Positions 1 through 64,000 of a stretch of 64,000 bases of DNA are shown here, in pieces (the stretch's first letter is position 1; each line of letters opens with the position of its first letter). The DNA is from Halomarina rubra (GTDB taxonomy: Archaea; Halobacteriota; Halobacteria; Halobacteriales; Haloarculaceae). The notes beneath the pieces were generated by a model. It ran no database searches and was not told the origin of the DNA. It saw only the letters and a list, made by a program, of their open reading frames with translations. The stretch lies in the NCBI RefSeq assembly GCF_023699475.1, contig NZ_JALXFV010000008.1, forward strand, positions 1 through 64,000, given 5' to 3'. Position numbers and translations under genes: made by a program.

Positions 1-661
1 CGACACCGCCGACGGCCGCGCCGGGTGCGGGCGCGATGGCCGCGCCGACCGGCCCGAACAGGAGACCGAACGCCAGCGCGGTGACGACGAGGTTCGTGAG
101 GATGCCGGCCGCGAACATCCGATTGAGCGCGCTCGGGGTGGCGGCTTCCGCGGTCTCGTCGTCGGGGTCGACGAACGCGCCCGTGGGGATGGGACCGAGG
201 AAGAACGCACCGACGGAGTCGACCTCGACGTCCCCGACGCGACAGAGGACGCCGTGTGCGCCCTCGTGGACGACGAGTGCGAGCAACAGGCCGACGAGCA
301 GTTCGGGGGCGGCCGCCAGCGGCAGGAAGTCGTTGACGCCGGGGACGACCAGCACGTTCTGTGGCCGGGTGACCGCGGAACTCGTCTGGCCGGCGAGCGC
401 CGCCCGTGCGACGACGACCAGGAGGGCCGCGAGTGCGACCATCAGTACCAGCGTCAGACCGACGGCGAGCGTCCCGAACGCCCGCCAGAACCGGCGATAG
501 CGTGCGAGACGGTCGAGCAACCGACGGCCCCGGCGGGTGTGGAGAGTCGTGACGGGGCCGCTGACCTCGACCCAGTCGGGGAGCAGGCCGCGTCGGTCCG
601 CGACCATCGCGGCCACGGTGTAACAGCACACCCCGACGACGACCCAGAGGAGGGGACCCAT
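1..661 (-). CDS. Site-2 protease-like membrane metalloprotease (M50), truncated by window edge
   Basis: Reading the minus strand from ATG at 659-661 gives an uninterrupted hydrophobic protein that leaves the window at base 1, so the C-terminus is missing. About 220 residues are visible. They show an N-terminal membrane segment, a second at about residues 62-85, and an HExxH zinc motif (HEGAH, about residues 132-136) inside a hydrophobic stretch. Another membrane segment follows after a VDPDDE loop. An intramembrane HExxH followed by a proline/glycine-containing membrane region is typical of the M50/site-2 protease family, which cleaves membrane-embedded substrates. The partner motif with the third zinc ligand would lie beyond the edge. 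The substrate is unknown. Confidence 0.75.
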   Translation of the reverse strand, partial: MGPLLWVVVGVCCYTVAAMVADRRGLLPDWVEVSGPVTTLHTRRGRRLLDRLARYRRFWRAFGTLAVGLTLVLMVALAALLVVVARAALAGQTSSAVTRPQNVLVVPGVNDFLPLAAAPELLVGLLLALVVHEGAHGVLCRVGDVEVDSVGAFFLGPIPTGAFVDPDDETAEAATPSALNRMFAAGILTNLVVTALAFGLLFGPVGAAIAPAPGAAVGGV

Positions 662-795
662 ACACTATCGAGAACGAACAGTTCGGAGAAAAGTATTGCC
701 GTCGTGACCGACGGCGGTGGGCCGCCACCTTCCGGGCGGGGACCGACACGCACGCGTGCGAAGTGTTCTCACGACCGGGTCGCCTACGGTCGAAC

Positions 796-1251
796 ATGGG
801 CGAACTCCGACTGACGACTCCCGCGTTCGACGACGGGGGGCGTATCCCGGACGCGTACGGCTACACCGAACGGAACGTCAACCCGCCACTGCGAATCTCG
901 GGGGTCCCCGACGACGCGGTATCGCTCGCGCTCGTGATGGACGACCCGGACGCGATGGCCCCTGCGGGCAAGGTGTGGGACCACTGGGTCGTCTGGAACC
1001 TGCCGCCCGAAACGGCCGAGATTCCGGAGGCGTGGGACGCGGCGGACGCGGCCGAGGGGACGACCGACTACGGGACGGTGGGGTACGGCGGACCGAACCC
1101 GCCGGACCGCGAACACGCCTACCGCTTCCGACTGGTCGCGCTCGACACCACGCTGGACCTCCCACCGGGCACCGACGCCGAGGCGTTGTTCGCGGCGACC
1201 GAGGGCCACGTCCTCGCGGAGACCGAACTGACCGGGACGTACGCGCCGTAG
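796..1251 (+). CDS. YbhB/PEBP family protein (Raf kinase inhibitor-like)
   Basis: This 151-residue protein has the ligand-pocket signature of the phosphatidylethanolamine-binding family: DDPDAMAP near residue 53, the WDHWVVWNLPPE stretch after it, and a YGGPNPPDREHAYRF segment corresponding to the family's GxxPP...H-Y-F motif. Bacterial and archaeal YbhB proteins are small cytoplasmic proteins with a conserved anion pocket and no settled role. The ATG at 796 was preferred to upstream in-frame ATG 763 because homology-like sequence begins at GELRLTTPAF. No operon partner is evident; the next gene has its own promoter. Confidence 0.85.
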   Translation: MGELRLTTPAFDDGGRIPDAYGYTERNVNPPLRISGVPDDAVSLALVMDDPDAMAPAGKVWDHWVVWNLPPETAEIPEAWDAADAAEGTTDYGTVGYGGPNPPDREHAYRFRLVALDTTLDLPPGTDAEALFAATEGHVLAETELTGTYAP

Positions 1252-1365
1252 TCGCTTCCCAGCCTCGTGCTCCCGGCGCGGGCCGTTCGCCGTGGCCCTG
1301 CCACGCCGTCTGCCCCGTGGGCCCCCCGTGCCGTGGCACCGTCGCCCTCGCGCTGTCGGGAACGG

Positions 1366-1402
1366 AAACCGTTATGCGTGTTTAGGTGGGCCTAAAACGC
1401 AT
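1366..1402 (+). promoter_or_regulatory. TATA region and perfect iron-box-like dyad before the solute-binding protein
   Basis: The arms TTTAGG (1381-1386) and CCTAAA (1391-1396) form a perfect 6-base inverted repeat around TGGG. With one bulged G the symmetry extends outwards to ATGCGT (1374-1379) and ACGCAT (1397-1402), reaching the ATG at 1401. A TATA-like gttatg lies just before it at 1371-1376, about 27 bases from the ATG, so the dyad sits between TATA box and start, where a repressor would block transcription. The TTAGG/CCTAA core resembles DtxR-type metal-regulator sites; the regulator is inferred. Confidence 0.65.
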
Positions 1403-2654
1403 GACGAACTCGACCGACGGCGGCCGTGGGCCGACCCGGCGACGGTACCTCGCCGGGAGCGCAGCGGCGTTGAGCGGACTGCTCGCGGGTTGTACCGGCG
1501 GCGACGCCGACGACGGAACGACGCCGAACGACGACGCGCCCGCGACCGAACGCGACACCACCGCGACCGACAGCTCCGAAACGACCACCGCCGCGTCGGG
1601 CGGGCCGTACACCGCCACGCTCGCCCCCGCCGGCGAGGTGTCGTTCGACGCGGTCCCCGAATCGGTGTTCACCGTATTCTCGCAGTACCCCGACATGTGC
1701 GTGGCGCTGGGCCACGGCGACGCGGTGAACGCGATGTACGTCCCCGAGATGGCCGGGACGACGATGAATCACTACTACGACCGGTTGGAGGGCGTCTCCT
1801 TCGAGTGGGAGGGCCTGCCCGACCCGCTCTCGGACGGGCTGCCGAAGGAACTGCTGTACGACCTCGACAGCGACGTCCACCTCGTCGACCCGGCGTGGGC
1901 CTCGACCCAGAAGGGCTGGTCGGCGGGCGACGTCGACGAGGTCGCCGACGCCGTCGGGCCGTGGTTCGGGAACTTCTACAGCGGGACGAACGCCGACGCT
2001 CCCGACGGGTACGCCGCCGACTACCAGCACTACACGCTCTGGGAGCTGTTCGGCGCGGTCGCCGACGTGTTCCAGGAACGCGAGCGCTACGAGGCGCTCG
2101 CGTCGGTCCACGAGGAGATGCTGTCGACCGTCGAACAGGGGCTCCCACCACGGAGCGAGCGCCCGACCGCCGTCCGCGTCACCTACAGCGGCGACCAGTT
2201 CTACACCTACCACCTCAACGAGCCGGGCTACTGGCTGGCCGACACGCGCCCGCTCGGCGCGAACGACGCCTTCGCCGAGAAGGACTGGGGACAGCTCTGG
2301 GGCACCGTCGGGATGGAGGCGATGGCCGAGGCCGACCCCGACGTCGTCCTCCACCTCTGGGGGATGACGCCGAACTACGACATGGCGGAGGTGCGCCAGT
2401 CGCTCGCCGACGACCCCGTGGGTGGGCAGCTCTCGGCGGTCCAGAACGACCGCGTCTACGCACAGGGGATGCGCTATCAGGGGCCGCTGATGAACCTGTT
2501 CCAACTGGAGGCGACGGCCAAACAGCTCTACCCCGAGCAGTTCGGCGAGTGGCCGGGGTACGAAGCCGGTCAGCCGTACCCCGAGATTCCCGAGGACGAG
2601 CGCCTGTTCGACCGCGAGCAGGTGGCGAGCGTCGTCCGAGGCGACGGGCAGTAG
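1401..2654 (+). CDS. ABC transporter solute-binding lipoprotein, probably iron/siderophore type
   Basis: This 417-residue protein begins with a Tat signal (TRRRYLAG, residues 12-19) and a lipobox LAGC with Cys31. A Thr/Asp-rich linker typical of haloarchaeal lipoproteins follows. The mature part has the periplasmic-binding shape of the iron(III)/cobalamin (TroA-like) class: an early VFTVFSQYPDMCVALGH segment, a long central helix region, and DVVLHLWGM before the second lobe. The partner permease and ATPase are not in this window, so the protein must work with a transporter encoded elsewhere. ATG 1401 was chosen over 1386 because the signal starts here and the promoter spacing fits a leaderless transcript. 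An iron role is inferred mainly from the dyad upstream. Confidence 0.75.
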   Translation: MTNSTDGGRGPTRRRYLAGSAAALSGLLAGCTGGDADDGTTPNDDAPATERDTTATDSSETTTAASGGPYTATLAPAGEVSFDAVPESVFTVFSQYPDMCVALGHGDAVNAMYVPEMAGTTMNHYYDRLEGVSFEWEGLPDPLSDGLPKELLYDLDSDVHLVDPAWASTQKGWSAGDVDEVADAVGPWFGNFYSGTNADAPDGYAADYQHYTLWELFGAVADVFQERERYEALASVHEEMLSTVEQGLPPRSERPTAVRVTYSGDQFYTYHLNEPGYWLADTRPLGANDAFAEKDWGQLWGTVGMEAMAEADPDVVLHLWGMTPNYDMAEVRQSLADDPVGGQLSAVQNDRVYAQGMRYQGPLMNLFQLEATAKQLYPEQFGEWPGYEAGQPYPEIPEDERLFDREQVASVVRGDGQ

Positions 2655-2747
2655 CGGTCACCGGCGACCGTCCGATTCGTCCGTCTGAACCGCCCCACGG
2701 CGTCGCAGTCCGTGGGTTGAAGTGCGTCGGCACCCCCCGTTCAGGGT

Positions 2748-5441
2748 ATGGAGGCGACGGGGCCGCCGGCGAAGATGGTCGAGCGCCGCGAGGAGTTGAC
2801 GCCGATGCTCTCGCAGTACTTCGACCTCACGCGGGAGTACGACGACGCGCTGGTGCTGTTCCAGGTGGGCGACTTCTACGAGACGTTCTGTGAGGCCGCC
2901 GAAGCGGCCGCTCGAACGCTGGAGATAACGCTGACCAAACGCGAGGACTCGACGGGCACGTACCCGATGGCCGGCGTCCCCATCGACAACGTCGCGCCGT
3001 ACGTCGAGACGCTGCTCGACGCCGGCTACCGCGTCGCCATCGCCGACCAGATAGAGGACCCCTCGGAGGCGTCGGGCGTCGTCGAGCGCGCCGTCACGCG
3101 CGTCGTCACGCCCGGAACCGTCGTCGACGAGGAACTGCTGGGAGCGGGCAACACGTACACCGCCGCCGTCGTCCCGTGTGAGGCCGGACGGAGCGACGAC
3201 ACGTCCGACCACCGCGAACGGGTCGCCGTCGCGTTCGTCGACGTCTCGACGGGGGAGTTCCGCGTCACCTCGGGGCCGCGCGACGTGGTGCAGGACGAAC
3301 TCGACCGACTGGCACCCGCCGAGGTCGTCACCGCACGAGCGGTGGACGCAGACGCGGCGTCCGGCGACGACGACCCCCACGGCTTCACCGTCCGTGAGAT
3401 GCACACGCCGTTCCGCGAGCGTGCGTTCGAGGCCGACACCGCTCGCGATACGCTCTCGGCGTACGTGCCGACACCGGAGGCGCTGTTCGAGGAGACGGCC
3501 GAACTCCGTGCGGCGGGCGGGTTGCTCGCCTACGCGGAGTACACGCAGGGCGTCGACAGCGGGGGGCTGGAGTACATCTCGCGGGTCAGGCGCTACGACC
3601 CCCGCGAGGGGATGCGCGTCGACGCCACCGCACTGCGCTCGCTGGAGGTGTTCGAGAACCGCGAGGGCGGCGACGAACACACTTTGCTGGGCGTCCTCGA
3701 CTCGACCTCGTGTGCGCTCGGTCGGCGCGAACTCACCCACTGGCTGCGCCGCCCGCTCCTCGACCACGAGCGAATCGAACCCCGGCAGGACGCCGTCGAA
3801 GAACTCGCCGACCGTGCGTTCGTCCGCGAGGAGGCGCGCGACCTGCTGCGGGACGTCTACGACATCGAACGTCTCGTCACGCGGGTCTCGCGCGGGCGAG
3901 CGAACGCCCGCGACCTCCGGGCGCTCAAGAGCACGCTCGACGTGGTCCCCGAGTTGAAGACCGCGCTCGCCGACTGCGAGTCGGGGCCGCTCCGTGACCG
4001 CCGGGCGGCACTGGACGACCTCGCGGACGTCCGGGGACTGATCGGGCGAGCGATCGTCGAGGAACCGCCCATCGAGGTGACGGAGGGCGGTGTCGTCGCC
4101 GACGGCTACGACGAGGACTTGGACGAACTGCGGGCCGCCGAACGCGAGGGTCGGGAGTGGGTCGCGGACCTCGAAGCCAGCGAGCGCGAACGCACGGGCA
4201 TCGACTCGCTGAAGGTCGGCTACAACGAGGTCCACGGCTACTACATCGAGGTGACGAACCCGAACCTCGACGCGGTGCCCGACGACTACACCCGCCGCCA
4301 GACGCTGAAGAACTCCGAGCGGTTCTACACCCCCGACTTGAAACAGCGCGAGGACGAGATTCTCGGCGCGAGCGAACGCGCCGACACCCGCGAGTACCAG
4401 TTGTTCACCGAGATTCGGGCCGAGGTCGCCGAGGAGGCAGAACGCATCCAACGTGTCGCGAGCGTGCTCGCCGAACTCGACGTGCTCTGCACCCTGGCGG
4501 ACGTGGCCATCGAACGAGACTACACGCGTCCCGAACTGGGTGCCGACGGCATCCACGTCGAGGGCGGTCGTCACCCCGTCGTCGAGACGACCGAACCGCG
4601 GTTCGTCCCGAACGACGCCGACCTGCGCGAACGGAACGTCGCGGTCGTCACCGGGCCGAACATGAGCGGGAAGTCGACGTACATGCGACAGGTGGCGCTG
4701 ATTCAACTGCTCGCGCAGGTCGGGAGTTTCGTCCCCGCCGAGCGCGCCCGTCTGCCCGTCGTGGACCGGATCTTCACCCGCGTCGGCGCGAGCGACGACA
4801 TCGCGGGCGGCGCGTCGACGTTCATGCGCGAGATGCGCGAGTTGACGAGCATCCTCCACGACGCCACGGAGGACTCGCTGGTCCTGCTCGACGAGGTGGG
4901 ACGGGGAACCAGCACGGCCGACGGCCGCGCTATCGCGTGGGCCGTCACGGAGTTCCTCCACGACGAGGTGGGGGCGACGACGCTGTTCGCGACCCACTAC
5001 CACGAGTTGACGCGCATCGCCGACTCCCGCGAGCGAATCCAGAACCTCCACTTCACCATCGACCGCTCGGGCGACGCGGTGACGTTCCTCCACTCGGTCG
5101 TCGAGGGGGCCAGCGAGGCCTCCTACGGCGTCGAGGTGGCGAAACTCGCCGGCGTCCCGGGGACGGTCATCGACCGCTCGCGTGGCCTGCTCGACGACGG
5201 GTTGCCCGGCGGTGGCGAGACGGGTCACGCCCCGACCCCGGCCCCTGCCACGGAGTCGAACGGCAGGCCGGACCCGGTTCGGGCGAACGGCCACGACGGG
5301 TCGGCCGAGGTCGCGAGCGACACCGCCTCGCCGACCGACGACTCGCTGGAAGCCGCCGTTCGCGACCTGAACATCGCGTCGATGACGCCCATCGAGGCGC
5401 TGACGTGGCTCCACGAGCGCCAGCGGGAGGTGGAGCGATGA
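2748..5441 (+). CDS. mutS: DNA mismatch repair protein MutS
   Basis: This 897-residue MutS binds mismatches and small loops and starts repair together with MutL. The N-terminal mismatch-recognition domain contains GDFYETF, giving the Phe-x-Glu reader residues F43 and E45. The connector and lever regions follow. The C-terminal ABC-type ATPase has Walker [10 protein letters not shown] (636-644), Walker [13 protein letters not shown] and the [10 protein letters not shown] segment. A low-complexity linker precedes a conserved C-terminal tail ([11 protein letters not shown]). The full domain order and the Phe-x-Glu motif place it in the MutS1 group rather than MutS2. Its stop codon overlaps the start of mutL (ATGA), indicating translational coupling. 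Confidence 0.97.
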
Positions 5442-7120
5442 GCGACTCCGAGAGCACCGACGCGGCGAGCGTCCGCCGACTCGACGAGGAGACCGTCGCT
5501 CGCATCGCGGCCGGTGAGGTCGTCACGCGACCGGCCGATGCGGTCCGAGAACTCGTCGAGAACGCCCTCGACGCAGGAGCGTCGACCGTCGGCGTCGAGG
5601 TCGAAGACGGCGGCCTGTCGCTCCTCCGCGTCACCGACGACGGCTACGGGATGTCCCGCGAGGACGCCGAGCGCGCCGTCGAACGACACGCCACCTCGAA
5701 GATTCGCGACGCGACGGACCTCACCCGCGCCGAGACGCTCGGGTTCCGTGGCGAGGCGCTCCCCAGCATCGCCGAGGTCGGCCGCTTCGACTGCTACACG
5801 AGCGCCGAGTCGGGGTCGGGGACGCACGTCGCGGTCCGCGACGGCGACGTGTCGGCCGAGGCGACGGGCCACGGCGTCGGCACGACCGTCGAAGTCCGGG
5901 ACCTGTTCGGCGACCTGCCCGCTCGCCGGGAGTCACTCGGCAGTGCCAGGCGGGAGTTCGCCCGCATCAGCGACGTGCTCACCGGGTACGCGCTCGCCAG
6001 ACCCGCCGTCCGATTCCGACTCTCGCACGACGGCCGGCAGGTGCTCTCGACGCCCGGCAGTGGCGACGCGACCGAGGCGCTGTTGGCGGTGTTCGACCGT
6101 GACGTGGCGGGTCAGAGCACGACCGTCGAGGCGACGGGTGAGGACGATGCCGACGGCGAGACGGTCAGCGACGACGCGGTCCGCGTCGCGGGCGTCGTCT
6201 GCTACCCGTCGGTGACGCGCGCGACGGCGAGTCACGTCCACGTCGCGGTCAACGGTCGCCCCGTCGACGACTCGAACCTCCGGAACGCCGTCGCCGCGGG
6301 CTACGGCACGCTGCTCCCGGCCTCGCGCCACCCCGTCATCGCGCTTCGGGTCGAGGTACCACCCGACCGGGTCGACCAGAACGTCCACCCCGCGAAGCGG
6401 GAGGTGCGGTTCACGGACCTCGATACGGTGACCGAGACCGTCGAGCGCGCGGTCCGCGAGGCGCTGTCGACCGACGACCTCTCGCGGACCGCCGCGGTGT
6501 CGTTCGACACCGACGAGGCGCTCACTGCCGTCGAATCGCGGTTCGACGAGTTGCGCGTCATCGGGCAGTTCCGAGAGCTGTACCTGCTGTGTGAGGACGA
6601 CGACGACCTGTTGGTCGTCGACCAGCACGCCGCTCACGAGCGGGTGAACTTCGAGCGGCTGCGCGACGACGCGGGCGACACCGAGTCCGTGCCGCTCGAC
6701 CCGCCGGCGACGCTCTCGCTGTCGGCGCGTGAGGCGGCCACCCTCGAAGCACACTACGAAGACCTCGCCGCGCTCGGGTTCGCCGTCGAGTCGTTCGGCG
6801 GCGACACCTACCGCGTGACCGAAGTCCCCGCACCCGTCGGTCGGGTGGCGACCGCCGAGGCGGTCCGAGACGTGCTCGACGCGTTTCTCGCGGGCGACGC
6901 GCCCGACGACCCGCGTCGGGACCTGCTCGCGGACCTCGCCTGTCACCCCTCCCTGAAGGCGGGCGACACGCTCGCGCCCGACGAGGCCGGCGACCTGTTG
7001 GCCCGACTCGGCGAGTGCGAGCGACCGTACGCCTGCCCGCACGGTCGTCCAACGATACTTCGCATCGACGAGGCGACGCTGGCGAAGGGGTTCGGCCGGT
7101 CGAACCTGGGGCTCCGGTAG
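5438..7120 (+). CDS. mutL: DNA mismatch repair protein MutL
   Basis: This 560-residue protein has the GHKL ATPase N-terminus ([35 protein letters not shown]). A variable linker leads to the C-terminal dimerisation domain. The C-terminal part carries the metal-dependent nicking endonuclease motif DQHA-x2-E-x4-E (D395 to E406) and the accompanying CPHGRPT motif near the end. This MutL is therefore of the endonuclease type found where MutH is absent. It starts inside the end of mutS with a 4-base overlap, so the two are co-translated. Confidence 0.97.
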
Positions 7121-7181
7121 CACGCCGCCCAGCGGCCCGTCGCTCCGGATTCCGTGAGCGTGTGGCCGCGAGCAGAGGACA

Positions 7182-7222
7182 AACTATTTAGCGCTCTGTG
7201 GTTACTCGCTAACTGAGTAACT
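7182..7222 (+). promoter_or_regulatory. Promoter with perfect 7-base inverted repeat before the epimerase cluster
   Basis: The TATA-like box tattta lies at 7185-7190. It is followed by GTTACTC (7201-7207), a 7-base spacer GCTAACT, and GAGTAAC (7215-7221), a perfect inverted repeat ending one base before the ATG at 7223. The predicted transcription start falls inside the repeat, so it is a candidate operator for the sugar-nucleotide gene run that follows. No regulator is known. Confidence 0.5.
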
Positions 7223-8392
7223 ATGAGCATCCTCGTCACTGGCGGTGACGGCTACATCGGGTGGCCGACCGCACTGCGAATCGCATCGCGCACGGACGAC
7301 CGCGTCGTCCTCGTCGACAACTTCGGTCGCCGCGAGTGGGTCGCCTCGGTCGGCTCGAAGAGCGCGACGCCAATCGCCAGCATGGAGGCTCGTATCGAGG
7401 CCGCCAGCGAGGTTCACGGTCTGGACAACCTCTCGTTCGTCGAGGGCGACCTCGTCGACCGCGCGGTCGTCGACCGCGTCCTCCAGGTCCACGAACCCCA
7501 CACCGTCGTCCACACGGCGGCCCAGCCGAGCGCGCCGTACTCCCAGATCAACGGCGAGCGCGCGAACTTCACGCAGCACAACAACCTCCAGGCGACCCGC
7601 AACCTCGTGTTCGGCCTGAAGGAGAACGACATGACCGACACGCACCTCATCGAGACGACCACGACGGGCGTCTACGGTGCGCCGTCGTTCCCCATCCCCG
7701 AGGGCGACGCGAAGATGGAGAACATGGGCGAGAGCGACACCGTCCCGTTCCCCGCGATGGCCGGTAGCTGGTACCACCTCACGAAGAGCCACGACGCGGC
7801 GAACCTCCGCCTCGCGCACAAGCAGTTCGATATCCCCATCTCGGACGTACGCACGGCTATCGTCTACGGCACCGAGACCGAGGAGACGCGCCAGGACGAC
7901 CGTCTGAAGACGCGCTTCGACTTCGACTACTACTTCGGCGTCGTCGCCCACCGCTTCGCCGCTCAGGCCGTCGCGGGCTACCCGCTGACGGTGTACGGCA
8001 AGGGCGAACAGCGCAAACCGTTCGTCTCGCTCGAGGACACCGTCGAGGGTCTCGCCCGCCTCGCGCTCTCGGACGCCGACGACCGCGAGCACGGCCACGA
8101 GGTCTACAACCAGGTCACCAACCCCATCAGCATCGTCGGGATGGCCGAGACCATCGCGGAGGTCGCTCGCGACTTCGGCTACGACGGTGAGGTCATGCAC
8201 GTCGAGAACCCGCGCGACGAGGACGAGACCCACCAGATGGAGATCGTCAACGACCGCTACATGAGCCTCATCGGCGAGCAGCACACGACGTTCGAGGAGG
8301 GCATCCGCGACGTGTTCGAGACGCTCTCGCAGTACGAGAACACCATCGTCACCCACGAGGACCGGTTCCTCCCGAGCGTCCTGGAGGAGTAG
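7223..8392 (+). CDS. SQD1-like NAD-dependent epimerase, candidate UDP-sulfoquinovose synthase
   Basis: This 389-residue extended SDR protein has the Rossmann motif TGGDGYIGW near the N-terminus. Several stretches match the SQD1 group (UDP-glucose plus sulfite to UDP-sulfoquinovose) rather than ordinary GalE: FTQHNNLQAT, ETTTTGVYG with Thr147 at the catalytic position, the Y184-HLT-K188 pair, IVYGTETEET, and TRFDFDYYFG followed by YPLTVYGKG. SQD1 proteins are also close to this length, whereas GalE is about 330 residues. The product would be a sulfonated sugar for surface glycans or lipids; sulfation chemistry in this organism is inferred. The next gene starts immediately after the stop codon. 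Confidence 0.75.
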   Translation: MSILVTGGDGYIGWPTALRIASRTDDRVVLVDNFGRREWVASVGSKSATPIASMEARIEAASEVHGLDNLSFVEGDLVDRAVVDRVLQVHEPHTVVHTAAQPSAPYSQINGERANFTQHNNLQATRNLVFGLKENDMTDTHLIETTTTGVYGAPSFPIPEGDAKMENMGESDTVPFPAMAGSWYHLTKSHDAANLRLAHKQFDIPISDVRTAIVYGTETEETRQDDRLKTRFDFDYYFGVVAHRFAAQAVAGYPLTVYGKGEQRKPFVSLEDTVEGLARLALSDADDREHGHEVYNQVTNPISIVGMAETIAEVARDFGYDGEVMHVENPRDEDETHQMEIVNDRYMSLIGEQHTTFEEGIRDVFETLSQYENTIVTHEDRFLPSVLEE

Positions 8393-9325
8393 ATGGACGT
8401 CCTCGTCACCGGCGGTCTGGGCTACATCGGCAGCGTCCTCGTCCCGTTGCTGGACGCCGACGAGCGTGTCGACCGCGTCGCCGTCGTCGACAACCTCTCG
8501 CTCGGGTCGCCTCGCTCGCTGAAGGGGTCGCTCACCGAGAGCGTCGACTTCCGCCGGGGCGACGTCCGCGAGTACGGCGACGTCGAGAGCGCGATGCGCG
8601 ACTGCGACACGGTCGTGCACCTCGCGGCCATCACGGGTGCGGCGAGCACCCACGACCGCCGCGAGGAGACGTTCGCCGTCAACTACGACGGCACCGAGAA
8701 CGTCCTCACCGCGGCCGGGAAACTCGGCGTCGACAACGTCGTGCTGGCGTCGTCGTGTAACCTCTACGGGCGCGCCGCCTCGACGGACCTCGACGAGACG
8801 GTCGACCCCGACCCCATCAACCCGTACGCCGAGACGAAACTCCAGTCGGAGGACCTCCTCCGCGACGCGATGGAGGAGTTCGGCATGGACGGCACCGCTC
8901 TGCGGATGGCGACGAACTACGGCGACTCGCCGGGCGTCCGGTTCAACCTCGTCGTCAACACGTTCGTCTTCCGGGCGCTCACCGACCGCGCGCTCACCGT
9001 CTACGGCGACGGCTCGAACTGGCGACCGTTCATCCACGTCCGGGACGCGGCGCGGGCGTACGCTCACGCCGCCCTCGACCCCGTCGCGTGGGACCACCTC
9101 GTCTACAACGTGGGGTCCAACGCGGGCAACTACCAGATAGCCGACATCGCCGAGGCCGTCAGCGAGGAGGTCGCCCCCGTCGACGTGACGTACCTCGAAG
9201 ACGAACACCCCGGCCCCTCCTACCACGTCAACTTCGACCGCATCGCCGAGACGGGTTACGAGACGGAGTGGACGCTCCGCGAGGGCATCCGTGACCTCGC
9301 GACGGCGTTCCGACCCCGGACCTGA
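8393..9325 (+). CDS. NAD-dependent sugar-nucleotide epimerase/dehydratase
   Basis: This 310-residue extended SDR has TGGLGYIGS for NAD binding, the substrate-side SSCNLYG segment, and the catalytic Tyr-x3-Lys in YAETK. FIHVRDAARAY and a C-terminal segment that closes over the sugar follow. The exact sugar cannot be read from the sequence. The ATG begins directly after the stop of the SQD1-like gene with no spacer, so the two are almost certainly co-transcribed and act on the same glycan pathway. Confidence 0.88.
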   Translation: MDVLVTGGLGYIGSVLVPLLDADERVDRVAVVDNLSLGSPRSLKGSLTESVDFRRGDVREYGDVESAMRDCDTVVHLAAITGAASTHDRREETFAVNYDGTENVLTAAGKLGVDNVVLASSCNLYGRAASTDLDETVDPDPINPYAETKLQSEDLLRDAMEEFGMDGTALRMATNYGDSPGVRFNLVVNTFVFRALTDRALTVYGDGSNWRPFIHVRDAARAYAHAALDPVAWDHLVYNVGSNAGNYQIADIAEAVSEEVAPVDVTYLEDEHPGPSYHVNFDRIAETGYETEWTLREGIRDLATAFRPRT

Positions 9326-9385
9326 CCCGTCACGACCGCCACCAGCGCAACACCTACGACCCCTACGCAACACTTCTCCGACATC

Positions 9386-10384
9386 ATGACGGACACCGAC
9401 CGCTCCGACGCCAGCACCGACACCGAGACGCCCCACGTCGCCGTCACCGGCGCGGCGGGCTACATCGGGAGCCGACTCGTCGCCGACCTCCGGCGCGAGC
9501 ACCCCGACTGGGAACTGACCGCCGTCGATAACTTCTACCTCGGACAGGTCCGCTCCATCGGCGACCTCGACATCGACCACGTCGACATCCGACACCGCGA
9601 GGAGTTGGAGGAGGCCCTCGCTGGGGCCGACGCGGTCGTCCACCTCGCCGCCATCAGCGGTGTCAACGACTGCGACGAGCACCCCGACCGCGCCTACGAG
9701 GTGAACGTCCAGGGGACCGAGAACGTCGCGTGGTTCTGTCGGAAGACGGGCGCGGCGCTCGCCTTCCCGTTCTCGATGGCCGTCATCGGTGACCCGACGG
9801 AGTTCCCCATCACGACCGACCTCCCGCGCGACCCGCTGAACTGGTACGGGCGGACGAAGGTCCTCAACGAGCAGGCGATCGAGTGGTACGCCGACGGCGC
9901 GTTCCCGGCCCACCAGTTCATGGTCGCGAACCTCTACGGCGAACACGAACTGGACGGCCAGACTATCTCGAAGCGGACGGTCATCAACATCTTCGCCAAC
10001 CTGGCGCTCGACGGCGAGTCGCTGACGGTCAACGAACCCGGGACGCAGTCCCGGAACTTCGTCCACGTCAAGGACGTCGCCCAGGCGTTCGCGAAGAGCG
10101 TCGAACGGCTACTGGAGCAGCGAGGGGACGGCGAAACGGGCGTCGAGAAGTACGAGGTCGCGACGGACGAGGACCCGAGCGTGCTCGACGTCGCCGAACT
10201 GGTCCAGCAGTACGCTCGCGAGGAGCGCGGCGTCGACGTCGACGTCGTGATGCGCGAGAACCCGCGCAGCGGCGAGACGCTCGTCGACTCCTTCGAGGTC
10301 GACTGGTCGGCGGCCCGCGACCGACTCGGGTGGGAGCCACGAGAGAGCGTCGAGGACTCGATTCGCAGTCTGCTGCGCGAGTAG
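9386..10384 (+). CDS. NAD-dependent sugar-nucleotide epimerase/dehydratase
   Basis: This 332-residue extended SDR is the third in a row. It has an acidic N-terminal tail of about 17 residues, then TGAAGYIGS for NAD binding, AFPFSMAVIG where most relatives have SS.VYG, and YGRTK with the catalytic Tyr and Lys. RNFVHVKDVAQAF follows near the usual substrate-binding position. It is separated from the preceding gene by 60 bases. The substrate is unknown; the aglF/aglM neighbours point to nucleotide sugars for glycosylation. Confidence 0.85.
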   Translation: MTDTDRSDASTDTETPHVAVTGAAGYIGSRLVADLRREHPDWELTAVDNFYLGQVRSIGDLDIDHVDIRHREELEEALAGADAVVHLAAISGVNDCDEHPDRAYEVNVQGTENVAWFCRKTGAALAFPFSMAVIGDPTEFPITTDLPRDPLNWYGRTKVLNEQAIEWYADGAFPAHQFMVANLYGEHELDGQTISKRTVINIFANLALDGESLTVNEPGTQSRNFVHVKDVAQAFAKSVERLLEQRGDGETGVEKYEVATDEDPSVLDVAELVQQYAREERGVDVDVVMRENPRSGETLVDSFEVDWSAARDRLGWEPRESVEDSIRSLLRE

Positions 10385-10411
10385 TCGGCGTACGCTCTCG
10401 CGTCGCTCGGT

Positions 10412-10699
10412 CTATCCTTCGGCGCGCTCTCTCACTTTCGTCAGAATCGCCCGGAGTTCGTCCTTCGTGAACCCGCTCCGTCCACCGTCTGGGTCGTCGT
10501 CGGAACGCTCGCCGATGCGCCAGCGGATGCCCGACCGCATCTGTGCCTTCGAAGGGCGCGGGGAGGACTCCGAGAGGTAGCCGAGCGCCACGGCGATGGC
10601 CTGAAGGGACTCCTTGGTGAACCCGGTCTTCTCGACGCGTTCGTAGCGACCGACCGCGGTGCGGATGTCGTTTCGTAACTCGTCGACGGTGGGACTCAT
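10412..10699 (-). CDS. Small acidic protein with two FTK-x-x-L repeats, unknown function
   Basis: This 95-residue protein contains two similar helical blocks, KTGFTKESLQAIAVAL and RSGFTKDELRAILTKV, linked by a basic stretch around SKAQMRSGIRWRIGE. The repeat suggests two copies of a small helical module. No catalytic motif or membrane segment is visible. The ATG at 10697-10699 was preferred to an upstream in-frame ATG at 10738 because the conserved-looking sequence starts with SPTVDELRND. It lies between convergent and divergent sugar-nucleotide genes, but a link with them is not demonstrated. Confidence 0.6.
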   Translation of the reverse strand: MSPTVDELRNDIRTAVGRYERVEKTGFTKESLQAIAVALGYLSESSPRPSKAQMRSGIRWRIGERSDDDPDGGRSGFTKDELRAILTKVRERAEG

Positions 10700-10775
10700 G
10701 GCACACGTACCGGCGAACGGAGGGATGTAGTTTGGCATCGCGCGGCGACCACTGCGCGAGTCGGCCGTCGTCGAC

Positions 10776-11558
10776 TCAGGCCTCGTCGGCTTCGAGCGGC
10801 GCGTCCTCGCCGTCGTTCGCCTCGGCAGCGGCCTCGCGGGCCTCTCGCTCCTCGCGCAGGCGCTCTTCGGCGTTGTCGCGGTCCTCGGGGTAGCCCACGT
10901 CGGTCCGCCAGCCGTCCATCCGGATGGCGTCGATGGTGCGTCCCGACTGGAGCAGGAGGTTGATGGCGTCGGACAGTTCGTACTCGTCGCGGTTCGACGG
11001 CTGGACGAGGTGACACGCGTGGAAGATGGACGGGGTGAACGTGTAGAAGCCCGTCATCACGAGGTTCGTCGGCGGGTCCTCGGGTTTCTCCATCACCTCG
11101 ACGATCTCGCCGTAGTCGTTGGTGTCACAGACGCCGTAGCGGCCGGCCTCCTCCCAGGGGACCTCCTCGACGAGGAAGGCGGCGTCGGCGCGGTCTTCCT
11201 GCTGGCGGTTGACGACGTCCGCGAGGTTCGCGCTGAAGATGTTGTCCCCGAGGATGAGCATGAAGTCGTCGTCGATGTGCTCCTCGACGGTGAGCAGGGC
11301 GTGTGCCAGCCCCAGCGCCTCGCGCTGGTGGGAGTAGGTGATTGGGATGCCCTCGAACTCGTCGCCGTAGTAGCTGATGATTTTCTCCTTGAGGTAGCCG
11401 ACGACGACGAGCAGTTCGTCGGCCCCGAGTTCGACGAGGTGCTCGAAGCAGTGGGTGAGGATGGGTTTGCCGTCGACCTCGACCATCGCCTTCGGTTTGT
11501 CCTCGGTCAGCGGACGGAGCCGGGTGCCTTCGCCGGCCGCGAGTACGACTGCTTTCAT
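10776..11558 (-). CDS. aglF: Glucose-1-phosphate nucleotidyltransferase (AglF-like)
   Basis: This 260-residue protein opens with AAGEGTRLRPLTEDKPKAM, the nucleotide-binding signature of sugar-phosphate nucleotidyltransferases. VGYLKEKII, ILGDNIFSANL (metal-binding Asp), and the substrate-binding EKPEDPPTN follow. Such enzymes make UDP- or dTDP-glucose from glucose-1-phosphate. In Haloferax the equivalent enzyme, AglF, makes UDP-glucose for S-layer N-glycosylation and is encoded beside the dehydrogenase AglM, which is also the case here. An acidic tail of about 30 residues ends the protein. A TATA-like stretch read on the minus strand (11581-11590) lies about 27 bases before the ATG, suggesting a leaderless transcript. 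Confidence 0.85.
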   Translation of the reverse strand: MKAVVLAAGEGTRLRPLTEDKPKAMVEVDGKPILTHCFEHLVELGADELLVVVGYLKEKIISYYGDEFEGIPITYSHQREALGLAHALLTVEEHIDDDFMLILGDNIFSANLADVVNRQQEDRADAAFLVEEVPWEEAGRYGVCDTNDYGEIVEVMEKPEDPPTNLVMTGFYTFTPSIFHACHLVQPSNRDEYELSDAINLLLQSGRTIDAIRMDGWRTDVGYPEDRDNAEERLREEREAREAAAEANDGEDAPLEADEA

Positions 11559-11649
11559 AGACGGGGAGTCACCAGCCGCGCTTAAAAAGATTCGACACGG
11601 TTCAGGTCAGCCGACGGGACGGTTTACGACGGTAGTCGGTGACTGAAAT

Positions 11650-11667
11650 CGCCCACGGACGTGGGCG
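11650..11667. repeat. Perfect 8-base inverted repeat between aglF and aglM
   Basis: CGCCCACG (11650-11657) and CGTGGGCG (11660-11667) are separated by GA. The dyad lies in the 160-base divergent region, about 20 bases upstream of the TATA-like cttactatcc (11689-11698) of aglM. It may be a binding site serving both promoters or the foot of a hairpin; neither can be decided from the sequence. Confidence 0.45.
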
Positions 11668-11718
11668 TCGGGGGTAACGACCTCCTTACTATCCCGCCTC
11701 CCCGACTCGCGTCCACCA

Positions 11719-13020
11719 ATGAACGTCTCCGTCGTCGGGAGCGGGTACGTCGGTACGAGCGTCGCCGCCTGCCTCGCGGACCTCGGCCACGACGTGGTCG
11801 CCATCGACATCGACGCCGACATCGTCGAACGAATCAACGCCGGCGAGTCGCCCATCCACGAACCGGGCCTCCCCGAACTCATCGAGGAACACGCCGGCGG
11901 TCGCCTGCGGGCGACGACCGAACACGCCGCGCTCCGGGACACCGACCTCACGTTCGTCGCGATGCAGACGCCCTCTCGCGAGGACGGCTCTATCGACCTC
12001 TCGGTCGTCGAAGCCGGCATGCGCGACGTCGGCGAGACGCTCGCCGAGAAGGAGGGCTACCACCTCGTCGTCGTCAAGTCGACGGTCCTGCCGGGCATGA
12101 CCGAAGAGCGGCTGATTCCCGTCCTCGAGGAGGCCTCCGGGAAGACCGAAGGCGAGGAGTTCGGCGTCGCGGTCAACCCCGAGTTCCAGAGTCAGGGCAG
12201 CGCCGTCGACGACTTCATGAACCCCGACAAACTGGTGTTCGGCGCGACCGACGACCGCGCGTACGGCCTCCTGCGGGACCTCTACGCGCCGCTCGTCGAG
12301 CAAGCCGACGCCCGCGCCGAAGTCGTCGAGACCGGACTCCGCGAGGGAGCGATGATCAAGTACGCCAACAACGTCTTCCTCGCCGCGAAGATATCGACCA
12401 TCAACGAGATCGCCAACGTCTGCAAGGAGTACGGCGTCGACTCCTACGAGGTGAGCGACGCCATCGGCCTCGACGAGCGTATCGGCGCGTCGTTCCTCCG
12501 CTCCGGTGCAGGGTGGGGCGGGTCGTGCTTCCCGAAGGACACCGACGCGCTCCGGGCGGCCGCCCGCGAGAAGGAGTACGAACCCGTCCTGCTGGACGCC
12601 GTCGTGACGGTCAACGACCGTCAACCCGTTCGGATGGTCGACTTCCTCGAACGTCACGTCGACGTCGAGGGGAGACGCGTCGCCGTCCTCGGCCTCGCGT
12701 TCAAGCCGGAGACCGACGACATCCGCGGGTCGCGCTCGAAACTCGCCATCGAGGCGCTCGAACAGCGCGGTGCGCAGGTCGTCGCCTTCGACCCGACCGA
12801 GGCCGCCGACCACATGGCCGAACAGTACCCCGACGTGAAGTACGTCGAGAGTGCGGCGGCCGCCCTCGACGGCGCTCACGGTGCGCTCGTCATGACCGAC
12901 TGGCCGGAGTTCGCCGCGCTCGACGCGGAGTTCGACGCGATGGCCGACCCCGTCGTCGTCGACGGGCGGCGCATCGTCGAGCGTCGCGAGGGCATCGTCT
13001 ACGAAGGACTGACCTGGTAA
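11719..13020 (+). CDS. aglM: UDP-glucose 6-dehydrogenase (AglM-like)
   Basis: This 433-residue enzyme of the UDP-glucose/GDP-mannose dehydrogenase family oxidises UDP-glucose twice to UDP-glucuronate. The NAD-binding N-terminus reads [16 protein letters not shown]. The central dimerisation helix region has [13 protein letters not shown]. The catalytic cysteine is C270 in [11 protein letters not shown]. The C-terminal UDP-binding domain has [16 protein letters not shown]. Length and all motifs are complete. It is divergent from the aglF-like gene, whose product would be its substrate; in Haloferax the two act in sequence in S-layer glycan synthesis. TATA at 11689 places the ATG at about +1. 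Confidence 0.92.
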
Positions 13021-13171
13021 GCCGAGCAGCGACGGCCGAGTCGACGGACTACCATGGATGGGACTGAAAGGGGGCCTCCGAGGTCGTACTGGCTCTCTCC
13101 GATTCGACACAGCAGACCACTCCTCCTAGCGACCCCCGCTCCTCAAGTACCCGGCCCGTGGACCTGCGACT

Positions 13172-13960
13172 ATGAACCCACGCGTCGGCTTCGTCACACA
13201 ACTTGGGATGGACCCACTCGTCGCCATCGAACGAGCGGGCGCGCTGGGCTTCGACTACGTGGAGTTGATGCTCGACGGGGAGACCGCACCCCACCGGGTC
13301 GCCGACCGCCGCGACGAGTTCGCTCGCGCGCTCGACGACGCGGGCCTCGACCTGCTGGTCCACCTCCCCTTCGGCGGTATCGACGTCGCGTCGCCGTTCG
13401 AGGGGGTCCGTGAGGGGTCGCGTCGGGCGGTCGAGGACGCCATCGACGCCGCGGCTGCCCTCGGGGCGGAGAAGGGCGTCCTCCACGCCCAGACGAACGT
13501 CTGGCGACCGGCGTGGGACGCCGCGGAACTCCGCCCGCACCTCGTCGACTCCGTCCGTCACCTGGCCGCGTACGGCCGAGAACGCGAGTTCGAAATCTGC
13601 GTCGAGAACATCCCACGCGGGCAGTTCTCCACGACCGACGTCCCCGACGTCGTCACGGAGGCCGACGCGTCGATGACGCTCGACACTGGCCACGCGCGCA
13701 TCGACGGCTACGACGCCGACGGGATGGCGAACCTCGTCGCGGACTCGCGGCGCGTCTCGCACGTCCACCTCAACGACACGCGCCGCGCACGCGACGAACA
13801 CCTCGCGTTCGGACTGGGCGACATCGACTTCGGGACGCTGTTCGACGCGTTCGACGACGACTGGGCGGGGACGCTCTCGCTGGAGGTGTTCACGCTCGAC
13901 TACGACTACCTCGCGGTGAGCAAGGAGCGACTGGACGCGCTCCTCGGCGAACGACGCTGA
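13172..13960 (+). CDS. TIM-barrel sugar phosphate isomerase/epimerase family protein
   Basis: This 262-residue protein has the xylose isomerase-like TIM-barrel pattern: FDYVELMLDG on an early strand, LLVHLPFGGIDVASP, VLHAQTNVW, ICVENIPRGQF with the metal-binding Glu, MTLDTGHARIDGYD, VSHVHLNDTR, and a C-terminal LSLEVFTLDYDY strand. The Glu/Asp/His metal ligands of the family are therefore present. Members include sugar isomerases and AP endonuclease 4; this one lacks the nine-ligand pattern of endonuclease IV, so a sugar-related role is more likely. It may belong functionally to the sugar-nucleotide cluster to its left. Confidence 0.78.
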   Translation: MNPRVGFVTQLGMDPLVAIERAGALGFDYVELMLDGETAPHRVADRRDEFARALDDAGLDLLVHLPFGGIDVASPFEGVREGSRRAVEDAIDAAAALGAEKGVLHAQTNVWRPAWDAAELRPHLVDSVRHLAAYGREREFEICVENIPRGQFSTTDVPDVVTEADASMTLDTGHARIDGYDADGMANLVADSRRVSHVHLNDTRRARDEHLAFGLGDIDFGTLFDAFDDDWAGTLSLEVFTLDYDYLAVSKERLDALLGERR

Positions 13961-13981
13961 GCGAGCGGGCCGCCCACCTGC

Positions 13982-16666
13982 TCAGTCGTCGGTCGTCGCC
14001 TGCGTCCCGGTCGCCTCGGGCGACTCCTCGGACCCGAACCGGTCCCACAGCACCAGCAGGCTCGGGAGGACGACGACGCTCGCGACGAACGCGTAGACGA
14101 TTGCGCTCCCGGTGACCAGTCCGAACCGCCTGAGCGACGGGACGAGCGCGAACGTCAGCACGCCGAATCCGCCGGCGGTCGTGACGGCGCTCGCCAGCAC
14201 CGCGCCGCCAGTGCCGCTGACGGTCCGGTCGAGTGCGGCGAGCGCCGACCCCGACCGCTGGCGCTCCTCGACGAACCGTTCGCTGATGTGGATGGCGTAG
14301 TCGACGCCGATGCCGATGGCGATGCTGGCGATGATGACGGTCTCGGTGTTGAACGGGATGCCGACGAGGTACATCGTGCCCAGAATCCAGCTCAGCGCGA
14401 AGACGACCGGCACCATCGTCACCGCGCCGAGGGTGAGCGTTCCGTACCGCCGGTAGAAGATGGCGGTCAGGAACGCGAGGATGAGACCGAGCGTGATGAG
14501 AAACGTCTCGACGAGCGTCCGCAACAGCGACTGCTGGACGAGTTCGGTGGTGATGGGCGACCCCGTCGCGGTGACGGTCAGTCCCGACCCCTCCTCGATG
14601 GTCGCGGCCACCGCTCGCATCTCCGTGGTCACCTCGCCGGTGTCCGCACCGCCGACGGTCGTGACGGTCATCCGGAGGGCCTCGTAGCTGGTGTCGCTCC
14701 CGCCGTCGCCGCCAGTACGGTAGAGGACGCTCGCTGCCGCCTCCGCATCGGCGGCGTACAGCGCGTCGTACACTGCGGCGAGGTTCCGGTCGGGGACGCC
14801 GTTCCCGTCGGTGTCGCTCTCCTCGAACGTCGTGGCGAACTGCTCGTCGCGCGCGGCGACGCGCTCCATCACCGTCAGCGGGTCGTCGACGCTCGGCTCG
14901 CCGTTCGCCAGTTCGATGGCGGTCTCGGTGTCGGCGACGGCGTCCTCGCCCCTGGCGAGTCGTTCGAGCGTGTCGTCGTCGGTCACCGGCCCCTCCACCA
15001 GTATCTCGACGCGCGACCCGGCGTTCGACTGGACGAAGTTGTCGTTGAGGAACAGCGCGTTCTCCCGCAGGTCGTAGTCGCTGGGCTGGAACGGCCCCGG
15101 AAGCGAGTCCATCCAGCCGGGGGCGTCGCGCGGGAGGAACTCGACGCGGTCCAGCGAGGTGTCGATGTCCGTCGCGGCGTAGCCGCCGCCGGCGCTGACG
15201 AGCAGTGCGACGACGACCACGACGAGCGGGACGCGACGGGCCACGGTGGTCCCGACACCGAGGACGCGGTTCGTGAGGCCGCCGGTCCCGAACGCACGCT
15301 TCTCGCGGGGGCGACCGACCCGTTCGAGGAGGCCTTCGAGTTCGAGCTTCAGCGCTGGAACGAGGACGACGAACACGACGAACGTCGCGACGATGCCCAC
15401 CCCGGCCACGAGGCCGAACTCTCGGATGGAGGGGATGTCGCTGGCGAGGTTCGAGAAGAACCCGACACTGGTCGTGAACGTCGTCGCACCGAGCGCGGCG
15501 GTGACGCCGGCGAGACCGACACGCATCGCCGCGCGCGGCGAGTCGGCCTCGGGGCGGGCCTCCCGGTAGCGCATCACGACGTGCAACGCGTAGTCGATGG
15601 AGAGGCCGATGAGCAAGAACGGGACGGCGATGAGGATCTGCGTGACGCCGAGGCCGGCCCACCCCATGAACCCGCCCATCCAGACGAGGACGAGGACGAC
15701 CCCGAGCAGCGCGAGGACGACGTCGAGCAGGTCGCGGTAGGCGACGACGAGCACGAGCAGGACGAACGCGAGCGCGATGGGCGAGATGATGGCGAAGCTC
15801 TCGCCGGTCGCCCGGCCGGACTCCTCGTCGACGATACCCTGCCCGAAGACGAACCCCTCGTCGCCGAACGTCGTCTCCACCTCCTCCTGGATGGCGAGTT
15901 GCGCGGTCACGACGTCGGCGGGCAACGAGTCGCTCTCGCCATCGACCTGCTGGAAGGCGAACAGGATACGGGCGTCTGCGGTGGCGGTGCCGGGTTCGTA
16001 CTCGGTCGAGACGAGCGTGAACGGGTCGGCGTTTCCGGGCACCTCGGCGTCGGGCGAGAGCACCCGTTCGACGACGGCGGCGACCTCCTCGTCGCTCATC
16101 GACTCCAACTGCTCGATTTGAGCGTCGAGCGAGGGAACCGCCGGTGGACCGCCCGCACTCCCCGTCGACGCGTTCTCGTCGTCGCCGTTCGTTTCGTTCG
16201 TCACGTCCCCCGGTGGCCCGCCGCTCGCGTTCTGCTGGTCGTCGCCGGTCGGTGGGCCACCGGAGCCTTCCGCTCGTGCCGCCTCGGCCTGCATCGCGGC
16301 GATGGCGACGACGTTCGAGAGGCCGACGGTCGGTTGTTCCTCGGCGAGCGTCGCGTTGATACTCTCGTTCGCGCGCAGTCGTTGCTGTAGTTCGAGCGTC
16401 TCGACGAGCGAGGCCTTCGTGAGGACGTTGTCGCCGGTGACGACGATCTGGACGGCGGTCGTGTTCTCGCCCTCGACCGAGAAGTTCGACTGGACGTAGT
16501 CGAGTTTCTGCGCCTCCGTCGAGTCGCCGCCGAAACTGGCGATGGTGAGGCCGCCTTCGACGCCCGGTGCACCTGCCCCGACGACCACCGTCGCGACGAG
16601 GACGGCGACGAGGAACAGTCGACTGTGCCGAGTCAGCACGGCGGCGTACCGGTCCACGAGACCCAT
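13982..16666 (-). CDS. RND superfamily (MMPL/SSD-type) exporter
   Basis: This 894-residue protein has two homologous halves. Each has one N-terminal membrane helix, a large exterior domain, and five clustered helices. The first half contains LDVVLALLGVVLVLVWMGG and LLIGLSIDYALHVVMRYREA, the second IASIAIGIGVDYAIHISERF. The G-x-x-x-D-Y-A-x-H pattern in both is typical of sterol-sensing/MMPL-type RND proteins that move lipids or hydrophobic compounds outward using the ion gradient. The first exterior loop is Gly/Asn-rich and low in complexity (about residues 135-165). The cargo is unknown. It diverges from a TrmB-type regulator with a shared dyad-containing promoter. Confidence 0.85.
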   Translation of the reverse strand: MGLVDRYAAVLTRHSRLFLVAVLVATVVVGAGAPGVEGGLTIASFGGDSTEAQKLDYVQSNFSVEGENTTAVQIVVTGDNVLTKASLVETLELQQRLRANESINATLAEEQPTVGLSNVVAIAAMQAEAARAEGSGGPPTGDDQQNASGGPPGDVTNETNGDDENASTGSAGGPPAVPSLDAQIEQLESMSDEEVAAVVERVLSPDAEVPGNADPFTLVSTEYEPGTATADARILFAFQQVDGESDSLPADVVTAQLAIQEEVETTFGDEGFVFGQGIVDEESGRATGESFAIISPIALAFVLLVLVVAYRDLLDVVLALLGVVLVLVWMGGFMGWAGLGVTQILIAVPFLLIGLSIDYALHVVMRYREARPEADSPRAAMRVGLAGVTAALGATTFTTSVGFFSNLASDIPSIREFGLVAGVGIVATFVVFVVLVPALKLELEGLLERVGRPREKRAFGTGGLTNRVLGVGTTVARRVPLVVVVVALLVSAGGGYAATDIDTSLDRVEFLPRDAPGWMDSLPGPFQPSDYDLRENALFLNDNFVQSNAGSRVEILVEGPVTDDDTLERLARGEDAVADTETAIELANGEPSVDDPLTVMERVAARDEQFATTFEESDTDGNGVPDRNLAAVYDALYAADAEAAASVLYRTGGDGGSDTSYEALRMTVTTVGGADTGEVTTEMRAVAATIEEGSGLTVTATGSPITTELVQQSLLRTLVETFLITLGLILAFLTAIFYRRYGTLTLGAVTMVPVVFALSWILGTMYLVGIPFNTETVIIASIAIGIGVDYAIHISERFVEERQRSGSALAALDRTVSGTGGAVLASAVTTAGGFGVLTFALVPSLRRFGLVTGSAIVYAFVASVVVLPSLLVLWDRFGSEESPEATGTQATTDD

Positions 16667-16691
16667 TGCTCCACAGTGCGTGGGCGACGAC

Positions 16692-16716
16692 GATATAGTT
16701 GTAGTATTCTACTACC
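16692..16716. promoter_or_regulatory. Perfect dyad and TATA box between exporter and TrmB regulator
   Basis: GTAGTA (16701-16706) and TACTAC (16710-16715) form a perfect inverted repeat around TTC. Read on the minus strand, the TATA-like ctatatcg (16691-16698) follows immediately, about 26 bases before the exporter ATG, so the dyad overlaps the usual activator/BRE position. It is a good candidate binding site for the divergently encoded TrmB protein. Confidence 0.6.
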
Positions 16717-16811
16717 AATTCCCGGGGAGGGCCTCGGCGTCGTGGTCGGTCTCCGACGGACCGACGGACGGAAACGGCTTACCCGCTGGCGAGCGCAGTG
16801 TCGGGGAGGAG

Positions 16812-17609
16812 ATGAGCGCACACGAGGCCGTCGAGGGGTTGAAACGGCTCGGACTGTCGAGCTACGAGGCGCAGGTGTTCGTCGCGCTCCAGCGGGTGGG
16901 GACGGGGACGGCGAGCGACGTGAGCCGTGCGTCCGACGTCCCTCGCTCGCAGGTGTACGGGGCCGCCGACACGCTCGCCGAACGCGGCCTCGTCGAGGTC
17001 GTCGAGGGGTCGCCGAAGCGCTACCGCCCGGTGAGTCTCGATACGGCGCGCCGACAGCTCCGCGAGCGCATCGACCGGGAGGAGGAGCGCGCGTTCGACC
17101 ACCTCGCGGCGTTGCAGGGCGAAGACGCCGAGGACGCCGAGGACGGTGTCGCGACGGTCCAGGGGCGACACGCGCTCGACGACCGTATCGCGGCGCTCGT
17201 CGACAGCGCCACCGACCGGGTGATGCTCGTCGCGTGGGCGGCCGACCACCTCTCGACGGCCATCGAGGAAGCGCTCCGCGAGCGGGCCACGGCCGGCGTC
17301 ACCGCCGTCGTCGTCACCGAGTCCGAGGCCTTGGCCGACCGCCTCGCCGACAGCGCAGTTCAGGTCGTCGTCGCGCCGTCGAACCCCTCGGACGGCGTCA
17401 CCGGTCGCACGCTGCTCGTCGACGACGCGACGGTGTTGCTCTCGGTCCTGTCGGAGGCCGACGACCCCGACGACCCGACCGAGACCGGCCTCTGGACCGC
17501 TCACAGCGACATCGGACACATCCTGGCGCAGTTCATCCACGCGGGGATGATGTACGGCGTCGAGTCCGAGCGGGGCTGGGCCGACTCCGAGACTTCGTTC
17601 GACTTCTGA
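16812..17609 (+). CDS. TrmB family winged-helix transcriptional regulator
   Basis: This 265-residue protein has an N-terminal TrmB-type winged helix: KRLGLSSYEAQVFVALQ, TASDVSRASDVPRSQVYGAADTLAERGLVEVV. A short helical linker (RQLRERIDREEERAFDHL) follows. The C-terminal domain (DDRIAALVDSATDRVMLVAW and onward) resembles the effector domain that folds like a phospholipase D half in regulators of this class. The long sugar-binding domain of true TrmB is absent. It stands divergent from the large RND exporter, which it probably controls. ATG 16812 was chosen because it begins the HTH domain; longer in-frame extensions run through the promoter dyad. Confidence 0.85.
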   Translation: MSAHEAVEGLKRLGLSSYEAQVFVALQRVGTGTASDVSRASDVPRSQVYGAADTLAERGLVEVVEGSPKRYRPVSLDTARRQLRERIDREEERAFDHLAALQGEDAEDAEDGVATVQGRHALDDRIAALVDSATDRVMLVAWAADHLSTAIEEALRERATAGVTAVVVTESEALADRLADSAVQVVVAPSNPSDGVTGRTLLVDDATVLLSVLSEADDPDDPTETGLWTAHSDIGHILAQFIHAGMMYGVESERGWADSETSFDF

Positions 17610-17686
17610 GTCGCGTGGCACGCGGTCGGTGACGGTCTCCTCCCGCCGAACGACGGACGTATCCCCGCCCCGTCATCGGTCTCTGT

Positions 17687-18280
17687 ATGCGCCAGTTCAT
17701 CGTCTCGGGCCACGACGTGCCCACCGACGGCGAGTTCTCGCTCGACGACCTGCCCGGCGCGGGTCGCCTCGACGTGCTCTGTCGGTGTGTCAACGCCGCG
17801 TTCTTCCTCTCACACGACATCCGCGAGGACACGCGTTGTCTGCTCGTCCTCGACGACCAGTACACCGTGCGCTTCGAAGGGAGCGAGTTGCGACGGCTCA
17901 ACCCCGACGAGCGCTCGACGGCCGCCCTGATTCGCACCGCCCTCGACCAGCGCGAGGAGGCCATCGGGCACGTCGAGGCCGAGACCTCCCCCGGCGTCTC
18001 CATCTCGCGACGCGACTTCGAGACGACGCTCGACTACGCCACGAACGAGGGCACACTGGTGCAGCTCCACGAGGACGGCGACCCGCTCGCCGACGTCGAA
18101 CCCCCCGAAGACCCGGTGTACGTCCTCTCGGACCACCACGAGTTCACCGAGCACGAGACCGACCTGCTCGTCGAGCACGCCGAGTGCCGTGTCCGGGTCG
18201 GCCCCGAGGTGCTCCACGCCAACCACGCTATCGTCGTCGCCCACCACCACCTCGACACCGCGGGGTACACGCGGTTCTGA
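17687..18280 (+). CDS. trmY: tRNA (pseudouridine(54)-N1)-methyltransferase TrmY
   Basis: This 197-residue SPOUT-family enzyme methylates N1 of pseudouridine 54 in the T-loop of archaeal tRNAs. The whole protein follows the TrmY pattern: FIVSGHDVPT at the start, DLPGAGRLDVLCRCVNAAFF, the RFEGSELRRLNPDERSTAAL segment, then the knot region YVLSDHHEFTEHE and RVGPEVLHANHAIVVAHHHLD near the C-terminus, where SAM binds. Length is typical. It appears monocistronic. Confidence 0.93.
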   Translation: MRQFIVSGHDVPTDGEFSLDDLPGAGRLDVLCRCVNAAFFLSHDIREDTRCLLVLDDQYTVRFEGSELRRLNPDERSTAALIRTALDQREEAIGHVEAETSPGVSISRRDFETTLDYATNEGTLVQLHEDGDPLADVEPPEDPVYVLSDHHEFTEHETDLLVEHAECRVRVGPEVLHANHAIVVAHHHLDTAGYTRF

Positions 18281-18330
18281 GTCGCCGTCGGCCCCGTCCC
18301 GTGGCTCCGACGCCGACACGAACCGTTCCA

Positions 18331-18340
18331 GTTCCGGAAC
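18331..18340. repeat. 10-base perfect palindrome upstream of the GT2 gene
   Basis: GTTCCGGAAC is a perfect palindrome that starts 40 bases before the ATG at 18371. It could be an operator, but palindromes of this size also occur by chance in GC-rich DNA. Confidence 0.25.
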
Positions 18341-18370
18341 AGTCAGGGGGTGGGACACCAACGCTCCGGT

Positions 18371-19567
18371 ATGGCCGAGTGGTGGGTGGACGGTCTGGTC
18401 GTGCTCCTCTGGTGTGCGCTGGCCGTCTACGGCGCGTCGACGCTGTTCTGGGTGGTCGAGGTGGTCGCCCTCGGTCGGCGACACGTCCGACCCACGGACG
18501 TCGACTACGGACTCGACGAGGTACAGGTTCGAATACTGACGGTCGACGCCGAGGCGGTCGTCCGCGGCACCGTCGCGGCGCTCCCCGACACCGTCGACGA
18601 CGTCCACGTCGTCGCGGAGTCCGAGATGACGGTCCCGGGGGCGACGGTCCACGTCGTCCCCGAGTCGTTCGCCTGTGCGGCGAGTTACAAGGGACGCGCG
18701 CTGGAGTGGGCGCGCCGGAACGTGCCCTGTGAGCGCGAGTACGTCCTCTACCTCGACGAGGACACCATCGTCACGGACCTCCACGGCGTCCCCGACCGGG
18801 ACGTGGTGCAGTTCACCGAACTCCCCATCTACACCGGGTCGTGGCTCACCTACTGGTGTGAGGTGTTCCGCGTCGGCTATCAGACCGAACAGTGCGCGTT
18901 CGGGACGCTCCGCTACCCGCTGTACGCGTGGGGTGGCGGCATCGCCGTCCGTCACGAACTCGAACAGCAGGTGACGTGGGACGCGTCGACGGTCACCGAG
19001 GACACCTCGTTCGTCTGGCGGGCGGCCGCCGGCGAGGCGGTCAGTTTCGGCGTCGTCGACGCGCGCTTTCGCAACCAGGCCCCACCCTCGGTCGTCGCGC
19101 TGGTCCGACAGCGCCGACGGTGGCTCTCGGGCACCCTGGGCGACCTCGCTTCGCTCCCGCTCCGGTACAAACTGCTCGCGAACACCCGGACCGTCGCGTG
19201 GGCGTTCTCGCCGGTCGTCCCCCTGCTCGCGCTCGCGACGCTCCTGGTCCCCGAGAGCGCCCCCTCGCTCGGGACGTACGCGCTCGTCTCGGCGCTCCTG
19301 TTGAGCGTCCTGTTCGTCTACACCGCCGCGGGCGCACGAGCGTACCGCAAGCGCCCGCACGTCGCACTCGGCTTGCTGGTGCTCACGCCGCTGCTCGTCG
19401 TCGTCCACGCCGTCGGTGCGCTGTGGGGCGTGCTCCGACCCGTCGGGACGTTCACCGTCACCGAGAAGGTGACTCCGGAGACCCTCGAAGCGCGGCACCC
19501 GGACCTCGACGACGGGGCACTCACCGGCCACGTGGGCACCGACCGCCTCGTCCAGGCAGACGACTGA
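18371..19567 (+). CDS. Membrane GT2 glycosyltransferase
   Basis: This 398-residue protein has an N-terminal membrane helix, then a GT-A catalytic domain with YVLYLDEDTIV (Asp-x-Asp-like nucleotide-sugar/metal site), a VTEDTSFVWRAA segment (catalytic Asp region), and RQRRRWLSG, the Q-x-x-R-W acceptor motif of processive GT2 enzymes. Three to four C-terminal helices follow. The layout resembles the egghead/BRE3-like group that transfers a hexose to a membrane-bound acceptor. Its substrate is unknown. A role in glycolipid or surface glycan assembly fits the sugar-nucleotide genes 5-10 kb to the left. Confidence 0.8.
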   Translation: MAEWWVDGLVVLLWCALAVYGASTLFWVVEVVALGRRHVRPTDVDYGLDEVQVRILTVDAEAVVRGTVAALPDTVDDVHVVAESEMTVPGATVHVVPESFACAASYKGRALEWARRNVPCEREYVLYLDEDTIVTDLHGVPDRDVVQFTELPIYTGSWLTYWCEVFRVGYQTEQCAFGTLRYPLYAWGGGIAVRHELEQQVTWDASTVTEDTSFVWRAAAGEAVSFGVVDARFRNQAPPSVVALVRQRRRWLSGTLGDLASLPLRYKLLANTRTVAWAFSPVVPLLALATLLVPESAPSLGTYALVSALLLSVLFVYTAAGARAYRKRPHVALGLLVLTPLLVVVHAVGALWGVLRPVGTFTVTEKVTPETLEARHPDLDDGALTGHVGTDRLVQADD

Positions 19568-19632
19568 CGGGCCGGACTCCTCGCCCGCGTAAATCCGCGC
19601 ACGTATCCGTCGGTGGTGCCCCTGTACGACCG

Positions 19633-20052
19633 ATGGAACGCTATCTCCTGTGGTCCGCGGTCGCGCTGGCGGGCTACACCCTGTTCACGCCACTGGCGAA
19701 ACTCGCCACGGAGGACGCGCCCAGCACGGTCGTCGCGCTGGTCGCCAACAGCATCCTCGCGCTGTCCGCGCTCGCCGTCGTCGTCGCGACGGGCGAGTCG
19801 CCCGCCCAGTACCTCACGGGTGACACGCTGAAGTACGTCCTCGGTGCGGGCGTCTTCCTCACCGTCGGCATCCTCGCGTACTACCGGGCGCTCGCCCTCG
19901 GTCCGGCCAGCACCGTCGTCCCCATCTTCGGGATGTTCCTCGTCGGCAGCTCCGTCCTCGGCTTCCTGTTTCTCGGTGACGAGTTCACCGCCCGGAAGGG
20001 CGCAGGTATCGTTCTGGCCGGTGTCGCGGTGTATCTGACCGTCACGGGGTGA
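19633..20052 (+). CDS. Single-repeat EamA/DMT family transporter
   Basis: This 139-residue hydrophobic protein has about five membrane helices and the EamA features FTPLAKLA near the start, YYRALALGPASTVVPI, and GFLFLGDEFTARKGAGIVLAG near the end. Usual family members have two EamA repeats in about 290 residues, so this is the half-size form that presumably works as a dimer. The substrate is unknown. ATG 19633 is the start supported by the N-terminal membrane helix. Confidence 0.78.
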   Translation: MERYLLWSAVALAGYTLFTPLAKLATEDAPSTVVALVANSILALSALAVVVATGESPAQYLTGDTLKYVLGAGVFLTVGILAYYRALALGPASTVVPIFGMFLVGSSVLGFLFLGDEFTARKGAGIVLAGVAVYLTVTG

Positions 20053-20107
20053 CAGACCCGCGAGACAACGGAAGGGTTAACAGTCCAGTGGTCCACCCTC
20101 GACATGC

Positions 20108-20180
20108 GGGCCGGTGGGGTAGCCTGGTATCCTTCGGCCTTCGGGTGGCCGTAACCGCAGTTCGAATCTGCGCCGGCCCA
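20108..20180 (+). tRNA. tRNA-Pro (anticodon CGG)
   Basis: The 73-base sequence folds as a full cloverleaf. The acceptor arm is GGGCCGG/CCGGCCC with A73. The D arm has GGG/CCT and loop tagcctggtat. The anticodon stem CGGCC/GGCCG encloses TTCGGGT, giving anticodon CGG (proline). The variable loop is TAAC. The T stem CGCAG/CTGCG encloses TTCGAAT. The 3' CCA is not encoded and there is no intron. A TATA-like gggttaaca (20074-20082) lies the expected distance upstream. Confidence 0.96.
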
Positions 20181-20249
20181 CTATTCATCCCGCATTCCAC
20201 GACACGACGAGCGACGGCGACGCGTGCCGCGTCGGACGGCTGCCGGCCG

Positions 20250-20603
20250 TCACGCGACTCGCTGGTGCCGTCGGGTGAGGTACGCGATTCCGACGAGCGC
20301 GGGGGCAGCGAACAGTCCGACGACGACGCCGAGCACCGAGAGGAGACCGAGGCCGAGCCACCGGACCGGCGACGGCGACCAGTCGAAATCGGCGTCGGCG
20401 ACGGCGCTGGCGTCCTTGTACAGTCCGCCGAGGAGGAGCGGCGACAGGCCGTACCCCGGCCAGAGCGTGAACAGGAGGAACACCGCGAGCGCCCCTGGGT
20501 CCACCTCGACCACGTGGGTGCCGACCTGCGCGACGACCGCTCCGAGCGCGATGGGGACCGTCGGTATCGCGACGGCGACCCACCAGCGAGACGGTGACGA
20601 CAT
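20250..20603 (-). CDS. Small membrane protein, unknown function
   Basis: This 117-residue protein has three to four hydrophobic segments (about residues 7-25, 37-60 and 82-108), with an Asp/Ser/Pro loop ADFDWSPSPVRW before the last pair. No catalytic residues or known domain could be recognised. It stands alone on the minus strand after the tRNA, divergent from the gene at 20704. The ATG at 20601-20603 begins a basic-aromatic N-terminus (SSPSRWW) consistent with a membrane protein. Confidence 0.65.
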   Translation of the reverse strand: MSSPSRWWVAVAIPTVPIALGAVVAQVGTHVVEVDPGALAVFLLFTLWPGYGLSPLLLGGLYKDASAVADADFDWSPSPVRWLGLGLLSVLGVVVGLFAAPALVGIAYLTRRHQRVA

Positions 20604-20703
20604 ACGGGACGTTCTCGACGGGCGGTGATAGTTCGAACTGTGACCGACCGGGGACGCTCGGGGAGCGACAGTCCCATGCCGTGGAGTTTCCTACCGGCGA
20701 CCG

Positions 20704-21198
20704 ATGGCTCCGACCGGTTCACGCGACGCGACGCCACGCGACCCACACGGGTTCGACGAGAGCAGGAACGTTCTCGCCGACGTGCTCGGGAAGTTCGTCC
20801 CGCAGTGGCTCGCCCGCCGTTCGACGGCGGTGACCGTCACGACCGACCGCGAGACGTACCGCGTCGGTGAACCGGTCGAGTTCACGGTGACCATCGAGAA
20901 CGGACTCCCACTCCCGGTCACCATCGCGACGCCACGGCCCCGCCTGTGGGGGTGGAGCGTGGACGGCGACCTCGAAGCGAGCGACGAACGCGTCTACGTC
21001 GGCGACTCGCCGGGGACGATGTCGTTCCGAGCGAGAGAGCGCAAGGTCGTCACCCAGACGTGGGACGGCCGGTTCAAACGCGTCGGCGAGCGGGCACGGT
21101 GGGTCGAAGCGACCCCCGGCCCCCACGAGATTCGAGCGTTCCTCGCACTCGACGGCCGTCGACCGACGGACGCGGTCACCGTCTACATCGAGGAGTGA
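20704..21198 (+). CDS. Soluble beta-sandwich-like protein, unknown function
   Basis: This 164-residue protein has a basic, Asp-rich N-terminal region. A domain follows whose pattern TVTTDRETYRVGEPVEFTVTIENGLPLPVTI is typical of an Ig-like or intracellular proteinase inhibitor-like beta-sandwich. The later strands (VVTQTWDGRFKRVG, GPHEIRAFLALDGR, AVTVYIEE) fit the same fold. No signal peptide or enzymatic motif is visible. It faces away from the neighbouring membrane protein gene. Confidence 0.6.
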   Translation: MAPTGSRDATPRDPHGFDESRNVLADVLGKFVPQWLARRSTAVTVTTDRETYRVGEPVEFTVTIENGLPLPVTIATPRPRLWGWSVDGDLEASDERVYVGDSPGTMSFRARERKVVTQTWDGRFKRVGERARWVEATPGPHEIRAFLALDGRRPTDAVTVYIEE

Positions 21199-21240
21199 CC
21201 GTCGCCTCGACGACGACCACCAGAAGAGGGTCGTGTGGCG

Positions 21241-22533
21241 CTACCCGTCGAGTTCCCCGCCGGTCTCGTCCACGCCGTCGGCGTGGAGGTGACAGGCGGC
21301 GTAGTGTCTGCCGGTGCCGCGCTCGGCTTCGACTTCGTACTCGGGAAGCTCCCGTGCACAGGGGCTCTGGTCGGCGAACGACTCCCGGAGTAGCGACTCC
21401 GCGTCGTCCCACCGGGCGTCGAGGATGGCCTCGATGGCGCGCTCGACGACCGCCCCACCGTCGCCACCGGGGACGCCCGTCGGGAAGAACTCGTGGCGAA
21501 CCCTGGTCTCGCTCTCGACTTCGAACGTCCGCCGCTGGACGGCGCGCGTGAACCGCCGAACCGCCGCCCACTCCTCCTGTGTGAAGTCGTACTCCGCAGG
21601 TGCGATGAGCTTCGGACAGCGCGTGCGGAACCGACAGCCCGATGGGGGGTCGATGGGTGAGGGGACGTCGCCTTCGAGGACGCCCCGTTTCCCACTCGCA
21701 CGCGGGTCCGGCACCGGAATCGACTGCAACAGCGCCTCGGTGTAGGGGTGCTCGGGGTTCTCGAACAGTTCGTCGGTCTCGGCGAGTTCGACCAGCTGCC
21801 CGAGGTACATCACCGCCACCCGGTCCGAGATGTGGCGGATGACCGAGAGGTCGTGGCTGATGAACAGGTACGTCAACCCGAACTCGTCTTGGAGGTCGCG
21901 CATCGTGTTGAGCACCTGCGCCTGGATGGAGGCGTCGAGCGCGCTCGTCGGCTCGTCACAGACGATGAAGTCGGGGTTGACCGACAGCGCCCGCGCGAGG
22001 TTCACACGCTGGCGCTGGCCGCCCGAGAACTGGTGCGGGTAGCGGTTGTAGTGCTGTGGGTCGAGACCGACCTTCTCCAGCAGCATCCGGGCACGCTCCT
22101 CGCGCTCGCCCTCGTAGAGGTCGTGAGCTTTCATCGGCTCCTCGACGATGGGCCCGACCTTCATCCGCGGGTCGAGCGACGCCTGCGGGTCCTGGAAGAT
22201 CATCTGCATGTCCTCGCGCATCGAGCGGAGCTCCTCGCCGCCGATGTCCGCGAGGTCGACACCCTTGAAGTACACCGACCCGGTGGTCGGTTCGAGCAGT
22301 CGCAACACGGTCCGGGCGAGCGTGGACTTCCCACACCCCGACTCGCCGACCAGCCCGAGCGTCTCGCCGGCGCGAATGTCGAAACTGACGTCGTCGACGG
22401 CCTTCACCACGTCGTTGTCGAAGAAGCTGCTCAGGATGCCACTCCCCTGTGTGAAGAACTTCGAGAGGCCGTCGACTCGGAGGAGTCGGTCGCCGGCTTC
22501 GGCGGTCTCGCGGTGCGTGACGGTCTCGCTCAT
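21241..22533 (-). CDS. dppF: Oligopeptide/dipeptide ABC transporter ATP-binding protein DppF
   Basis: This 430-residue ATPase energises peptide import with DppD. Walker A is GESGCGKST (63-71), followed by the Q-loop [13 protein letters not shown], the ABC signature [15 protein letters not shown], Walker [12 protein letters not shown] and the switch His in FISHDLSV. The C-terminal oligopeptide-transporter region has [11 protein letters not shown]. It then differs from DppD: about 80 extra residues precede [11 protein letters not shown] and the final Cys, so the four-cysteine motif is split by an insertion. The ATG overlaps the dppD stop by 4 bases. It is the last gene of the operon. Confidence 0.93.
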
Positions 22534-23648
22534 GCGTCCTCACCCGACGCGTCGATGAGACCGCTGCCGAAGTCGTCGGTCGCCTCGGTCTCCAACGGTC
22601 GTGCGTCCTCGTAACCGATGGACTCGTACTTGACGCACGCGACCCGGTGGGTCGCCGTGACGGCCTCGCTGACGTCCTGTTCGGTCGGGTGGAACTCCCG
22701 ACAGACGGTCCGGGCGTCCGGACAGCGGGTGTGGAACCGACAGCCCGAGGGCGGGTTGATCGCCTCGGGCATCACCCCGACGATGGGTTCGAGTTCCTCG
22801 ACGGTCTGGTCCGGGCGCGGAATCGACTGCAACAGCGCCTCGGTGTAGGGGTGTTTGGTGTCGTGGAACAGGTCGTCGACGTCGGCGGACTCGATTATCT
22901 CACCCAGGTACATCACGTTCACCCGGTCGCAGATTTCCGCGACGACGCCGAGGTCGTGGGTGACCCAGACGAACGACGTGTCGTACTTCGCCTCGAGGTC
23001 GTGGACGAGGTCGATGATCTGGCCCTCGACGGTGACGTCGAGCGCCGTCGTCGGTTCGTCGGCGATGATGAGACTCGGTTCGCAGGCGAGCGCCATCGCG
23101 ATGAGCACGCGCTGGCGCATCCCGCCCGAGAACTGGTGGGGGTAGCTGTCGTAGCGCTTGACGGGTTCGGGGATACCGACTTCGCGGAGCATGTCGACGG
23201 CGATCTCTCGTGCCTCGGCCGACCCGACGTCCCGGTTCAACTCGATGAACTCTCGAAGCTGTGCGCCCACCTTGAACACGGGGTTGAGCGCCTCCATCGG
23301 GTCCTGGAAGATGATAGCGATCTCGTTGCCACGGATCTGCTCGCGCATCTCCTCGTCGGTGAGCATTTCCTCGGACGGTCGTGGCTGGCCGTCCGGCCCC
23401 TCCTCGATGTCGACGATCTTCGTCCCCTTGTAGGTCACCGTGCCGCCGACGATCTGACCCGGGGTCTCGACGAGTCGCATGATGGAACTCGTCGCGACGG
23501 ACTTGCCGGCACCGGACTCGCCGACGAGGCCGACGATCTCTCCTTCGTTCACCTCGAAGGAGATGCCGTCCACCGCACGGACGGTCCCCTCCTCGGTGAA
23601 GAACTGGGTCTGCAGGTTCTCGACTTTCAGTAGTGGTTCGTCGGTCAT
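22530..23648 (-). CDS. dppD: Oligopeptide/dipeptide ABC transporter ATP-binding protein DppD
   Basis: This 372-residue ATPase has Walker [10 protein letters not shown] (43-51), [12 protein letters not shown], signature [15 protein letters not shown], Walker [13 protein letters not shown] and the switch His in WVTHDLGV. The C-terminal cysteine cluster typical of peptide-uptake ATPases is intact ([15 protein letters not shown] ... RVACV). It pairs with DppF. Its ATG overlaps the dppC stop by one base (TAATG), indicating coupled translation. Confidence 0.95.
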
Positions 23649-24673
23649 TAGTTGTTGATACGTGGGTCCAGCGCGTCTCTCAGACCGTCGCCGATGAGGT
23701 TGAACCCGACCACCGTCACGAGGATGGCGATGCCGGGCCAGATGCTGAACCACGGGTTCGGGAGCATGTACTCCTTGGAGTTGTTGAGCATCTGCCCCCA
23801 CGAGGCGGTCGGTGGCTGTGCGCCGTAGCCCAGGAACGAGAGGCCGGCGATGATGAGGATGTTGACCCCGACCTGGAGCGTCGCCTGGACGAGGACCGGC
23901 GCGAAACTGTTCGGGACGACGTGTCGGAAGATGACGTTCCGGTCGCGAACCCCCGCCGAACGGGCCGCCTCGACGTAGTCCTCCTCGCGGACCGAGAGGA
24001 CCCGCGACCGGATGAGGCGGGCGAACGACGGGATGGTGGCGATACCGACGCCGACCATCGCGAACGTCAGGTCCCGGCCGAACGCCGTCATGAACGCGAT
24101 GACGAGCACGAGAAACGGGATGGCGTACAGCGTCTCCGAGGCACGCATGAGCGCGTCGTCGACCCAGCCGCCGTAGTAGCCGGCGACGGCCCCGACGACG
24201 GTCCCGACGACGAGCGCGATGCCCGTCGAGACGATACCGACGGTGATCGCGATGCGCGTCCCGTAGAACAGGCGGACGAGCACGTCACGGCCCCGGTGGT
24301 CGGTGCCGAGCGGGTGTGCCATCGTCCCCGGCTGTTCGGGGTACAGTTCGTTCGTCATGAACACGGGCGGTCGCAGGATCTGGTTGGTGCCGGGGTCGAC
24401 CTCCGGGTTCACCCAGAACGTCTCGGCGAGCACGAACTGCTCGATACCGCGGTTCGCGAAGAAGGCGTACTGTCCGAGGAACCCGAAGAGGACGTCGTCG
24501 ACGAAGGCGATGTTCGCGACGGTGGTCATGAACGCCACGATGACGAGGCCGGCGACCGCCGTCGGGTCGCGCTTGACCTGTGAGATGGTGTAGCGCCACC
24601 CGACGCGCGACTCGACGGCCGCTGGACCGTCCGTGTCCGGGTCGGTGTCGGTTTCGTAGGTTGCGTTGCTCAT
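23648..24673 (-). CDS. dppC: Peptide ABC transporter permease DppC
   Basis: This 341-residue inner-membrane permease has a charged N-terminal tail of about 25 residues and one membrane helix. A long extracellular loop (about residues 60-120) follows, then LGTDHRGRDVLVRLFYG, the DppC/OppC hallmark. The EAA loop that contacts the ATPases is EAARSAGVRDRNVIFRHVVPN. Five further helices complete the channel half. The final segment FNLIGDGLRDALDPR is typical. It is encoded between its partner permease and the ATPases. Confidence 0.94.
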   Translation of the reverse strand: MSNATYETDTDPDTDGPAAVESRVGWRYTISQVKRDPTAVAGLVIVAFMTTVANIAFVDDVLFGFLGQYAFFANRGIEQFVLAETFWVNPEVDPGTNQILRPPVFMTNELYPEQPGTMAHPLGTDHRGRDVLVRLFYGTRIAITVGIVSTGIALVVGTVVGAVAGYYGGWVDDALMRASETLYAIPFLVLVIAFMTAFGRDLTFAMVGVGIATIPSFARLIRSRVLSVREEDYVEAARSAGVRDRNVIFRHVVPNSFAPVLVQATLQVGVNILIIAGLSFLGYGAQPPTASWGQMLNNSKEYMLPNPWFSIWPGIAILVTVVGFNLIGDGLRDALDPRINN

Positions 24674-24676
24674 CTG

Positions 24677-25696
24677 TTACTCCGACCCCTCGAAGGAGAC
24701 CCGCGGGTCGACGAGCGCGTACGAGAGGTCCGTGATGATGACGCCGATGACGAACACGAGGCCGAACACCAGCGTCGTCCCCATCACCAGCGGGAAGTCC
24801 TGGTTGTTTATCGCGGTGATGATGAGACGACCCATGCCGTTGATCGAGAAGACGGTCTCCGTGAGGACCGCCCCGCCCAGCGCACTCGTCAACTGGAGAC
24901 CGACGAGCGTCAAGAGCGGAAGCTGTGCGTTACGGAAGGCGTGTTTGCGAACGATGGTGAACTCGCTGACGCCGTAGGCGCGTGCGAGCTTCACGTACTC
25001 CTCGCCGAGCACTTCGAGCATCGAGGAGCGCTCGATGCGCGTGAACGCCGCCATCTGGAGCGTCCCGAGTGTAATCATCGGCAAGACGAGGTGTTTCGCG
25101 GAGGTGGCGACCACCTGCCAGCGTGCGACCAACCACGACGCGTCCGGGTCGACGGCGTCGAGGCTCGCGGGGTCCGCCCACGGCAGGACGATGTTCGTCG
25201 CCGGGAGCCACCCGAGTTTGAACGAGAAGACGATGATGAGCATGAGGCCGATCCAGAACGACGGCGTGCTCACGCCGAACAGTGCGACGATACGCGAGAC
25301 GTGGTCCGTCGGCTCGTTGCGGCGTTTCGCCGAGAGGATGCCGAGCGGGACCGCGGTGCAGAGTGCGAACGTGAACGACGAGAGCAGGAGGAACAGCGTC
25401 ACCGGCAGCCGTTCCATTATCTTCTGGGTCACCGGGACGCCGTAGTAGATGCTCTCGCCGAGGTCCAGTCGGACCACGTCGGCGAGGTAGTTGACGTAGC
25501 GAACGTACAGCGGTTGGTCGAGACCGAACTTCGCGCGGATGGCGTCCGCTTGCTGTGCGCTCGGCGAGGGGCCGAGCATGATCTGGACCGGGTCGCCCGG
25601 AATCGCGTCGGTGAGGAAGAACGTGATAGTGACCACCCCGAGGAGGACCGGTATCGCCTGCAGCAGACGGACGGTCGTGTAGCGTAGCCGCCCCAT
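24677..25696 (-). CDS. dppB: Peptide ABC transporter permease DppB
   Basis: This 339-residue permease begins with LLQAIPVLLGVVTITFFL and the conserved IPGDPVQIMLGP loop. The EAA-type cytoplasmic loop is YVKLARAYGVSEFTIVRKHAFRN. The C-terminal segments TETVFSINGMGRL and DLSYALVDPRVSF are DppB hallmarks. It forms the channel with DppC. It lies 93 bases after the solute-binding protein gene and 3 bases before dppC. Confidence 0.94.
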   Translation of the reverse strand: MGRLRYTTVRLLQAIPVLLGVVTITFFLTDAIPGDPVQIMLGPSPSAQQADAIRAKFGLDQPLYVRYVNYLADVVRLDLGESIYYGVPVTQKIMERLPVTLFLLLSSFTFALCTAVPLGILSAKRRNEPTDHVSRIVALFGVSTPSFWIGLMLIIVFSFKLGWLPATNIVLPWADPASLDAVDPDASWLVARWQVVATSAKHLVLPMITLGTLQMAAFTRIERSSMLEVLGEEYVKLARAYGVSEFTIVRKHAFRNAQLPLLTLVGLQLTSALGGAVLTETVFSINGMGRLIITAINNQDFPLVMGTTLVFGLVFVIGVIITDLSYALVDPRVSFEGSE

Positions 25697-25789
25697 CTAC
25701 TCACCCCCCCAGTGGTGTAAACGTCTCTCGGTGGTCGTCAAAGTCGATTGATACATGAATGCGGTGTTGAAAGCGGTGTGGCCGCGGCG

Positions 25790-27487
25790 CTACTTGTCGA
25801 CGGAGACGTTGTTGAAGTCCGTCGTCAGGGTGAAACTGTTCACCGGGTGGGACGTGAAGTCGCTCACGTAGTCTTTCACGCCGAAGCTGTTCTTCAGGTT
25901 GTACGCGGGCAGGTGCGCACGCTCTTCGAGGAGCGTGGTGATGCCCTCCTGGTAGAGCGTCTGGCGCTCCTCCTGGCTGTTGGTCTTGCGCGCCTGCACG
26001 AACTTCTCGGCGGCCTGCTTCCCCGCCTCGCTGTTCTCGCCCCAGTACGTCCCGTTGGTGACGCCGAGGGTGTCCTCGGTCCGACCGAACAGGTAGTAGG
26101 TGAACGCGTCGGGGTCGGGCGTCCCGGACCACCCGAGCGTGTACATGTTGTACTCGTTCTCGTCGCCCGAGACGTACTTGTCGAGGAACGCCCCCCAGTC
26201 GAGTCGCTGGACGGAGCAGTTGTAGCCGGCCTCCTTGAGGCCGTTCGACACCGTGATGCCGATCTGTTCACGCTTGTCGTCCGGCGGCACGATGACCTTG
26301 AACTGGTAGTCCTTCGAGACGCCGGCCTCCTCCAGCATCGTCGCTGCCTTGTCGACGTCCTTGTCGTGTGGAATCTCCTTCCACTGGTCGAGCGGCATGT
26401 TCCAGTCCTCCGCGATGGACTTCGGGAGCGGACTGTACTGCCGGACCCCGGTCGGTTCGACGTAGTTGCCCACCGCGGTGTCCATGCTGAAGGTGTAGTC
26501 GATGGCCTCGCGGACCTTGGGGTCCGCCGTCGGGCCGGTCTTGCAGTTGAACGCGAGGTAGAAGTAGCCGATGCCGGGCACCTCGTCGACGCTCGCGTCG
26601 CCGATGGCCTCGACCGTCGGGTACTGCTTCGGTGGTATCTCCTCGATGATGTCGTTCTCGCCGTTCTTGAGGGTCGTGACACGCGTCGTCGCCTCCTCGA
26701 CCGGCACGAACTCGACCTCGTCGAGCATCGGTTTCGGCTCGTCCCAGTAGTCGGTGTTGGCCGCGATGCGCGCGTAGTTGCCCTCCTGCCAGCTCTCGAA
26801 CGTGTACGGGCCGGAGCCGACGAGTGTGTCGCCGGCGTTGAACGCGTCCTTGTCCTCCTCGCGGACGCTCTTGGGGACGACGTACCACGTCAGCGTGTTC
26901 GGGAACGGCGCGTAGGGGTACTTCAGGGTGAACGTCACCGACTTCTCGCCGTCCGTCGAGATGGAGTCGATCATGTTCAGTTCCGAGGCGTTCTCGGTCT
27001 CCTCCTCGACGGGTGCGAGGAACGAGTACTTCACGTCCTCCGCGGTGACGGGGTCGCCGTTCGAGAACGTCGCACCGTCTTTGATGGTGACGGTGTACTC
27101 CGTCCCGTCGTCGTTGGCTTGGGGTTCGCCGTCGGCGAGCAGCGGGACGACGCCCGTCGTCTCGTCGTAGGTGTACAGGCCCTCGACGATGCGGTCGATT
27201 ACCTGCGTCGAGGGGACGTCGTTCGCGACGAACGGGTCGAAGTCGAGCGGGCTCTTGACGAGCGCCATCTTCAGCTTGCCGCCGGAACTGCCCGACCCGG
27301 ACCCGCCGCCACCGGAGCCAGTCGAGTCGTTACCGGACCCGCCGGACCCGTCGGAGCCGTCGGAGCCGTTCGTATCGCCCGAGTCGTCGCCGCCGAGACA
27401 GCCAGCGAGCGCAGCGGCACCTGCCCCACCGAGCCCCTGCAGGACGCGGCGACGGTTCGTGTGGAAAATGTTGTCTTCGTCTGTCAT
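25790..27487 (-). CDS. dppA: Peptide ABC transporter solute-binding lipoprotein DppA
   Basis: This 565-residue extracellular protein delivers peptides to the permease. It starts with a Tat signal (NRRRVLQG, residues 11-18) and lipobox LAGC with Cys30. A long Gly/Ser/Asp linker follows, a haloarchaeal feature. The mature part is a family-5 solute-binding protein: VEGLYTYDETTGVVPLLAD, YTVTIKDGATFSNGDPVTAEDVKYSF, and REAIDYTFSMDT. It is the first gene of the five-gene operon. The true substrate could be other than peptides, since this family also binds nickel and sugars. Confidence 0.92.
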   Translation of the reverse strand: MTDEDNIFHTNRRRVLQGLGGAGAAALAGCLGGDDSGDTNGSDGSDGSGGSGNDSTGSGGGGSGSGSSGGKLKMALVKSPLDFDPFVANDVPSTQVIDRIVEGLYTYDETTGVVPLLADGEPQANDDGTEYTVTIKDGATFSNGDPVTAEDVKYSFLAPVEEETENASELNMIDSISTDGEKSVTFTLKYPYAPFPNTLTWYVVPKSVREEDKDAFNAGDTLVGSGPYTFESWQEGNYARIAANTDYWDEPKPMLDEVEFVPVEEATTRVTTLKNGENDIIEEIPPKQYPTVEAIGDASVDEVPGIGYFYLAFNCKTGPTADPKVREAIDYTFSMDTAVGNYVEPTGVRQYSPLPKSIAEDWNMPLDQWKEIPHDKDVDKAATMLEEAGVSKDYQFKVIVPPDDKREQIGITVSNGLKEAGYNCSVQRLDWGAFLDKYVSGDENEYNMYTLGWSGTPDPDAFTYYLFGRTEDTLGVTNGTYWGENSEAGKQAAEKFVQARKTNSQEERQTLYQEGITTLLEERAHLPAYNLKNSFGVKDYVSDFTSHPVNSFTLTTDFNNVSVDK

Positions 27488-27532
27488 GGGTGTGTGTCTC
27501 TCTCCCGAGGGATACCCGAAAAACCGCTTAGC

Positions 27533-27542
27533 TATATAAAAA
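27533..27542 (-). promoter_or_regulatory. TATA box of the dpp operon
   Basis: Read on the minus strand this is TTTTTATATA, the clearest TATA box in the window. It ends 45 bases before the dppA ATG, predicting a leader of about 20 bases, unlike the leaderless genes around it. Confidence 0.7.
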
Positions 27543-27797
27543 TCTGACGGACGAATTCATATCCTAACGTTGACTAGACGATTGTTCATCAATTGAAGTT
27601 GACTGCACAAATTGTCGTTCGAATGTCCAGTCTCGCCGAACATGCGTCGGCCGGGAATACGGCGAGCGGCGACGCTGATCTCGTCGTGGCAGGCCGGGAG
27701 AGTCGGCGGAGGGACGGAGGTGCCGTCGGTAGGTCTGGGAGTACGGCGGGGAGTCTTCGCCGTGGCCGTCGTCGCCCGGTCGTCGGTCAGTCGTCGC
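27543..27797. other. Intergenic region upstream of the dpp operon and downstream of the APC permease
   Basis: Together with the dpp leader this is 310 bases without a gene. The left 80 bases are AT-rich and contain two copies of GTTGACT (27569-27575 and 27598-27604) whose starts are 29 bases apart. They lie just upstream of the dpp TATA box and may be regulator sites. The remaining part is GC-rich and shows nothing recognisable beyond the 3' side of the permease gene. Confidence 0.4.
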
Positions 27798-29147
27798 TCA
27801 GTCGTCGGCGTGGGTCGCCGGCGGTTGGCCGAACCGTTTCGACCGGAAGTACGCCAGTTCGACGGCGACGGCGACGGCGCTGATGGCGACGACGGTGTAG
27901 AACACGCCGCGCTGTGCGCTGAACAGGTGCCAGAGCATCAGCGGGAGGAACGTCGCGGTTCCGACCAGGCCGATGGCCGGCGGGATGGCCGAGACGTCCT
28001 CGTGGTCGCGCTGGGTGAGCGCGAGGTAGCTCATCCCGCCGAAGACGACGATGAACGTCAGGGAGGCGAACGACGTGATGCCCTGGAGCGACCCGACGAC
28101 GGTGAACGCCGTCGTCAGCGCTCCGAAGACGAGGACGATACGCGTCGGCAGCCCCGACCCCTCCTCGGGGTCGCCCGGCGAGTCGGCGTCGAGGACGTCC
28201 GGGAGCATCCCGTTGGCGATGAGACGGTCGGAGAACTGCGCGCTCGTGAACAGCGTCGCGTTGATGGCGCTGGCCGTCGAGAACAGCGCCGACAGCGAGA
28301 TGACGAGGTGGCCGAGCGACCCGCCGAACTGCTCGGCGGCGACCGCCAGCGCCGTCTCGGGGTGCTCGGCGATGAGGTCGAGACCGACGAGGCTCGTCGT
28401 GACGATGGCGACGCCGATGTAGATGGCGACGGCCGTCGGAATCGAGACGAAGATGGCCTTCGGGTTGGTGTCGCTGTGGTCCTCGATGGTGGCCTGCGAG
28501 TAGAACAGCAGTTGCCAGCCCTGGAAGGCGACGAACGACACCGCGGCGGCCATCACCGCCGCAGAGAGCGTCGAGACGCCCTCGACCGACCGCGCCCCGG
28601 TCCGCAACTGGTTCCCGTCGAGGGCGTAGCGCAACCCCAGCGCGATGAACCCGACGAGGACGAGAATCTTGACGACGACGAGGACGATCTCGACCCAGTT
28701 CGACTCCTCGACGCCGACGACGTTGAGACCGACGAACGCGAGGACGATGGCCGCCGACAGCAGCGGTCGGAGCGGGACGCCGAACAGCGCCTCCTGGCCG
28801 ACGATGTCGACCGAGTAGCTCCCGAACGCGTAGCCGTACATCGCCATCGACCCGATGTACCCGAGCAGGAGCGTCCACCCGGCCATCCCGGCGAGCGTCG
28901 AACTGTCCGCGAACCACTCCAGGTAGGTCGGCGACGCGCCCTCGGGGTCGCTCAACTGGTTCAGCTTGATGTAGGAGTAGCCGGCACACATCGCGACGAG
29001 TCCGGCGAGCGAGAACGCGAGCCACGACAGTGTCCCGGAGATGTTCACGACGACGCCGAGGACGGCGTAGATGCCTCCACCGATCATCCCTCCGAGCGCC
29101 ATCGACACTGCACCCGTCAGCCCCAACGTACCGTCGGAGTCCGCCAT
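27798..29147 (-). CDS. APC superfamily amino acid permease
   Basis: This 449-residue protein has about 12 membrane helices. The first two contain GLTGAVSMALGGMIGGGIYAVLG, where the broken-helix glycines of APC transporters bind the amino acid carboxylate. The later IEDHSDTNPKAIFVSIP loop is also a family feature. The substrate cannot be named. The gene is monocistronic on the minus strand, and the ATG follows a weak AT-rich element. It lies next to the peptide uptake operon, a plausible metabolic pairing. Confidence 0.85.
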   Translation of the reverse strand: MADSDGTLGLTGAVSMALGGMIGGGIYAVLGVVVNISGTLSWLAFSLAGLVAMCAGYSYIKLNQLSDPEGASPTYLEWFADSSTLAGMAGWTLLLGYIGSMAMYGYAFGSYSVDIVGQEALFGVPLRPLLSAAIVLAFVGLNVVGVEESNWVEIVLVVVKILVLVGFIALGLRYALDGNQLRTGARSVEGVSTLSAAVMAAAVSFVAFQGWQLLFYSQATIEDHSDTNPKAIFVSIPTAVAIYIGVAIVTTSLVGLDLIAEHPETALAVAAEQFGGSLGHLVISLSALFSTASAINATLFTSAQFSDRLIANGMLPDVLDADSPGDPEEGSGLPTRIVLVFGALTTAFTVVGSLQGITSFASLTFIVVFGGMSYLALTQRDHEDVSAIPPAIGLVGTATFLPLMLWHLFSAQRGVFYTVVAISAVAVAVELAYFRSKRFGQPPATHADD

Positions 29148-29341
29148 TGGGCCGCGATTCTCCCGACCGACGGATAGTGACTGGGCTTGCCACAGTGGGT
29201 GGTGTGGTGGCCCGCCCGACTCCCGCTCGAACGAACCGGTTCCCTGGTCGACCGCGTGAGAGCGTCCGAGACCGTCGAGTTCTCGGGACTCTCCGTCGCC
29301 CGGGAGATGACAGATTAGGTCTCACGCGGCCTATCGGGGGT

Positions 29342-29863
29342 ATGACCGAGGAGAGCGCGGTTCCGAACTGGGTCACGCTGGGGACGGACGAACGGGTCGA
29401 GTGGGTCGGACGGCCGAGTCCGTACCTCGTGAAGTACTGGCTGGCCGTCGCGGTGGGCGTGCTGTTGGTCGGTGCGCTCGTCTGGGTGCTCGTGCCGGCG
29501 GAGTGGCGCTGGCTCTCGTGGCCGGTGTTCGCCGCCGCGCTGGCCGTCGGTGGGTACGCTGTGGTCGCCTACCGGAGCGTCGTCTACGTCATCACCTCCC
29601 GGAAGGTGTACCGCAAGCGGGGCATCCTCCGACGGGACGTGACGACGGTTCGTCTCGACCGCATCCAGAACACGTCGTTCACACAGACGATGCTCCAGAA
29701 GCTCACAGCCTGCGGGGACATGACCGTCGAGACGGCGGGGTCGCACGAGGCGGAACTCACCTTCCGCTGTGTCCGCGAACCCGCGTCGGTCAACGGCCTG
29801 CTGTCGGACCGCCTGTTCGGGGCCGACTGGGACGACCCTCGCCGCGAGTCCGTCGGGACCTGA
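29342..29863 (+). CDS. Bacterial PH-domain membrane protein (YdbS-like)
   Basis: This 173-residue protein has an N-terminal cytosolic segment with WVGRPSPYLVKYW, two membrane helices (about residues 32-50 and 56-75), and a PH domain of the bPH2 type: YVITSRKVYRKRGILRRDVTTVRLDRIQNTS. That string, ITxxRVxxxxG...xxxxxxxIQ, is the core of the YdbS/YdbT family. The biochemical role of the family is not established. The ATG at 29342 begins a short acidic leader before the first helix. Confidence 0.82.
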   Translation: MTEESAVPNWVTLGTDERVEWVGRPSPYLVKYWLAVAVGVLLVGALVWVLVPAEWRWLSWPVFAAALAVGGYAVVAYRSVVYVITSRKVYRKRGILRRDVTTVRLDRIQNTSFTQTMLQKLTACGDMTVETAGSHEAELTFRCVREPASVNGLLSDRLFGADWDDPRRESVGT

Positions 29864-30003
29864 CCTCTCGACGCCACCTGACCGTCCTCGGTCGATGCGC
29901 GACCGACTTCCGACAGACGCTCGACCCGCCTCGCCGGTCGGTGGTTCACTTTCACTCCGCACGCGTACCGTAGGGTTATCCCGCCAACCCCCCGAGGACG
30001 TCC

Positions 30004-30726
30004 ATGACCGACCCCTCCGACCACGAGGTCGCCGCGGCCGCCGACGTCGCTGGCGAACGCGACGACATCGTCGCCGACGTCGAGGCCCACGCCGGGACCA
30101 TCGCCCGCGAACTCGCCCTCCTCCAGGGCGGGGACTACGGCTCGGCGTCGTTCAAGACCAGCGCCGGCGAGTGGACCGTGAAGTACGAGGCCGGCGACCT
30201 GGAGTACCTCCGGTTCGAGCGCCGTTCGGGTCGCGAGACGTACGTCGTCTCGACGAAACAGCCCCCGGACGCCGAGGACCTCGCGGACGCGATGGAGGAC
30301 TACGGCGCGTTCGTCCGTGCGTTCAACGACCACGTCTTCGCGAAACAGGGCGTCCTCGACGGCGTGCCGACCGAGTTCCCCGAGGTCGCATCCACCGCGG
30401 ACGCCGTCGCCGAACGCGACCGTATCGTCGCCCGCATCCGCGAGACCTGCGACGCGATGGCCGACCAGCTCCACCGCTACGAGGGCGGCGACTACGGGAC
30501 GTTCGCCGCTCGCGTCGCAGGGAGTCGCTGGGAGCTGAAACGCGAGGGGTCGACGACGTCGTACCTCCGGGTCGGCGGCCAGGGCGGGGAGTACCTCGTC
30601 TCGCAGTACCAGCCACCGTCGGCCGAGGCCGTCCGCGACAACGCCGCCGGGTTCGTCGAGTTCGTCGCAGCGTTCAACGAGCACGTCGACGACGTCGAAG
30701 CCGACCTCTCGCGTATCACGCTGTGA
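30004..30726 (+). CDS. Internally duplicated acidic protein, unknown function
   Basis: This 240-residue protein consists of two similar halves, residues about 13-112 and 132-228. Each runs in the same order: AxERDxIVA, GGDYG, W-x-x-K, YLR, Y-x-V-S-x-x-Q-PP-x-AE, and F-V-x-AFN-x-HV. The repeat indicates an ancient duplication of a module of about 100 residues. No catalytic motif or membrane segment is seen. A TATA-like gggttatcc (29971-29979) precedes the ATG by about 30 bases. It is probably cytoplasmic and haloarchaea-specific; no function is proposed. Confidence 0.7.
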   Translation: MTDPSDHEVAAAADVAGERDDIVADVEAHAGTIARELALLQGGDYGSASFKTSAGEWTVKYEAGDLEYLRFERRSGRETYVVSTKQPPDAEDLADAMEDYGAFVRAFNDHVFAKQGVLDGVPTEFPEVASTADAVAERDRIVARIRETCDAMADQLHRYEGGDYGTFAARVAGSRWELKREGSTTSYLRVGGQGGEYLVSQYQPPSAEAVRDNAAGFVEFVAAFNEHVDDVEADLSRITL

Positions 30727-30839
30727 GCCGCGACTGACCCTCTCGACGAGCGTTCGCGTCGCGTGACACCCCCGCCCGTGCGACGGTCAGTTTGCGAAGG
30801 TTGAAGCGGCCCCCGCCGCCAGGTACCCCTGACCGAACG

Positions 30840-31433
30840 ATGCGTGGAAACGCGAGTGCCGGGAGCGCCGAGGGGAGCGCACGCGGGGTATCGACGCCCG
30901 AGGAGTCCGTCGCGACGAGCGCGCGGGCGACGGGCGGTCACGTGGTCGTCGTCTGTGGTCTGCCGGGGGCGGGCAAGACCACCGTCGCCGAACGCATCAC
31001 CGACCGTCTCGACGCGACGCGCCTCCGAACCGACGTCATCCGCAAAGAGCTGTTTCCCGACCCCGACTACACCGACGCCGAGTCGGAGGCGGTGTACGAC
31101 GAACTGTTCGCGCGATGTCGCTCGCTCGTCGCAGACGACGACCCCGCCGTGCTCGACGCGACGTTCCGCGAGGCGGCCAAGCGCTCGCGCGCCCGTGGCG
31201 TCTCAGAGGCCGTCGACGTCCCGTTCTCGCTCGTCGAGGTGACCTGCGAGGACCCGGTCGTCAGAGAGCGCATCCGGGCGCGGACCGACGACGCCAGCGA
31301 CGCCGACGTCGAGGTGTACGACATGTACCGCGACCTGTTCGAACCAATCGAGACCGACCACCTCGTCGTCGACAACTCCGGCAGCCTCGCCGAGACCAGG
31401 CGACAGGTCGACCGCCTGTTCGCCGAGCGGTGA
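30840..31433 (+). CDS. P-loop kinase-like ATPase
   Basis: This 197-residue protein has a disordered N-terminus of about 30 residues and then a P-loop VVVVCGLPGAGKTTVAERI (Walker A residues 40-47). TRLRTDVIRKELF follows, the substrate-region pattern of AAA_33/zeta-toxin-like small-molecule kinases. AVLDATFREAAKRSRAR and CEDPVVRERIRART fit the lid. The phosphorylated substrate is unknown. The CHY zinc-finger gene starts 4 bases after its stop, so the two are probably co-expressed. Confidence 0.75.
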   Translation: MRGNASAGSAEGSARGVSTPEESVATSARATGGHVVVVCGLPGAGKTTVAERITDRLDATRLRTDVIRKELFPDPDYTDAESEAVYDELFARCRSLVADDDPAVLDATFREAAKRSRARGVSEAVDVPFSLVEVTCEDPVVRERIRARTDDASDADVEVYDMYRDLFEPIETDHLVVDNSGSLAETRRQVDRLFAER

Positions 31434-31437
31434 GCGG

Positions 31438-31776
31438 ATGCCCGACCCGCGATTCGACGTCCCGTTGTGTGGCCTCGACGTCGACGACGAGACGCGCTGT
31501 CGCCACTACCGCACCGAGCGCGACGTCGTCGCGATGCGCTTCGCGTGCTGTGACACCTTCTACCCGTGTCACGCCTGCCACGAGGCGTGTGCAGACCACG
31601 ACGTCGAGCGTTGGCCCGCCGACCGGTTCGACGATCCCGCGGTGCTCTGTGGCGTCTGTCGCGAGACCCTGAGCGTCACGGCGTACCTCGACGCCGACCA
31701 CGCCTGTCCCCACTGCGGGGTGGCATTCAACCCCGGGTGTGCGGCCCACGCCGACCGGTACTTCGCCGTGGAGTGA
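31438..31776 (+). CDS. CHY zinc finger protein
   Basis: This 112-residue protein is rich in Cys and His. It contains the CHY zinc-finger core CRHYRTERDVVAMRFACC followed by FYPCHACHEACADH. A further C-x2-C pair (LCGVC) and CPHCG complete three zinc sites. The same domain occurs in eukaryotic RCHY1-type ubiquitin ligases and in yeast Hot13, but here it stands alone without a RING finger. Its archaeal role is unknown. It follows the kinase-like gene by 4 bases. Confidence 0.88.
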   Translation: MPDPRFDVPLCGLDVDDETRCRHYRTERDVVAMRFACCDTFYPCHACHEACADHDVERWPADRFDDPAVLCGVCRETLSVTAYLDADHACPHCGVAFNPGCAAHADRYFAVE

Positions 31777-31848
31777 GCACGGTCGGTGACTGGGCGTCGA
31801 GCGCCACGAGTCGGCGTCGCTTTTATGCCGGCCCACACAGGTGTCGGT

Positions 31849-32424
31849 ATGACGGTGACACCTCCCGACGACGACGCCGATGACCCCCTCGCCTGGACGA
31901 CCGACGAGTCGTGGGTCGCCTACGACTGTCCGGGCTTCGAGATTCGCCACGACGAGGTGACGCTGCCCGACGGCACCGAGACCGACTTCGACTACCTCGC
32001 CGAACCGCCCGCCGTCCTCGTGCTGGCGTTCACGCCCGACGACGACGTGGTCTGTATCGAAGAGTGGCGACAGGCCGTCGGCCGGGTGAACTTCGGCGTC
32101 CCCGTCGGCTCCGTCGAGGACGACGACGTCGACCTCGCGACGGCCGCGAAACGCGAACTCACGGAGGAGACGGGCTACGAGGCCGAGCGCGTCGAACCGC
32201 TGGTGACGGTCGAACCGGCCAACGGCATCGCGAACTCGGAGTTCAACGTCTTCGTCGCGGAGGGCTGTACCCCCGCGAGCGAACAGGACCTCGACTTCGA
32301 CGAGTCCATCAGGCCGACGACGGTGGCGTACGACGAGTTGCGCGAGGCCGTCGTGAACGGCGAGGTCCGCGACGGCCGGACGGTGCTCGCGGTCGGTCAG
32401 TACGAACTCGCCGGCGGACGGTGA
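31849..32424 (+). CDS. Nudix hydrolase, ADP-ribose pyrophosphatase-like
   Basis: This 191-residue protein has the Nudix core RELTEETGYE with the metal-binding EE pair. The first half of the Nudix box (VGSVEDDDVDLATAAK) is one residue longer than the standard spacing and has Val where the conserved first Glu normally stands. The preceding strands (VLVLAFTPDDDVVCIEEWRQAVG) match ADP-ribose pyrophosphatases. A TATA-like ttttatg (31821-31827) lies 28 bases before the ATG at 31849, supporting a leaderless start there rather than at upstream ATGs. Confidence 0.82.
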   Translation: MTVTPPDDDADDPLAWTTDESWVAYDCPGFEIRHDEVTLPDGTETDFDYLAEPPAVLVLAFTPDDDVVCIEEWRQAVGRVNFGVPVGSVEDDDVDLATAAKRELTEETGYEAERVEPLVTVEPANGIANSEFNVFVAEGCTPASEQDLDFDESIRPTTVAYDELREAVVNGEVRDGRTVLAVGQYELAGGR

Positions 32425-32459
32425 GAGTGCGAAAACGGGAGTGAGACCTGTGAGGGCGC

Positions 32460-32873
32460 TCAGACCAGACGGTCTGCGAACCCGGCGGCGACCGGGATTC
32501 GGGGTGTCGCCCCCTGGTAGGCCCGAACGATGAGGTAGACCCACGCGACGAACGAGGCCAGCCAGAGGACCAACCCGACGAGCGTGAACACCAGCGAGAG
32601 GAGACTCCAGAGGACGAACCCCGCGGGGTCGAGGAAGCCGACTCCGAACAGCATCGTCTGGAACACGGTGAGGACGATACTCGCCCCGACGAGCAACACC
32701 GAGACGACCATGCTCTGGGCGGCGTGGAACCGGACGAACTCGTCGTCGCGTTCGAGCAGGTAGACGACGAGTCCGGTGACGAGTCCCAGGACGTACGACA
32801 GCGCCGCGAGGACGTTCGGTTCCAGTCCGGTCGCTGTCGAGTCGACGGCCGTGGCACGTTCTTGTGTTGCCAT
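32460..32873 (-). CDS. DUF4870 membrane protein
   Basis: This 137-residue protein has the DUF4870 pattern: ALSYVLGLVTGLVVYLLERDDEFVRFHAAQSMV, a membrane helix followed by the signature F-V-R-x-H-A-x-Q, then two more helices and WVYLIVRAYQG. The family is distantly related to Tic20-type membrane proteins and has no known function. ATG 32871-32873 gives a short polar N-terminus. It diverges from an HTH regulator, with three CTGCCAC elements between and around the two starts. Confidence 0.85.
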   Translation of the reverse strand: MATQERATAVDSTATGLEPNVLAALSYVLGLVTGLVVYLLERDDEFVRFHAAQSMVVSVLLVGASIVLTVFQTMLFGVGFLDPAGFVLWSLLSLVFTLVGLVLWLASFVAWVYLIVRAYQGATPRIPVAAGFADRLV

Positions 32874-33004
32874 GACACAGTATCCTGCCACGGTGGATTA
32901 TACCCAGCGAGCGACCCGAGTCCGGCTACTGCCACGCGTCTCAGGGACTGAATCGTCCGTATCAGGTGACGTACAGTTAAGTGTGTATACTGCCACCGAT
33001 ACTC

Positions 33005-33763
33005 ATGGACGGCGTAGAGCGACTCGTCAGACTCGTCCGTAGGAGTCCCGTCCTCGCCGCGCTTCGGGAGGGGCCGCTGGACCGACGCGACCTCGAACAA
33101 CGACTCGGGGTGTCGAAACCGACCGTCCTCCGGGCGACCGGCCTGCTCGACGAGTTCGGGTTGGTCGAGCGGGTCGGCGGACGGTTCAGGCTGACCGCGA
33201 AGGGGGCGGTCGTGGCCGAGGCGCTCGCACGGTTCCGACGAATCGAGCGCGCCGCGACCCGCCTCGGTCCGTTCCTCGCGACGACCGACTACGAGGTGGC
33301 CGTCGAGCACTTCGCGGATGCGACGGTGACGACCCGCCAGCCGGGCGACCCGTACCGACCCGTCCGGCGGTTCATGTCGCTGGTCGAGTCGACGGGCCGA
33401 CTTCGGGGGTTCGACGTGGCGACCGTCGCGCCGGGGAACGTCGACCGACTCTACGAACGCATCGTCGACGGCATGGAGACGGACGTCTGTTACCCCGAAG
33501 GGCTGGTCGAGACCATCGTCGAGAGCGCTCCCGAACAGAGCGCCGCGGCCGCCGCCAGCGGCAACCTGACGCTGCGCGTCGTCGACGACCTCCCGTGTGG
33601 GTTGGCGCTGTTCGACGAGCGCGTCGGACTCGGCGGCTACGACCCCGAGACGGGGACGCTGGCGGCGTTCGTCGACACCGACGACCCGGACGCCTACGCG
33701 TGGGGCGAGCGAGAGTTCGAACGCTACCGGGCGGCGGCGACGGTGGTCGTCGGCGAGGAGTGA
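33005..33763 (+). CDS. Winged-helix transcriptional regulator with FilR1-type domain
   Basis: This 252-residue protein has an N-terminal winged helix (LREGPLDRRDLEQRLGVSKPTVLRATGLLDEFGLVERVGGRF). A C-terminal domain of about 160 residues matches the FilR1/DUF1724 effector domain seen in many archaeal regulators: DVATVAPGNVDRLYERIVDGMETDVCYPEGL, then VVDDLPCGLALFDERVGLGGYD. The ligand is unknown. A TATA-like tatac (32986-32990) lies between it and the divergent DUF4870 gene. It may regulate itself and that neighbour. Confidence 0.82.
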   Translation: MDGVERLVRLVRRSPVLAALREGPLDRRDLEQRLGVSKPTVLRATGLLDEFGLVERVGGRFRLTAKGAVVAEALARFRRIERAATRLGPFLATTDYEVAVEHFADATVTTRQPGDPYRPVRRFMSLVESTGRLRGFDVATVAPGNVDRLYERIVDGMETDVCYPEGLVETIVESAPEQSAAAAASGNLTLRVVDDLPCGLALFDERVGLGGYDPETGTLAAFVDTDDPDAYAWGEREFERYRAAATVVVGEE

Positions 33764-33798
33764 GCGACCGTGCGCGCCGCGCGTGTCGCGGCGCGGTC

Positions 33799-34521
33799 TC
33801 AGTCGAGCAGAGGTGCGTACTGGTCGAACACCGCCCGGTCGAAGACGAGTTGGACGTGCTCCTGGAGCCCCGTGTTCCGGTTTCGGGCCGACGCGACCGA
33901 CGACAGCTCCGGGTCGGGGAGTGCTGCGAAGCGACTCGGGACGATGAGTTCGTCGGCCGAACTCCAGAGCGCGGCGTAGGCGACGCCCTCGGCCAACTGA
34001 CCGTCGTTCAACGCGGTGAGGAACTCGCTGCCCGGACGCATGTCCCGCCCGCCGGGGGTGAGCGACCCGAGGTACGCCGCGTAGGTACCCTGGTGGGGCG
34101 TCCCGAGCGTGACGAGGTCGTCGACGTACTGCGCGCCGTCGAGCTTCTCGACACACCAGCGGGTGTCGAGGCCGCCCATCGAGTGCGCGACGACGTCCAC
34201 CGCCGAGCCGTGCTCGTCGCTCACCGATTCGAGCGCCGCCTGCACCGCCGTCGCGTACTCCTCGGGGGAGTCGACGGTCGTCCCGGGAATCGCGCCGAGG
34301 TTCAGGACGTGAATCGCGTCGTCGGGGTAGCCGACGTCCCGGAAGTAGCCTCGGGCGACGTCCCACCACGGCGTCTCTCCGGTGTCGCCGTAGCCGTGGA
34401 CGAGCACGACCGGCTCCGGACCGGGTCGGGTCGTCGCCCCACCGACGGCCGAGAGGCCCACCGCACCGGCTCCGACGGTCCCGAGTCCGCGCAACAGACT
34501 GCGTCTCGTTCGCCGAGTCAT
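33799..34521 (-). CDS. Tat-exported lipase/esterase (alpha/beta hydrolase)
   Basis: This 240-residue protein has a Tat signal (TRRTRRSLLRGLG), followed by VVLVHGYG at the oxyanion loop and the nucleophile elbow AHSMGG with Ser114. The first glycine of the usual GxSxG is Ala, as in Bacillus LipA-type lipases (family I.4). Asp190 (SSADELIV) and His222 (LQEHVQL) complete the triad. The size matches small lid-less lipases. The substrate is unknown. It is an isolated gene on the minus strand. Confidence 0.85.
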   Translation of the reverse strand: MTRRTRRSLLRGLGTVGAGAVGLSAVGGATTRPGPEPVVLVHGYGDTGETPWWDVARGYFRDVGYPDDAIHVLNLGAIPGTTVDSPEEYATAVQAALESVSDEHGSAVDVVAHSMGGLDTRWCVEKLDGAQYVDDLVTLGTPHQGTYAAYLGSLTPGGRDMRPGSEFLTALNDGQLAEGVAYAALWSSADELIVPSRFAALPDPELSSVASARNRNTGLQEHVQLVFDRAVFDQYAPLLD

Positions 34522-34664
34522 GTGTGCGACACGCAGGGACCGTTCCGAAAGGCGCTGGTGGGGCCGTCGCCCGGGTCTTCAAGTCCCCGCGGCACGCCGA
34601 CCGGTGGCGTCCGCCAGCGCCCCCGGAACGCAACCCTTAGTGACGCGCTCGGGAAATCGCGGGT

Positions 34665-36137
34665 ATGCGAGACCACTTCGAAGTGCGGACGTTCGACGCC
34701 GCCGGGCGCGTGGGGGAGTTGGAGGTCCCCCGCGCGGGCGTGACCGTCGAGACGCCCGCACTGTTGCCGGTCGTCAACCCCCACATCGAGACCGTCGCGC
34801 CCTCGGAACTCGAATCGGAGTTCGGCGCACAGATCCTCATCACCAACGGCTACATCCTGCTCCAGAGCGAGGACCTCCGCGAGGAGGCGCTCTCCCGCGG
34901 GCTCCACGACCTCTACGACTTCTCGGGGGCTATCATGACCGACTCCGGCTCGTTCCAACTCGCGGAGTACGGCGACATCGACACCGACACCCGCGAGATC
35001 CTCCAGTTCCAGCGCGACGTCGGGAGCGACATCGGGACACCCGTCGACATCCCGACGCCGCCGGACGCCTCTCGGGAGCAGGCCGAGAGCGAACTCGCGA
35101 CCACCCAGGAGCGTCTCGAACTCGCCGAGACCGTCGACGTCGGCGACATGCTCGTCAACGCGCCCGTCCAGGGGTCGACGTACACCGACCTGCGCGAGCA
35201 GGCGGGTCGCCACGCCGCCGGCACCGACCTCGACGTGTTCCCGGTCGGTGCGGTCGTCCCGATGCTCAACAGCTACCGGTACGCGGACATGGTGAACGTC
35301 GTGGCCGCCGCGAAACGCGGCCTCGGTACGGACGCCCCGGTCCACCTGTTCGGCGCGGGCCACCCGATGATGTTCGCGCTCGCCGTCGCCGCCGGCTGTG
35401 ACCTCTTCGACTCCGCGGCGTACGCGCTGTACGCTCGCGACGACCGCTACCTGACGGTTCGCGGCACCGAACACCTCGCGGACCTGGAGTACTTCCCGTG
35501 TTCCTGTCCGGTCTGTGCCGAGTACGCGCCCGACGAGGTGGCGTCGTGCGACGACGAGAGCCGCGAGCGCCTGCTGGCCCGGCACAACCTCCACGTCACC
35601 TTCGAGGAGATGCGTCGCGTGAAACAGGCGGTGCGGACGGGCAACCTGCTCGAACTCGTCGAGGTCCGCGCCCGCGGGCACCCGGCGATGCTCGACGGCT
35701 ACCGCGCGCTGCTCGACCACGCCGACCAACTCGAACGGACCGACCCCGTCACGAAAGACGCGTTCTTCCACGTCTCCGCCGAGAGCGCGCGTCGCCCCGA
35801 GGTGTTGCGACACCACGAGCGACTCACACGGCTGTCGGTTCCCCCGGGCACCGACCTCCTACTCTCGGAGGGCGAGAAGAACGACGCCTTCGACGCGACG
35901 TGGCGACTCGCCCCACCGTTCGGCCCGTACCCGCGCCACCTCTCGGACTCCTACCCGCTGACCGCCGAACTCCCCGAGACGCTGTCGCCGGCGGCGTACC
36001 AGGCCGCGGCCGACGGCGTCCGCGCGCTGGCCGAGGCGAACCCCGAGGTGTCGGTCACCGTCGCTCACTGGCAGTGGCCCGACGGTGCGCTCGCACGTCT
36101 CCCCGACAGCGTGATCCAGCGTCCGCTCGGCGAGTAG
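34665..36137 (+). CDS. tgtA: tRNA-guanine(15) transglycosylase TgtA
   Basis: This 490-residue enzyme replaces guanine-15 of archaeal tRNAs with preQ0, the first step to archaeosine. It has the TGT barrel motif [12 protein letters not shown] with active-site Asp93, [33 protein letters not shown] with the second Asp, and the zinc site PCSCPVC plus a downstream His. An archaeal C-terminal extension of about 150 residues follows. The PUA domain of longer TgtA proteins is not evident; PUA is present instead in the ArcS encoded 3 kb downstream. Confidence 0.95.
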
Positions 36138-36183
36138 CGAACTCACCCCAACACTATTGTCACGGTAACGACTGGTTTACCGC

Positions 36184-36357
36184 GTGTCCTCCACCACCAC
36201 ACTCGGGACGGTCGTCGGACTGGCCGCGGCCGCCGTCGGTCTCGTCGGGTACACGGTGTTCGGCTGGCGTTTCGACGGCACCGGTGGACCGCTCGTCACC
36301 GGTCTCGCGGCGGTCTGTGTCGTCGTCGCGGTCGTCCTGACGGTCCGAGACCGGTGA
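36184..36357 (+). CDS. 57-residue two-helix membrane protein
   Basis: A GTG start at 36184 opens a 57-residue frame with two hydrophobic helices (VGLAAAAVGLVGYTVFGW and LVTGLAAVCVVVAVVLTV) joined by RFDGTGGP. It was overlooked by ATG-only criteria. A TATA-like cactattg (36153-36160) lies about 27 bases upstream, matching leaderless initiation at the GTG. No homologous function is recognised. Confidence 0.6.
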   Translation: MSSTTTLGTVVGLAAAAVGLVGYTVFGWRFDGTGGPLVTGLAAVCVVVAVVLTVRDR

Positions 36358-36383
36358 GCGATTGACGCGTCCTAACTAACCAC

Positions 36384-36408
36384 CCATGTGCGCTACGGGC
36401 GCACATGG
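36384..36408. promoter_or_regulatory. 10-base inverted repeat covering the start codon of the membrane protein gene
   Basis: CCATGTGCGC (36384-36393) and GCGCACATGG (36399-36408) are perfect inverted repeats around TACGG. The right arm contains the ATG (36405-36407). A TATA-like ctaactaac (36372-36380) places the transcription start at or near the ATG, so the dyad is more likely a DNA operator than an RNA hairpin. Confidence 0.55.
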
Positions 36409-37460
36409 CACTGTACGCGCTCGACGACCTCGACGACGCCTACGCGGCGACGCGGAGCTTCCTGCTCCCGTTCGAGTGGCGACGCTGGCTCAGACTCGCG
36501 CTCGTCGCGTTCTTCGTCGCGGGGTCCACCGGAACCCCGTCCTCGCCGTTCGGCGGGGCGGGTGCTGGCTCCGACACCGGGTCGGGAGGGGAGTTCTCGG
36601 CCGCCGAGTTCGACGCGTTCGTCCAGACCCTCGAACCGTTGCTCCCGCTCCTCGTCGGCGTCGCCGTTCTGGGCGTCCTGCTCGCGCTCGTGTTCGGGTT
36701 CGTCGGGGCGGTGATGGAGTTCGTCCTCGTCGAGTCGCTCCGCGAGGACCGCGTCGCCGTCCGTCTGTTCTTCGCCCGGTACGCCGGGGCGGGCGCGCGA
36801 CTGTTCGGCTTCCGTCTCGTCCTCGGGTTCCTCGGACTCCTCGGGGCAGCGCTCGTCTTCGGCCTGACCGTCGGTCCGCTCGTGGTCGGGGCCGACCCGG
36901 TGGTTCCACTCCTCACGCTCGTCGTGCTCGGACCGCTGTTCGTGTTGTACGCGCTGGCGCTCGGCGTCGTCGCGGGGTTCACGACGGTGTTCGTCGTCCC
37001 GGTGATGCTGCTCGAAGACCGTGGGGTGCTCGCGGCGTGGCGGCGACTCTGGCCGACGGTCCGGGACCAGTGGCGGCAGTTCGTGGTGTACGCACTCGTG
37101 GTCGTCGTCGTGCTGTTCGCCGCGGGTATCCTCGCGGGCATCGCCGTCGCCATCCCGGTCGCACTCGTCGGCGGAGCGCTGGCGCTCCTCGGCGTCGGTC
37201 TCGGCGTGTTCACGGGTGCGTTCACCGGCGGTCTGACGGTCGCGACGGGGTTGCTCGTCGCGGCGCTGGCGGTGCCGTTCGTCCTGTTCGTCCTCGCCGT
37301 GGTGGCGTTCGTGCAGGTGCCCATCCAGACGTACGTCCGGTTCCACGCGCTGTTGGTGCTGGGCGACGCCGACGAACGGTTCGACCTCATCCCCGACCAG
37401 CGCCGGTCGATTCGCGACCCCGGTCAGGGAGGGACGCCGGGTGCGACGGGCGCGGACTGA
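36405..37460 (+). CDS. Multi-pass membrane protein (haloarchaeal DUF7544-like)
   Basis: This 351-residue protein starts with a short amphipathic region ALYALDDLDDAYAATRSFLLPFEWRRW and then has about six membrane helices. A Gly/Ser-rich extracellular loop lies at residues 42-62. The REDRVAVRLFFARYAGAGARLFGFR segment between helices and the MLLEDRGVLAAWRRLWPTVRDQWRQF segment are conserved-looking cytoplasmic loops. It resembles haloarchaeal DUF7544-type proteins but has no known function. The start codon lies inside a perfect dyad. Confidence 0.7.
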   Translation: MALYALDDLDDAYAATRSFLLPFEWRRWLRLALVAFFVAGSTGTPSSPFGGAGAGSDTGSGGEFSAAEFDAFVQTLEPLLPLLVGVAVLGVLLALVFGFVGAVMEFVLVESLREDRVAVRLFFARYAGAGARLFGFRLVLGFLGLLGAALVFGLTVGPLVVGADPVVPLLTLVVLGPLFVLYALALGVVAGFTTVFVVPVMLLEDRGVLAAWRRLWPTVRDQWRQFVVYALVVVVVLFAAGILAGIAVAIPVALVGGALALLGVGLGVFTGAFTGGLTVATGLLVAALAVPFVLFVLAVVAFVQVPIQTYVRFHALLVLGDADERFDLIPDQRRSIRDPGQGGTPGATGAD

Positions 37461-37485
37461 ACGCCGGCCCGGCGGTCGCCGGTCG

Positions 37486-37782
37486 TCACTCGGGGTCGAC
37501 GAACCGGTAGTCGCCGTAGCCGGGGTAGGCCGGACACCGGACGTCGACGAACGGCCCGGTCTCGACCAGTCGCTCGTGGGCGACGCGTCGGAACGCCGCG
37601 ATGGCGTCGTCGACCGATTCTGCGGCGACCGTCGCCCGGAACGGTTCGACCTCCTCGACGCCCTCGCGAAGGACGAGGTCGAGGTCGGCCTCGAGGGTGT
37701 ACTCGGTTCGTCCGCCACTGACTGCCACAGCGGCGGAGCGTCGGTCGTCACAGTCGCTCGGGGATGTCTCTGGTGCCGTCAT
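37486..37782 (-). CDS. Small hypothetical protein
   Basis: This 98-residue acidic protein has a polar N-terminus, then an alternating strand pattern (TEYTLEADLDLVLREGVEEVEPFRATVAAESVDDAIAAFRRV). The SVDDAIAAFRRVAHE helix resembles small alpha/beta ferredoxin-like folds. No active-site motif is visible. ATG 37780-37782 was preferred to the longer start at 37842 because the upstream stretch is low in complexity. Confidence 0.5.
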   Translation of the reverse strand: MTAPETSPSDCDDRRSAAVAVSGGRTEYTLEADLDLVLREGVEEVEPFRATVAAESVDDAIAAFRRVAHERLVETGPFVDVRCPAYPGYGDYRFVDPE

Positions 37783-37960
37783 GCGTACGGGGACCGGGGA
37801 CGACGGACGTGCCGTTCCGTCGCCCTCGCGCCTCGTCGTCACCCATCCGACGGCAGGTATGAGTACTTTCCGTGTGTTACGACTTCGAGTGACCGTCCGT
37901 CATTCGGGACGCTCCGGCCCGAATCGAACGTCCGACGGCCTGTCGTCACCGACTCCTCGC

Positions 37961-38959
37961 TCAGACGAGCACCTGTCCGCCGTTCATCATGAAGAACCCC
38001 AACACCGCGAAGGCGATGCCCGAGAGCTGTTTGAGCAGGACGCGCCACCGGGTGGGTTCGCCCGTCTCGCCCCCGCGCATCCCGACGAGGTCCCAGCGGG
38101 TGTTGTGGAGGATGATACCGCGAGCGAACGTCGCGATGACGAGGCCGGCGGCGACGACGAACAGCGCCACGAACGCCGTCCCCCCCGCTATCGGGAGCAT
38201 CGGCACGAACGTCCCAACGACGAGCGCGGTGGTGACGACGACGCCGGCGACCGCTCCGCGACCGTCGGACCGACCCTGGGTCCAGACTCCTCGACCGCCC
38301 GTCGCGTCCGCGTCGGTCCGGTTCGCGGCGACGCCGTAGGCGACGTAGCCGGACCACGTCGCGGCGAGGACGGCGACGCCCACGAGTAGGGTCGTCTCGG
38401 GGCCGAACGTCAGTTCGAGGGCCGACGCGGCCGCCTCGTCGAGCGTCCCCGGGTTCAGGTCGGCCGCCCGCGGTGGGACGGCGACGAGCCGTGCGACGGC
38501 GACCAGCGAGAGCGGGACGACGGCCCACGCGCTGTCGAACAGCGTCCGACCGAACCCCGCTCTTCCCGGGACGGCGACGACGTGGACGAGCCACGCCAGC
38601 AGCGGCCACCCGACGACGACGGCGACGAACGCGGTCAGTGCGTACCCGCCGACGGCCCTGGATGCGTGTGCGCCGAGGCTGCGGTCGACCCGCTCCGGTT
38701 GGGCACAGTCGGCGGGCGTCCCCTGGTCGAACGGGTCGTAGCCGTCGGGGTCGCACTGCCAGTCACCGGGGTACTCGGGGTTGTCGACGGTCACCGTGCC
38801 GGAGACGTCGGTGAACGCGCCGGCGACGACGCCGACGCTCACGGCGTGGAGGAGCGCGACGCAGACGACGAGACCGACGGCGAGTGCCGGTGCCGTTCGG
38901 CGGTCGGCAAACGTCTCGGCCGGTCTGAGGAGGTGTCCGAGAGGAGCGGGGAGAGCCAT
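37961..38959 (-). CDS. YIP1-like multi-pass membrane protein
   Basis: This 332-residue protein begins ALPAPLGHLLRPAETFADRR, the leader of haloarchaeal YIP1-type membrane proteins. Six or so membrane helices follow, with one extracellular loop containing two Cys residues (WQCDPDG and PADCAQP) that could form a disulphide. The C-terminus is hydrophobic (GIAFAVLGFFMMNGGQVLV). A TATA-like ggtaaatat (38981-38989, read on the minus strand) lies 27 bases before ATG 38957-38959, fixing this start over the longer frame. Function is unknown. Confidence 0.7.
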   Translation of the reverse strand: MALPAPLGHLLRPAETFADRRTAPALAVGLVVCVALLHAVSVGVVAGAFTDVSGTVTVDNPEYPGDWQCDPDGYDPFDQGTPADCAQPERVDRSLGAHASRAVGGYALTAFVAVVVGWPLLAWLVHVVAVPGRAGFGRTLFDSAWAVVPLSLVAVARLVAVPPRAADLNPGTLDEAAASALELTFGPETTLLVGVAVLAATWSGYVAYGVAANRTDADATGGRGVWTQGRSDGRGAVAGVVVTTALVVGTFVPMLPIAGGTAFVALFVVAAGLVIATFARGIILHNTRWDLVGMRGGETGEPTRWRVLLKQLSGIAFAVLGFFMMNGGQVLV

Positions 38960-39048
38960 ACGCTCCGTGACTGTCAGGACGGTAAATATCTCGTGGTCGG
39001 TCACGTCACATCGAAAGGCCCTGTACCCCCGACCACCGACCTCCGCCA

Positions 39049-40830
39049 ATGACCGACTACTTCGAGGTCCACGAGCGCGACGGTCCCGCCCGACTGGGCG
39101 AGGTCCGACTCGCGGACCCGCTGCGGACGCCGGGGCTGGTCGACGAGGTACTCGACGACTCGGGGAGTCGCTGGCCCGAGGAACGCGACGTCCTCGACGG
39201 CGACGAGTCGACGCTGACCGTCCTTCCCCACCGAGCCTTCCCGGCGGGGACCGACGAGCGCGTCGCCGACGCGTTCGCCACCGACTACCCCGACGTCGAG
39301 TTCCCGAGCGTCGCCGTCGTCTCGCGGGACACGGCCGCCGACTACGGCGCGGACGCCTACGCGCTCTCGGAGGCCGCGGGTATCGCGGGTCACGCCGCGG
39401 CGTTCGTCGAGACCGTCCTCGACGTGCGCGGGGAGATTCCCCCCGACAGCGCGCTGTACTGCTCGGGACTCGCGACGCCCGCGAACGTCGCCACGCTCGC
39501 GTACGCGGGCGTCGACCTGTTCGACACCGACAAGGCGTACGTCCGCGGACTGGAGGGCTTTTACCTCACGACCGACGGCGAGGCGTTCCTCGAAGACCTC
39601 GACGAACTGCCGTGTGCCTGCGCGGCGTGCCAGCAGTCCCGCGAGACGTTCGACCACGAGGACTGCGCCGAGCACAACGTCAACGCGCTCCGCGCGGAAC
39701 TCGCTCGCGTCCGCCAGCGAATCCGCGGCGGCCGCCTGCGCGACTACGTCGAGGGGCAGGCCCGCCACGAGGCGTGGCTGACCGCGACGTTCCGTCGTCT
39801 CGACCAGCAGTACGGCTACGTCGAACAGCGCACCCCCATCCTCCGCCGGGACGAACTGCTCGCCGCCAGCGACGACTCGCTCAAGCGCGTCGAGATACAG
39901 CGGTTCGCCGACCGCGTGACGAGTCGCTACCACAACCGCTTCGACGGGCCGCTCGTGCTCGTGCCGTGTTCGGCGCGCAAACCGTACGGCGACTCTCAGA
40001 GCCACGCACAGTTCCACAAGACCATCGGCTACCGCGGTCACAAGGTGTCGATGACGTCGCCCATCGGCGTCGTCCCGCAGGAACTCGAACTCACCTACCC
40101 CGCCCAGCACTACGACTCCGTGGTGACCGGCGAGTGGAGCGAGTCCGAAGTCGAGTTCGTCGCCGAGGTGCTCGCACGCTACCTCGACGCCACCGACTAC
40201 CCCCGCCACGTCGCGCACGTTCCGCCCGGTGGGTACACCGACATCGTCGAACGCGCCGTCGAGCGCTGTGAATCGGACGTCGAGTTCGAGTTCACCGTCG
40301 GCGACCACCCCACGACCGACGAGTCGCTGGCCGCCCTCGACGAGACGCTGGAGGGCGAGGAACGCTACCTGAAACGCGAGCGCGAGCACAACACGGTGCG
40401 GGCCATCGCGGACTACCAGTTCGGCGCGGGCGGCGCGGTGGGCGAGGAGGGCGCGGCGGCCGGCGACGCCTTCTTCGACCACATCTCGACGGGTGGCCGG
40501 TACCCCTCCCTGCGCGTCAACAGCGAGGGCGAGCAGTGGGCGACGCTCGTCCCGCAGTACGGCACGCTGTCGCTCACCCTCGAAGGCGCGAAGCGCTGGG
40601 TCGACAGCGACGTCCCCACCAAGACCGTCGAGATCGACGGCTTCGTCCCGCAGGGCAGCGTCCTCGCACCAGGCATCCTCGACGCGGACGCCGACATCCG
40701 GGTCGGCGAGGAGGTGGTCGTCGAGGGACCGCGTGCGTTCGCCGTCGGCCGCGCGTCGATGGCCGGCGACGAGATGGTGCGCTCGACGCGAGGTATCGCC
40801 GTCGACGTGCGCCACGTCGAGGAACGGTAG
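39049..40830 (+). CDS. arcS: Archaeosine synthase subunit ArcS
   Basis: This 593-residue TGT-like protein works downstream of TgtA on preQ0-15 of tRNA. The core keeps the barrel but has lost the TGT catalytic Asp pair. It carries the ArcS-specific motif PCSARKPY (306-313), which attaches lysine to the preQ0 nitrile; RaSEA then releases the side chain to give archaeosine. A zinc-type CACAAC cluster lies near residue 190 and a PUA domain (KTVEIDGFVPQGSVLAPGILDAD...) ends the protein. RaSEA is encoded 9.6 kb downstream. Confidence 0.94.
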   Translation: MTDYFEVHERDGPARLGEVRLADPLRTPGLVDEVLDDSGSRWPEERDVLDGDESTLTVLPHRAFPAGTDERVADAFATDYPDVEFPSVAVVSRDTAADYGADAYALSEAAGIAGHAAAFVETVLDVRGEIPPDSALYCSGLATPANVATLAYAGVDLFDTDKAYVRGLEGFYLTTDGEAFLEDLDELPCACAACQQSRETFDHEDCAEHNVNALRAELARVRQRIRGGRLRDYVEGQARHEAWLTATFRRLDQQYGYVEQRTPILRRDELLAASDDSLKRVEIQRFADRVTSRYHNRFDGPLVLVPCSARKPYGDSQSHAQFHKTIGYRGHKVSMTSPIGVVPQELELTYPAQHYDSVVTGEWSESEVEFVAEVLARYLDATDYPRHVAHVPPGGYTDIVERAVERCESDVEFEFTVGDHPTTDESLAALDETLEGEERYLKREREHNTVRAIADYQFGAGGAVGEEGAAAGDAFFDHISTGGRYPSLRVNSEGEQWATLVPQYGTLSLTLEGAKRWVDSDVPTKTVEIDGFVPQGSVLAPGILDADADIRVGEEVVVEGPRAFAVGRASMAGDEMVRSTRGIAVDVRHVEER

Positions 40831-40942
40831 CCGGACCGACTCCTCAGTCGGACCACCTGTCAATCGGACCACCCGTCGACGGCGGCGACGAGTGCCGGCG
40901 AAGCCAGTCTTTAGTGGCGTCTCACCGTACCACGACGCGAAT

Positions 40943-41755
40943 GTGTCGAGCGACCGCCTCGGCCGAGCCTTCGTGACGGCCTCCGTCGTCGCCCAGTCCC
41001 CGGAGCTCCAGTCGTTCGTCCGGCAGTACGCCGACTACGGGCCGTTGCTGGCGTCGTTCCTCGTCAACACGCTCGGGACGTTCGGGGACAAGGGCCAACT
41101 CGTCGTCGTCACGCTCGCCTCTCGCTACGACGCGAAACGGGTGTTCGTCGGTGCGATGGGGGCGTTCTGCGTCTGGAGCGCGCTCGAAGTCGCGTTCGGC
41201 CAAGCGTTGCTCGGCGCGATTCCTCCGGGGGTGATGGGGCCGTTGACGGGCGCGCTGTTCGTCCTGTTCGGCGCGTGGACGGCCAAGAGCGCGTTCGACC
41301 GGACTCAGGTGGACCGGCGGGCGACGCCCTCCCGGACCGACGGCGGACTGGCGAGTGGGCTGTCGGGGCGCGTCCTCCCCGACGCGGTGTTCGCCCGAGT
41401 CGGCACCTTCGGGGGTGTGCTCGCGAGCTTCGTCCTCGTCGGCGTCGCCGAGTTCGGCGACAAGACCCAACTGCTGACCGTCAACCTCGCCGTCGTCTTC
41501 CCCGACGCGCCGCTGTCCGTGTTCGTCGGCGTCGTCGCCGCCCTCGCTCTCCGGACGGGTGTGGACGCACTCATCGGTGAACGCGTCGAGGCGTCCCTCC
41601 CGACGGCGGTCATCGAGGCGGGCGCGGCCGTCGTCTTCGTCGCGTTCGGCCTGTTCGTCCTCGGCGTACTCCCCGAAATCGGCCTCGTCGTCGTGCTCCT
41701 CGCGGTGCTGCTCGGCGTGGTCGCGTGGGGCCTCCGGGAACGTCGGACCGACTGA
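40943..41755 (+). CDS. TMEM165/GDT1 family (UPF0016) cation transporter
   Basis: This 270-residue membrane protein has two three-helix halves. The second half has the canonical E-x-G-D-K-T motif (AEFGDKTQLL). The first half reads NTLGTFGDKGQLV, so the conserved Glu is Thr and the final Thr is Gly. Family members move Mn2+ or Ca2+ against protons. The loss of one Glu would be expected to weaken or change ion coupling. The GTG at 40943 was chosen as start: a TATA-like tttagtgg (40909-40916) lies about 27 bases upstream, and no in-frame ATG fits. Confidence 0.8.
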   Translation: MSSDRLGRAFVTASVVAQSPELQSFVRQYADYGPLLASFLVNTLGTFGDKGQLVVVTLASRYDAKRVFVGAMGAFCVWSALEVAFGQALLGAIPPGVMGPLTGALFVLFGAWTAKSAFDRTQVDRRATPSRTDGGLASGLSGRVLPDAVFARVGTFGGVLASFVLVGVAEFGDKTQLLTVNLAVVFPDAPLSVFVGVVAALALRTGVDALIGERVEASLPTAVIEAGAAVVFVAFGLFVLGVLPEIGLVVVLLAVLLGVVAWGLRERRTD

Positions 41756-41824
41756 CCGCCGACGCGCAGCGACCGCGACGGTACGAAGCCACCCTTTTTA
41801 GACGGTGGCGCGTCAGTTCCTCCC

Positions 41825-42217
41825 ATGCAACCCGTCTCGCTGGGCGTCCCCCAGCCCATCATCGACTCGCTCCCGAGCGACGGCGAGGGCACCGCACAGG
41901 ACATGCAACGGGCGGTCCAGGGCCTCGAAGCGCGAATCAACCGCGAGATCGAGGACGGCGACGACGAGGCGGCGGTGGCGTTCGTCACCGACGTCGTCGA
42001 CCACCTCGAATCCCGGGCGGAGCGCTACGACGCGTTCGTCCCCGAACTCCGGGCGTGGGGGCAGTCACCCATCTACGCCATCGCGTGGCGCAACCTCCAG
42101 GCCGACCTCATCGGCCAACTGTTCTCCCACGACGACCTCGGCGACCGCATCGACCGCGAGCGCAACTACCGCATCGCCGAGGACGGCATCCGCCTCAGCG
42201 ATATGTTCAAGGACTGA
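41825..42217 (+). CDS. Small helical haloarchaeal protein, unknown function
   Basis: This 130-residue protein is mostly alpha-helical, with heptad-like acidic helices (AQDMQRAVQGLEARINREIEDG, AVAFVTDVVDHLESRAERY). A conserved-looking C-terminus (RERNYRIAEDGIRLSDMFKD) follows. No known domain is recognised. A strong TATA-like ctttttaga (41793-41801) precedes the ATG by about 28 bases, so it is probably an expressed leaderless gene. Confidence 0.65.
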   Translation: MQPVSLGVPQPIIDSLPSDGEGTAQDMQRAVQGLEARINREIEDGDDEAAVAFVTDVVDHLESRAERYDAFVPELRAWGQSPIYAIAWRNLQADLIGQLFSHDDLGDRIDRERNYRIAEDGIRLSDMFKD

Positions 42218-42339
42218 GACGCCGCCTGCTCGCGGTCGCGACCCGCGTCGCCCGTTCGCGCGCCGTGCGCTCTTCGACCGTCCCCCGACGTGACTCGCTG
42301 GCCCCACGCTTAACCGCCCGACGGGCGTAGGTCGTGGTA

Positions 42340-44130
42340 GTGAGTACACACCGGCGTGACACCGTCCTCCGGGTCGACCTGACCGCGGGGACGGTCGAGC
42401 GCGAACGCGTGCCCGAGCGCTGGCGACGGCAGTTCCTCGGCGGGAAGGGTCTCGGCGCACGCTACCTCTACGAGGACCTCGCCGCCGGGACGGACCCGCT
42501 CGGTCCGGACAACCTGCTGGCGATGGTCTGGGGGCCGCTGACGGGCTACCTCCCCGGCGAGTCGCGACTGGCCGTCGTCACGAAGTCGCCGCTGACCGGC
42601 GGGTTCCTCGACTCGTACGTGGGTGGGACGGTCCCCGACGCCCTCGCCGGCGCGCTCCCCGACTGTCTGGGCGTGCTGGTCACCGGCCGTGCGACCGACC
42701 CGACCACGCTCGTCGTCGCGGACGGCGACGCGCACCTCGAACCCGCGGACTGCTGGGGGGCGACGACCGACGAGACCGACGCCGCCTACGACGGCGCGGT
42801 CGCGTGTATCGGCCCCGCCGGCGAGCACCGCGTCCGCTACGCCACCGTCGCCACCGACGGTGGGGACCACCACGCCGGCCGTGGCGGTGCGGGGGCGGTA
42901 CTGGGCGCGAAACGACTGAAGGCGGTCGTCGCTCGCGGCGACCCACCGAAAGTCCCCGAAGACCTCGCCGGCCTGCGCGACACCGCCGAACGCGAGTACC
43001 GCGAGAGTTCGACCGGCCGCTGGCACGCCGCCAGCGGGACGCTCGAGAGCGTCGAGTTCGCCGACGCGGTCGGCGCGCTCGCCACCCGGGGATGGCGCGA
43101 GTCGCGTTTCGAGGGCAGCGAGGCCGTCGGCGTCGCTGCGGCACGCGCGGCGGCCACCGACCGCGAGCGCCCGGACCGGGACACGCCGGGTGACTTCCGC
43201 GTCGAGACCGACGCCGGCGAGTCGGTTCCGCGCGGGGCGGCCGCGATGAGCCTCGGGGCGGGACTCGGCATCGACGACTTCGACGCCGTCGCGGCGCTCG
43301 GTGCGACCTGCGACCGCCTCGGCATCGACGTCATCGACGCGGGCAGTGCCGTCGCGTGGGCGGTCCGCGCGAGCGAGACCGGGGCGCTCGACCGCTCGCT
43401 GTCGTTCGGTGACGCCGAGGCCGCCCGCGTGCTCGTGCGGGCCATCGCCCACCGTGACGGCGACCTCGCGGACACCCTCGCGGACGGTCTGGACGCGGCC
43501 GCCGAGCGCTACGGCGGGCGCGAGGTCGTCCCGTCGGTGAAGGCCATGGCGTTGCCCGCTTACGACCCCCGCGACGCCCCGGCGATGGCGCTCGCGTACG
43601 CGACGAGCGACCGGGGAGCGTGTCATCGCCGCGCCCGGCCCATCGAGACCGAAGCGTTCGACGGGGGGACGTGGAGCGACGCCGACCGCGTCGACCGCGT
43701 CGACCGGGCACAGACCGCCCGCTCGGCGCTGTGGAGCCTCGTCGTCGACGACTTCGTCGGCGAGACGGTCGACGACCTCGGCGCGTCCTGGCTGCAGGCG
43801 CTCGGCGACGACCACGACGTCGCGTCGCTGAGTCGCCTCGGCGAGCGCGTCTGGACGCTGACGCGCCTGTTCAACGTCCGGGAGGGGTTCGACCGACGCG
43901 ACGACCGCCTCCCGCCGGCGCTCACCGTCGCCGCGGCCGGCGGTGACGACGCGCTCGACCCCGAAGCGTTCGAGGCCCTCCTGTCGACGTACTACGCCGC
44001 CCGTGGCTGGGGGCCACGCGGCCGGCCGACCCGCCGAACGCTCGCACGTCTCGACCTCGCGGGGGTCGTGGACGCGGTGACGCCGCTCGACGACCGCGCG
44101 GTCGGTGTCGACCGGCCCGCCGACGACTGA
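42340..44130 (+). CDS. Aldehyde ferredoxin oxidoreductase-like protein lacking the Fe-S cluster ligands
   Basis: This 596-residue protein follows AOR throughout: RVDLTAGTVERE, GGKGLGARYLYE, GRGGAGAVLGAKRLKAVV for the bispyranopterin-phosphate site, and YDPRDAPAMALAYATSDRGACHRR near the cofactor. The CxxCxxxC stretch and the distant fourth Cys that hold the 4Fe-4S cluster in AOR are missing; the corresponding region reads AAARAAATDRERPDR. It therefore should still bind a pterin cofactor but could not pass electrons through the usual cluster. It is followed by a SAMP/MoaD-like carrier and two small genes. GTG 42340 is the assumed start; GTG 42334 is also possible. Confidence 0.8.
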   Translation: MSTHRRDTVLRVDLTAGTVERERVPERWRRQFLGGKGLGARYLYEDLAAGTDPLGPDNLLAMVWGPLTGYLPGESRLAVVTKSPLTGGFLDSYVGGTVPDALAGALPDCLGVLVTGRATDPTTLVVADGDAHLEPADCWGATTDETDAAYDGAVACIGPAGEHRVRYATVATDGGDHHAGRGGAGAVLGAKRLKAVVARGDPPKVPEDLAGLRDTAEREYRESSTGRWHAASGTLESVEFADAVGALATRGWRESRFEGSEAVGVAAARAAATDRERPDRDTPGDFRVETDAGESVPRGAAAMSLGAGLGIDDFDAVAALGATCDRLGIDVIDAGSAVAWAVRASETGALDRSLSFGDAEAARVLVRAIAHRDGDLADTLADGLDAAAERYGGREVVPSVKAMALPAYDPRDAPAMALAYATSDRGACHRRARPIETEAFDGGTWSDADRVDRVDRAQTARSALWSLVVDDFVGETVDDLGASWLQALGDDHDVASLSRLGERVWTLTRLFNVREGFDRRDDRLPPALTVAAAGGDDALDPEAFEALLSTYYAARGWGPRGRPTRRTLARLDLAGVVDAVTPLDDRAVGVDRPADD

Positions 44131-44228
44131 GAGCGAACGGGCGCTCGGCCCGATAGGACCCGAGACGGCCCGGCACGACGACCGCGCGGGCGTACGGGAT
44201 TTATGACCGTCCGCGACCTTCTCCGGGC

Positions 44229-44510
44229 ATGGATGTCGACCTGCGGTTCTTCGCCACGTTCAGGGAGGCGGTGGGACAGAAGAACATCACACGGGCGTTC
44301 GACGACGGACTCACCATCGGCGACCTGTTGGCGGCGCTCGAGAGCGAGTTCGACGGGTTGGAGGGAGAACTGCTCGACGACACGGGCGACATCCGCCCGC
44401 AGTTGAGCGTCCTGAAGAACGGTCGCGAGGTGCTCCACATCGACGGCACCGCGACCGAACTCGACGACGGCGACACGGTGTCGGTGTTCCCGCCGGTGGC
44501 GGGCGGATAG
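44229..44510 (+). CDS. Ubiquitin-like SAMP/MoaD family sulfur carrier
   Basis: This 93-residue protein has the beta-grasp fold (DVDLRFFATFREAVGQKN, TIGDLLAALESEF, SVLKNGREVLHIDGTATELDDGDTVSVFPPVAGG) and ends in the diglycine needed for adenylation by an E1-like enzyme. The sequence resembles haloarchaeal SAMP3 and MoaD-type proteins. Such proteins can donate sulfur for molybdopterin or tungstopterin and can be conjugated to other proteins. The AOR-like gene directly upstream supports a pterin-cofactor role. A TATA-like ggatttatg (44198-44206) lies about 27 bases upstream. Confidence 0.85.
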   Translation: MDVDLRFFATFREAVGQKNITRAFDDGLTIGDLLAALESEFDGLEGELLDDTGDIRPQLSVLKNGREVLHIDGTATELDDGDTVSVFPPVAGG

Positions 44511-44786
44511 ATGCAGGTCGAACGCTCGTTCCGCGGCATCTCGAAGCGACTCGCGACCCACTACCTCGAGAACCTGGGCGGCGAACGCGTCGACGGCGAC
44601 CCCCAGGGTGAGGGGCCGGTCGACGTCGAGGGTGGGGACTGGACGGCGACGCTCACCGACGAGAAGGTGACCGCGGCGGGGTCGTTCACACTGACGGAGG
44701 TGACCGTCGTGTTCGAGGGCGAGGAGGCCGCACTCGACGGACTGGTCGACGACTTCGCCCAGAAGGCGATGCGCGCGGGGGGATGA
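44511..44786 (+). CDS. Small conserved partner of the MoaD-like carrier, unknown function
   Basis: This 91-residue protein starts directly after the stop of the MoaD-like gene with no spacer. It has an alternating strand-helix pattern (QVERSFRGISKRLATHYLENLGGERV, DWTATLTDEKV, LTEVTVVFEGEEAALDGLVDDFAQKAMRAGG). It may correspond to the extra domain that some organisms carry fused to MoaD, but this is only an inference from position and size. No catalytic residues are apparent. The next gene overlaps its end by 4 bases. Confidence 0.6.
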   Translation: MQVERSFRGISKRLATHYLENLGGERVDGDPQGEGPVDVEGGDWTATLTDEKVTAAGSFTLTEVTVVFEGEEAALDGLVDDFAQKAMRAGG

Positions 44787-45151
44787 ACGGCGACCCCATC
44801 GACGGGCCCGCACTGCTCCTGGCGGCCGCGAAGGCCAGCGTCGGCCCGCAACTCCTCCCCGACCTCGTCGACCACGTCCAGGCCGACCTGGGAGAGCGAC
44901 TCGACGACTACCGCCGTCGGTACGAACTCGTCGACGAGACCGACGACGCCTGCGTCTTCCTCGTCGAAGCGGGGCACTGGGAGACTCTCGGTGACCGTCT
45001 CGGCCTCGACCGGCGCGAACGCGACGCGGTGAAACGCGCCCACGAAGAACACCTCCGGCGGGTCGGTGAACGGACCGAGCGCCGCGAGGAGTTCGAGACC
45101 GCACTCGAGATCCGCGAGTGCGTCGTCGTCGGCAGAGCCGTGGCGAACTGA
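44783..45151 (+). CDS. Small helical protein in the AOR-like operon, unknown function
   Basis: This 122-residue protein overlaps the preceding stop by 4 bases (ATGA), showing co-translation. It is helical, with GPALLLAAAKASVGPQLLPDLVDHVQADLGERLDDYRRRYELV, then EAGHWETLGDRLGLDRRERDAVKRAHEEHLRRVG. No metal-binding cluster or membrane helix is seen. It forms the last gene of the AOR-like, SAMP-like, small, small run and may be an accessory of pterin insertion or maturation; this is speculation from context. Confidence 0.55.
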   Translation: MNGDPIDGPALLLAAAKASVGPQLLPDLVDHVQADLGERLDDYRRRYELVDETDDACVFLVEAGHWETLGDRLGLDRRERDAVKRAHEEHLRRVGERTERREEFETALEIRECVVVGRAVAN

Positions 45152-45193
45152 CGGCACGTCAACGCTTTTGCCAATCTCCACCGAACGAGCGGT

Positions 45194-45817
45194 ATGTCGG
45201 ACACCGTCACCGTGACCGTCGACGGGCGCGACGAACGCGCGCCCGACGTCGCGGTCGCCGTCCTGCTCGTCCGGACTGCCGACGCCGACCTCACCACCGC
45301 CCGCGAGGGGACCGACCGTCGAACCGAACGGCTGTTCGAGATTCTCGCCGACCGCGGCGTCCCCGACGACGCCGTCCAGACCGCCAACTACCGGGTCACG
45401 CGAGAGCGCGACCACTCGGAACGACCGCCGGTCCCCGGCGACTACGTGGTCACGCACCGTGTCGTCGTCGAGACGCCGGCCCTCGACGGCGTCGGTGACC
45501 TGCTCGCCGACTGCATCGACGGGGCGGCGACCGAACTCTCGTCGCTGACCTACTCGCTCCTGACGCCGACGGAACGAGAGGCCCGAGTCGCCGCGCTGGA
45601 CGACGCGATGGCGGTCGCACGCACTCACGCCGAGGCGCTCGCCGCCGCCGAACAGCGGTCGGTGGGGGCCGTCGAGTCGGTGACCGCTGGCGACCCGGAG
45701 ACCGTCGAACCACGGACCGTCGAGGCCGCACAGGAGTCGGGGACGACCCGTGTCGGCCCTCGTCCGGGTCCCGTCGAGACGACGGTGTCCGTGACGGTCT
45801 CCTACGAACTGGTGTGA
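45194..45817 (+). CDS. SIMPL (DUF541) domain protein
   Basis: This 207-residue protein has the SIMPL pattern: ERAPDVAVAVLLVRTADADLTTAREGTDRRTERLFEILADRGVPDDAVQTANYRVTRERD, a central VVTHRVVVETPALDGVGDLLADCIDGAATELSSLTYSLLTP, and the C-terminal ETTVSVTVSYELV strand. Most relatives are secreted; this one has no signal peptide and is probably cytoplasmic. A TATA-like gcttttgcc (45165-45173) lies upstream. Function is unknown. Confidence 0.75.
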   Translation: MSDTVTVTVDGRDERAPDVAVAVLLVRTADADLTTAREGTDRRTERLFEILADRGVPDDAVQTANYRVTRERDHSERPPVPGDYVVTHRVVVETPALDGVGDLLADCIDGAATELSSLTYSLLTPTEREARVAALDDAMAVARTHAEALAAAEQRSVGAVESVTAGDPETVEPRTVEAAQESGTTRVGPRPGPVETTVSVTVSYELV

Positions 45818-45835
45818 CCGCGGTGTTGCCGACGG

Positions 45836-46165
45836 TCACTCCGGGGTCGCGTCCTGAACCTCGATGACGACGGCGTGGTCGACGTACTCCGTCTCTCCAC
45901 CCGCGGTCCGCAACTGGACCATCGCGCCCGGCAGCCCGTCCTCGTCGGGGTAGTCCTGTGGGACGGACACCGCGGTGACGTCGTCGTAGCTCACGGCCTT
46001 CCGCAACAGGGTCTCCCCGTCGACGTCGACGCGCTCCCACGTGTCGGTCTCCAGGCCGTCGACGTCGAAGTAGTCGCTCGAATCGCGGTCCGGGTCGACG
46101 TCGCCGTCGGAGCGAACCGTCTCCTTCGCGTCGTCCTCGCGGTACTGGTGCAGGTAGACGAGCAT
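45836..46165 (-). CDS. Small hypothetical protein
   Basis: This 109-residue acidic protein begins LVYLHQYREDDAKETVR and has short strands in the C-terminal half (GETLLRKAVSYDDVTAVSVPQDYP, AMVQLRTAGGETEYVDHAVVIEVQ), suggesting a small beta fold. A TATA-like ctgttaact read on the minus strand (46189-46197) lies about 27 bases before ATG 46163-46165, supporting this start over one 12 bases upstream. No function can be assigned. Confidence 0.6.
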   Translation of the reverse strand: MLVYLHQYREDDAKETVRSDGDVDPDRDSSDYFDVDGLETDTWERVDVDGETLLRKAVSYDDVTAVSVPQDYPDEDGLPGAMVQLRTAGGETEYVDHAVVIEVQDATPE

Positions 46166-46281
46166 ACCCCTCGTCACTCGTGCAGGCGAGTTAACAGTTG
46201 GCGCGGCAGGGGCCGGGTAGTCGCTCCGATGTCGGATGTCGAGGACGGTCGTCGACGACCGTCACCGGCGACTGTCGCCCC

Positions 46282-46929
46282 TCAGCCGTCCGACGGCGTC
46301 GGCCCCACGACGAGACTGGAGAAGACGCCCGCGAGGTGGCGGTCGACGCGTCTGACCGGCAAGCCGGCCTCACGGACGAGCGCCTCGGGCGACTGGTTCC
46401 ACCGACAGCCCATGTTCTCGAAGTGCCGCGGGGCGAGTCGGTCCTGGCCCCACGCCAGCGGTCGGACGCTGGAACGGCCGTGCTCGAACAGGAGCAGCCG
46501 ACCGGAGGGTTTGCAGACTCGCGCCATCTCGGCGAGTGCGTCGACCGGGTCCGGGAACGTACACGTCGAGAGCGCGGAGACGACGGTGTCTAACGCGTCG
46601 TCGTCGAACGGGAGGCGCTGGGCGTCGGCGTGGGCGAACGTCACGTCTCGGCTCAGTGAGGCGGCCTCGCGTCGTGCGCCGTCGAGCATCGGTCCGGAGA
46701 GGTCCACGCCGACGACCGAACAGCCGCCGGGGACGTGCCGGAGATTCGACCCCGTTCCGCAGGCGACGTCCAGCACGTCGCCCTGAGCACGGGTGAACAG
46801 TCGTCGTCGGTAGCGACCCACGAGTCGTTGTTCGAGGTCGTCGAAGCGCTCGAACGTCTCGGCAGCGTCCGCGTAGATGAACTGGAGTTCGTCGGGGGGT
46901 TTCGCCGGACGGTCGTGTCGCTGACTCAT
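46282..46929 (-). CDS. SAM-dependent methyltransferase (class I)
   Basis: This 215-residue protein has the class I Rossmann motifs: VLDVACGTGSNL (SAM), VVGVDLSGPML, HADAQRLPFDDDALDTVVSALSTCTFPDP and CKPSGRLLLFEHG. The N-terminal half contains FIYADAAETFERFDDLEQRLVGRYRRRL, as in UbiE/phospholipid-type methyltransferases. The methyl acceptor is unknown. An imperfectly explained inverted repeat lies about 110 bases upstream of its ATG. Confidence 0.82.
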   Translation of the reverse strand: MSQRHDRPAKPPDELQFIYADAAETFERFDDLEQRLVGRYRRRLFTRAQGDVLDVACGTGSNLRHVPGGCSVVGVDLSGPMLDGARREAASLSRDVTFAHADAQRLPFDDDALDTVVSALSTCTFPDPVDALAEMARVCKPSGRLLLFEHGRSSVRPLAWGQDRLAPRHFENMGCRWNQSPEALVREAGLPVRRVDRHLAGVFSSLVVGPTPSDG

Positions 46930-47038
46930 CACCGGAGATGTGCCGCGGAGGGACAAAGCGGTTCGCTCCGTCGGCTACCGTCCGAGAGTGGTCGGGTCGC
47001 CGCCGAACGTGACCCGGACTGCCCGACCCGCGCTCGGT

Positions 47039-47071
47039 AGTTCCGATGGCGTCCCTCCGGGCATCGGAACT
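47039..47071 (-). repeat. 10-base perfect inverted repeat upstream of the methyltransferase gene
   Basis: AGTTCCGATG (47039-47048) and CATCGGAACT (47062-47071) are perfectly complementary around a 13-base loop. A TATA-like acttagg read on the minus strand (47098-47104) could start a transcript close to the 5' arm, putting this stem at the RNA 5' end about 110 bases before the methyltransferase ATG. Confidence 0.5.
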
Positions 47072-47156
47072 GTGTTATCGTACAACAATTGTCGCAATTC
47101 CTAAGTGTCGTCGGCGTGAACCCTCGGGCGGATTCACCGCAGTACGACTCGGAGGC

Positions 47157-47177
47157 GGGGGCGTCGTCGACGCCCCC
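47157..47177. repeat. GC-rich 9-base inverted repeat
   Basis: GGGGGCGTC (47157-47165) and GACGCCCCC (47169-47177) enclose GTC. It lies 160 bases after the AOR stop codon. It lacks a following T-tract, so it is not a standard archaeal terminator; a structural or chance origin is possible. Confidence 0.35.
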
Positions 47178-47337
47178 CGTCGGTGTGGTGGGTCCACGTC
47201 TTGGGGGGTCGAGTGCCTCTGACAGCCTTCTTCCCCCTTCTCTCCGAGACCGACACTCCCACAGCGACCGGCGGCACCGCTCGTCGAGGCAGCGTGCGAA
47301 AGAACGTGAGTGGTCGGGTGTGGCCGTGAGCGTCGAC

Positions 47338-49275
47338 TCAGTCGTCGCTCGGGGCGGCCGTGCTGTCGCCCGTGGAGACGCCGGTGCCGGGGCCGACGTC
47401 GATGCCCAGTTCGTCGAGCTTCTCGTCGGGGACGACGCCGTCGACCCAGCCGCGGTGCTCGTAGTACTCGGCTTTCATCTGGTCGAGTTCGGCGAGCTGG
47501 CCTTCGCTGGCACCCTGGCCGGGGATGGCCTCCTCGTGGCCCTCCACGAAGCGGTTCGGGAGCGTGTCGTCGCTGCCGTCGAAGCCCGCGAGGTTGTTGT
47601 AGTAGCGTTCGAGCGTCCAGACGCGCTCGCCGGCCTGCATCAGTTCGTCCTCGCTGACGTCGAGACCCGTCATGCCGTTGTACTGCATGACGTACTCCTC
47701 GATGCCCTCCGCGAACGCGTTGAACTTGCAGATGTCGAACGAGTCCGAGATGGCGTGGAGGTCCTGGAACGCGGCTGCGAGCGCGCCTTTGCCCTCCGGT
47801 TCGTAGGGGTCGACCTTCTCCGGGATGCCGAGAATCTCGGCGGCGGGCGTGTACGCCCGCAGGTGGCACGCACCGCGGTTGGACGTGGCGTAGGCGATGG
47901 CCATGCCCTTCATGCAACGCGGGTCGTACGCCGGGATGGTCTGGCCCTTGACTGCCAGCGAGTTCGACTGCGCGTCGAACTCCTCGACGAGGTGGTTCGA
48001 GCCACCGCCGAGGTGGGTCGCGAGTTCGCCCTCCGCGTGGGCGATGTCCTCGATGAGGTCGATCATGTGCTCGACGTCACCCCAGTCGATGGAGTCGTCG
48101 AGACCGTCCAGCTTGCCCTGCTCGGACATCTCCATCGCCATGGCGAGCATGTTGCCCGTCTCGATGGTGTCCATCCCGAAGCGGTTGCACTGGTCGATCA
48201 TCACCGCGATGGCGTCGCGGTCGTCGTGTCCCGAGTTCGGCCCGAGCGCGTACGCGGACTCGTACTCGTAGGACTCCATCCGGACGTTCATCTCCTCGCC
48301 CTTGTGCGAGTGGGTCACCTCGACCTCCTTCTTACACGCGACCGGGCAGGAGTGACAGGTCGGTTCGTCGACGAGGATGTTCTCGCGGACGTTCTCCCCG
48401 GAGACGCGCTCGGCGTCGATGTCGACGCCTTCGGAGTTCGCGTACGCCGTCGTCGAGGTGTACTTCCCGTTCTTCGTCGGGAGGCCGTCCATCTCGTCGG
48501 TCGGGTTCATGAGGACGTTCGTCCCGTACAGCGAGAGACCACCCTCGTTCGGCCCGGTGACCTCCGACTCGCGGATGACCTGCATCGCCTGCTGGTGGCC
48601 CGTCTTGAACGTCTCGGGCTCTTTGGGCTTGGGCATCTTCGTCGTCGACTTGACGACGATGGCCTTCAGGTTCTTGTTGCCCATCACGCAGCCGGTGCCG
48701 CCACGTCCGGAGGCACGGTCGTCCTCGTTGACGATGCAGGCGTACTTCACGCCGTTCTCGCCACCGGGGCCGATGGCCATGATGGACATGTTCTTGCCGA
48801 ACGAGCCGTCGCACTCGTCTTCGAGTTCGTCTTTCGTCTCGTGGACGTCCCAGCCCCAAATGTCGCGGGCGTCACGCAGTTCGACCTCGCCGTCCTCGAC
48901 GAACGCGTACACCGGGTGTTCGGACTCTCCTTCGAACAGCAGGCCGTCGAACCCGGCCCACTTGAGGCGTGCGCCCGACCAGCCACCGTGGTGCGAGTCG
49001 GTGACCGTGCCGGTGAGCGGGGACTTCGTACACACCGCGATGCGACCGCTCATCACCGTCTGGGTGCCGGTGAGCGGTCCGTTCATGAACGCGAGCAGGT
49101 TCTCCGGACTCTCCGGGTCCACGTCCGGACCCTGGTCGAAGACGTACTTCACGCCGAGGCCGCGCGCGCCGATGTACTTCCGGGCGTCCTCGTCGTCGAT
49201 GCTCTCGTAGTTGACGTCCCCCGAGGAGAGGTCGACCCGGGCGACGTGATCTTGGAATCCACCTAGTTCAGTCAT
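47338..49275 (-). CDS. aor: Aldehyde ferredoxin oxidoreductase (tungsten-pterin enzyme)
   Basis: This 645-residue enzyme oxidises aldehydes to acids with ferredoxin as acceptor, using a tungsten or molybdenum bispyranopterin and one 4Fe-4S cluster. All cluster ligands are present: C307-x2-C310-x3-C314 (PTCHSCPVACKKE) and C516 (DICKFNAF). Cofactor-binding features are SGRGGTGCVMGNKNLKAIV and AYDPRCMKGMAIAYATSNRG. Several Cys-containing loops are intact. It is monocistronic, with a 242-base region before the ATG. A paralogue lacking the Fe-S ligands lies 5 kb away and may be functionally related. Confidence 0.93.
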   Translation of the reverse strand: MTELGGFQDHVARVDLSSGDVNYESIDDEDARKYIGARGLGVKYVFDQGPDVDPESPENLLAFMNGPLTGTQTVMSGRIAVCTKSPLTGTVTDSHHGGWSGARLKWAGFDGLLFEGESEHPVYAFVEDGEVELRDARDIWGWDVHETKDELEDECDGSFGKNMSIMAIGPGGENGVKYACIVNEDDRASGRGGTGCVMGNKNLKAIVVKSTTKMPKPKEPETFKTGHQQAMQVIRESEVTGPNEGGLSLYGTNVLMNPTDEMDGLPTKNGKYTSTTAYANSEGVDIDAERVSGENVRENILVDEPTCHSCPVACKKEVEVTHSHKGEEMNVRMESYEYESAYALGPNSGHDDRDAIAVMIDQCNRFGMDTIETGNMLAMAMEMSEQGKLDGLDDSIDWGDVEHMIDLIEDIAHAEGELATHLGGGSNHLVEEFDAQSNSLAVKGQTIPAYDPRCMKGMAIAYATSNRGACHLRAYTPAAEILGIPEKVDPYEPEGKGALAAAFQDLHAISDSFDICKFNAFAEGIEEYVMQYNGMTGLDVSEDELMQAGERVWTLERYYNNLAGFDGSDDTLPNRFVEGHEEAIPGQGASEGQLAELDQMKAEYYEHRGWVDGVVPDEKLDELGIDVGPGTGVSTGDSTAAPSDD

Positions 49276-49277
49276 GG

Positions 49278-49297
49278 CAATTGTTGACAGTTACTGT
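49278..49297 (-). promoter_or_regulatory. Palindromic element just upstream of the AOR start
   Basis: ACAGT (49287-49291) and ACTGT (49293-49297) form an 11-base palindrome around one T. The adjacent CAATTGTTG (49278-49286) is the reverse complement of CAACAATTG found at 47083-47091 on the other side of the AOR gene. It could be a regulatory site for aor. Confidence 0.35.
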
Positions 49298-49517
49298 TGG
49301 CTCCCGACGCTGTTAGACCTTGACACGTACCCGTAACTGGTTTCGGTTACGAGGAGTGGAATCGCCTAACGTCGCTCGGGTCCTCCGGCTGGTACCACAC
49401 GGATGTACGCGAACGAACCGGACGGAGCTACCGACGCCGCTCGTGGGCCGAGACTCCGGGCCGCTCGCTCCCGACGACCGCGCGCAGGGTTATGCGGTCG
49501 GCGGTCGTGACGGGGGT

Positions 49518-49925
49518 ATGAACGGCCCGGATTCGCGGCGACGCGCCCGTCGCCGTGCCGGAGTGGTCGCGGGAGTGGTCCTCGTCACGTCGCTGGTCGA
49601 ACTGCCCGACCGGGGGCCGCCACCGCGGGACCCGCTCGGGGTCGCCGGCGTCGACAAGTGGGCACACCTGTTCGGCTACGCCGTCCTCGCGCGGACACTG
49701 GCCGCCGCCGTCGACGCGCGCTCGTGGCGCTCGCAGGCGGGCGTCGTCTGTCTCGTCACCGGCTACGGCGCGCTTCTGGAACTGCTCCAGCGCTCGCTGG
49801 GGGGCCGCCTGTACGAACACGGCGACGTGCTGGCGAACGCGCTCGGGGCCGCCCTCGGCGTGCTCGCGCGGCGGGCGGCGCTGGCCGTCACCCGACCGGA
49901 TGGCTTACCCACCTCCGACCGCTGA
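49518..49925 (+). CDS. VanZ-like membrane protein, first of a tandem pair
   Basis: This 135-residue protein has three to four membrane helices and the VanZ-type features VDKWAHLFGYAVLA and YGALLELLQRSLGGRLYEHGDVLANALGAALG, where Asp and conserved Glu/Gln residues lie in helices. VanZ family proteins are small membrane proteins of uncertain function. ATG 49518 is preceded about 27 bases by a TATA-like gggttatg (49490-49497). A second VanZ-like gene begins 8 bases after its stop. Confidence 0.8.
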   Translation: MNGPDSRRRARRRAGVVAGVVLVTSLVELPDRGPPPRDPLGVAGVDKWAHLFGYAVLARTLAAAVDARSWRSQAGVVCLVTGYGALLELLQRSLGGRLYEHGDVLANALGAALGVLARRAALAVTRPDGLPTSDR

Positions 49926-49932
49926 GGGGCGT

Positions 49933-50379
49933 ATGGTCGGAGTTCGGTCGGTCGCGCTCGCCCCGCGGACGCGCGTCGCGAGCGTCGGCGTCGTCGCCGT
50001 CGGCATCCTCCTCGCGTCGGTGGTCGACCCCGGAAGCACCGGGGCCGCCGGTTCGACGCCGTCGTTCGACCCGCCCGGCCCCTTCGGGGTCGACAAGTGG
50101 GTCCACGCGGGGAGCTACGCCGCCCTCGCACTCGTCGCGACGTACGCGTTAGCCGCTTGGACCGACGTGACCCGCTGGGGGACGCTCCTCGCGGTCGTCG
50201 CCGTCGTGGCGCTCTACGGCGTCGGTATCGAGGTAGTGCAGGCGACGATTCCCGCGCGGTCGTTCGACCTCGTGGACATGGCCGCCAACGCGACGGGCGC
50301 ACTGCTCGCGGCCGCCGGGTGGTCGCTGTTCGCCCCTCGGACCGCCGGAGCGTCGCCGGGTGTGTCGGATAGCGACTGA
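49933..50379 (+). CDS. VanZ-like membrane protein, second of a tandem pair
   Basis: This 148-residue protein is similar to the preceding gene product: VDKWVHAGSYAALALVATYAL and YGVGIEVVQATIPARSFDLVDMAANATGALLAAAGW repeat the same layout. The two are therefore tandem duplicates that have diverged. Its own TATA-like gcttaccc (49903-49910) lies in the end of the first gene, so it may be transcribed alone as well. The role is unknown. Confidence 0.78.
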   Translation: MVGVRSVALAPRTRVASVGVVAVGILLASVVDPGSTGAAGSTPSFDPPGPFGVDKWVHAGSYAALALVATYALAAWTDVTRWGTLLAVVAVVALYGVGIEVVQATIPARSFDLVDMAANATGALLAAAGWSLFAPRTAGASPGVSDSD

Positions 50380-50426
50380 CCCCCGAGACGAAGGCGCTTT
50401 ACCCGCCCGTCGGCTACGCCGGGCCA

Positions 50427-51503
50427 ATGAGCACGCCCGACCCCGAGGTCTACGAGGAGGGCCGCGGGATGGACGCCCACAACGCCGTGATGCGCGAGGT
50501 CCGCTCGCGCAACGACCGCACCTACGACCCCCGCGAACCCACCCGCGTCTGGCTGGACGAGGACAACACTCCCTCCGGAGTGAGAACTTCGCTCACCATC
50601 ATCCTCAACACCGGTGGCTGTCGCTGGGCACGCGCCGGTGGCTGTACGATGTGTGGCTACGTCGCCGAGAGCGTCGACGGCGGCACCGTCGCCCACGAGG
50701 ACCTCATGGCGCAGGTCCAGTACTGCCTCGACCACGAGGAAGAGCGGGGCGACGAACCAGCCGACCTGATCAAGATCTACACCTCCGGGAGCTTCCTCGA
50801 CGAGCGCGAGGTGCCCGCCGAGACCCGCGACGCCGTCGCCGAGACGTTCGCCGACCGCGAGCGCATGGTGCTGGAATCGCTCCCGGACTTCGTCGAACGC
50901 GAACGCCTCGCTGACTTCACCGACCGCGGCATCGAGACCGACGTCGCCATCGGCCTGGAGACCGCGACCGACCGCGTGCGTCACGACTGCGTGAACAAGT
51001 ACTTCGACTTCGCCGACTTCGAGGAGGCCTGCGCGGAAGCCGAGGCCGCCGGCGCGGGCGTGAAGGCGTACCTGCTGATGAAGCCGCCGTTCCTCACCGA
51101 GTCCGAAGCCGTCGAGGACATGAAACGGTCGGTCCGACGCTGTGCGGACGTCGACGGCTGCCACACCGTCTCGATGAACCCCACCAACGTCCAGTCGTAC
51201 ACGATGGTCGAGGAGCTGTTCCACGCCGGCGGCTACCGCCCGCCGTGGCTCTGGTCGGTCTGTGCGGTGCTGGAGGAGACCGCAGACGTCGACGCCATCG
51301 TCGTCTCCGACCCGGTCGGCCACGGCTCGGACCGCGGCCCGCACAACTGCGGCGACTGCGACGACCGCGTCCAGCGCGCCGTCAAGGACTTCGACCTCCG
51401 GCAGGACCCGAGCGTGTTCGAGCAGGTGTCGTGTGACTGCGAGACGACGTGGGAGGCCGTCGTCGAACGCGAGAAGAGCTTCGGGATGCCGCTGGCGCGC
51501 TGA
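50427..51503 (+). CDS. raSEA: Archaeosine radical SAM lyase RaSEA
   Basis: This 358-residue radical SAM enzyme works with ArcS to release the lysine side chain and leave archaeosine at tRNA position 15. Its N-terminus has the Elp3-like cluster motif C65-x7-C73-x2-C76 (GGCRWARAGGCTMCGY), which holds the 4Fe-4S cluster. SSGSFLD-like KIYTSGSFLDE and the IGLETATDRVRHDCVNK segment follow. Near the C-terminus, a Cys-rich region (HNCGDCDDRVQRAV, SCDC) may bind metal. Its relatives tgtA and arcS lie in the same window on the same strand. Confidence 0.92.
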   Translation: MSTPDPEVYEEGRGMDAHNAVMREVRSRNDRTYDPREPTRVWLDEDNTPSGVRTSLTIILNTGGCRWARAGGCTMCGYVAESVDGGTVAHEDLMAQVQYCLDHEEERGDEPADLIKIYTSGSFLDEREVPAETRDAVAETFADRERMVLESLPDFVERERLADFTDRGIETDVAIGLETATDRVRHDCVNKYFDFADFEEACAEAEAAGAGVKAYLLMKPPFLTESEAVEDMKRSVRRCADVDGCHTVSMNPTNVQSYTMVEELFHAGGYRPPWLWSVCAVLEETADVDAIVVSDPVGHGSDRGPHNCGDCDDRVQRAVKDFDLRQDPSVFEQVSCDCETTWEAVVEREKSFGMPLAR

Positions 51504-51522
51504 AACGGCGCTCTCCTTCGAC

Positions 51523-52197
51523 TCACGGTTCGCTCTCGAACACCAGGCAGTAGCTGTGGTCGTAGCCGTTGCCGTACGCCCCGTCGGACGAGTCGGACGG
51601 CTGCTCCCACGTGACGACCACCTCGCCCTCGAACCAGAACCGTTCTGCCACCACCTCGGCGACGTCCCACGCGAGCGTCGTCACCGCCCCCTCGAACCGC
51701 AGGTTCGCCACGTCGACGAGGACGTGACCTCCGTCCCGAAGGACGTCGTCGACGTGGCCGAACGCCCGGCCGAGGTCCGCGAGGTAGTCGGCGTACTCCC
51801 CGCCCGGTTCGGTGTAGTTCGTCAGCGGGTCGTGTTCCGCCACCTCGATGGTGTACGGCGGCGACGTGAGACAGCAGTCGACGGGTGGGAGGTCGCCGTA
51901 GCTCGCCGCGTCGAGCGCGTCGCCGCGGACGACCCGCTCGGGACGGTCGACTCGCTCGCGGACGAACGCGGCACGCTCGGGGTCGTACTCGATGCCGTAC
52001 GCCTCCCGCCCGAGACGCTCGGCGACGCGGAGCGTGGTCCCGAACCCGCAGAACGGGTCGAGCACGACGTCGCCCGGGTCGGTGAACGCCCGGAGGAAGT
52101 GCTCGACGAACGCCTCGGGCGTCCGGACGTCGTCGTCGGCGAACCGGTCGGGCAGGGTGGACTCGTGGTCGTAGGTGAGGTGGAGGTACGACTGCAT
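51523..52197 (-). CDS. Orphan DNA methyltransferase (N4/N6 amino type)
   Basis: This 224-residue protein carries SAM motif I DPFCGFGTT (47-55) before the catalytic motif IV TSPPY (111-115). Motif IV of this form is usual in N4-cytosine methyltransferases, although N6-adenine enzymes cannot be excluded. There is no restriction endonuclease gene beside it, so it is an orphan enzyme. Haloarchaea commonly have an orphan N4-cytosine methyltransferase for CTAG sites, and this may be that enzyme, but the specificity cannot be read here. Confidence 0.8.
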   Translation of the reverse strand: MQSYLHLTYDHESTLPDRFADDDVRTPEAFVEHFLRAFTDPGDVVLDPFCGFGTTLRVAERLGREAYGIEYDPERAAFVRERVDRPERVVRGDALDAASYGDLPPVDCCLTSPPYTIEVAEHDPLTNYTEPGGEYADYLADLGRAFGHVDDVLRDGGHVLVDVANLRFEGAVTTLAWDVAEVVAERFWFEGEVVVTWEQPSDSSDGAYGNGYDHSYCLVFESEP

Positions 52198-52236
52198 ACC
52201 CCGAGAGGGTGGTGCGGCGAGAAAAACGCGGCGACG

Positions 52237-53043
52237 CTACCGGTCGACGCTCTCGCCGCCGCGGCCCTCGCCCTCGGCGAACCGGGTCGCCCCCTCGTCG
52301 GCCGTGGCGAGGGCCTTCGTCCCGTGCCAGGCCTCGACCTTCAGGCCCGTCTCCAGTGACTCGCCGAGACCGTCGTACAGCGCCGCGCGGTCGCTCTTGA
52401 CCGTCGTCTGGGGGTGTGCGGCGATGCCCGCCGCGAGTTCGCGAGCGGCGTCGAGCGCCGTTCCGGAGTCGACGACGCGGTCGACCAGCCCCCAGTCGTG
52501 GGCTTCGGCGGCGTCGACCGCTCGTCCGGTCAGAATCATGTCGAGCGCCCGTCCCCGCCCGACGAGTCGTGGGAGGCGCTGCGTGCCGCCGTCGACCAGT
52601 GGGACGCCGAACCGCCGTTCGAAACAGCCGAACGTGGCGTCCGCGGCGGCGACCCGCAGGTCACACCAGAGCGCGAGTTCGAGGCCGCCGGCGACGGCGT
52701 GGCCCTCGACGGCCGCGACGGTGGGTTTGTCGACGCGCATCCGCGAACAGCCGAGCCACCCCTCCTCTCGGTCTTCGAGGTCCATCTGCTTCAGGTCCGC
52801 GCCGGCACAGAAGTCGTCGCCCGCCCCCGTCAGCACGCCGAGGAGCGCCTCGTCGTCGGTGTCGAACCGTCGCCACGCGTCGCGCAGGCCGAGGGCGGTC
52901 CGGTCGTCGATGGCGTTGCGGGACTCGGGGCGGTCGACGGTGACGACGGCGACGCCCTCGTCGCGCTCGTAGCGTACGGTCTCGTGGTCGAACGGGACGG
53001 CCGGGTCGGTGCGGTCCCGGCTGTCGTCGGTGGGGTCGGTCAT
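52237..53043 (-). CDS. Enoyl-CoA hydratase/isomerase family protein
   Basis: This 268-residue crotonase-fold protein has VVTVDRPESRNAIDD and the oxyanion segment DFCAGADLKQM. AVAGGLELALWCDLRVAA and GVPLVDGGTQRLPRLVGRGRALDMILTG follow. The first catalytic Glu is present in CFERRFG; the second position is Asp instead of Glu (ALDMILTG), so true hydratase activity is uncertain and an isomerase or hydrolase role is possible. No other fatty-acid gene is nearby. The ATG is 53041-53043. Confidence 0.85.
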   Translation of the reverse strand: MTDPTDDSRDRTDPAVPFDHETVRYERDEGVAVVTVDRPESRNAIDDRTALGLRDAWRRFDTDDEALLGVLTGAGDDFCAGADLKQMDLEDREEGWLGCSRMRVDKPTVAAVEGHAVAGGLELALWCDLRVAAADATFGCFERRFGVPLVDGGTQRLPRLVGRGRALDMILTGRAVDAAEAHDWGLVDRVVDSGTALDAARELAAGIAAHPQTTVKSDRAALYDGLGESLETGLKVEAWHGTKALATADEGATRFAEGEGRGGESVDR

Positions 53044-53143
53044 GGTGCATCCCCACTGGCGACCGACAAGAAGCCTCGCCCGTGCTCCCCGATGTTTCTG
53101 TCGGGCGAGCGACTTTTGTCACCCCCCGACGTCGTGGCGTCCA

Positions 53144-54409
53144 ATGACCGTCCCGGACCCGGCGGCGAGCGAGGCTCTCGTCGTGCTGTTCGCGCAACTC
53201 GCCGTCGTGCTGGCGCTGGCGACGGGGCTCGGAGCGCTCGCGCGCCGCGGTGGCGCGCCGCCGGTCGTCGGCGAACTGCTGACCGGCGTGGTGCTCGGTC
53301 CGTCCATCCTCGGGTTGGTCGCTCCCGGCGTCTACGCGGCGCTGTTCCCCGAGGACGCGACGACGCTCCTGCTGGGCGTCTCGTCGGTCTGTCTCGTCGT
53401 GTTGATGACCGTCGTCGGGTTCGAGACCGACCTCTCGGTCGCCCGCGCTCGTCCGGGCCAGACGCTGCTCGTCGCAGCGGGGAGCGTCGTCGTCCCGTTC
53501 GCGCTCGGTGGGGCGCTCGCGTTCGTCGCCCCCGACGCCGTCCTGGCGAACCCGGACGCTCGCCTGCCGTTCGTCCTGTTCGTCGCCACCGCGATGAGCA
53601 TCTCCGCGATTCCCGTCGTCGCGCGCATCCTGCTCGACATGGGCCTGCTCGACGCACCGTTCGGCCAACTCGCCGTCGCCGTCGCGCTGGTCAACGACAC
53701 GCTGGGGTGGCTCCTGCTGGCGGTGGTCGCCGGCATCGCGACCGGGAGCGGCGACGCCCTCGCCTCGCTGCCGGGGACGCTGCTGGCGCTCGCGGGAGTG
53801 CTCGTCGTCGCGCTCACGGTCGGTCGGTGGTTCGCCGCCCGACTCGGGTCGGTCGCCGACAGCGTCGCGCTCCCGACGGTCGTCGCGCTCGCGCTCGGGG
53901 CGGGCGCGGCGACACAGGCACTCGGCGTCGAGGCCGTCCTCGGAGCGTTCCTCGTCGGAGCCATCGCCCGCGACCGCTCGACGCTCGCACCCGAGACCCG
54001 CGAGGCGCTCGAGTCGGTGACGCTGGCGATGCTCGCGCCCGTCTTCTTCGCCGTCGCGGGCCTGCGCGTCGACCTCGGAGCGCTCGCGGACCCGACGGTT
54101 GCGCTCGTCGGTCTCGTCGCGTTCGCCGTCGCCGTCGTCGGGAAGGTGGTCGGGACCGTCGGCGCGGCCCGTCTCGCGGGCATCGACCGCCGCGAGTCGC
54201 TGGCGCTCGGAGCGGCGCTCAACGCTCGGGGTGCGATGGAGATCGTCGTCGCCACCGTCGGCCTCCGTCTGGGCGTGCTCAACGAGGCCGCCTACGCCAT
54301 CGTCGTCTGCATCGCCATCGGGACGTCGGTGATGACGCCGCCGCTGGTCCGGTACGTCTACGGCGTCTCGGATACCGACACCGGACCGGTCGGGGACTCG
54401 ACGGTCTGA
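53144..54409 (+). CDS. CPA2 family cation:proton antiporter
   Basis: This 421-residue membrane protein with about 12 helices follows the Kef/NapA-type layout: PPVVGELLTGVVLGPSILG in helix 2, GFETDLS, and the ion-binding site VNDTLGW. The site reads Asn-Asp rather than Asp-Asp, as in electroneutral exchangers. The N-terminal cytosolic TrkA-N/RCK domain of KefB/C is absent. It probably exchanges Na+ or K+ for H+. A TATA-like acttttgtc (53112-53120) precedes the ATG by about 28 bases. Confidence 0.88.
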   Translation: MTVPDPAASEALVVLFAQLAVVLALATGLGALARRGGAPPVVGELLTGVVLGPSILGLVAPGVYAALFPEDATTLLLGVSSVCLVVLMTVVGFETDLSVARARPGQTLLVAAGSVVVPFALGGALAFVAPDAVLANPDARLPFVLFVATAMSISAIPVVARILLDMGLLDAPFGQLAVAVALVNDTLGWLLLAVVAGIATGSGDALASLPGTLLALAGVLVVALTVGRWFAARLGSVADSVALPTVVALALGAGAATQALGVEAVLGAFLVGAIARDRSTLAPETREALESVTLAMLAPVFFAVAGLRVDLGALADPTVALVGLVAFAVAVVGKVVGTVGAARLAGIDRRESLALGAALNARGAMEIVVATVGLRLGVLNEAAYAIVVCIAIGTSVMTPPLVRYVYGVSDTDTGPVGDSTV

Positions 54410-54431
54410 GTCGCGCCGTCGTCGAGAACGG

Positions 54432-54492
54432 TGGGAGAGCGACGCCTGCGGGAGAACGACGTGTGGGGAGCGGCGTCTGTGGGAGAACGACG
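54432..54492. repeat. Degenerate 16-17-base tandem repeat, four units
   Basis: Units based on GGGAGAACGACG start at 54433, 54450, 54465 and 54481, spaced 15-17 bases apart. The first has GGGAGAGCGACG and the third, shorter unit GGGGAGCGGCG. They lie in the 117-base gap between two convergent genes; the antiporter and purQ transcripts both end here. Confidence 0.55.
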
Positions 54493-54526
54493 TCGGCGAG
54501 TGAGGGTCGCCGACGAGACGACGTGG

Positions 54527-55204
54527 TCAGTGGGAGAACCCGCGCAGCACGCCCTGCCCGTCGGTCCCCGCGTGGAGGTCCGGGAGCGTCGCGCGCTCGG
54601 GGTGGGGCATCAACACGGCGACGGTGTCACGCTCGCCGAGGACGCCCGCGACGTTGCCCGCCGAGCCGTTGGGGTTCGCCATGTCGGTGACGTCTCCCTC
54701 GGCGTCGCAGTATCGGAACAGCACGCGCTCTTCCTCGTCCAGTCGCGCGAGTTCCTCGTCGGTCGCCTCGAAGCGCCCCTCGCCGTGGGCGATGGGGAAC
54801 TCGACGACGTCGCCTTCCTCGTAGGCGGCCGTCCACGGCGTGTCGGCGTTCTCGACGCGCAAGTGGACGTGTTCACACTGGAAGCGGGCGCTCGCGTTCG
54901 TCGTGAACGCACCGGGGGTCAGCCCCGACTCCGAGCCGATCTGTGCGCCGTTGCAGATGCCGAGGACCGGCGTGCCGGCCGCGGCACGCTCGCGGACCTC
55001 GGCCATCACGGGTGCGCGGGCGGCCATCGCACCGGCCCGGAGGTAGTCGCCGTAGGAGAACCCGCCGGGGAGGACGATACCGTCGGTGTCGGCGGGGAGA
55101 CCGTCCTCGAACCAGACGCGCTCGGCGTCGATACCGAGGTGGTCGAGCGCGCGGACGGCGTCACGGTCGCAGTTCGACCCGCCGAACTGGAGGACGGTTA
55201 TCAT
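54527..55204 (-). CDS. purQ: Phosphoribosylformylglycinamidine synthase glutaminase subunit PurQ
   Basis: This 225-residue class I glutamine amidotransferase provides ammonia for the fourth purine step. The nucleophile is in VLGICNGAQIGSESG (Cys). LPGGFSYGDYLRAGAMAA is the PurQ signature. His-x-Glu of the triad is in MPHPERA near the end. It needs PurS and the separate PurL synthase. Its start overlaps the purS stop by 4 bases (TGA/ATG). Confidence 0.95.
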   Translation of the reverse strand: MITVLQFGGSNCDRDAVRALDHLGIDAERVWFEDGLPADTDGIVLPGGFSYGDYLRAGAMAARAPVMAEVRERAAAGTPVLGICNGAQIGSESGLTPGAFTTNASARFQCEHVHLRVENADTPWTAAYEEGDVVEFPIAHGEGRFEATDEELARLDEEERVLFRYCDAEGDVTDMANPNGSAGNVAGVLGERDTVAVLMPHPERATLPDLHAGTDGQGVLRGFSH

Positions 55205-55452
55205 CGTTCCGTGACGTGCACGTCGTAGTCGTGGATGGTCGGGTTCGCGAGCAACCGCTCGGCCATCTCGTCGGCGCGGTCGGTGGCCGCTTCGGGCGAG
55301 TCGGCGTCGAGGTCGACCTCGAAGCGGTCGGCCGAGCGCAGCCCCTCCAGGTCGAACCCGAGGCGTTCGAGCGCGCGCTTGGTCGTCTCGGCCTCCGGGT
55401 CGAGGACGCCCTGCTTGAGTCGAACGGTCACCGTGGCCGTGTACGCGGTCAT
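55201..55452 (-). CDS. purS: Phosphoribosylformylglycinamidine synthase subunit PurS
   Basis: This 83-residue protein bridges PurQ and PurL in the FGAM synthase complex. It has the typical PurS pattern TATVTVRLKQGVLDPEAETTKRALERLGFD and a C-terminal LLANPTIHDYDVHV strand. The ATG at 55450-55452 was chosen over a longer GTG frame because the preceding bases hold a TATA-like gcgttttc about 28 bases upstream. It is the first gene of a purS-purQ operon. Confidence 0.94.
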   Translation of the reverse strand: MTAYTATVTVRLKQGVLDPEAETTKRALERLGFDLEGLRSADRFEVDLDADSPEAATDRADEMAERLLANPTIHDYDVHVTER

Positions 55453-55634
55453 CGGTCGTGTAGGCGTGGTCGTGCACGAAAACGCTTGTGGGTTCGATTG
55501 GGTATGCACGGTCGTGGTGGCTCGTCGCGGGGGACCCGACGGCAGCGTTGCACCGAGCGTCGCGCTTTTGCTCGCCGATTGCGAGGGGGTGGCATGGAAC
55601 GACCCGAGCCACGACGAACCGAGCGGTGGCGACG

Positions 55635-56336
55635 ATGACCGGCCGCCTCGCGCAGGTCACCGTCGTCGGCGACGACAAGAAGGGTATCATCGCCCGCGTC
55701 ACGACGCTGCTGTTCGAACGCGGCGTCAACGTCGAGGACCTCGACCAGGCGGTCCAGGAGGGCGTCTTCCGGATGACGCTCCACGTCGACACGAGCGACA
55801 TGGTCGTCAAGGAGGAGACGCTCCGGGAGGCGCTGTCCGACCTCGGCGACGAACTCGGCCAGGACATCTCGGTGCGGTTCCCCGGCGACCGCGAGACCGA
55901 CCGCATCGCCGTCCTCGTCACGAAGGAGTCACACTGTCTGGAGGCGCTCGTCGAGGCCCGGAAGTCGGGGACGCTCGACGCGGAACTCTCGGTGGTCGTC
56001 GGCAACCGCGACCACCTCGCGCCGGTCGCCGAGGACGCCGGCATCCCGTTCTACGACGTCGGTGACGGGTCGGGGACGCCCGACGAGGAGTGGTTGCTGG
56101 ACATCCTCGACGAGCACGACGTGGACCTCGTCGTGCTCGCGCGCTACATGCGCATCCTCGGCCCGAACGTCGTGTTCCGCTACGAGGACCGCATCATCAA
56201 CGTCCACCCCTCCCTGCTCCCCGCGTTCCCCGGCGCGGAGGCGTACCGGCAGGCCCGCGAGGAGGGCGTCCGCGTCGCGGGCGTCACCGCCCACTACGTG
56301 ACGACGGACCTCGACCAGGGACCCATCGTCACCTAG
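55635..56336 (+). CDS. purU: Formyltetrahydrofolate deformylase PurU, truncated by an in-frame TAG
   Basis: The N-terminal ACT domain (AQVTVVGDDKKGIIARVTTLLFERGVNVEDLDQ) and the formyltransferase-fold catalytic domain are present. Catalytic residues are in IINVHPSLLPAF (Asn, His) and TTDLDQGPI (Asp). Immediately after GPIVT a TAG at 56334-56336 stops the frame at 233 residues. In PurU homologues a Gln follows this motif, so the codon probably was CAG. The same frame continues with a further 85 residues of PurU-like sequence (next entry). The enzyme hydrolyses 10-formyl-THF to formate for purine synthesis; whether this truncated form works is doubtful. Confidence 0.85.
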   Translation: MTGRLAQVTVVGDDKKGIIARVTTLLFERGVNVEDLDQAVQEGVFRMTLHVDTSDMVVKEETLREALSDLGDELGQDISVRFPGDRETDRIAVLVTKESHCLEALVEARKSGTLDAELSVVVGNRDHLAPVAEDAGIPFYDVGDGSGTPDEEWLLDILDEHDVDLVVLARYMRILGPNVVFRYEDRIINVHPSLLPAFPGAEAYRQAREEGVRVAGVTAHYVTTDLDQGPIVT

Positions 56337-56594
56337 CGCGTGTTCGACGTGCCCGACGGGGCGGCCGTCGAGGACATCGAGGCGCGCGGCCAACCGCTCG
56401 AAGCGGAGGCGCTCGTCGAGGCGGTCCGCCTCCACCTCGACGACGCGCTGTCGGTGTACCACGGCCGAACCCACCTCCGCGAGGAGACCGACGACGAGGC
56501 GTACCAACTCGGTCTCTCGACGGAGGCGCAGGCGGCGAACCCGACCGAACCGGTCGACCGGGGTGTGCCGGAAACGCCCGAGGCGGACGACTAG
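56337..56594 (+). pseudogene. purU: C-terminal remainder of purU, separated by an amber codon
   Basis: In the same frame as purU, directly after the TAG, 85 codons read RVFDVPDGAAVEDIEARGQPLEAEALVEAVRLHLDDALSVYHGRT and end at TAG 56592-56594. This is the normal PurU C-terminus, which packs against the catalytic domain. It could be read by stop-codon readthrough, translated from GTG 56340, or be dead sequence. Its preserved amino acids suggest the stop arose recently or is tolerated. Confidence 0.75.
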
Positions 56595-57853
56595 CCGAGG
56601 ACGAACAGGCTGCCGCGGTCGCCGACTTCGTCCGTCCACTGCCCGGCCCAGTACAGTCGGCCGTCGACGGCGGCCAGCGGCGTCTCGACGGTCGAGCGCA
56701 GTTCGTGCGACCGACGGTGTTCGCCCGTCGCTCGGTCGAGCGCGTACAGCGTCGCTCCGCGGTGGCCGAAGTGGTCGCCCGTGTACAGCGTGTCGCCGAC
56801 GACGACGGGCGGGGTGTGACACGGTCGGTCGTCGAAGCGCCACTGGACGTCGCCGCTGCGCGCGTCGAGTGCCACCACCACCTCGTCGTTCGACCCGGTG
56901 ACGTAGGCCGTCTCCCCGTCGGTCGCGGGTGGAACGTACGACTCGCCACGGAGGTCGTGGTGCCACGCCTGCTCCCCGTCGGGTGTCACGGCGTGCAGTC
57001 CCGTCGTCGTCCCGACCGCGAGGACGACACCGTCGGCGACGACCGGTGGCGCGTAGCTCTCGCCGAGGACGTCGTACGTCCACAGCGCCGACCGGTCGGT
57101 GCGGTCGAACGCCCGGAGTCGCCCCTCGTCGTTGGCCCCGTACGTCACGTAGAGGCGGTCGTCGGTGACGGCCACCCCGGACGGTGAACTCGCAGCCCCG
57201 TCCTCGGCGTGGGCCTCCCAGCGGTGCTCTCCGGTGACGGCGTCGAGGGCGAGGACGCTGTCGTCCCCGAACGGGAGGAACACCGTCTCGTCGACGACGG
57301 TCGGAGCCAGCCACCTGCCGCTCGACCCCTCACCGTAGTGCCAGTGGACCTCCCCGCTCTGTCGGTCCAGTGCGTAGGTTCCGCCGTGGTAGCTCACGAA
57401 CGCCGTCTCGCCGACGATGGTGGCCGGCCCGTGCGCCCGCAGGACGTCCGCCGACCAGACGGGTCCCTGTGGTCTGGAGAACTCGGAGCGATACTCGTAG
57501 CCGACGGTCCGGAACTGCTCCTCGCCGCTGGTGGTCTCGCCGGGGTGGCGGTACTGGCCGAAGACGACGGAGCCGTTGGCGACCGCGGGTGCGTCGAACC
57601 CGCCGAGGTCGACCCGCCCGAACGAGGCGTCGTGGACGTCGCTCGCGACGGGCGTCCCGTCGAGGGCGGCGCTGGTGTTCCCCGTGTCGGCGGTGACGGT
57701 CGGCCACCCGTGGGTCGGGCCGAGCGTCGCGTCGTCGTAGTGGTCGTGCGCGGTGAGCGCGCTGTCGAGTGCGTCGACGGCACAGCCCGCGAGCGCACTC
57801 GCGCCGGCCGCGCCGAGCGCACCGAGGACCGCTCTCCTGGAGGGTGGAGACAT
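56591..57853 (-). CDS. PQQ-like beta-propeller lipoprotein
   Basis: This 420-residue secreted protein begins with a Tat-type SRRAVLGALGAAG and lipobox LAGC (Cys24). The mature part is built from about seven repeats of a pattern such as VVGDTLYTGDHFGHRGATLYALDRATGEHRR, the PQQ-repeat type (YALDxxTGxxxW). The pyrroloquinoline quinone-binding residues of the true dehydrogenases are not evident, so it is probably a structural or assembly propeller on the cell surface. It converges on purU, with a 4-base overlap of stop codons. Confidence 0.85.
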   Translation of the reverse strand: MSPPSRRAVLGALGAAGASALAGCAVDALDSALTAHDHYDDATLGPTHGWPTVTADTGNTSAALDGTPVASDVHDASFGRVDLGGFDAPAVANGSVVFGQYRHPGETTSGEEQFRTVGYEYRSEFSRPQGPVWSADVLRAHGPATIVGETAFVSYHGGTYALDRQSGEVHWHYGEGSSGRWLAPTVVDETVFLPFGDDSVLALDAVTGEHRWEAHAEDGAASSPSGVAVTDDRLYVTYGANDEGRLRAFDRTDRSALWTYDVLGESYAPPVVADGVVLAVGTTTGLHAVTPDGEQAWHHDLRGESYVPPATDGETAYVTGSNDEVVVALDARSGDVQWRFDDRPCHTPPVVVGDTLYTGDHFGHRGATLYALDRATGEHRRSHELRSTVETPLAAVDGRLYWAGQWTDEVGDRGSLFVLG

Positions 57854-57893
57854 GTCCGAACGGTCGTCGCCGTCGTGAAAAGCCCTCCGAGAC

Positions 57894-58919
57894 CTACAGG
57901 TCGCGGACCGCCGCCACCGCCGCGCTCATCTCGGGGGCGTCGAACAGGTCCCGACCGAGGTACCGGTTCGCGCCGGCGCGGTACAGGTCGCTGGCGACCT
58001 GGACGGCGCTCGAATCGAGCGGCTCGGGGTCGCGCTCACAGAGGTCGCGCCAGTCGGCGACGTCCTGCGCTTTGGCCTCGCGCTTGGCCGTCTCGACGGC
58101 GGCGACCCACTCCCCCTGGGTCCGCTTGTGGTACTGGCGGACGACCTCCTTCGAGACCTGCTGGCCCTCGAACGCGAAGCGGTTCTCGTCGAAGGTGCCG
58201 ACCACGTCGGCGACGCGGACCTCCCCCTCGAAGAACAGACACTCTATCTTGCCGTCCTCGTGGGTGAACCCGCGCTCCTCCGCACGCTCGGTGACGACCT
58301 CGTTGACCTCGCGAGCGACCGATTCGAGGTCGTCGACGCTCGCCTCGCCCGCGATGGCGTCGGCTTCCTCCCGGTCGAGGTAGCGGTCGGACTCCTCGTA
58401 CTTCGTCGAGAACTCGACGAGCGGGTCCGGGAGCGCGACGGCGTCGTCGGGCCACTCGCGACCCTCCAGGCCGACCTGTTCGGGCGTGTAGCGCGTCCGG
58501 AGGCTGGACCCTTCGGGGACGCTGTTGCGGAAGACGATCTCGAGCGGGACGAGGTAGTTCTCGCCCGCGGCGTCGTGGTAGGCGTCGTAGTCGTAGTCGC
58601 GCCCCTCGTGCGGGAGGTCGGGCACCTGCGTCAGGTCGATGGCCATCTCGCGCGGCGGTTCCTCCACCTCGGCGAGCGCGACCGGTTCGTCCCCGTCTTC
58701 GGGGACCACGCCGCGGTAGTGCGTCGGGACGCCGGCGTCGGCGAGCAGTTCGAAGTTCTTCGCGCCCATCGCACAGAGCGCCTGGCCCTTCCCCGGTATC
58801 GCGTCGGGCATCTGCCCCCAGTCGAACACGGAGTAGGCGTCGGTGAACACGAACGACCCGCGGCCGAGTTCGTCGCTCCTCGCGGTCTCCTCGACCCGGA
58901 ACTCCTTGACGCTCGTCAT
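57894..58919 (-). CDS. purC: Phosphoribosylaminoimidazole-succinocarboxamide synthase PurC
   Basis: This 341-residue SAICAR synthase has [27 protein letters not shown] near the N-terminus, [21 protein letters not shown] in the central part, and [31 protein letters not shown] with the ATP/CAIR-binding Asp residues. The haloarchaeal form is longer than the bacterial one of about 240 residues. ATG 58917-58919 begins SVKEFRVEE. It belongs to the purine genes in this stretch but has its own promoter. Confidence 0.92.
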
Positions 58920-59085
58920 GGACGTGGGTGGACGAGCGCGAACCAAAGGGGTTTCTATGCACGGTCGTGCCGAGCCCCGGCCGCTCGGGTAGTGGTGAGG
59001 AACGGGCGAGCGGCCGGTGGCGGGAGACGGCGACGTTGGCCGGTAGCCGGTGGGGTTTTACCGTTCGCCGGACCAGTGCCAACGA

Positions 59086-60468
59086 ATGGAACGGGTGTCG
59101 ACGAACGTGCCACGCGGGCGATTCGAGTTCGCCCAGCGCCCAGAGACGGACCAGTCCTTCGAGAACGCGCTGGCGAAAGCGCGGGCCGGCGACCGACTCA
59201 CCGTCGACGACGGTGTCGAACTGCTGACGACGGGCACCGCGTTCGACGGCATCGACCCGCGTCGGAAGGAACTCGTCCTCGAGGCCGCCGACCAGCGCCG
59301 CGCGGAGGTGGTCGGCGAGGAGGTGACGTTCGTCGCCAACCTCAACAACAACGTCACGACGGCCTGCAACACCGGCTGTCTGTTCTGTAACTTCAAGGAC
59401 CCCGCCGGCGAGTTCGAACGGGGACAGGTGCCCGACGGCGGCGTCGCCCACACCGACCGCGGGTTCACGAAGACGCCCGCCGACTCCCGGCGCATCGTGA
59501 CGGACGCGCTCGAACGGGGTATCTACGAGGTGACCTCCGTCTCGGGGCTCCACCCCGCGCTGGCCCTAGACGACGACCACCGCGAGGCGCTCGACGCGCA
59601 GGGCGGGCCGAACTACAAACCCGCCAGCATGTACGCCACTGACCCCGGGACGTACGTCGAGCAACTGGAGGCGATGGCCGTCGACGGCGTCCACCTCCAC
59701 TCGATGACGCCCGAGGAGGCCGCCCACGCCCGGCGTGGGACCGACAGATCGTACGAACAGGTGTACCGCCGCCTGAAGCGGGCGGGACTCGACTCGGTGC
59801 CCGGCACGGCCGCCGAGATTCTGGTCGACGAGGTCCGCGACGTCATCTGCCCGCAGAAGATCGACACCGGCGAGTGGGTCGCGGCGATGGAGGCGGCCGC
59901 CGCGGTGGGGCTGGACGTGACCGCGACCATCATGTACGGCCACGTCGAGAACGAAGCGCACCGAATCCAGCACCTCGACGTGGTCCGGGAGTTCCAGGAC
60001 CGCACCGGCGCGATAACGGAGTTCGTCCCGCTGTCGTTCGTCCACCACGACACCCCGCTCGTCGAGAAGGGGATGGTCTCGACGGGGGCGACCCAGGCCG
60101 AAGACGAACTGCTGATGGCGGTCTCGCGGCTCTACCTCGACAACGTCGAGAACCTCCAGTCGTCGTGGGTGAAGTTCGGCGACGAACTCGGTCTGAAGAT
60201 GCTCTCGTGCGGTGCGAACGACTTCATGGGGACCATCCTCTCCGAGGAGATAACCAAACGCGCGGGCGGGGAGTTCGGCGAGTTCCGCTCCGTGCGGGAG
60301 TACGTCGAGATGATAACGGCCGTCGGGCGGGTCCCCGCCGAGCGCTCGACGGACTACCGCCAGCGCCGCGTCGTCGACCCCGAGGAGGGACCGTTCGGAC
60401 CGACACTCGGCCCGAACGCCGACGGGACGCCGCTGGTCGACCGGTCGGCGGTGCCCGCCGACGACTGA
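59086..60468 (+). CDS. cofH: F420 chromophore (FO) synthase subunit CofH
   Basis: This 460-residue radical SAM enzyme joins the tyrosine-derived part to the 5-amino-6-ribitylaminouracil for 7,8-didemethyl-8-hydroxy-5-deazariboflavin (FO). The cluster motif is C94-x3-C98-x2-C101 (TACNTGCLFCNF). The catalytic barrel and C-terminal domain follow: GLHPALALDDDHREAL, HSMTPEEAAHAR, TATIMYGHVENEAHRI. The partner CofG is encoded at the right window edge on the opposite strand. A TATA-like gttttacc (59056-59063) lies 27 bases before the ATG. Confidence 0.94.
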   Translation: MERVSTNVPRGRFEFAQRPETDQSFENALAKARAGDRLTVDDGVELLTTGTAFDGIDPRRKELVLEAADQRRAEVVGEEVTFVANLNNNVTTACNTGCLFCNFKDPAGEFERGQVPDGGVAHTDRGFTKTPADSRRIVTDALERGIYEVTSVSGLHPALALDDDHREALDAQGGPNYKPASMYATDPGTYVEQLEAMAVDGVHLHSMTPEEAAHARRGTDRSYEQVYRRLKRAGLDSVPGTAAEILVDEVRDVICPQKIDTGEWVAAMEAAAAVGLDVTATIMYGHVENEAHRIQHLDVVREFQDRTGAITEFVPLSFVHHDTPLVEKGMVSTGATQAEDELLMAVSRLYLDNVENLQSSWVKFGDELGLKMLSCGANDFMGTILSEEITKRAGGEFGEFRSVREYVEMITAVGRVPAERSTDYRQRRVVDPEEGPFGPTLGPNADGTPLVDRSAVPADD

Positions 60469-60499
60469 GACCGGGAACGAACCCTCGGTCGGTGCGGGT

Positions 60500-61570
60500 T
60501 CAGGCGAACTCGATGACGCCTTCTGCGTACTCCTTGACCCCGAGGCTCGCACTGGAGAGCGACGCCGTCGAAGTGTCCGTCGAGGACTCGCGCTCGACGA
60601 TGACGCCGCCACCGCCGACGGCCACGTCGTAGGTGTCGCCGTGGGCGACGCCGAACAGCTTCGTCTCGACGGGCGTCTGCATCGCCTTCCACTGGCCCGT
60701 CGAGATGCGTTCGTAGGTCTTCCCGCCGTCGCCGGCGGCGTAGCCGTAGTCGGTGCCACGGTCGATGCCGCGGATGGCCGTGCGGTCGTCGTCGACGACG
60801 TGGGGCGTCCAGCGGAACCCGTCGTAGCGGTAGATGATACCGTTGCCACCGGCGACGTTGACGTCCTTCGGGCCGACGCTAGCGATGTCGTAGAACGCCG
60901 TGCCTGCGAAGTCGATGCCGACGCGGTCCCACGTCGACCCGCCGTCGGTCGTCTCGCTGACGAGTTGGCTCGTCGAGGCGACGTGACCCTTCTCGCGTTC
61001 GTAGAAGTCGATACCGGGAATCGTCGACCCGCCGCCGGGCTTGATGACGTCGTTGTACTTCACCGCACCGCTCGACTGGCGGACGCCGACGAGCAGTTCG
61101 CCCGAACCGTTGACGAAGTAGAGTCGTTCGTCCTCGCCGGCGGTGCCGACGACCGCACAGTCCTCCCACGTCGACGTCTTGCCCTTCGGCGCGGAGTAGT
61201 TCGTCAGCGTCTGCGTGTCCACGCGGTACTCGCCGATGACGCCCGAGCCACCGACGAACCAGATTGCCTTCCCGTCGTCGGTGACGTCGACGCCCGTCAG
61301 CGGACGGCTCCGCGCCTGTGGACCGTAGTTGACGATGCGCTCCCAGCCGTCCGACCGGCGGATGACGACGTCGCCGCCCCCACCGACCGCCACCGGCCCC
61401 TCGACGGTGTCGACGGCGTCGTTGAGCGACTTCGTGGTCGGACTCGTCGCCTCGACCCACCCGCCGTCCGTGCTGTCCTGTGCGGCGACGCTGGGGACGC
61501 CCACCACGCCCGCCGTCGTCGCGCCTGCAAGCTTGAGGAAACCCCGCCGACCCGTGTTCGCTCCTTTCAT
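60500..61570 (-). CDS. Tat-exported beta-propeller protein
   Basis: This 356-residue protein has a Tat signal (TGRRGFLKLAGATTAGVV, cleavage near SVAAQ) and then about six blades with repeats such as TAFYDIASVGPKDVNVAGGNGIIYRYDG and PVAVGGGGDVVIRRSDGWERIV. The pattern is of the Ycf48/BNR-type propeller. STWEDCAVVGTAGEDERLYFV also fits. It is a secreted protein of unknown function, unlike the lipoprotein propeller at 56.6-57.9 kb. The promoter region upstream is AT-rich. Confidence 0.75.
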   Translation of the reverse strand: MKGANTGRRGFLKLAGATTAGVVGVPSVAAQDSTDGGWVEATSPTTKSLNDAVDTVEGPVAVGGGGDVVIRRSDGWERIVNYGPQARSRPLTGVDVTDDGKAIWFVGGSGVIGEYRVDTQTLTNYSAPKGKTSTWEDCAVVGTAGEDERLYFVNGSGELLVGVRQSSGAVKYNDVIKPGGGSTIPGIDFYEREKGHVASTSQLVSETTDGGSTWDRVGIDFAGTAFYDIASVGPKDVNVAGGNGIIYRYDGFRWTPHVVDDDRTAIRGIDRGTDYGYAAGDGGKTYERISTGQWKAMQTPVETKLFGVAHGDTYDVAVGGGGVIVERESSTDTSTASLSSASLGVKEYAEGVIEFA

Positions 61571-61801
61571 ACTGTGTCACTCGACAGTTCGTGCTACTAC
61601 TATTCGTAAATTGCACACTACCTGAATAGAAATATTATCTCGCGACGGAGTCGACCGTTGTCCCGTCGACGGGCCACACGGGACCATTCACAACCGAACA
61701 CGTCGTCGGTAGACGGCGGTTAACGGGTGTCAGACACTTACTACGGCGGTCGTCGTCGGAACCGGTACGTGCTCGTCGACGTCGCAGCCGTCGGGGGCGG
61801 C

Positions 61802-62899
61802 TCAGGTCGTCGGCCGCTCCTCGACGGGGTCGGTCGGGTCCGCGAGTTCGCCGGTGACCGCCTCCATCGCGTCCGTCGCGGTCAGCAGGCCGACCACCTC
61901 GCCGTCCTCGACGACGAGTGCGAGTTCCTGGTTCTCGTCCTGGAAGACGTCGAGCGCCTCGCTGATGCTCGTCTCGGGGTCGAACGTCAGGGGCGGGGCC
62001 GCGAGGTCGGCGAACGTCCGCTCGCCGTCGCGGAGTTCGTCGAAGTGGCGAGTCACCACCGGGATGTAGACGATGCCCTCGAACTCTTCGAGGGAGTCGC
62101 CGACGAGCGGGAACCGCGTGTGGGGGTTGTCTTCGAGGACCTCGAGGTTCGTCTCGACGTCCTTCGTCGTCGAGAGCGCCGCGATAGCGTCGCGCGGGAC
62201 CATCTCGGTGCGGACGGTGAGACGGTCGATGTCGAGGGCGGCCTGGATCTCCTCCTGGCGTTCCTCGGGCATGTCGACGTCGTCGAGCATCTCGTCCAGG
62301 TTCCGGCGCAGGTCCGCCCGCGACTCGATGACGTCGGCCTCGGCTTCGAGCCACGCGCCGGTCATCTCGACGCCCATCAGCTTGAGCGTCCCCTTCGCGA
62401 CCCAGTCGCCGAGCGTGATGAGCGGCGAGATGAGGTAGTGGAACCAGTACAGCGGCGTCGCACCGTAGCGACACACCTGCCGCGAGCGCTCGACGCCGAG
62501 GTACGTCGGCGTCTGCTCGCCGTGGGTGAGGTGGAGCAGGTTGATGATACCGAACGCGATGAGCGACCCGGCACCGACCGAGGCGAGCGCACTGTCCTCG
62601 AACAGCGGTTCGAACAGCGCGGCGAGGGCGGGTTCGGCGACGATACCGACCGCGATGCTCGACGCGGTGATACCAACCTGACACGTCGTCAGGTAGATTT
62701 CGAGTTCGTTCGTCATCTCCCAGGCGCGTTCGAGTTTGGGGTTCCCACCGACGAACTCCTCTTCGGAGAACTGACGCGCACGGGTCAGAGCGAACTCGAT
62801 GGCGACGAAGAAGCCGTTGGCGAGGATGAGGAGGACCCCCGCGAACAGGCGGAGACCGACCTCCGCGCCGGACGCTTGCAAGGCTTGGGCTGCGGTCAT
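61802..62899 (-). CDS. CNNM/CorC family membrane protein with CBS pair
   Basis: This 365-residue protein starts with the CNNM domain: four membrane helices with FFVAIEFALTRARQF, LTTCQVGITASSIAVG and LTHGEQTPTYLGV. A cytoplasmic CBS pair follows (EMVPRDAIAALSTT, HTRFPLVGDSLEEFEGIVYIP, EALDVFQDENQELALVVEDGEVVGLLTATDAMEAV). The C-terminal CorC_HlyC domain found in many relatives is absent. Such proteins are linked to Mg2+ or Co2+ transport. A TATA-like gttttttaga read on the minus strand (62918-62929) lies about 27 bases before the ATG. Confidence 0.87.
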   Translation of the reverse strand: MTAAQALQASGAEVGLRLFAGVLLILANGFFVAIEFALTRARQFSEEEFVGGNPKLERAWEMTNELEIYLTTCQVGITASSIAVGIVAEPALAALFEPLFEDSALASVGAGSLIAFGIINLLHLTHGEQTPTYLGVERSRQVCRYGATPLYWFHYLISPLITLGDWVAKGTLKLMGVEMTGAWLEAEADVIESRADLRRNLDEMLDDVDMPEERQEEIQAALDIDRLTVRTEMVPRDAIAALSTTKDVETNLEVLEDNPHTRFPLVGDSLEEFEGIVYIPVVTRHFDELRDGERTFADLAAPPLTFDPETSISEALDVFQDENQELALVVEDGEVVGLLTATDAMEAVTGELADPTDPVEERPTT

Positions 62900-62996
62900 C
62901 CCGATGAACTACCCGGAGAGACTCTAAAAAACTGGTGCCACCGGGACTCTCCGGACCGTTTCGGTCGGCCCCTCGACAGCTTCACTCGAAGGGGAA

Positions 62997-64000
62997 TCAG
63001 TCGCTCAACACGGCCCGGTAGCGCTCGCCCGCCGCCGTCGGTGCGTCGAGTTCCGCACGGACGCGCTCGGAGAGCCACGGGCGGTCGTTCGCCCCCGACC
63101 CGTCCAGGAAGCGTTCGTACACCGGCAGTCGTTCGCACAACGGGACCGCCGCGTCCTCGGCGATGGCCTCCAGTTCGCGCAGCGCGGGCCACGCGTAGTC
63201 CGGGTTGATGTGGTCGTCGGTCACCGGTGAGACGCCCCCGAGGTCGTCGACGCCGCAGTCGAGCACCTCGCGGACGGGCGCGAGGTTCGGTGGCACCTGT
63301 ACGCTCACCGCTTCGGGCAAGGCGACGCGGGCCATCGCCACCACGCGACGCAGCGTCTCGACGCCCGGCGTCTCCCCGCGCCAGCGCTCGTTGGTCGCGA
63401 CCGGTTGGACGATGACCTCCTGGACGTGGTCGTAGCGTTCGTGCAGTTCCCGTATCGCCAACAGCGACTCCGCCCGGTCGTGCCACGTCTCGCCGATGCC
63501 GACGAGGACGCCCGTCGTGAACGGGACGCCGAGCTCGCCGGCGGTGCGGATGGTCGCGAGGCGCTGGCCGGGGGACTTCGCGCGCGGACCGCCGTGGGCT
63601 TGGACGTCGGCGGTCGTCTCCAGCATCACGCCCATCGAGGCGTTCAGGTCCGCGACGTGCGCCATCTGTTCGCGGGTCTGGTCGCCGGGGTTCGAGTGGG
63701 GCAGTAGGCCCTCGTCCAGGGCTATCTCACAGGCCTCGCGCAGGTACTCGTGGATGGAGTCGTGGCCCCAGTCGGCCAACTGGTCGTGAACCGCCGTGTA
63801 GCGGTCGTCGGGGTCGTCCCCGAACGTGAACAGCGCCTCCGTACAACCGGCGTCCGAACCGCGTCGACAGACGTCCCGGACCTCCTCGGGCGACAACAAC
63901 GACGCCTGTCCGGGGACGTCGTAGTACGTGCAGTAGGTGCAGGTGTAGCGACACGCCGTCGTCAGCGGGACGAACACGTTCCGTGCGAACGTCAGTTCGG
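62997..64000 (-). CDS. cofG: F420 chromophore (FO) synthase subunit CofG, 5' end outside window
   Basis: The frame runs off the right edge without a start; the first visible residues ELTFARNVFVPLTTACRYTCTYC include the C-x3-C-x2-C radical SAM motif. VLVGIGETWHDRAESLLAIRELHERYDHVQEVIVQP and PPNLAPVREVLDCGVDDLGGVSPVTDDHINP are typical of CofG, which with CofH makes FO. The 334 visible residues lack only the first few of the family. It is separated from cofH by the CNNM and propeller genes. Confidence 0.93.
   Translation of the reverse strand, partial: ELTFARNVFVPLTTACRYTCTYCTYYDVPGQASLLSPEEVRDVCRRGSDAGCTEALFTFGDDPDDRYTAVHDQLADWGHDSIHEYLREACEIALDEGLLPHSNPGDQTREQMAHVADLNASMGVMLETTADVQAHGGPRAKSPGQRLATIRTAGELGVPFTTGVLVGIGETWHDRAESLLAIRELHERYDHVQEVIVQPVATNERWRGETPGVETLRRVVAMARVALPEAVSVQVPPNLAPVREVLDCGVDDLGGVSPVTDDHINPDYAWPALRELEAIAEDAAVPLCERLPVYERFLDGSGANDRPWLSERVRAELDAPTAAGERYRAVLSD

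Follow-up and report, generated by a model that had tools for sequence, protein, structure and literature searches.

In a 64,000-nucleotide stretch of Halomarina rubra (contig NZ_JALXFV010000008.1, hereafter the window), a forward-strand gene at 42340..44130 encodes a protein with the AOR fold and none of the cysteines that hold the AOR Fe-S cluster. We name this Cys-less AOR-fold protein, and the clade it belongs to, AORx. The results presented below establish AORx as a real, conserved lineage within the AOR family whose members all lack the cluster cysteines, and a description of this clade was not found in the open literature searched (open-licence papers). To the reading that AORx is no longer a ferredoxin-linked aldehyde oxidoreductase, but a non-redox carrier or maturation factor for the Mo/W bis-molybdopterin (bis-MPT) cofactor of formate dehydrogenases (FDHs) and related enzymes in haloarchaea, we give an even chance.

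Loss of cluster and catalytic residues in a retained AOR fold

The AORx ORF, read from a GTG start at 42340 (its longest frame begins at 42334), encodes 596 amino acids and is a real gene, with strongly biased GC content across codon positions (0.79/0.57/0.91). Pfam identifies AFOR domains only, with no FdhD domain (PF02634), and its matches to AFOR_N (8.4e-60) and AFOR_C (2.9e-81) together cover nearly the whole protein. The AlphaFold (AF2) model is confident (pLDDT 91.6, pTM 0.93) and superposes on AOR/FOR structures across its full length, with Foldseek TM scores of 0.91-0.92 against 1b25, 9mqx and 1aor (0.92 for 1b25, 0.91 for 1aor). By sequence and by fold, AORx is hence a member of the AOR/WOR family.

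A sequence-only reading of the window had described this protein as devoid of cluster ligands and had set it against a Cys-bearing paralogue nearby, and both observations were borne out. The C-x2-C-x3-C motif is absent and all four Cys positions are replaced. In alignment with Pyrococcus AOR (1aor), C288, C291, C295 and C494 correspond to D279, T282, F286 and D470, the first three at 43174..43197 on the + strand; clade-wide, the four positions have an acidic side chain, Val (or Ile), Phe and Asp, respectively. The paralogue (47338..49275, - strand) carries CHSCPVAC and is an ordinary clade-83 WOR, closely related to WOR83 of Haloferax volcanii, whose structure is solved (9q1t) and which it matches over its full length in phmmer. 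Enzyme-type AOR/WOR proteins bind a [4Fe-4S] cluster through C-x2-C-x3-C and a fourth Cys, and this motif was found in 0/79 AORx orthologues. No new conserved Cys appears at the aligned cluster site of these orthologues; the only conserved cysteines of the clade are C156, C324 and C428, of which the last two are ordinary AOR residues and C156 is common to the sister clade too.

The sequence-only reading had overlooked that the region of the catalytic Glu313 is replaced as well. In known AORs, Thr243, Glu313, Tyr427 and His448 surround the metal, and Glu311, Tyr312 and Tyr452 are also conserved (PMC12096430). In AORx, the alignment places P297-R298-G299-A300 (43228..43239, +) where P310-Glu311-Tyr312-Glu313 would stand, so that Glu311-Tyr312 becomes Arg-Gly and the catalytic acid is gone. 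Among the 73 full-length orthologues aligned, which underlie all residue counts given here, R298 is found in 72/73 and G299 in 73/73, and the Glu313 equivalent is Ala, Gly or Ser in all 73. The second-shell set is therefore incomplete, with the Thr, Tyr and His equivalents present in 73/73 and Glu313 lost.

The pterin-binding segments reported as retained, GRGGAGAVLGAKRLKAV and YDPR...DRGACHRR, are indeed kept, and they are invariant or nearly so across the clade. Within the GRGGAGAVLGAKRLKAVV region (residues 180-197, 42877..42930, +), R181 corresponds to PfAOR R182, and R181 and G182 are found in 73/73 orthologues. Further along the same strand, T234 (43039..43041) aligns with the second-shell Thr243 and is Thr in 73/73, Y408 in YDPR (43561..43572) matches Tyr427 in 73/73, and RGACHRRARP (43612..43641) provides H429 for His448 in 73/73 and R433 for Tyr452 in 55/73. 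The equivalents of R182 and D343 are fixed in the clade, and that of R76 is present in 66/73.

We take the two PfAOR pterin motifs to run from Asp338 to Asp343 and from Asp489 to Cys494, after the 1995 structure paper. The first is kept as CDRLGID (43309..43329, +), with D330 in 73/73 and Asp or Asn at D325. The second (Asp489-x-x-Gly-Leu-Cys494) is rewritten as ALWSLVVDD (43726..43752, +), where W465 and D470, both fixed in 73/73, stand for Asp489 and for Cys494, the fourth cluster ligand. Because of this rewriting, the pocket is not wholly unchanged and binding of two pterins is not assured. Position 489 varies in Cys-bearing relatives too (Tyr in L140, His in L083), and its change alone is therefore no proof of pterin loss. 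The sequence-only reading had made its case depend on there being no substitute cysteines and on the pterin pocket being preserved; the former holds throughout, and the latter holds for most of the pocket but not for the second motif. As judged from these residues, AORx may bind Mo/W-bis-MPT.

The Cys-less form is conserved in haloarchaea, as the sequence-only reading had proposed to verify. All 79 orthologues, from at least 28 genera (78 from a genome scan plus the window's own), lack the motif, and the two further, distant matches from the same scan both have it. A second genome set of 30 loci, whose species are partly shared with the first, agrees on the Cys-less state. On the inferred tree, the Cys-less rows form one clade with support 100/100, with two haloarchaeal rows carrying CFGCPVAC as sister, and on this sequence evidence the loss of the cysteines has a single origin. 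Identity among AORx proteins is about 60% over 43 genera, with dozens of invariant columns. Since the Cys-less state is found in all 79 orthologues and the substitutes at the lost sites (W465, D470, G299, R298) are fixed, a sequencing or decay artefact is ruled out. A search for Cys-less relatives outside the haloarchaea found none among the matches read: the other ones in the phylum, and the two non-haloarchaeal ones, all carry the motif.

The nearest relatives of AORx are the Cys-bearing proteins of the sister clade (L138, L140 and L225, from genomes G032, G162 and G009), which share 40-46% identity with it and are useful for comparing the ancestral state. L140 is the valid sister row in the alignment, L138, L139 and L141 having been left out as wrong-strand ORFs. 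The HHAGRG segment is common to L140 and AORx, but the sister clade keeps CFGCPVAC or CYNCPVAC, in L140 GPEYE and the fourth Cys are present as well, and beside L138 and L140 no FDH, YqeC or cofactor genes were detected.

Gene neighbourhoods and distribution across haloarchaeal genomes

In the window, AORx is followed after 98 bp by SAMP1 (44229..44510, +; NF041918, 102 bits against a cut-off of 60), a MoaD-type ubiquitin-like sulfur carrier, and co-transcription of the two genes is possible. Next to it lies a gene for a 91-aa protein ending in Ala-Gly-Gly (44511..44786, +). This protein has no Pfam hit; its position and C-terminus make it a probable member of arCOG06308, the TBP-like GG family that Makarova and Koonin reported together with MoaD-type proteins (PMC2948915). 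The third gene, for a 122-aa protein (44783..45151, +), travels with SAMP1 across loci, and the three genes form a tight cluster (44229-45151) that recurs in several genera. As a general context of AORx, the SAMP1 operon was rejected: SAMP1 and its two partners neighbour AORx in no genera other than Halomarina, Haloprofundus and Haloplanus, apart from two genomes of one further genus. With linkage confined to so few genera, a role tied to SAMP1 was not kept as the main interpretation.

To characterize the wider context, we performed unsupervised ORF clustering around the 79 AORx loci, some of them truncated, and identified the recurring neighbours via Pfam and NCBIfam. These are YqeC, the FDH alpha subunit, a NarJ/TorD-type chaperone, a MobA-like NTP transferase, a NuoF-like protein and a polyferredoxin. 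With the NuoF-like protein left aside, one or more of the other five are encoded within a reach of about 6 kb in 67/79 loci, spanning 22 of 30 genus labels, where random placement would be expected to give a few per cent (estimated from about 12 genes in reach out of about 3500). YqeC is found at 43 of the 79 loci, FDH at 33 and either of them at 64. In the window's own genome, the NuoF-FDH-MobA-YqeC cluster sits on another contig than AORx, so that the link with FDH is there one of co-occurrence and not of adjacency. The FDH beside AORx varies by genus, being a cytosolic 704-aa form, a NuoG-fused 1100-aa form with NuoF, or a Tat-exported form with polyferredoxin and chaperone, and all three types have the Cys-His dyad. 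A constant AORx beside changing FDH types looks like an assembly or maturation factor rather than a subunit.

We then annotated 242 haloarchaeal genomes, calling AORx at a best E < 1e-80, with two Cys-bearing sister cases left out, and FDH alpha at E < 1e-195. AORx was present in 133 genomes, YqeC in 170 and FDH alpha in 172. All 133 AORx genomes contain YqeC and 126 contain FDH past the threshold; six of the remaining seven have a divergent FDH-like gene near the AORx locus. In genera that vary, YqeC is present in 83/83 genomes with AORx vs 24/51 without it. Stratified within genera, a CMH test associated AORx with both YqeC (p = 5e-11) and FDH (p = 2e-5), values to be read as guides only, given that shared ancestry inside genera remains. 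The Tat-exported FDH type (E < 1e-150) was detected in 15 genomes, all of which have AORx. FdhD (PF02634) was found in 0/242 haloarchaeal genomes, and eight control genomes score for it. AORx is accordingly found together with FDH and cofactor genes both across genomes and within loci, a pattern that a maturation factor should show. It is not, however, present wherever FDH is: 46 of the 172 FDH genomes have no AORx, which is therefore not obligatory for every FDH. As 34 of those 46 have YqeC, it is YqeC that accompanies FDH more regularly, with AORx as an extra component.

Several explanations for this incomplete overlap were considered and rejected. FDH genomes without AORx might have encoded another, divergent AOR lacking the cysteines, but in the 21 of them from which AORs were read, every such AOR has CxxCxxxC. 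AORx does not track the cytosolic FDH704 type alone, which is found in some 17 genomes lacking AORx. Nor are FDHs without YqeC false calls: the Cys-His dyad is present in the split-gene type, whose FDH score is 820 bits. This type is found in genomes without AORx and YqeC, and it seems independent of both. At the loci concerned (L201-L217), it comprises an alpha subunit of about 757-800 aa and a separate ferredoxin/NuoG-like N-terminal gene, and at two of them (L212 and L213) its neighbour is a further FDH-like gene, which carries DNRARxCH. In one genus (g15; G003, G012, G018, G023, G035, G067, G094, G127 and G234), YqeC and AORx are jointly present or absent, in five vs four species. Genomes of genus g3, home of the Haloarcula-like AORx loci, have two YqeC genes, one of them near AORx.

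Related systems and alternative explanations

WOR83 (9q1t) and the AORs sensu stricto (1aor, 9mqx) share with AORx the AFOR_N/AFOR_C architecture (TM about 0.9 to 1aor and 9mqx), the Tyr427, His448 and Thr243 equivalents and the GRGG pterin segment. AORx differs from them in lacking the four cluster cysteines, in having Arg-Gly-Ala for Glu311-Tyr312-Glu313 and Trp/Asp for Asp489/Cys494, and in its gene context. YdhV and BamB keep the Fe-S cluster, unlike AORx. E. coli YdhV (WOR clade 41) and BamB are AOR-family proteins without the usual second-shell residues, and YdhV, as proposed for AORx, holds a bis-Mo-MPT that MobA can convert to bis-MGD; both differ from AORx in having a Cys ligand to the metal, and neither is a close relative (PMC9103625, PMC12096430). 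WOR4 of Pyrococcus furiosus, for which aldehyde activity is not known, has an altered, Fe3S4 cluster with one Cys replaced by Gly (PMC12096430), but it has lost one ligand where AORx has lost all four. FdhD, the FDH sulfurtransferase/chaperone, resembles the proposed AORx in handling the FDH cofactor before insertion; it has no sequence relation to AORx and is absent from the haloarchaea tested.

Two further observations concern other AOR proteins. A Candidatus Hecatellales MAG (QMYD01000010.1; L082:6001-8445) encodes a Cys-bearing AOR with a C-terminal OMPdecase/HUMPS domain (PF00215, 1.6e-34), a family that includes hexulose-6-phosphate synthase, and by its domains this fusion possibly joins a formaldehyde oxidoreductase to formaldehyde fixation. 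A third AOR group, comprising L002 (from the window's own genome, C12:209354) and its relatives L144-L163, carries CSxCAFAC or CSxCAYAC, and L002 and L159 have His in place of Tyr427 and Asp in place of Cys447.

The main rival to a maturation factor is a distinct enzyme, which we regard as rather unlikely: AORx would bind W/Mo-pterin and catalyse another reaction, possibly without redox chemistry, in connection with formate or C1 metabolism, much as acetylene hydratase uses W-pterin for a hydration. The fixed Thr243, Tyr427 and His448 equivalents and the linkage to FDH genes are consistent with this, and Arg298 (fixed) and Arg433 (mostly fixed), replacing Glu311 and Tyr452, could bind an anionic substrate; yet Glu313 is lost, and AORx goes with several FDH types and cofactor genes instead of one metabolic pathway. 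AORx often lies immediately next to an FDH, NuoF-like or polyferredoxin gene, which would suit an accessory subunit of the FDH complex or a docking protein for polyferredoxin/NuoF modules. We consider such a role improbable, as AORx lies beside unrelated FDH types, many loci have no nearby FDH, and FDH is retained in AORx-less genomes of the same genus.

Equally improbable, in our judgement, is a sensor or regulator of FDH expression with the Mo/W cofactor (or formate) as its ligand. The loss of catalytic groups from a kept ligand pocket is typical of pseudoenzymes, but AFOR_N and AFOR_C span nearly all of AORx and there is no DNA-binding or signalling domain. That AORx still passes electrons, through a cluster held by other residues such as Asp470 or by a partner protein, is very unlikely. 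Asp can serve as a ligand, given that the WOR5 cluster is bound by three Cys and an Asp (PMC12096430), and D470 is fixed at the Cys494 position; the other three ligands, however, have given way to acidic, Val/Ile and Phe residues, and the aligned cluster site has gained no conserved Cys. A decaying, pseudogene-like remnant would explain the lost catalytic residues, but it is already contradicted by the identity level, the invariant columns and the fixed substitutes described above, and its probability is close to nil.

A proposed role in FDH cofactor maturation

Among the options raised by the sequence-only reading, a cofactor chaperone is favoured by the neighbourhoods and co-occurrence with YqeC, FDH, MobA-like and TorD-type chaperone genes, whereas the loss of the active-site Glu along with the cluster speaks against an aldehyde oxidoreductase of the normal kind that has changed its redox partner. 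A carrier role is further supported by the retention of the fold and most pocket residues, the joint loss of the cluster and the acid/base residues, and the fixed substitutes. The position of AORx ahead of the MoaD-type SAMP1 in the window also favours a link to the cofactor.

Metal-bis-MPT, the ligand of the AOR pocket, is at the same time what MobA uses as substrate to make bis-MGD. In the proposed mechanism, AORx would bind Mo/W-bis-MPT in its retained pocket, where the lack of the cluster and of Glu313 would preclude aldehyde turnover and electron passing. The cofactor would then pass to the MobA-like transferase, which would add the nucleotides, and YqeC and AORx would modify (sulfurate) it or deliver it to apo-FDH, covering part of the job done elsewhere by FdhD. 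Cofactor binding by AORx, its hand-over to MobA, any sulfuration role and the participation of YqeC in cofactor modification are all steps that we infer. The transfer has a precedent in vitro, where the bis-Mo-MPT of E. coli YdhV, an AOR-family protein, is converted to bis-MGD via MobA and then matures apo-TorA (PMC9103625). More tentatively, AORx, YqeC and the MobA-like protein may together constitute an FdhD-independent route for bis-pterin assembly and sulfuration in haloarchaeal FDH, with a former AOR enzyme as cofactor holder.

Several points count against this carrier role, among them the FDH genomes without AORx, the split-gene FDH type found without AORx and YqeC, the rewritten second pterin motif and, in the window's genome, the placement of FDH, YqeC and MobA on a different contig. 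The earliest link of YqeC was to selenium-dependent molybdenum hydroxylases, as an accessory protein, in Haloarcula marismortui among others (PMC2276186), and its deletion in C. difficile gave no clear phenotype (PMC11448449); it is a protein without proven function, whose role in any pathway here is putative. A sulfur-transfer role is disfavoured in that the only extra conserved Cys in AORx is C156, shared with the sister clade.

Magalon's 2023 review noted halobacteria with FDH genes but without fdhD, and left their maturation proteins as an open question (PMC10609526). AORx is a candidate for the factor that matures FDH in organisms lacking FdhD, and with named candidate genes showing strong distribution and linkage signals, the question of halobacterial FDH maturation becomes testable by deletion. 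Annotation as aldehyde ferredoxin oxidoreductase from Pfam matches alone would mislead for the whole AORx clade, which, if the proposed role is true, would represent an AOR-family redox enzyme turned cofactor carrier.
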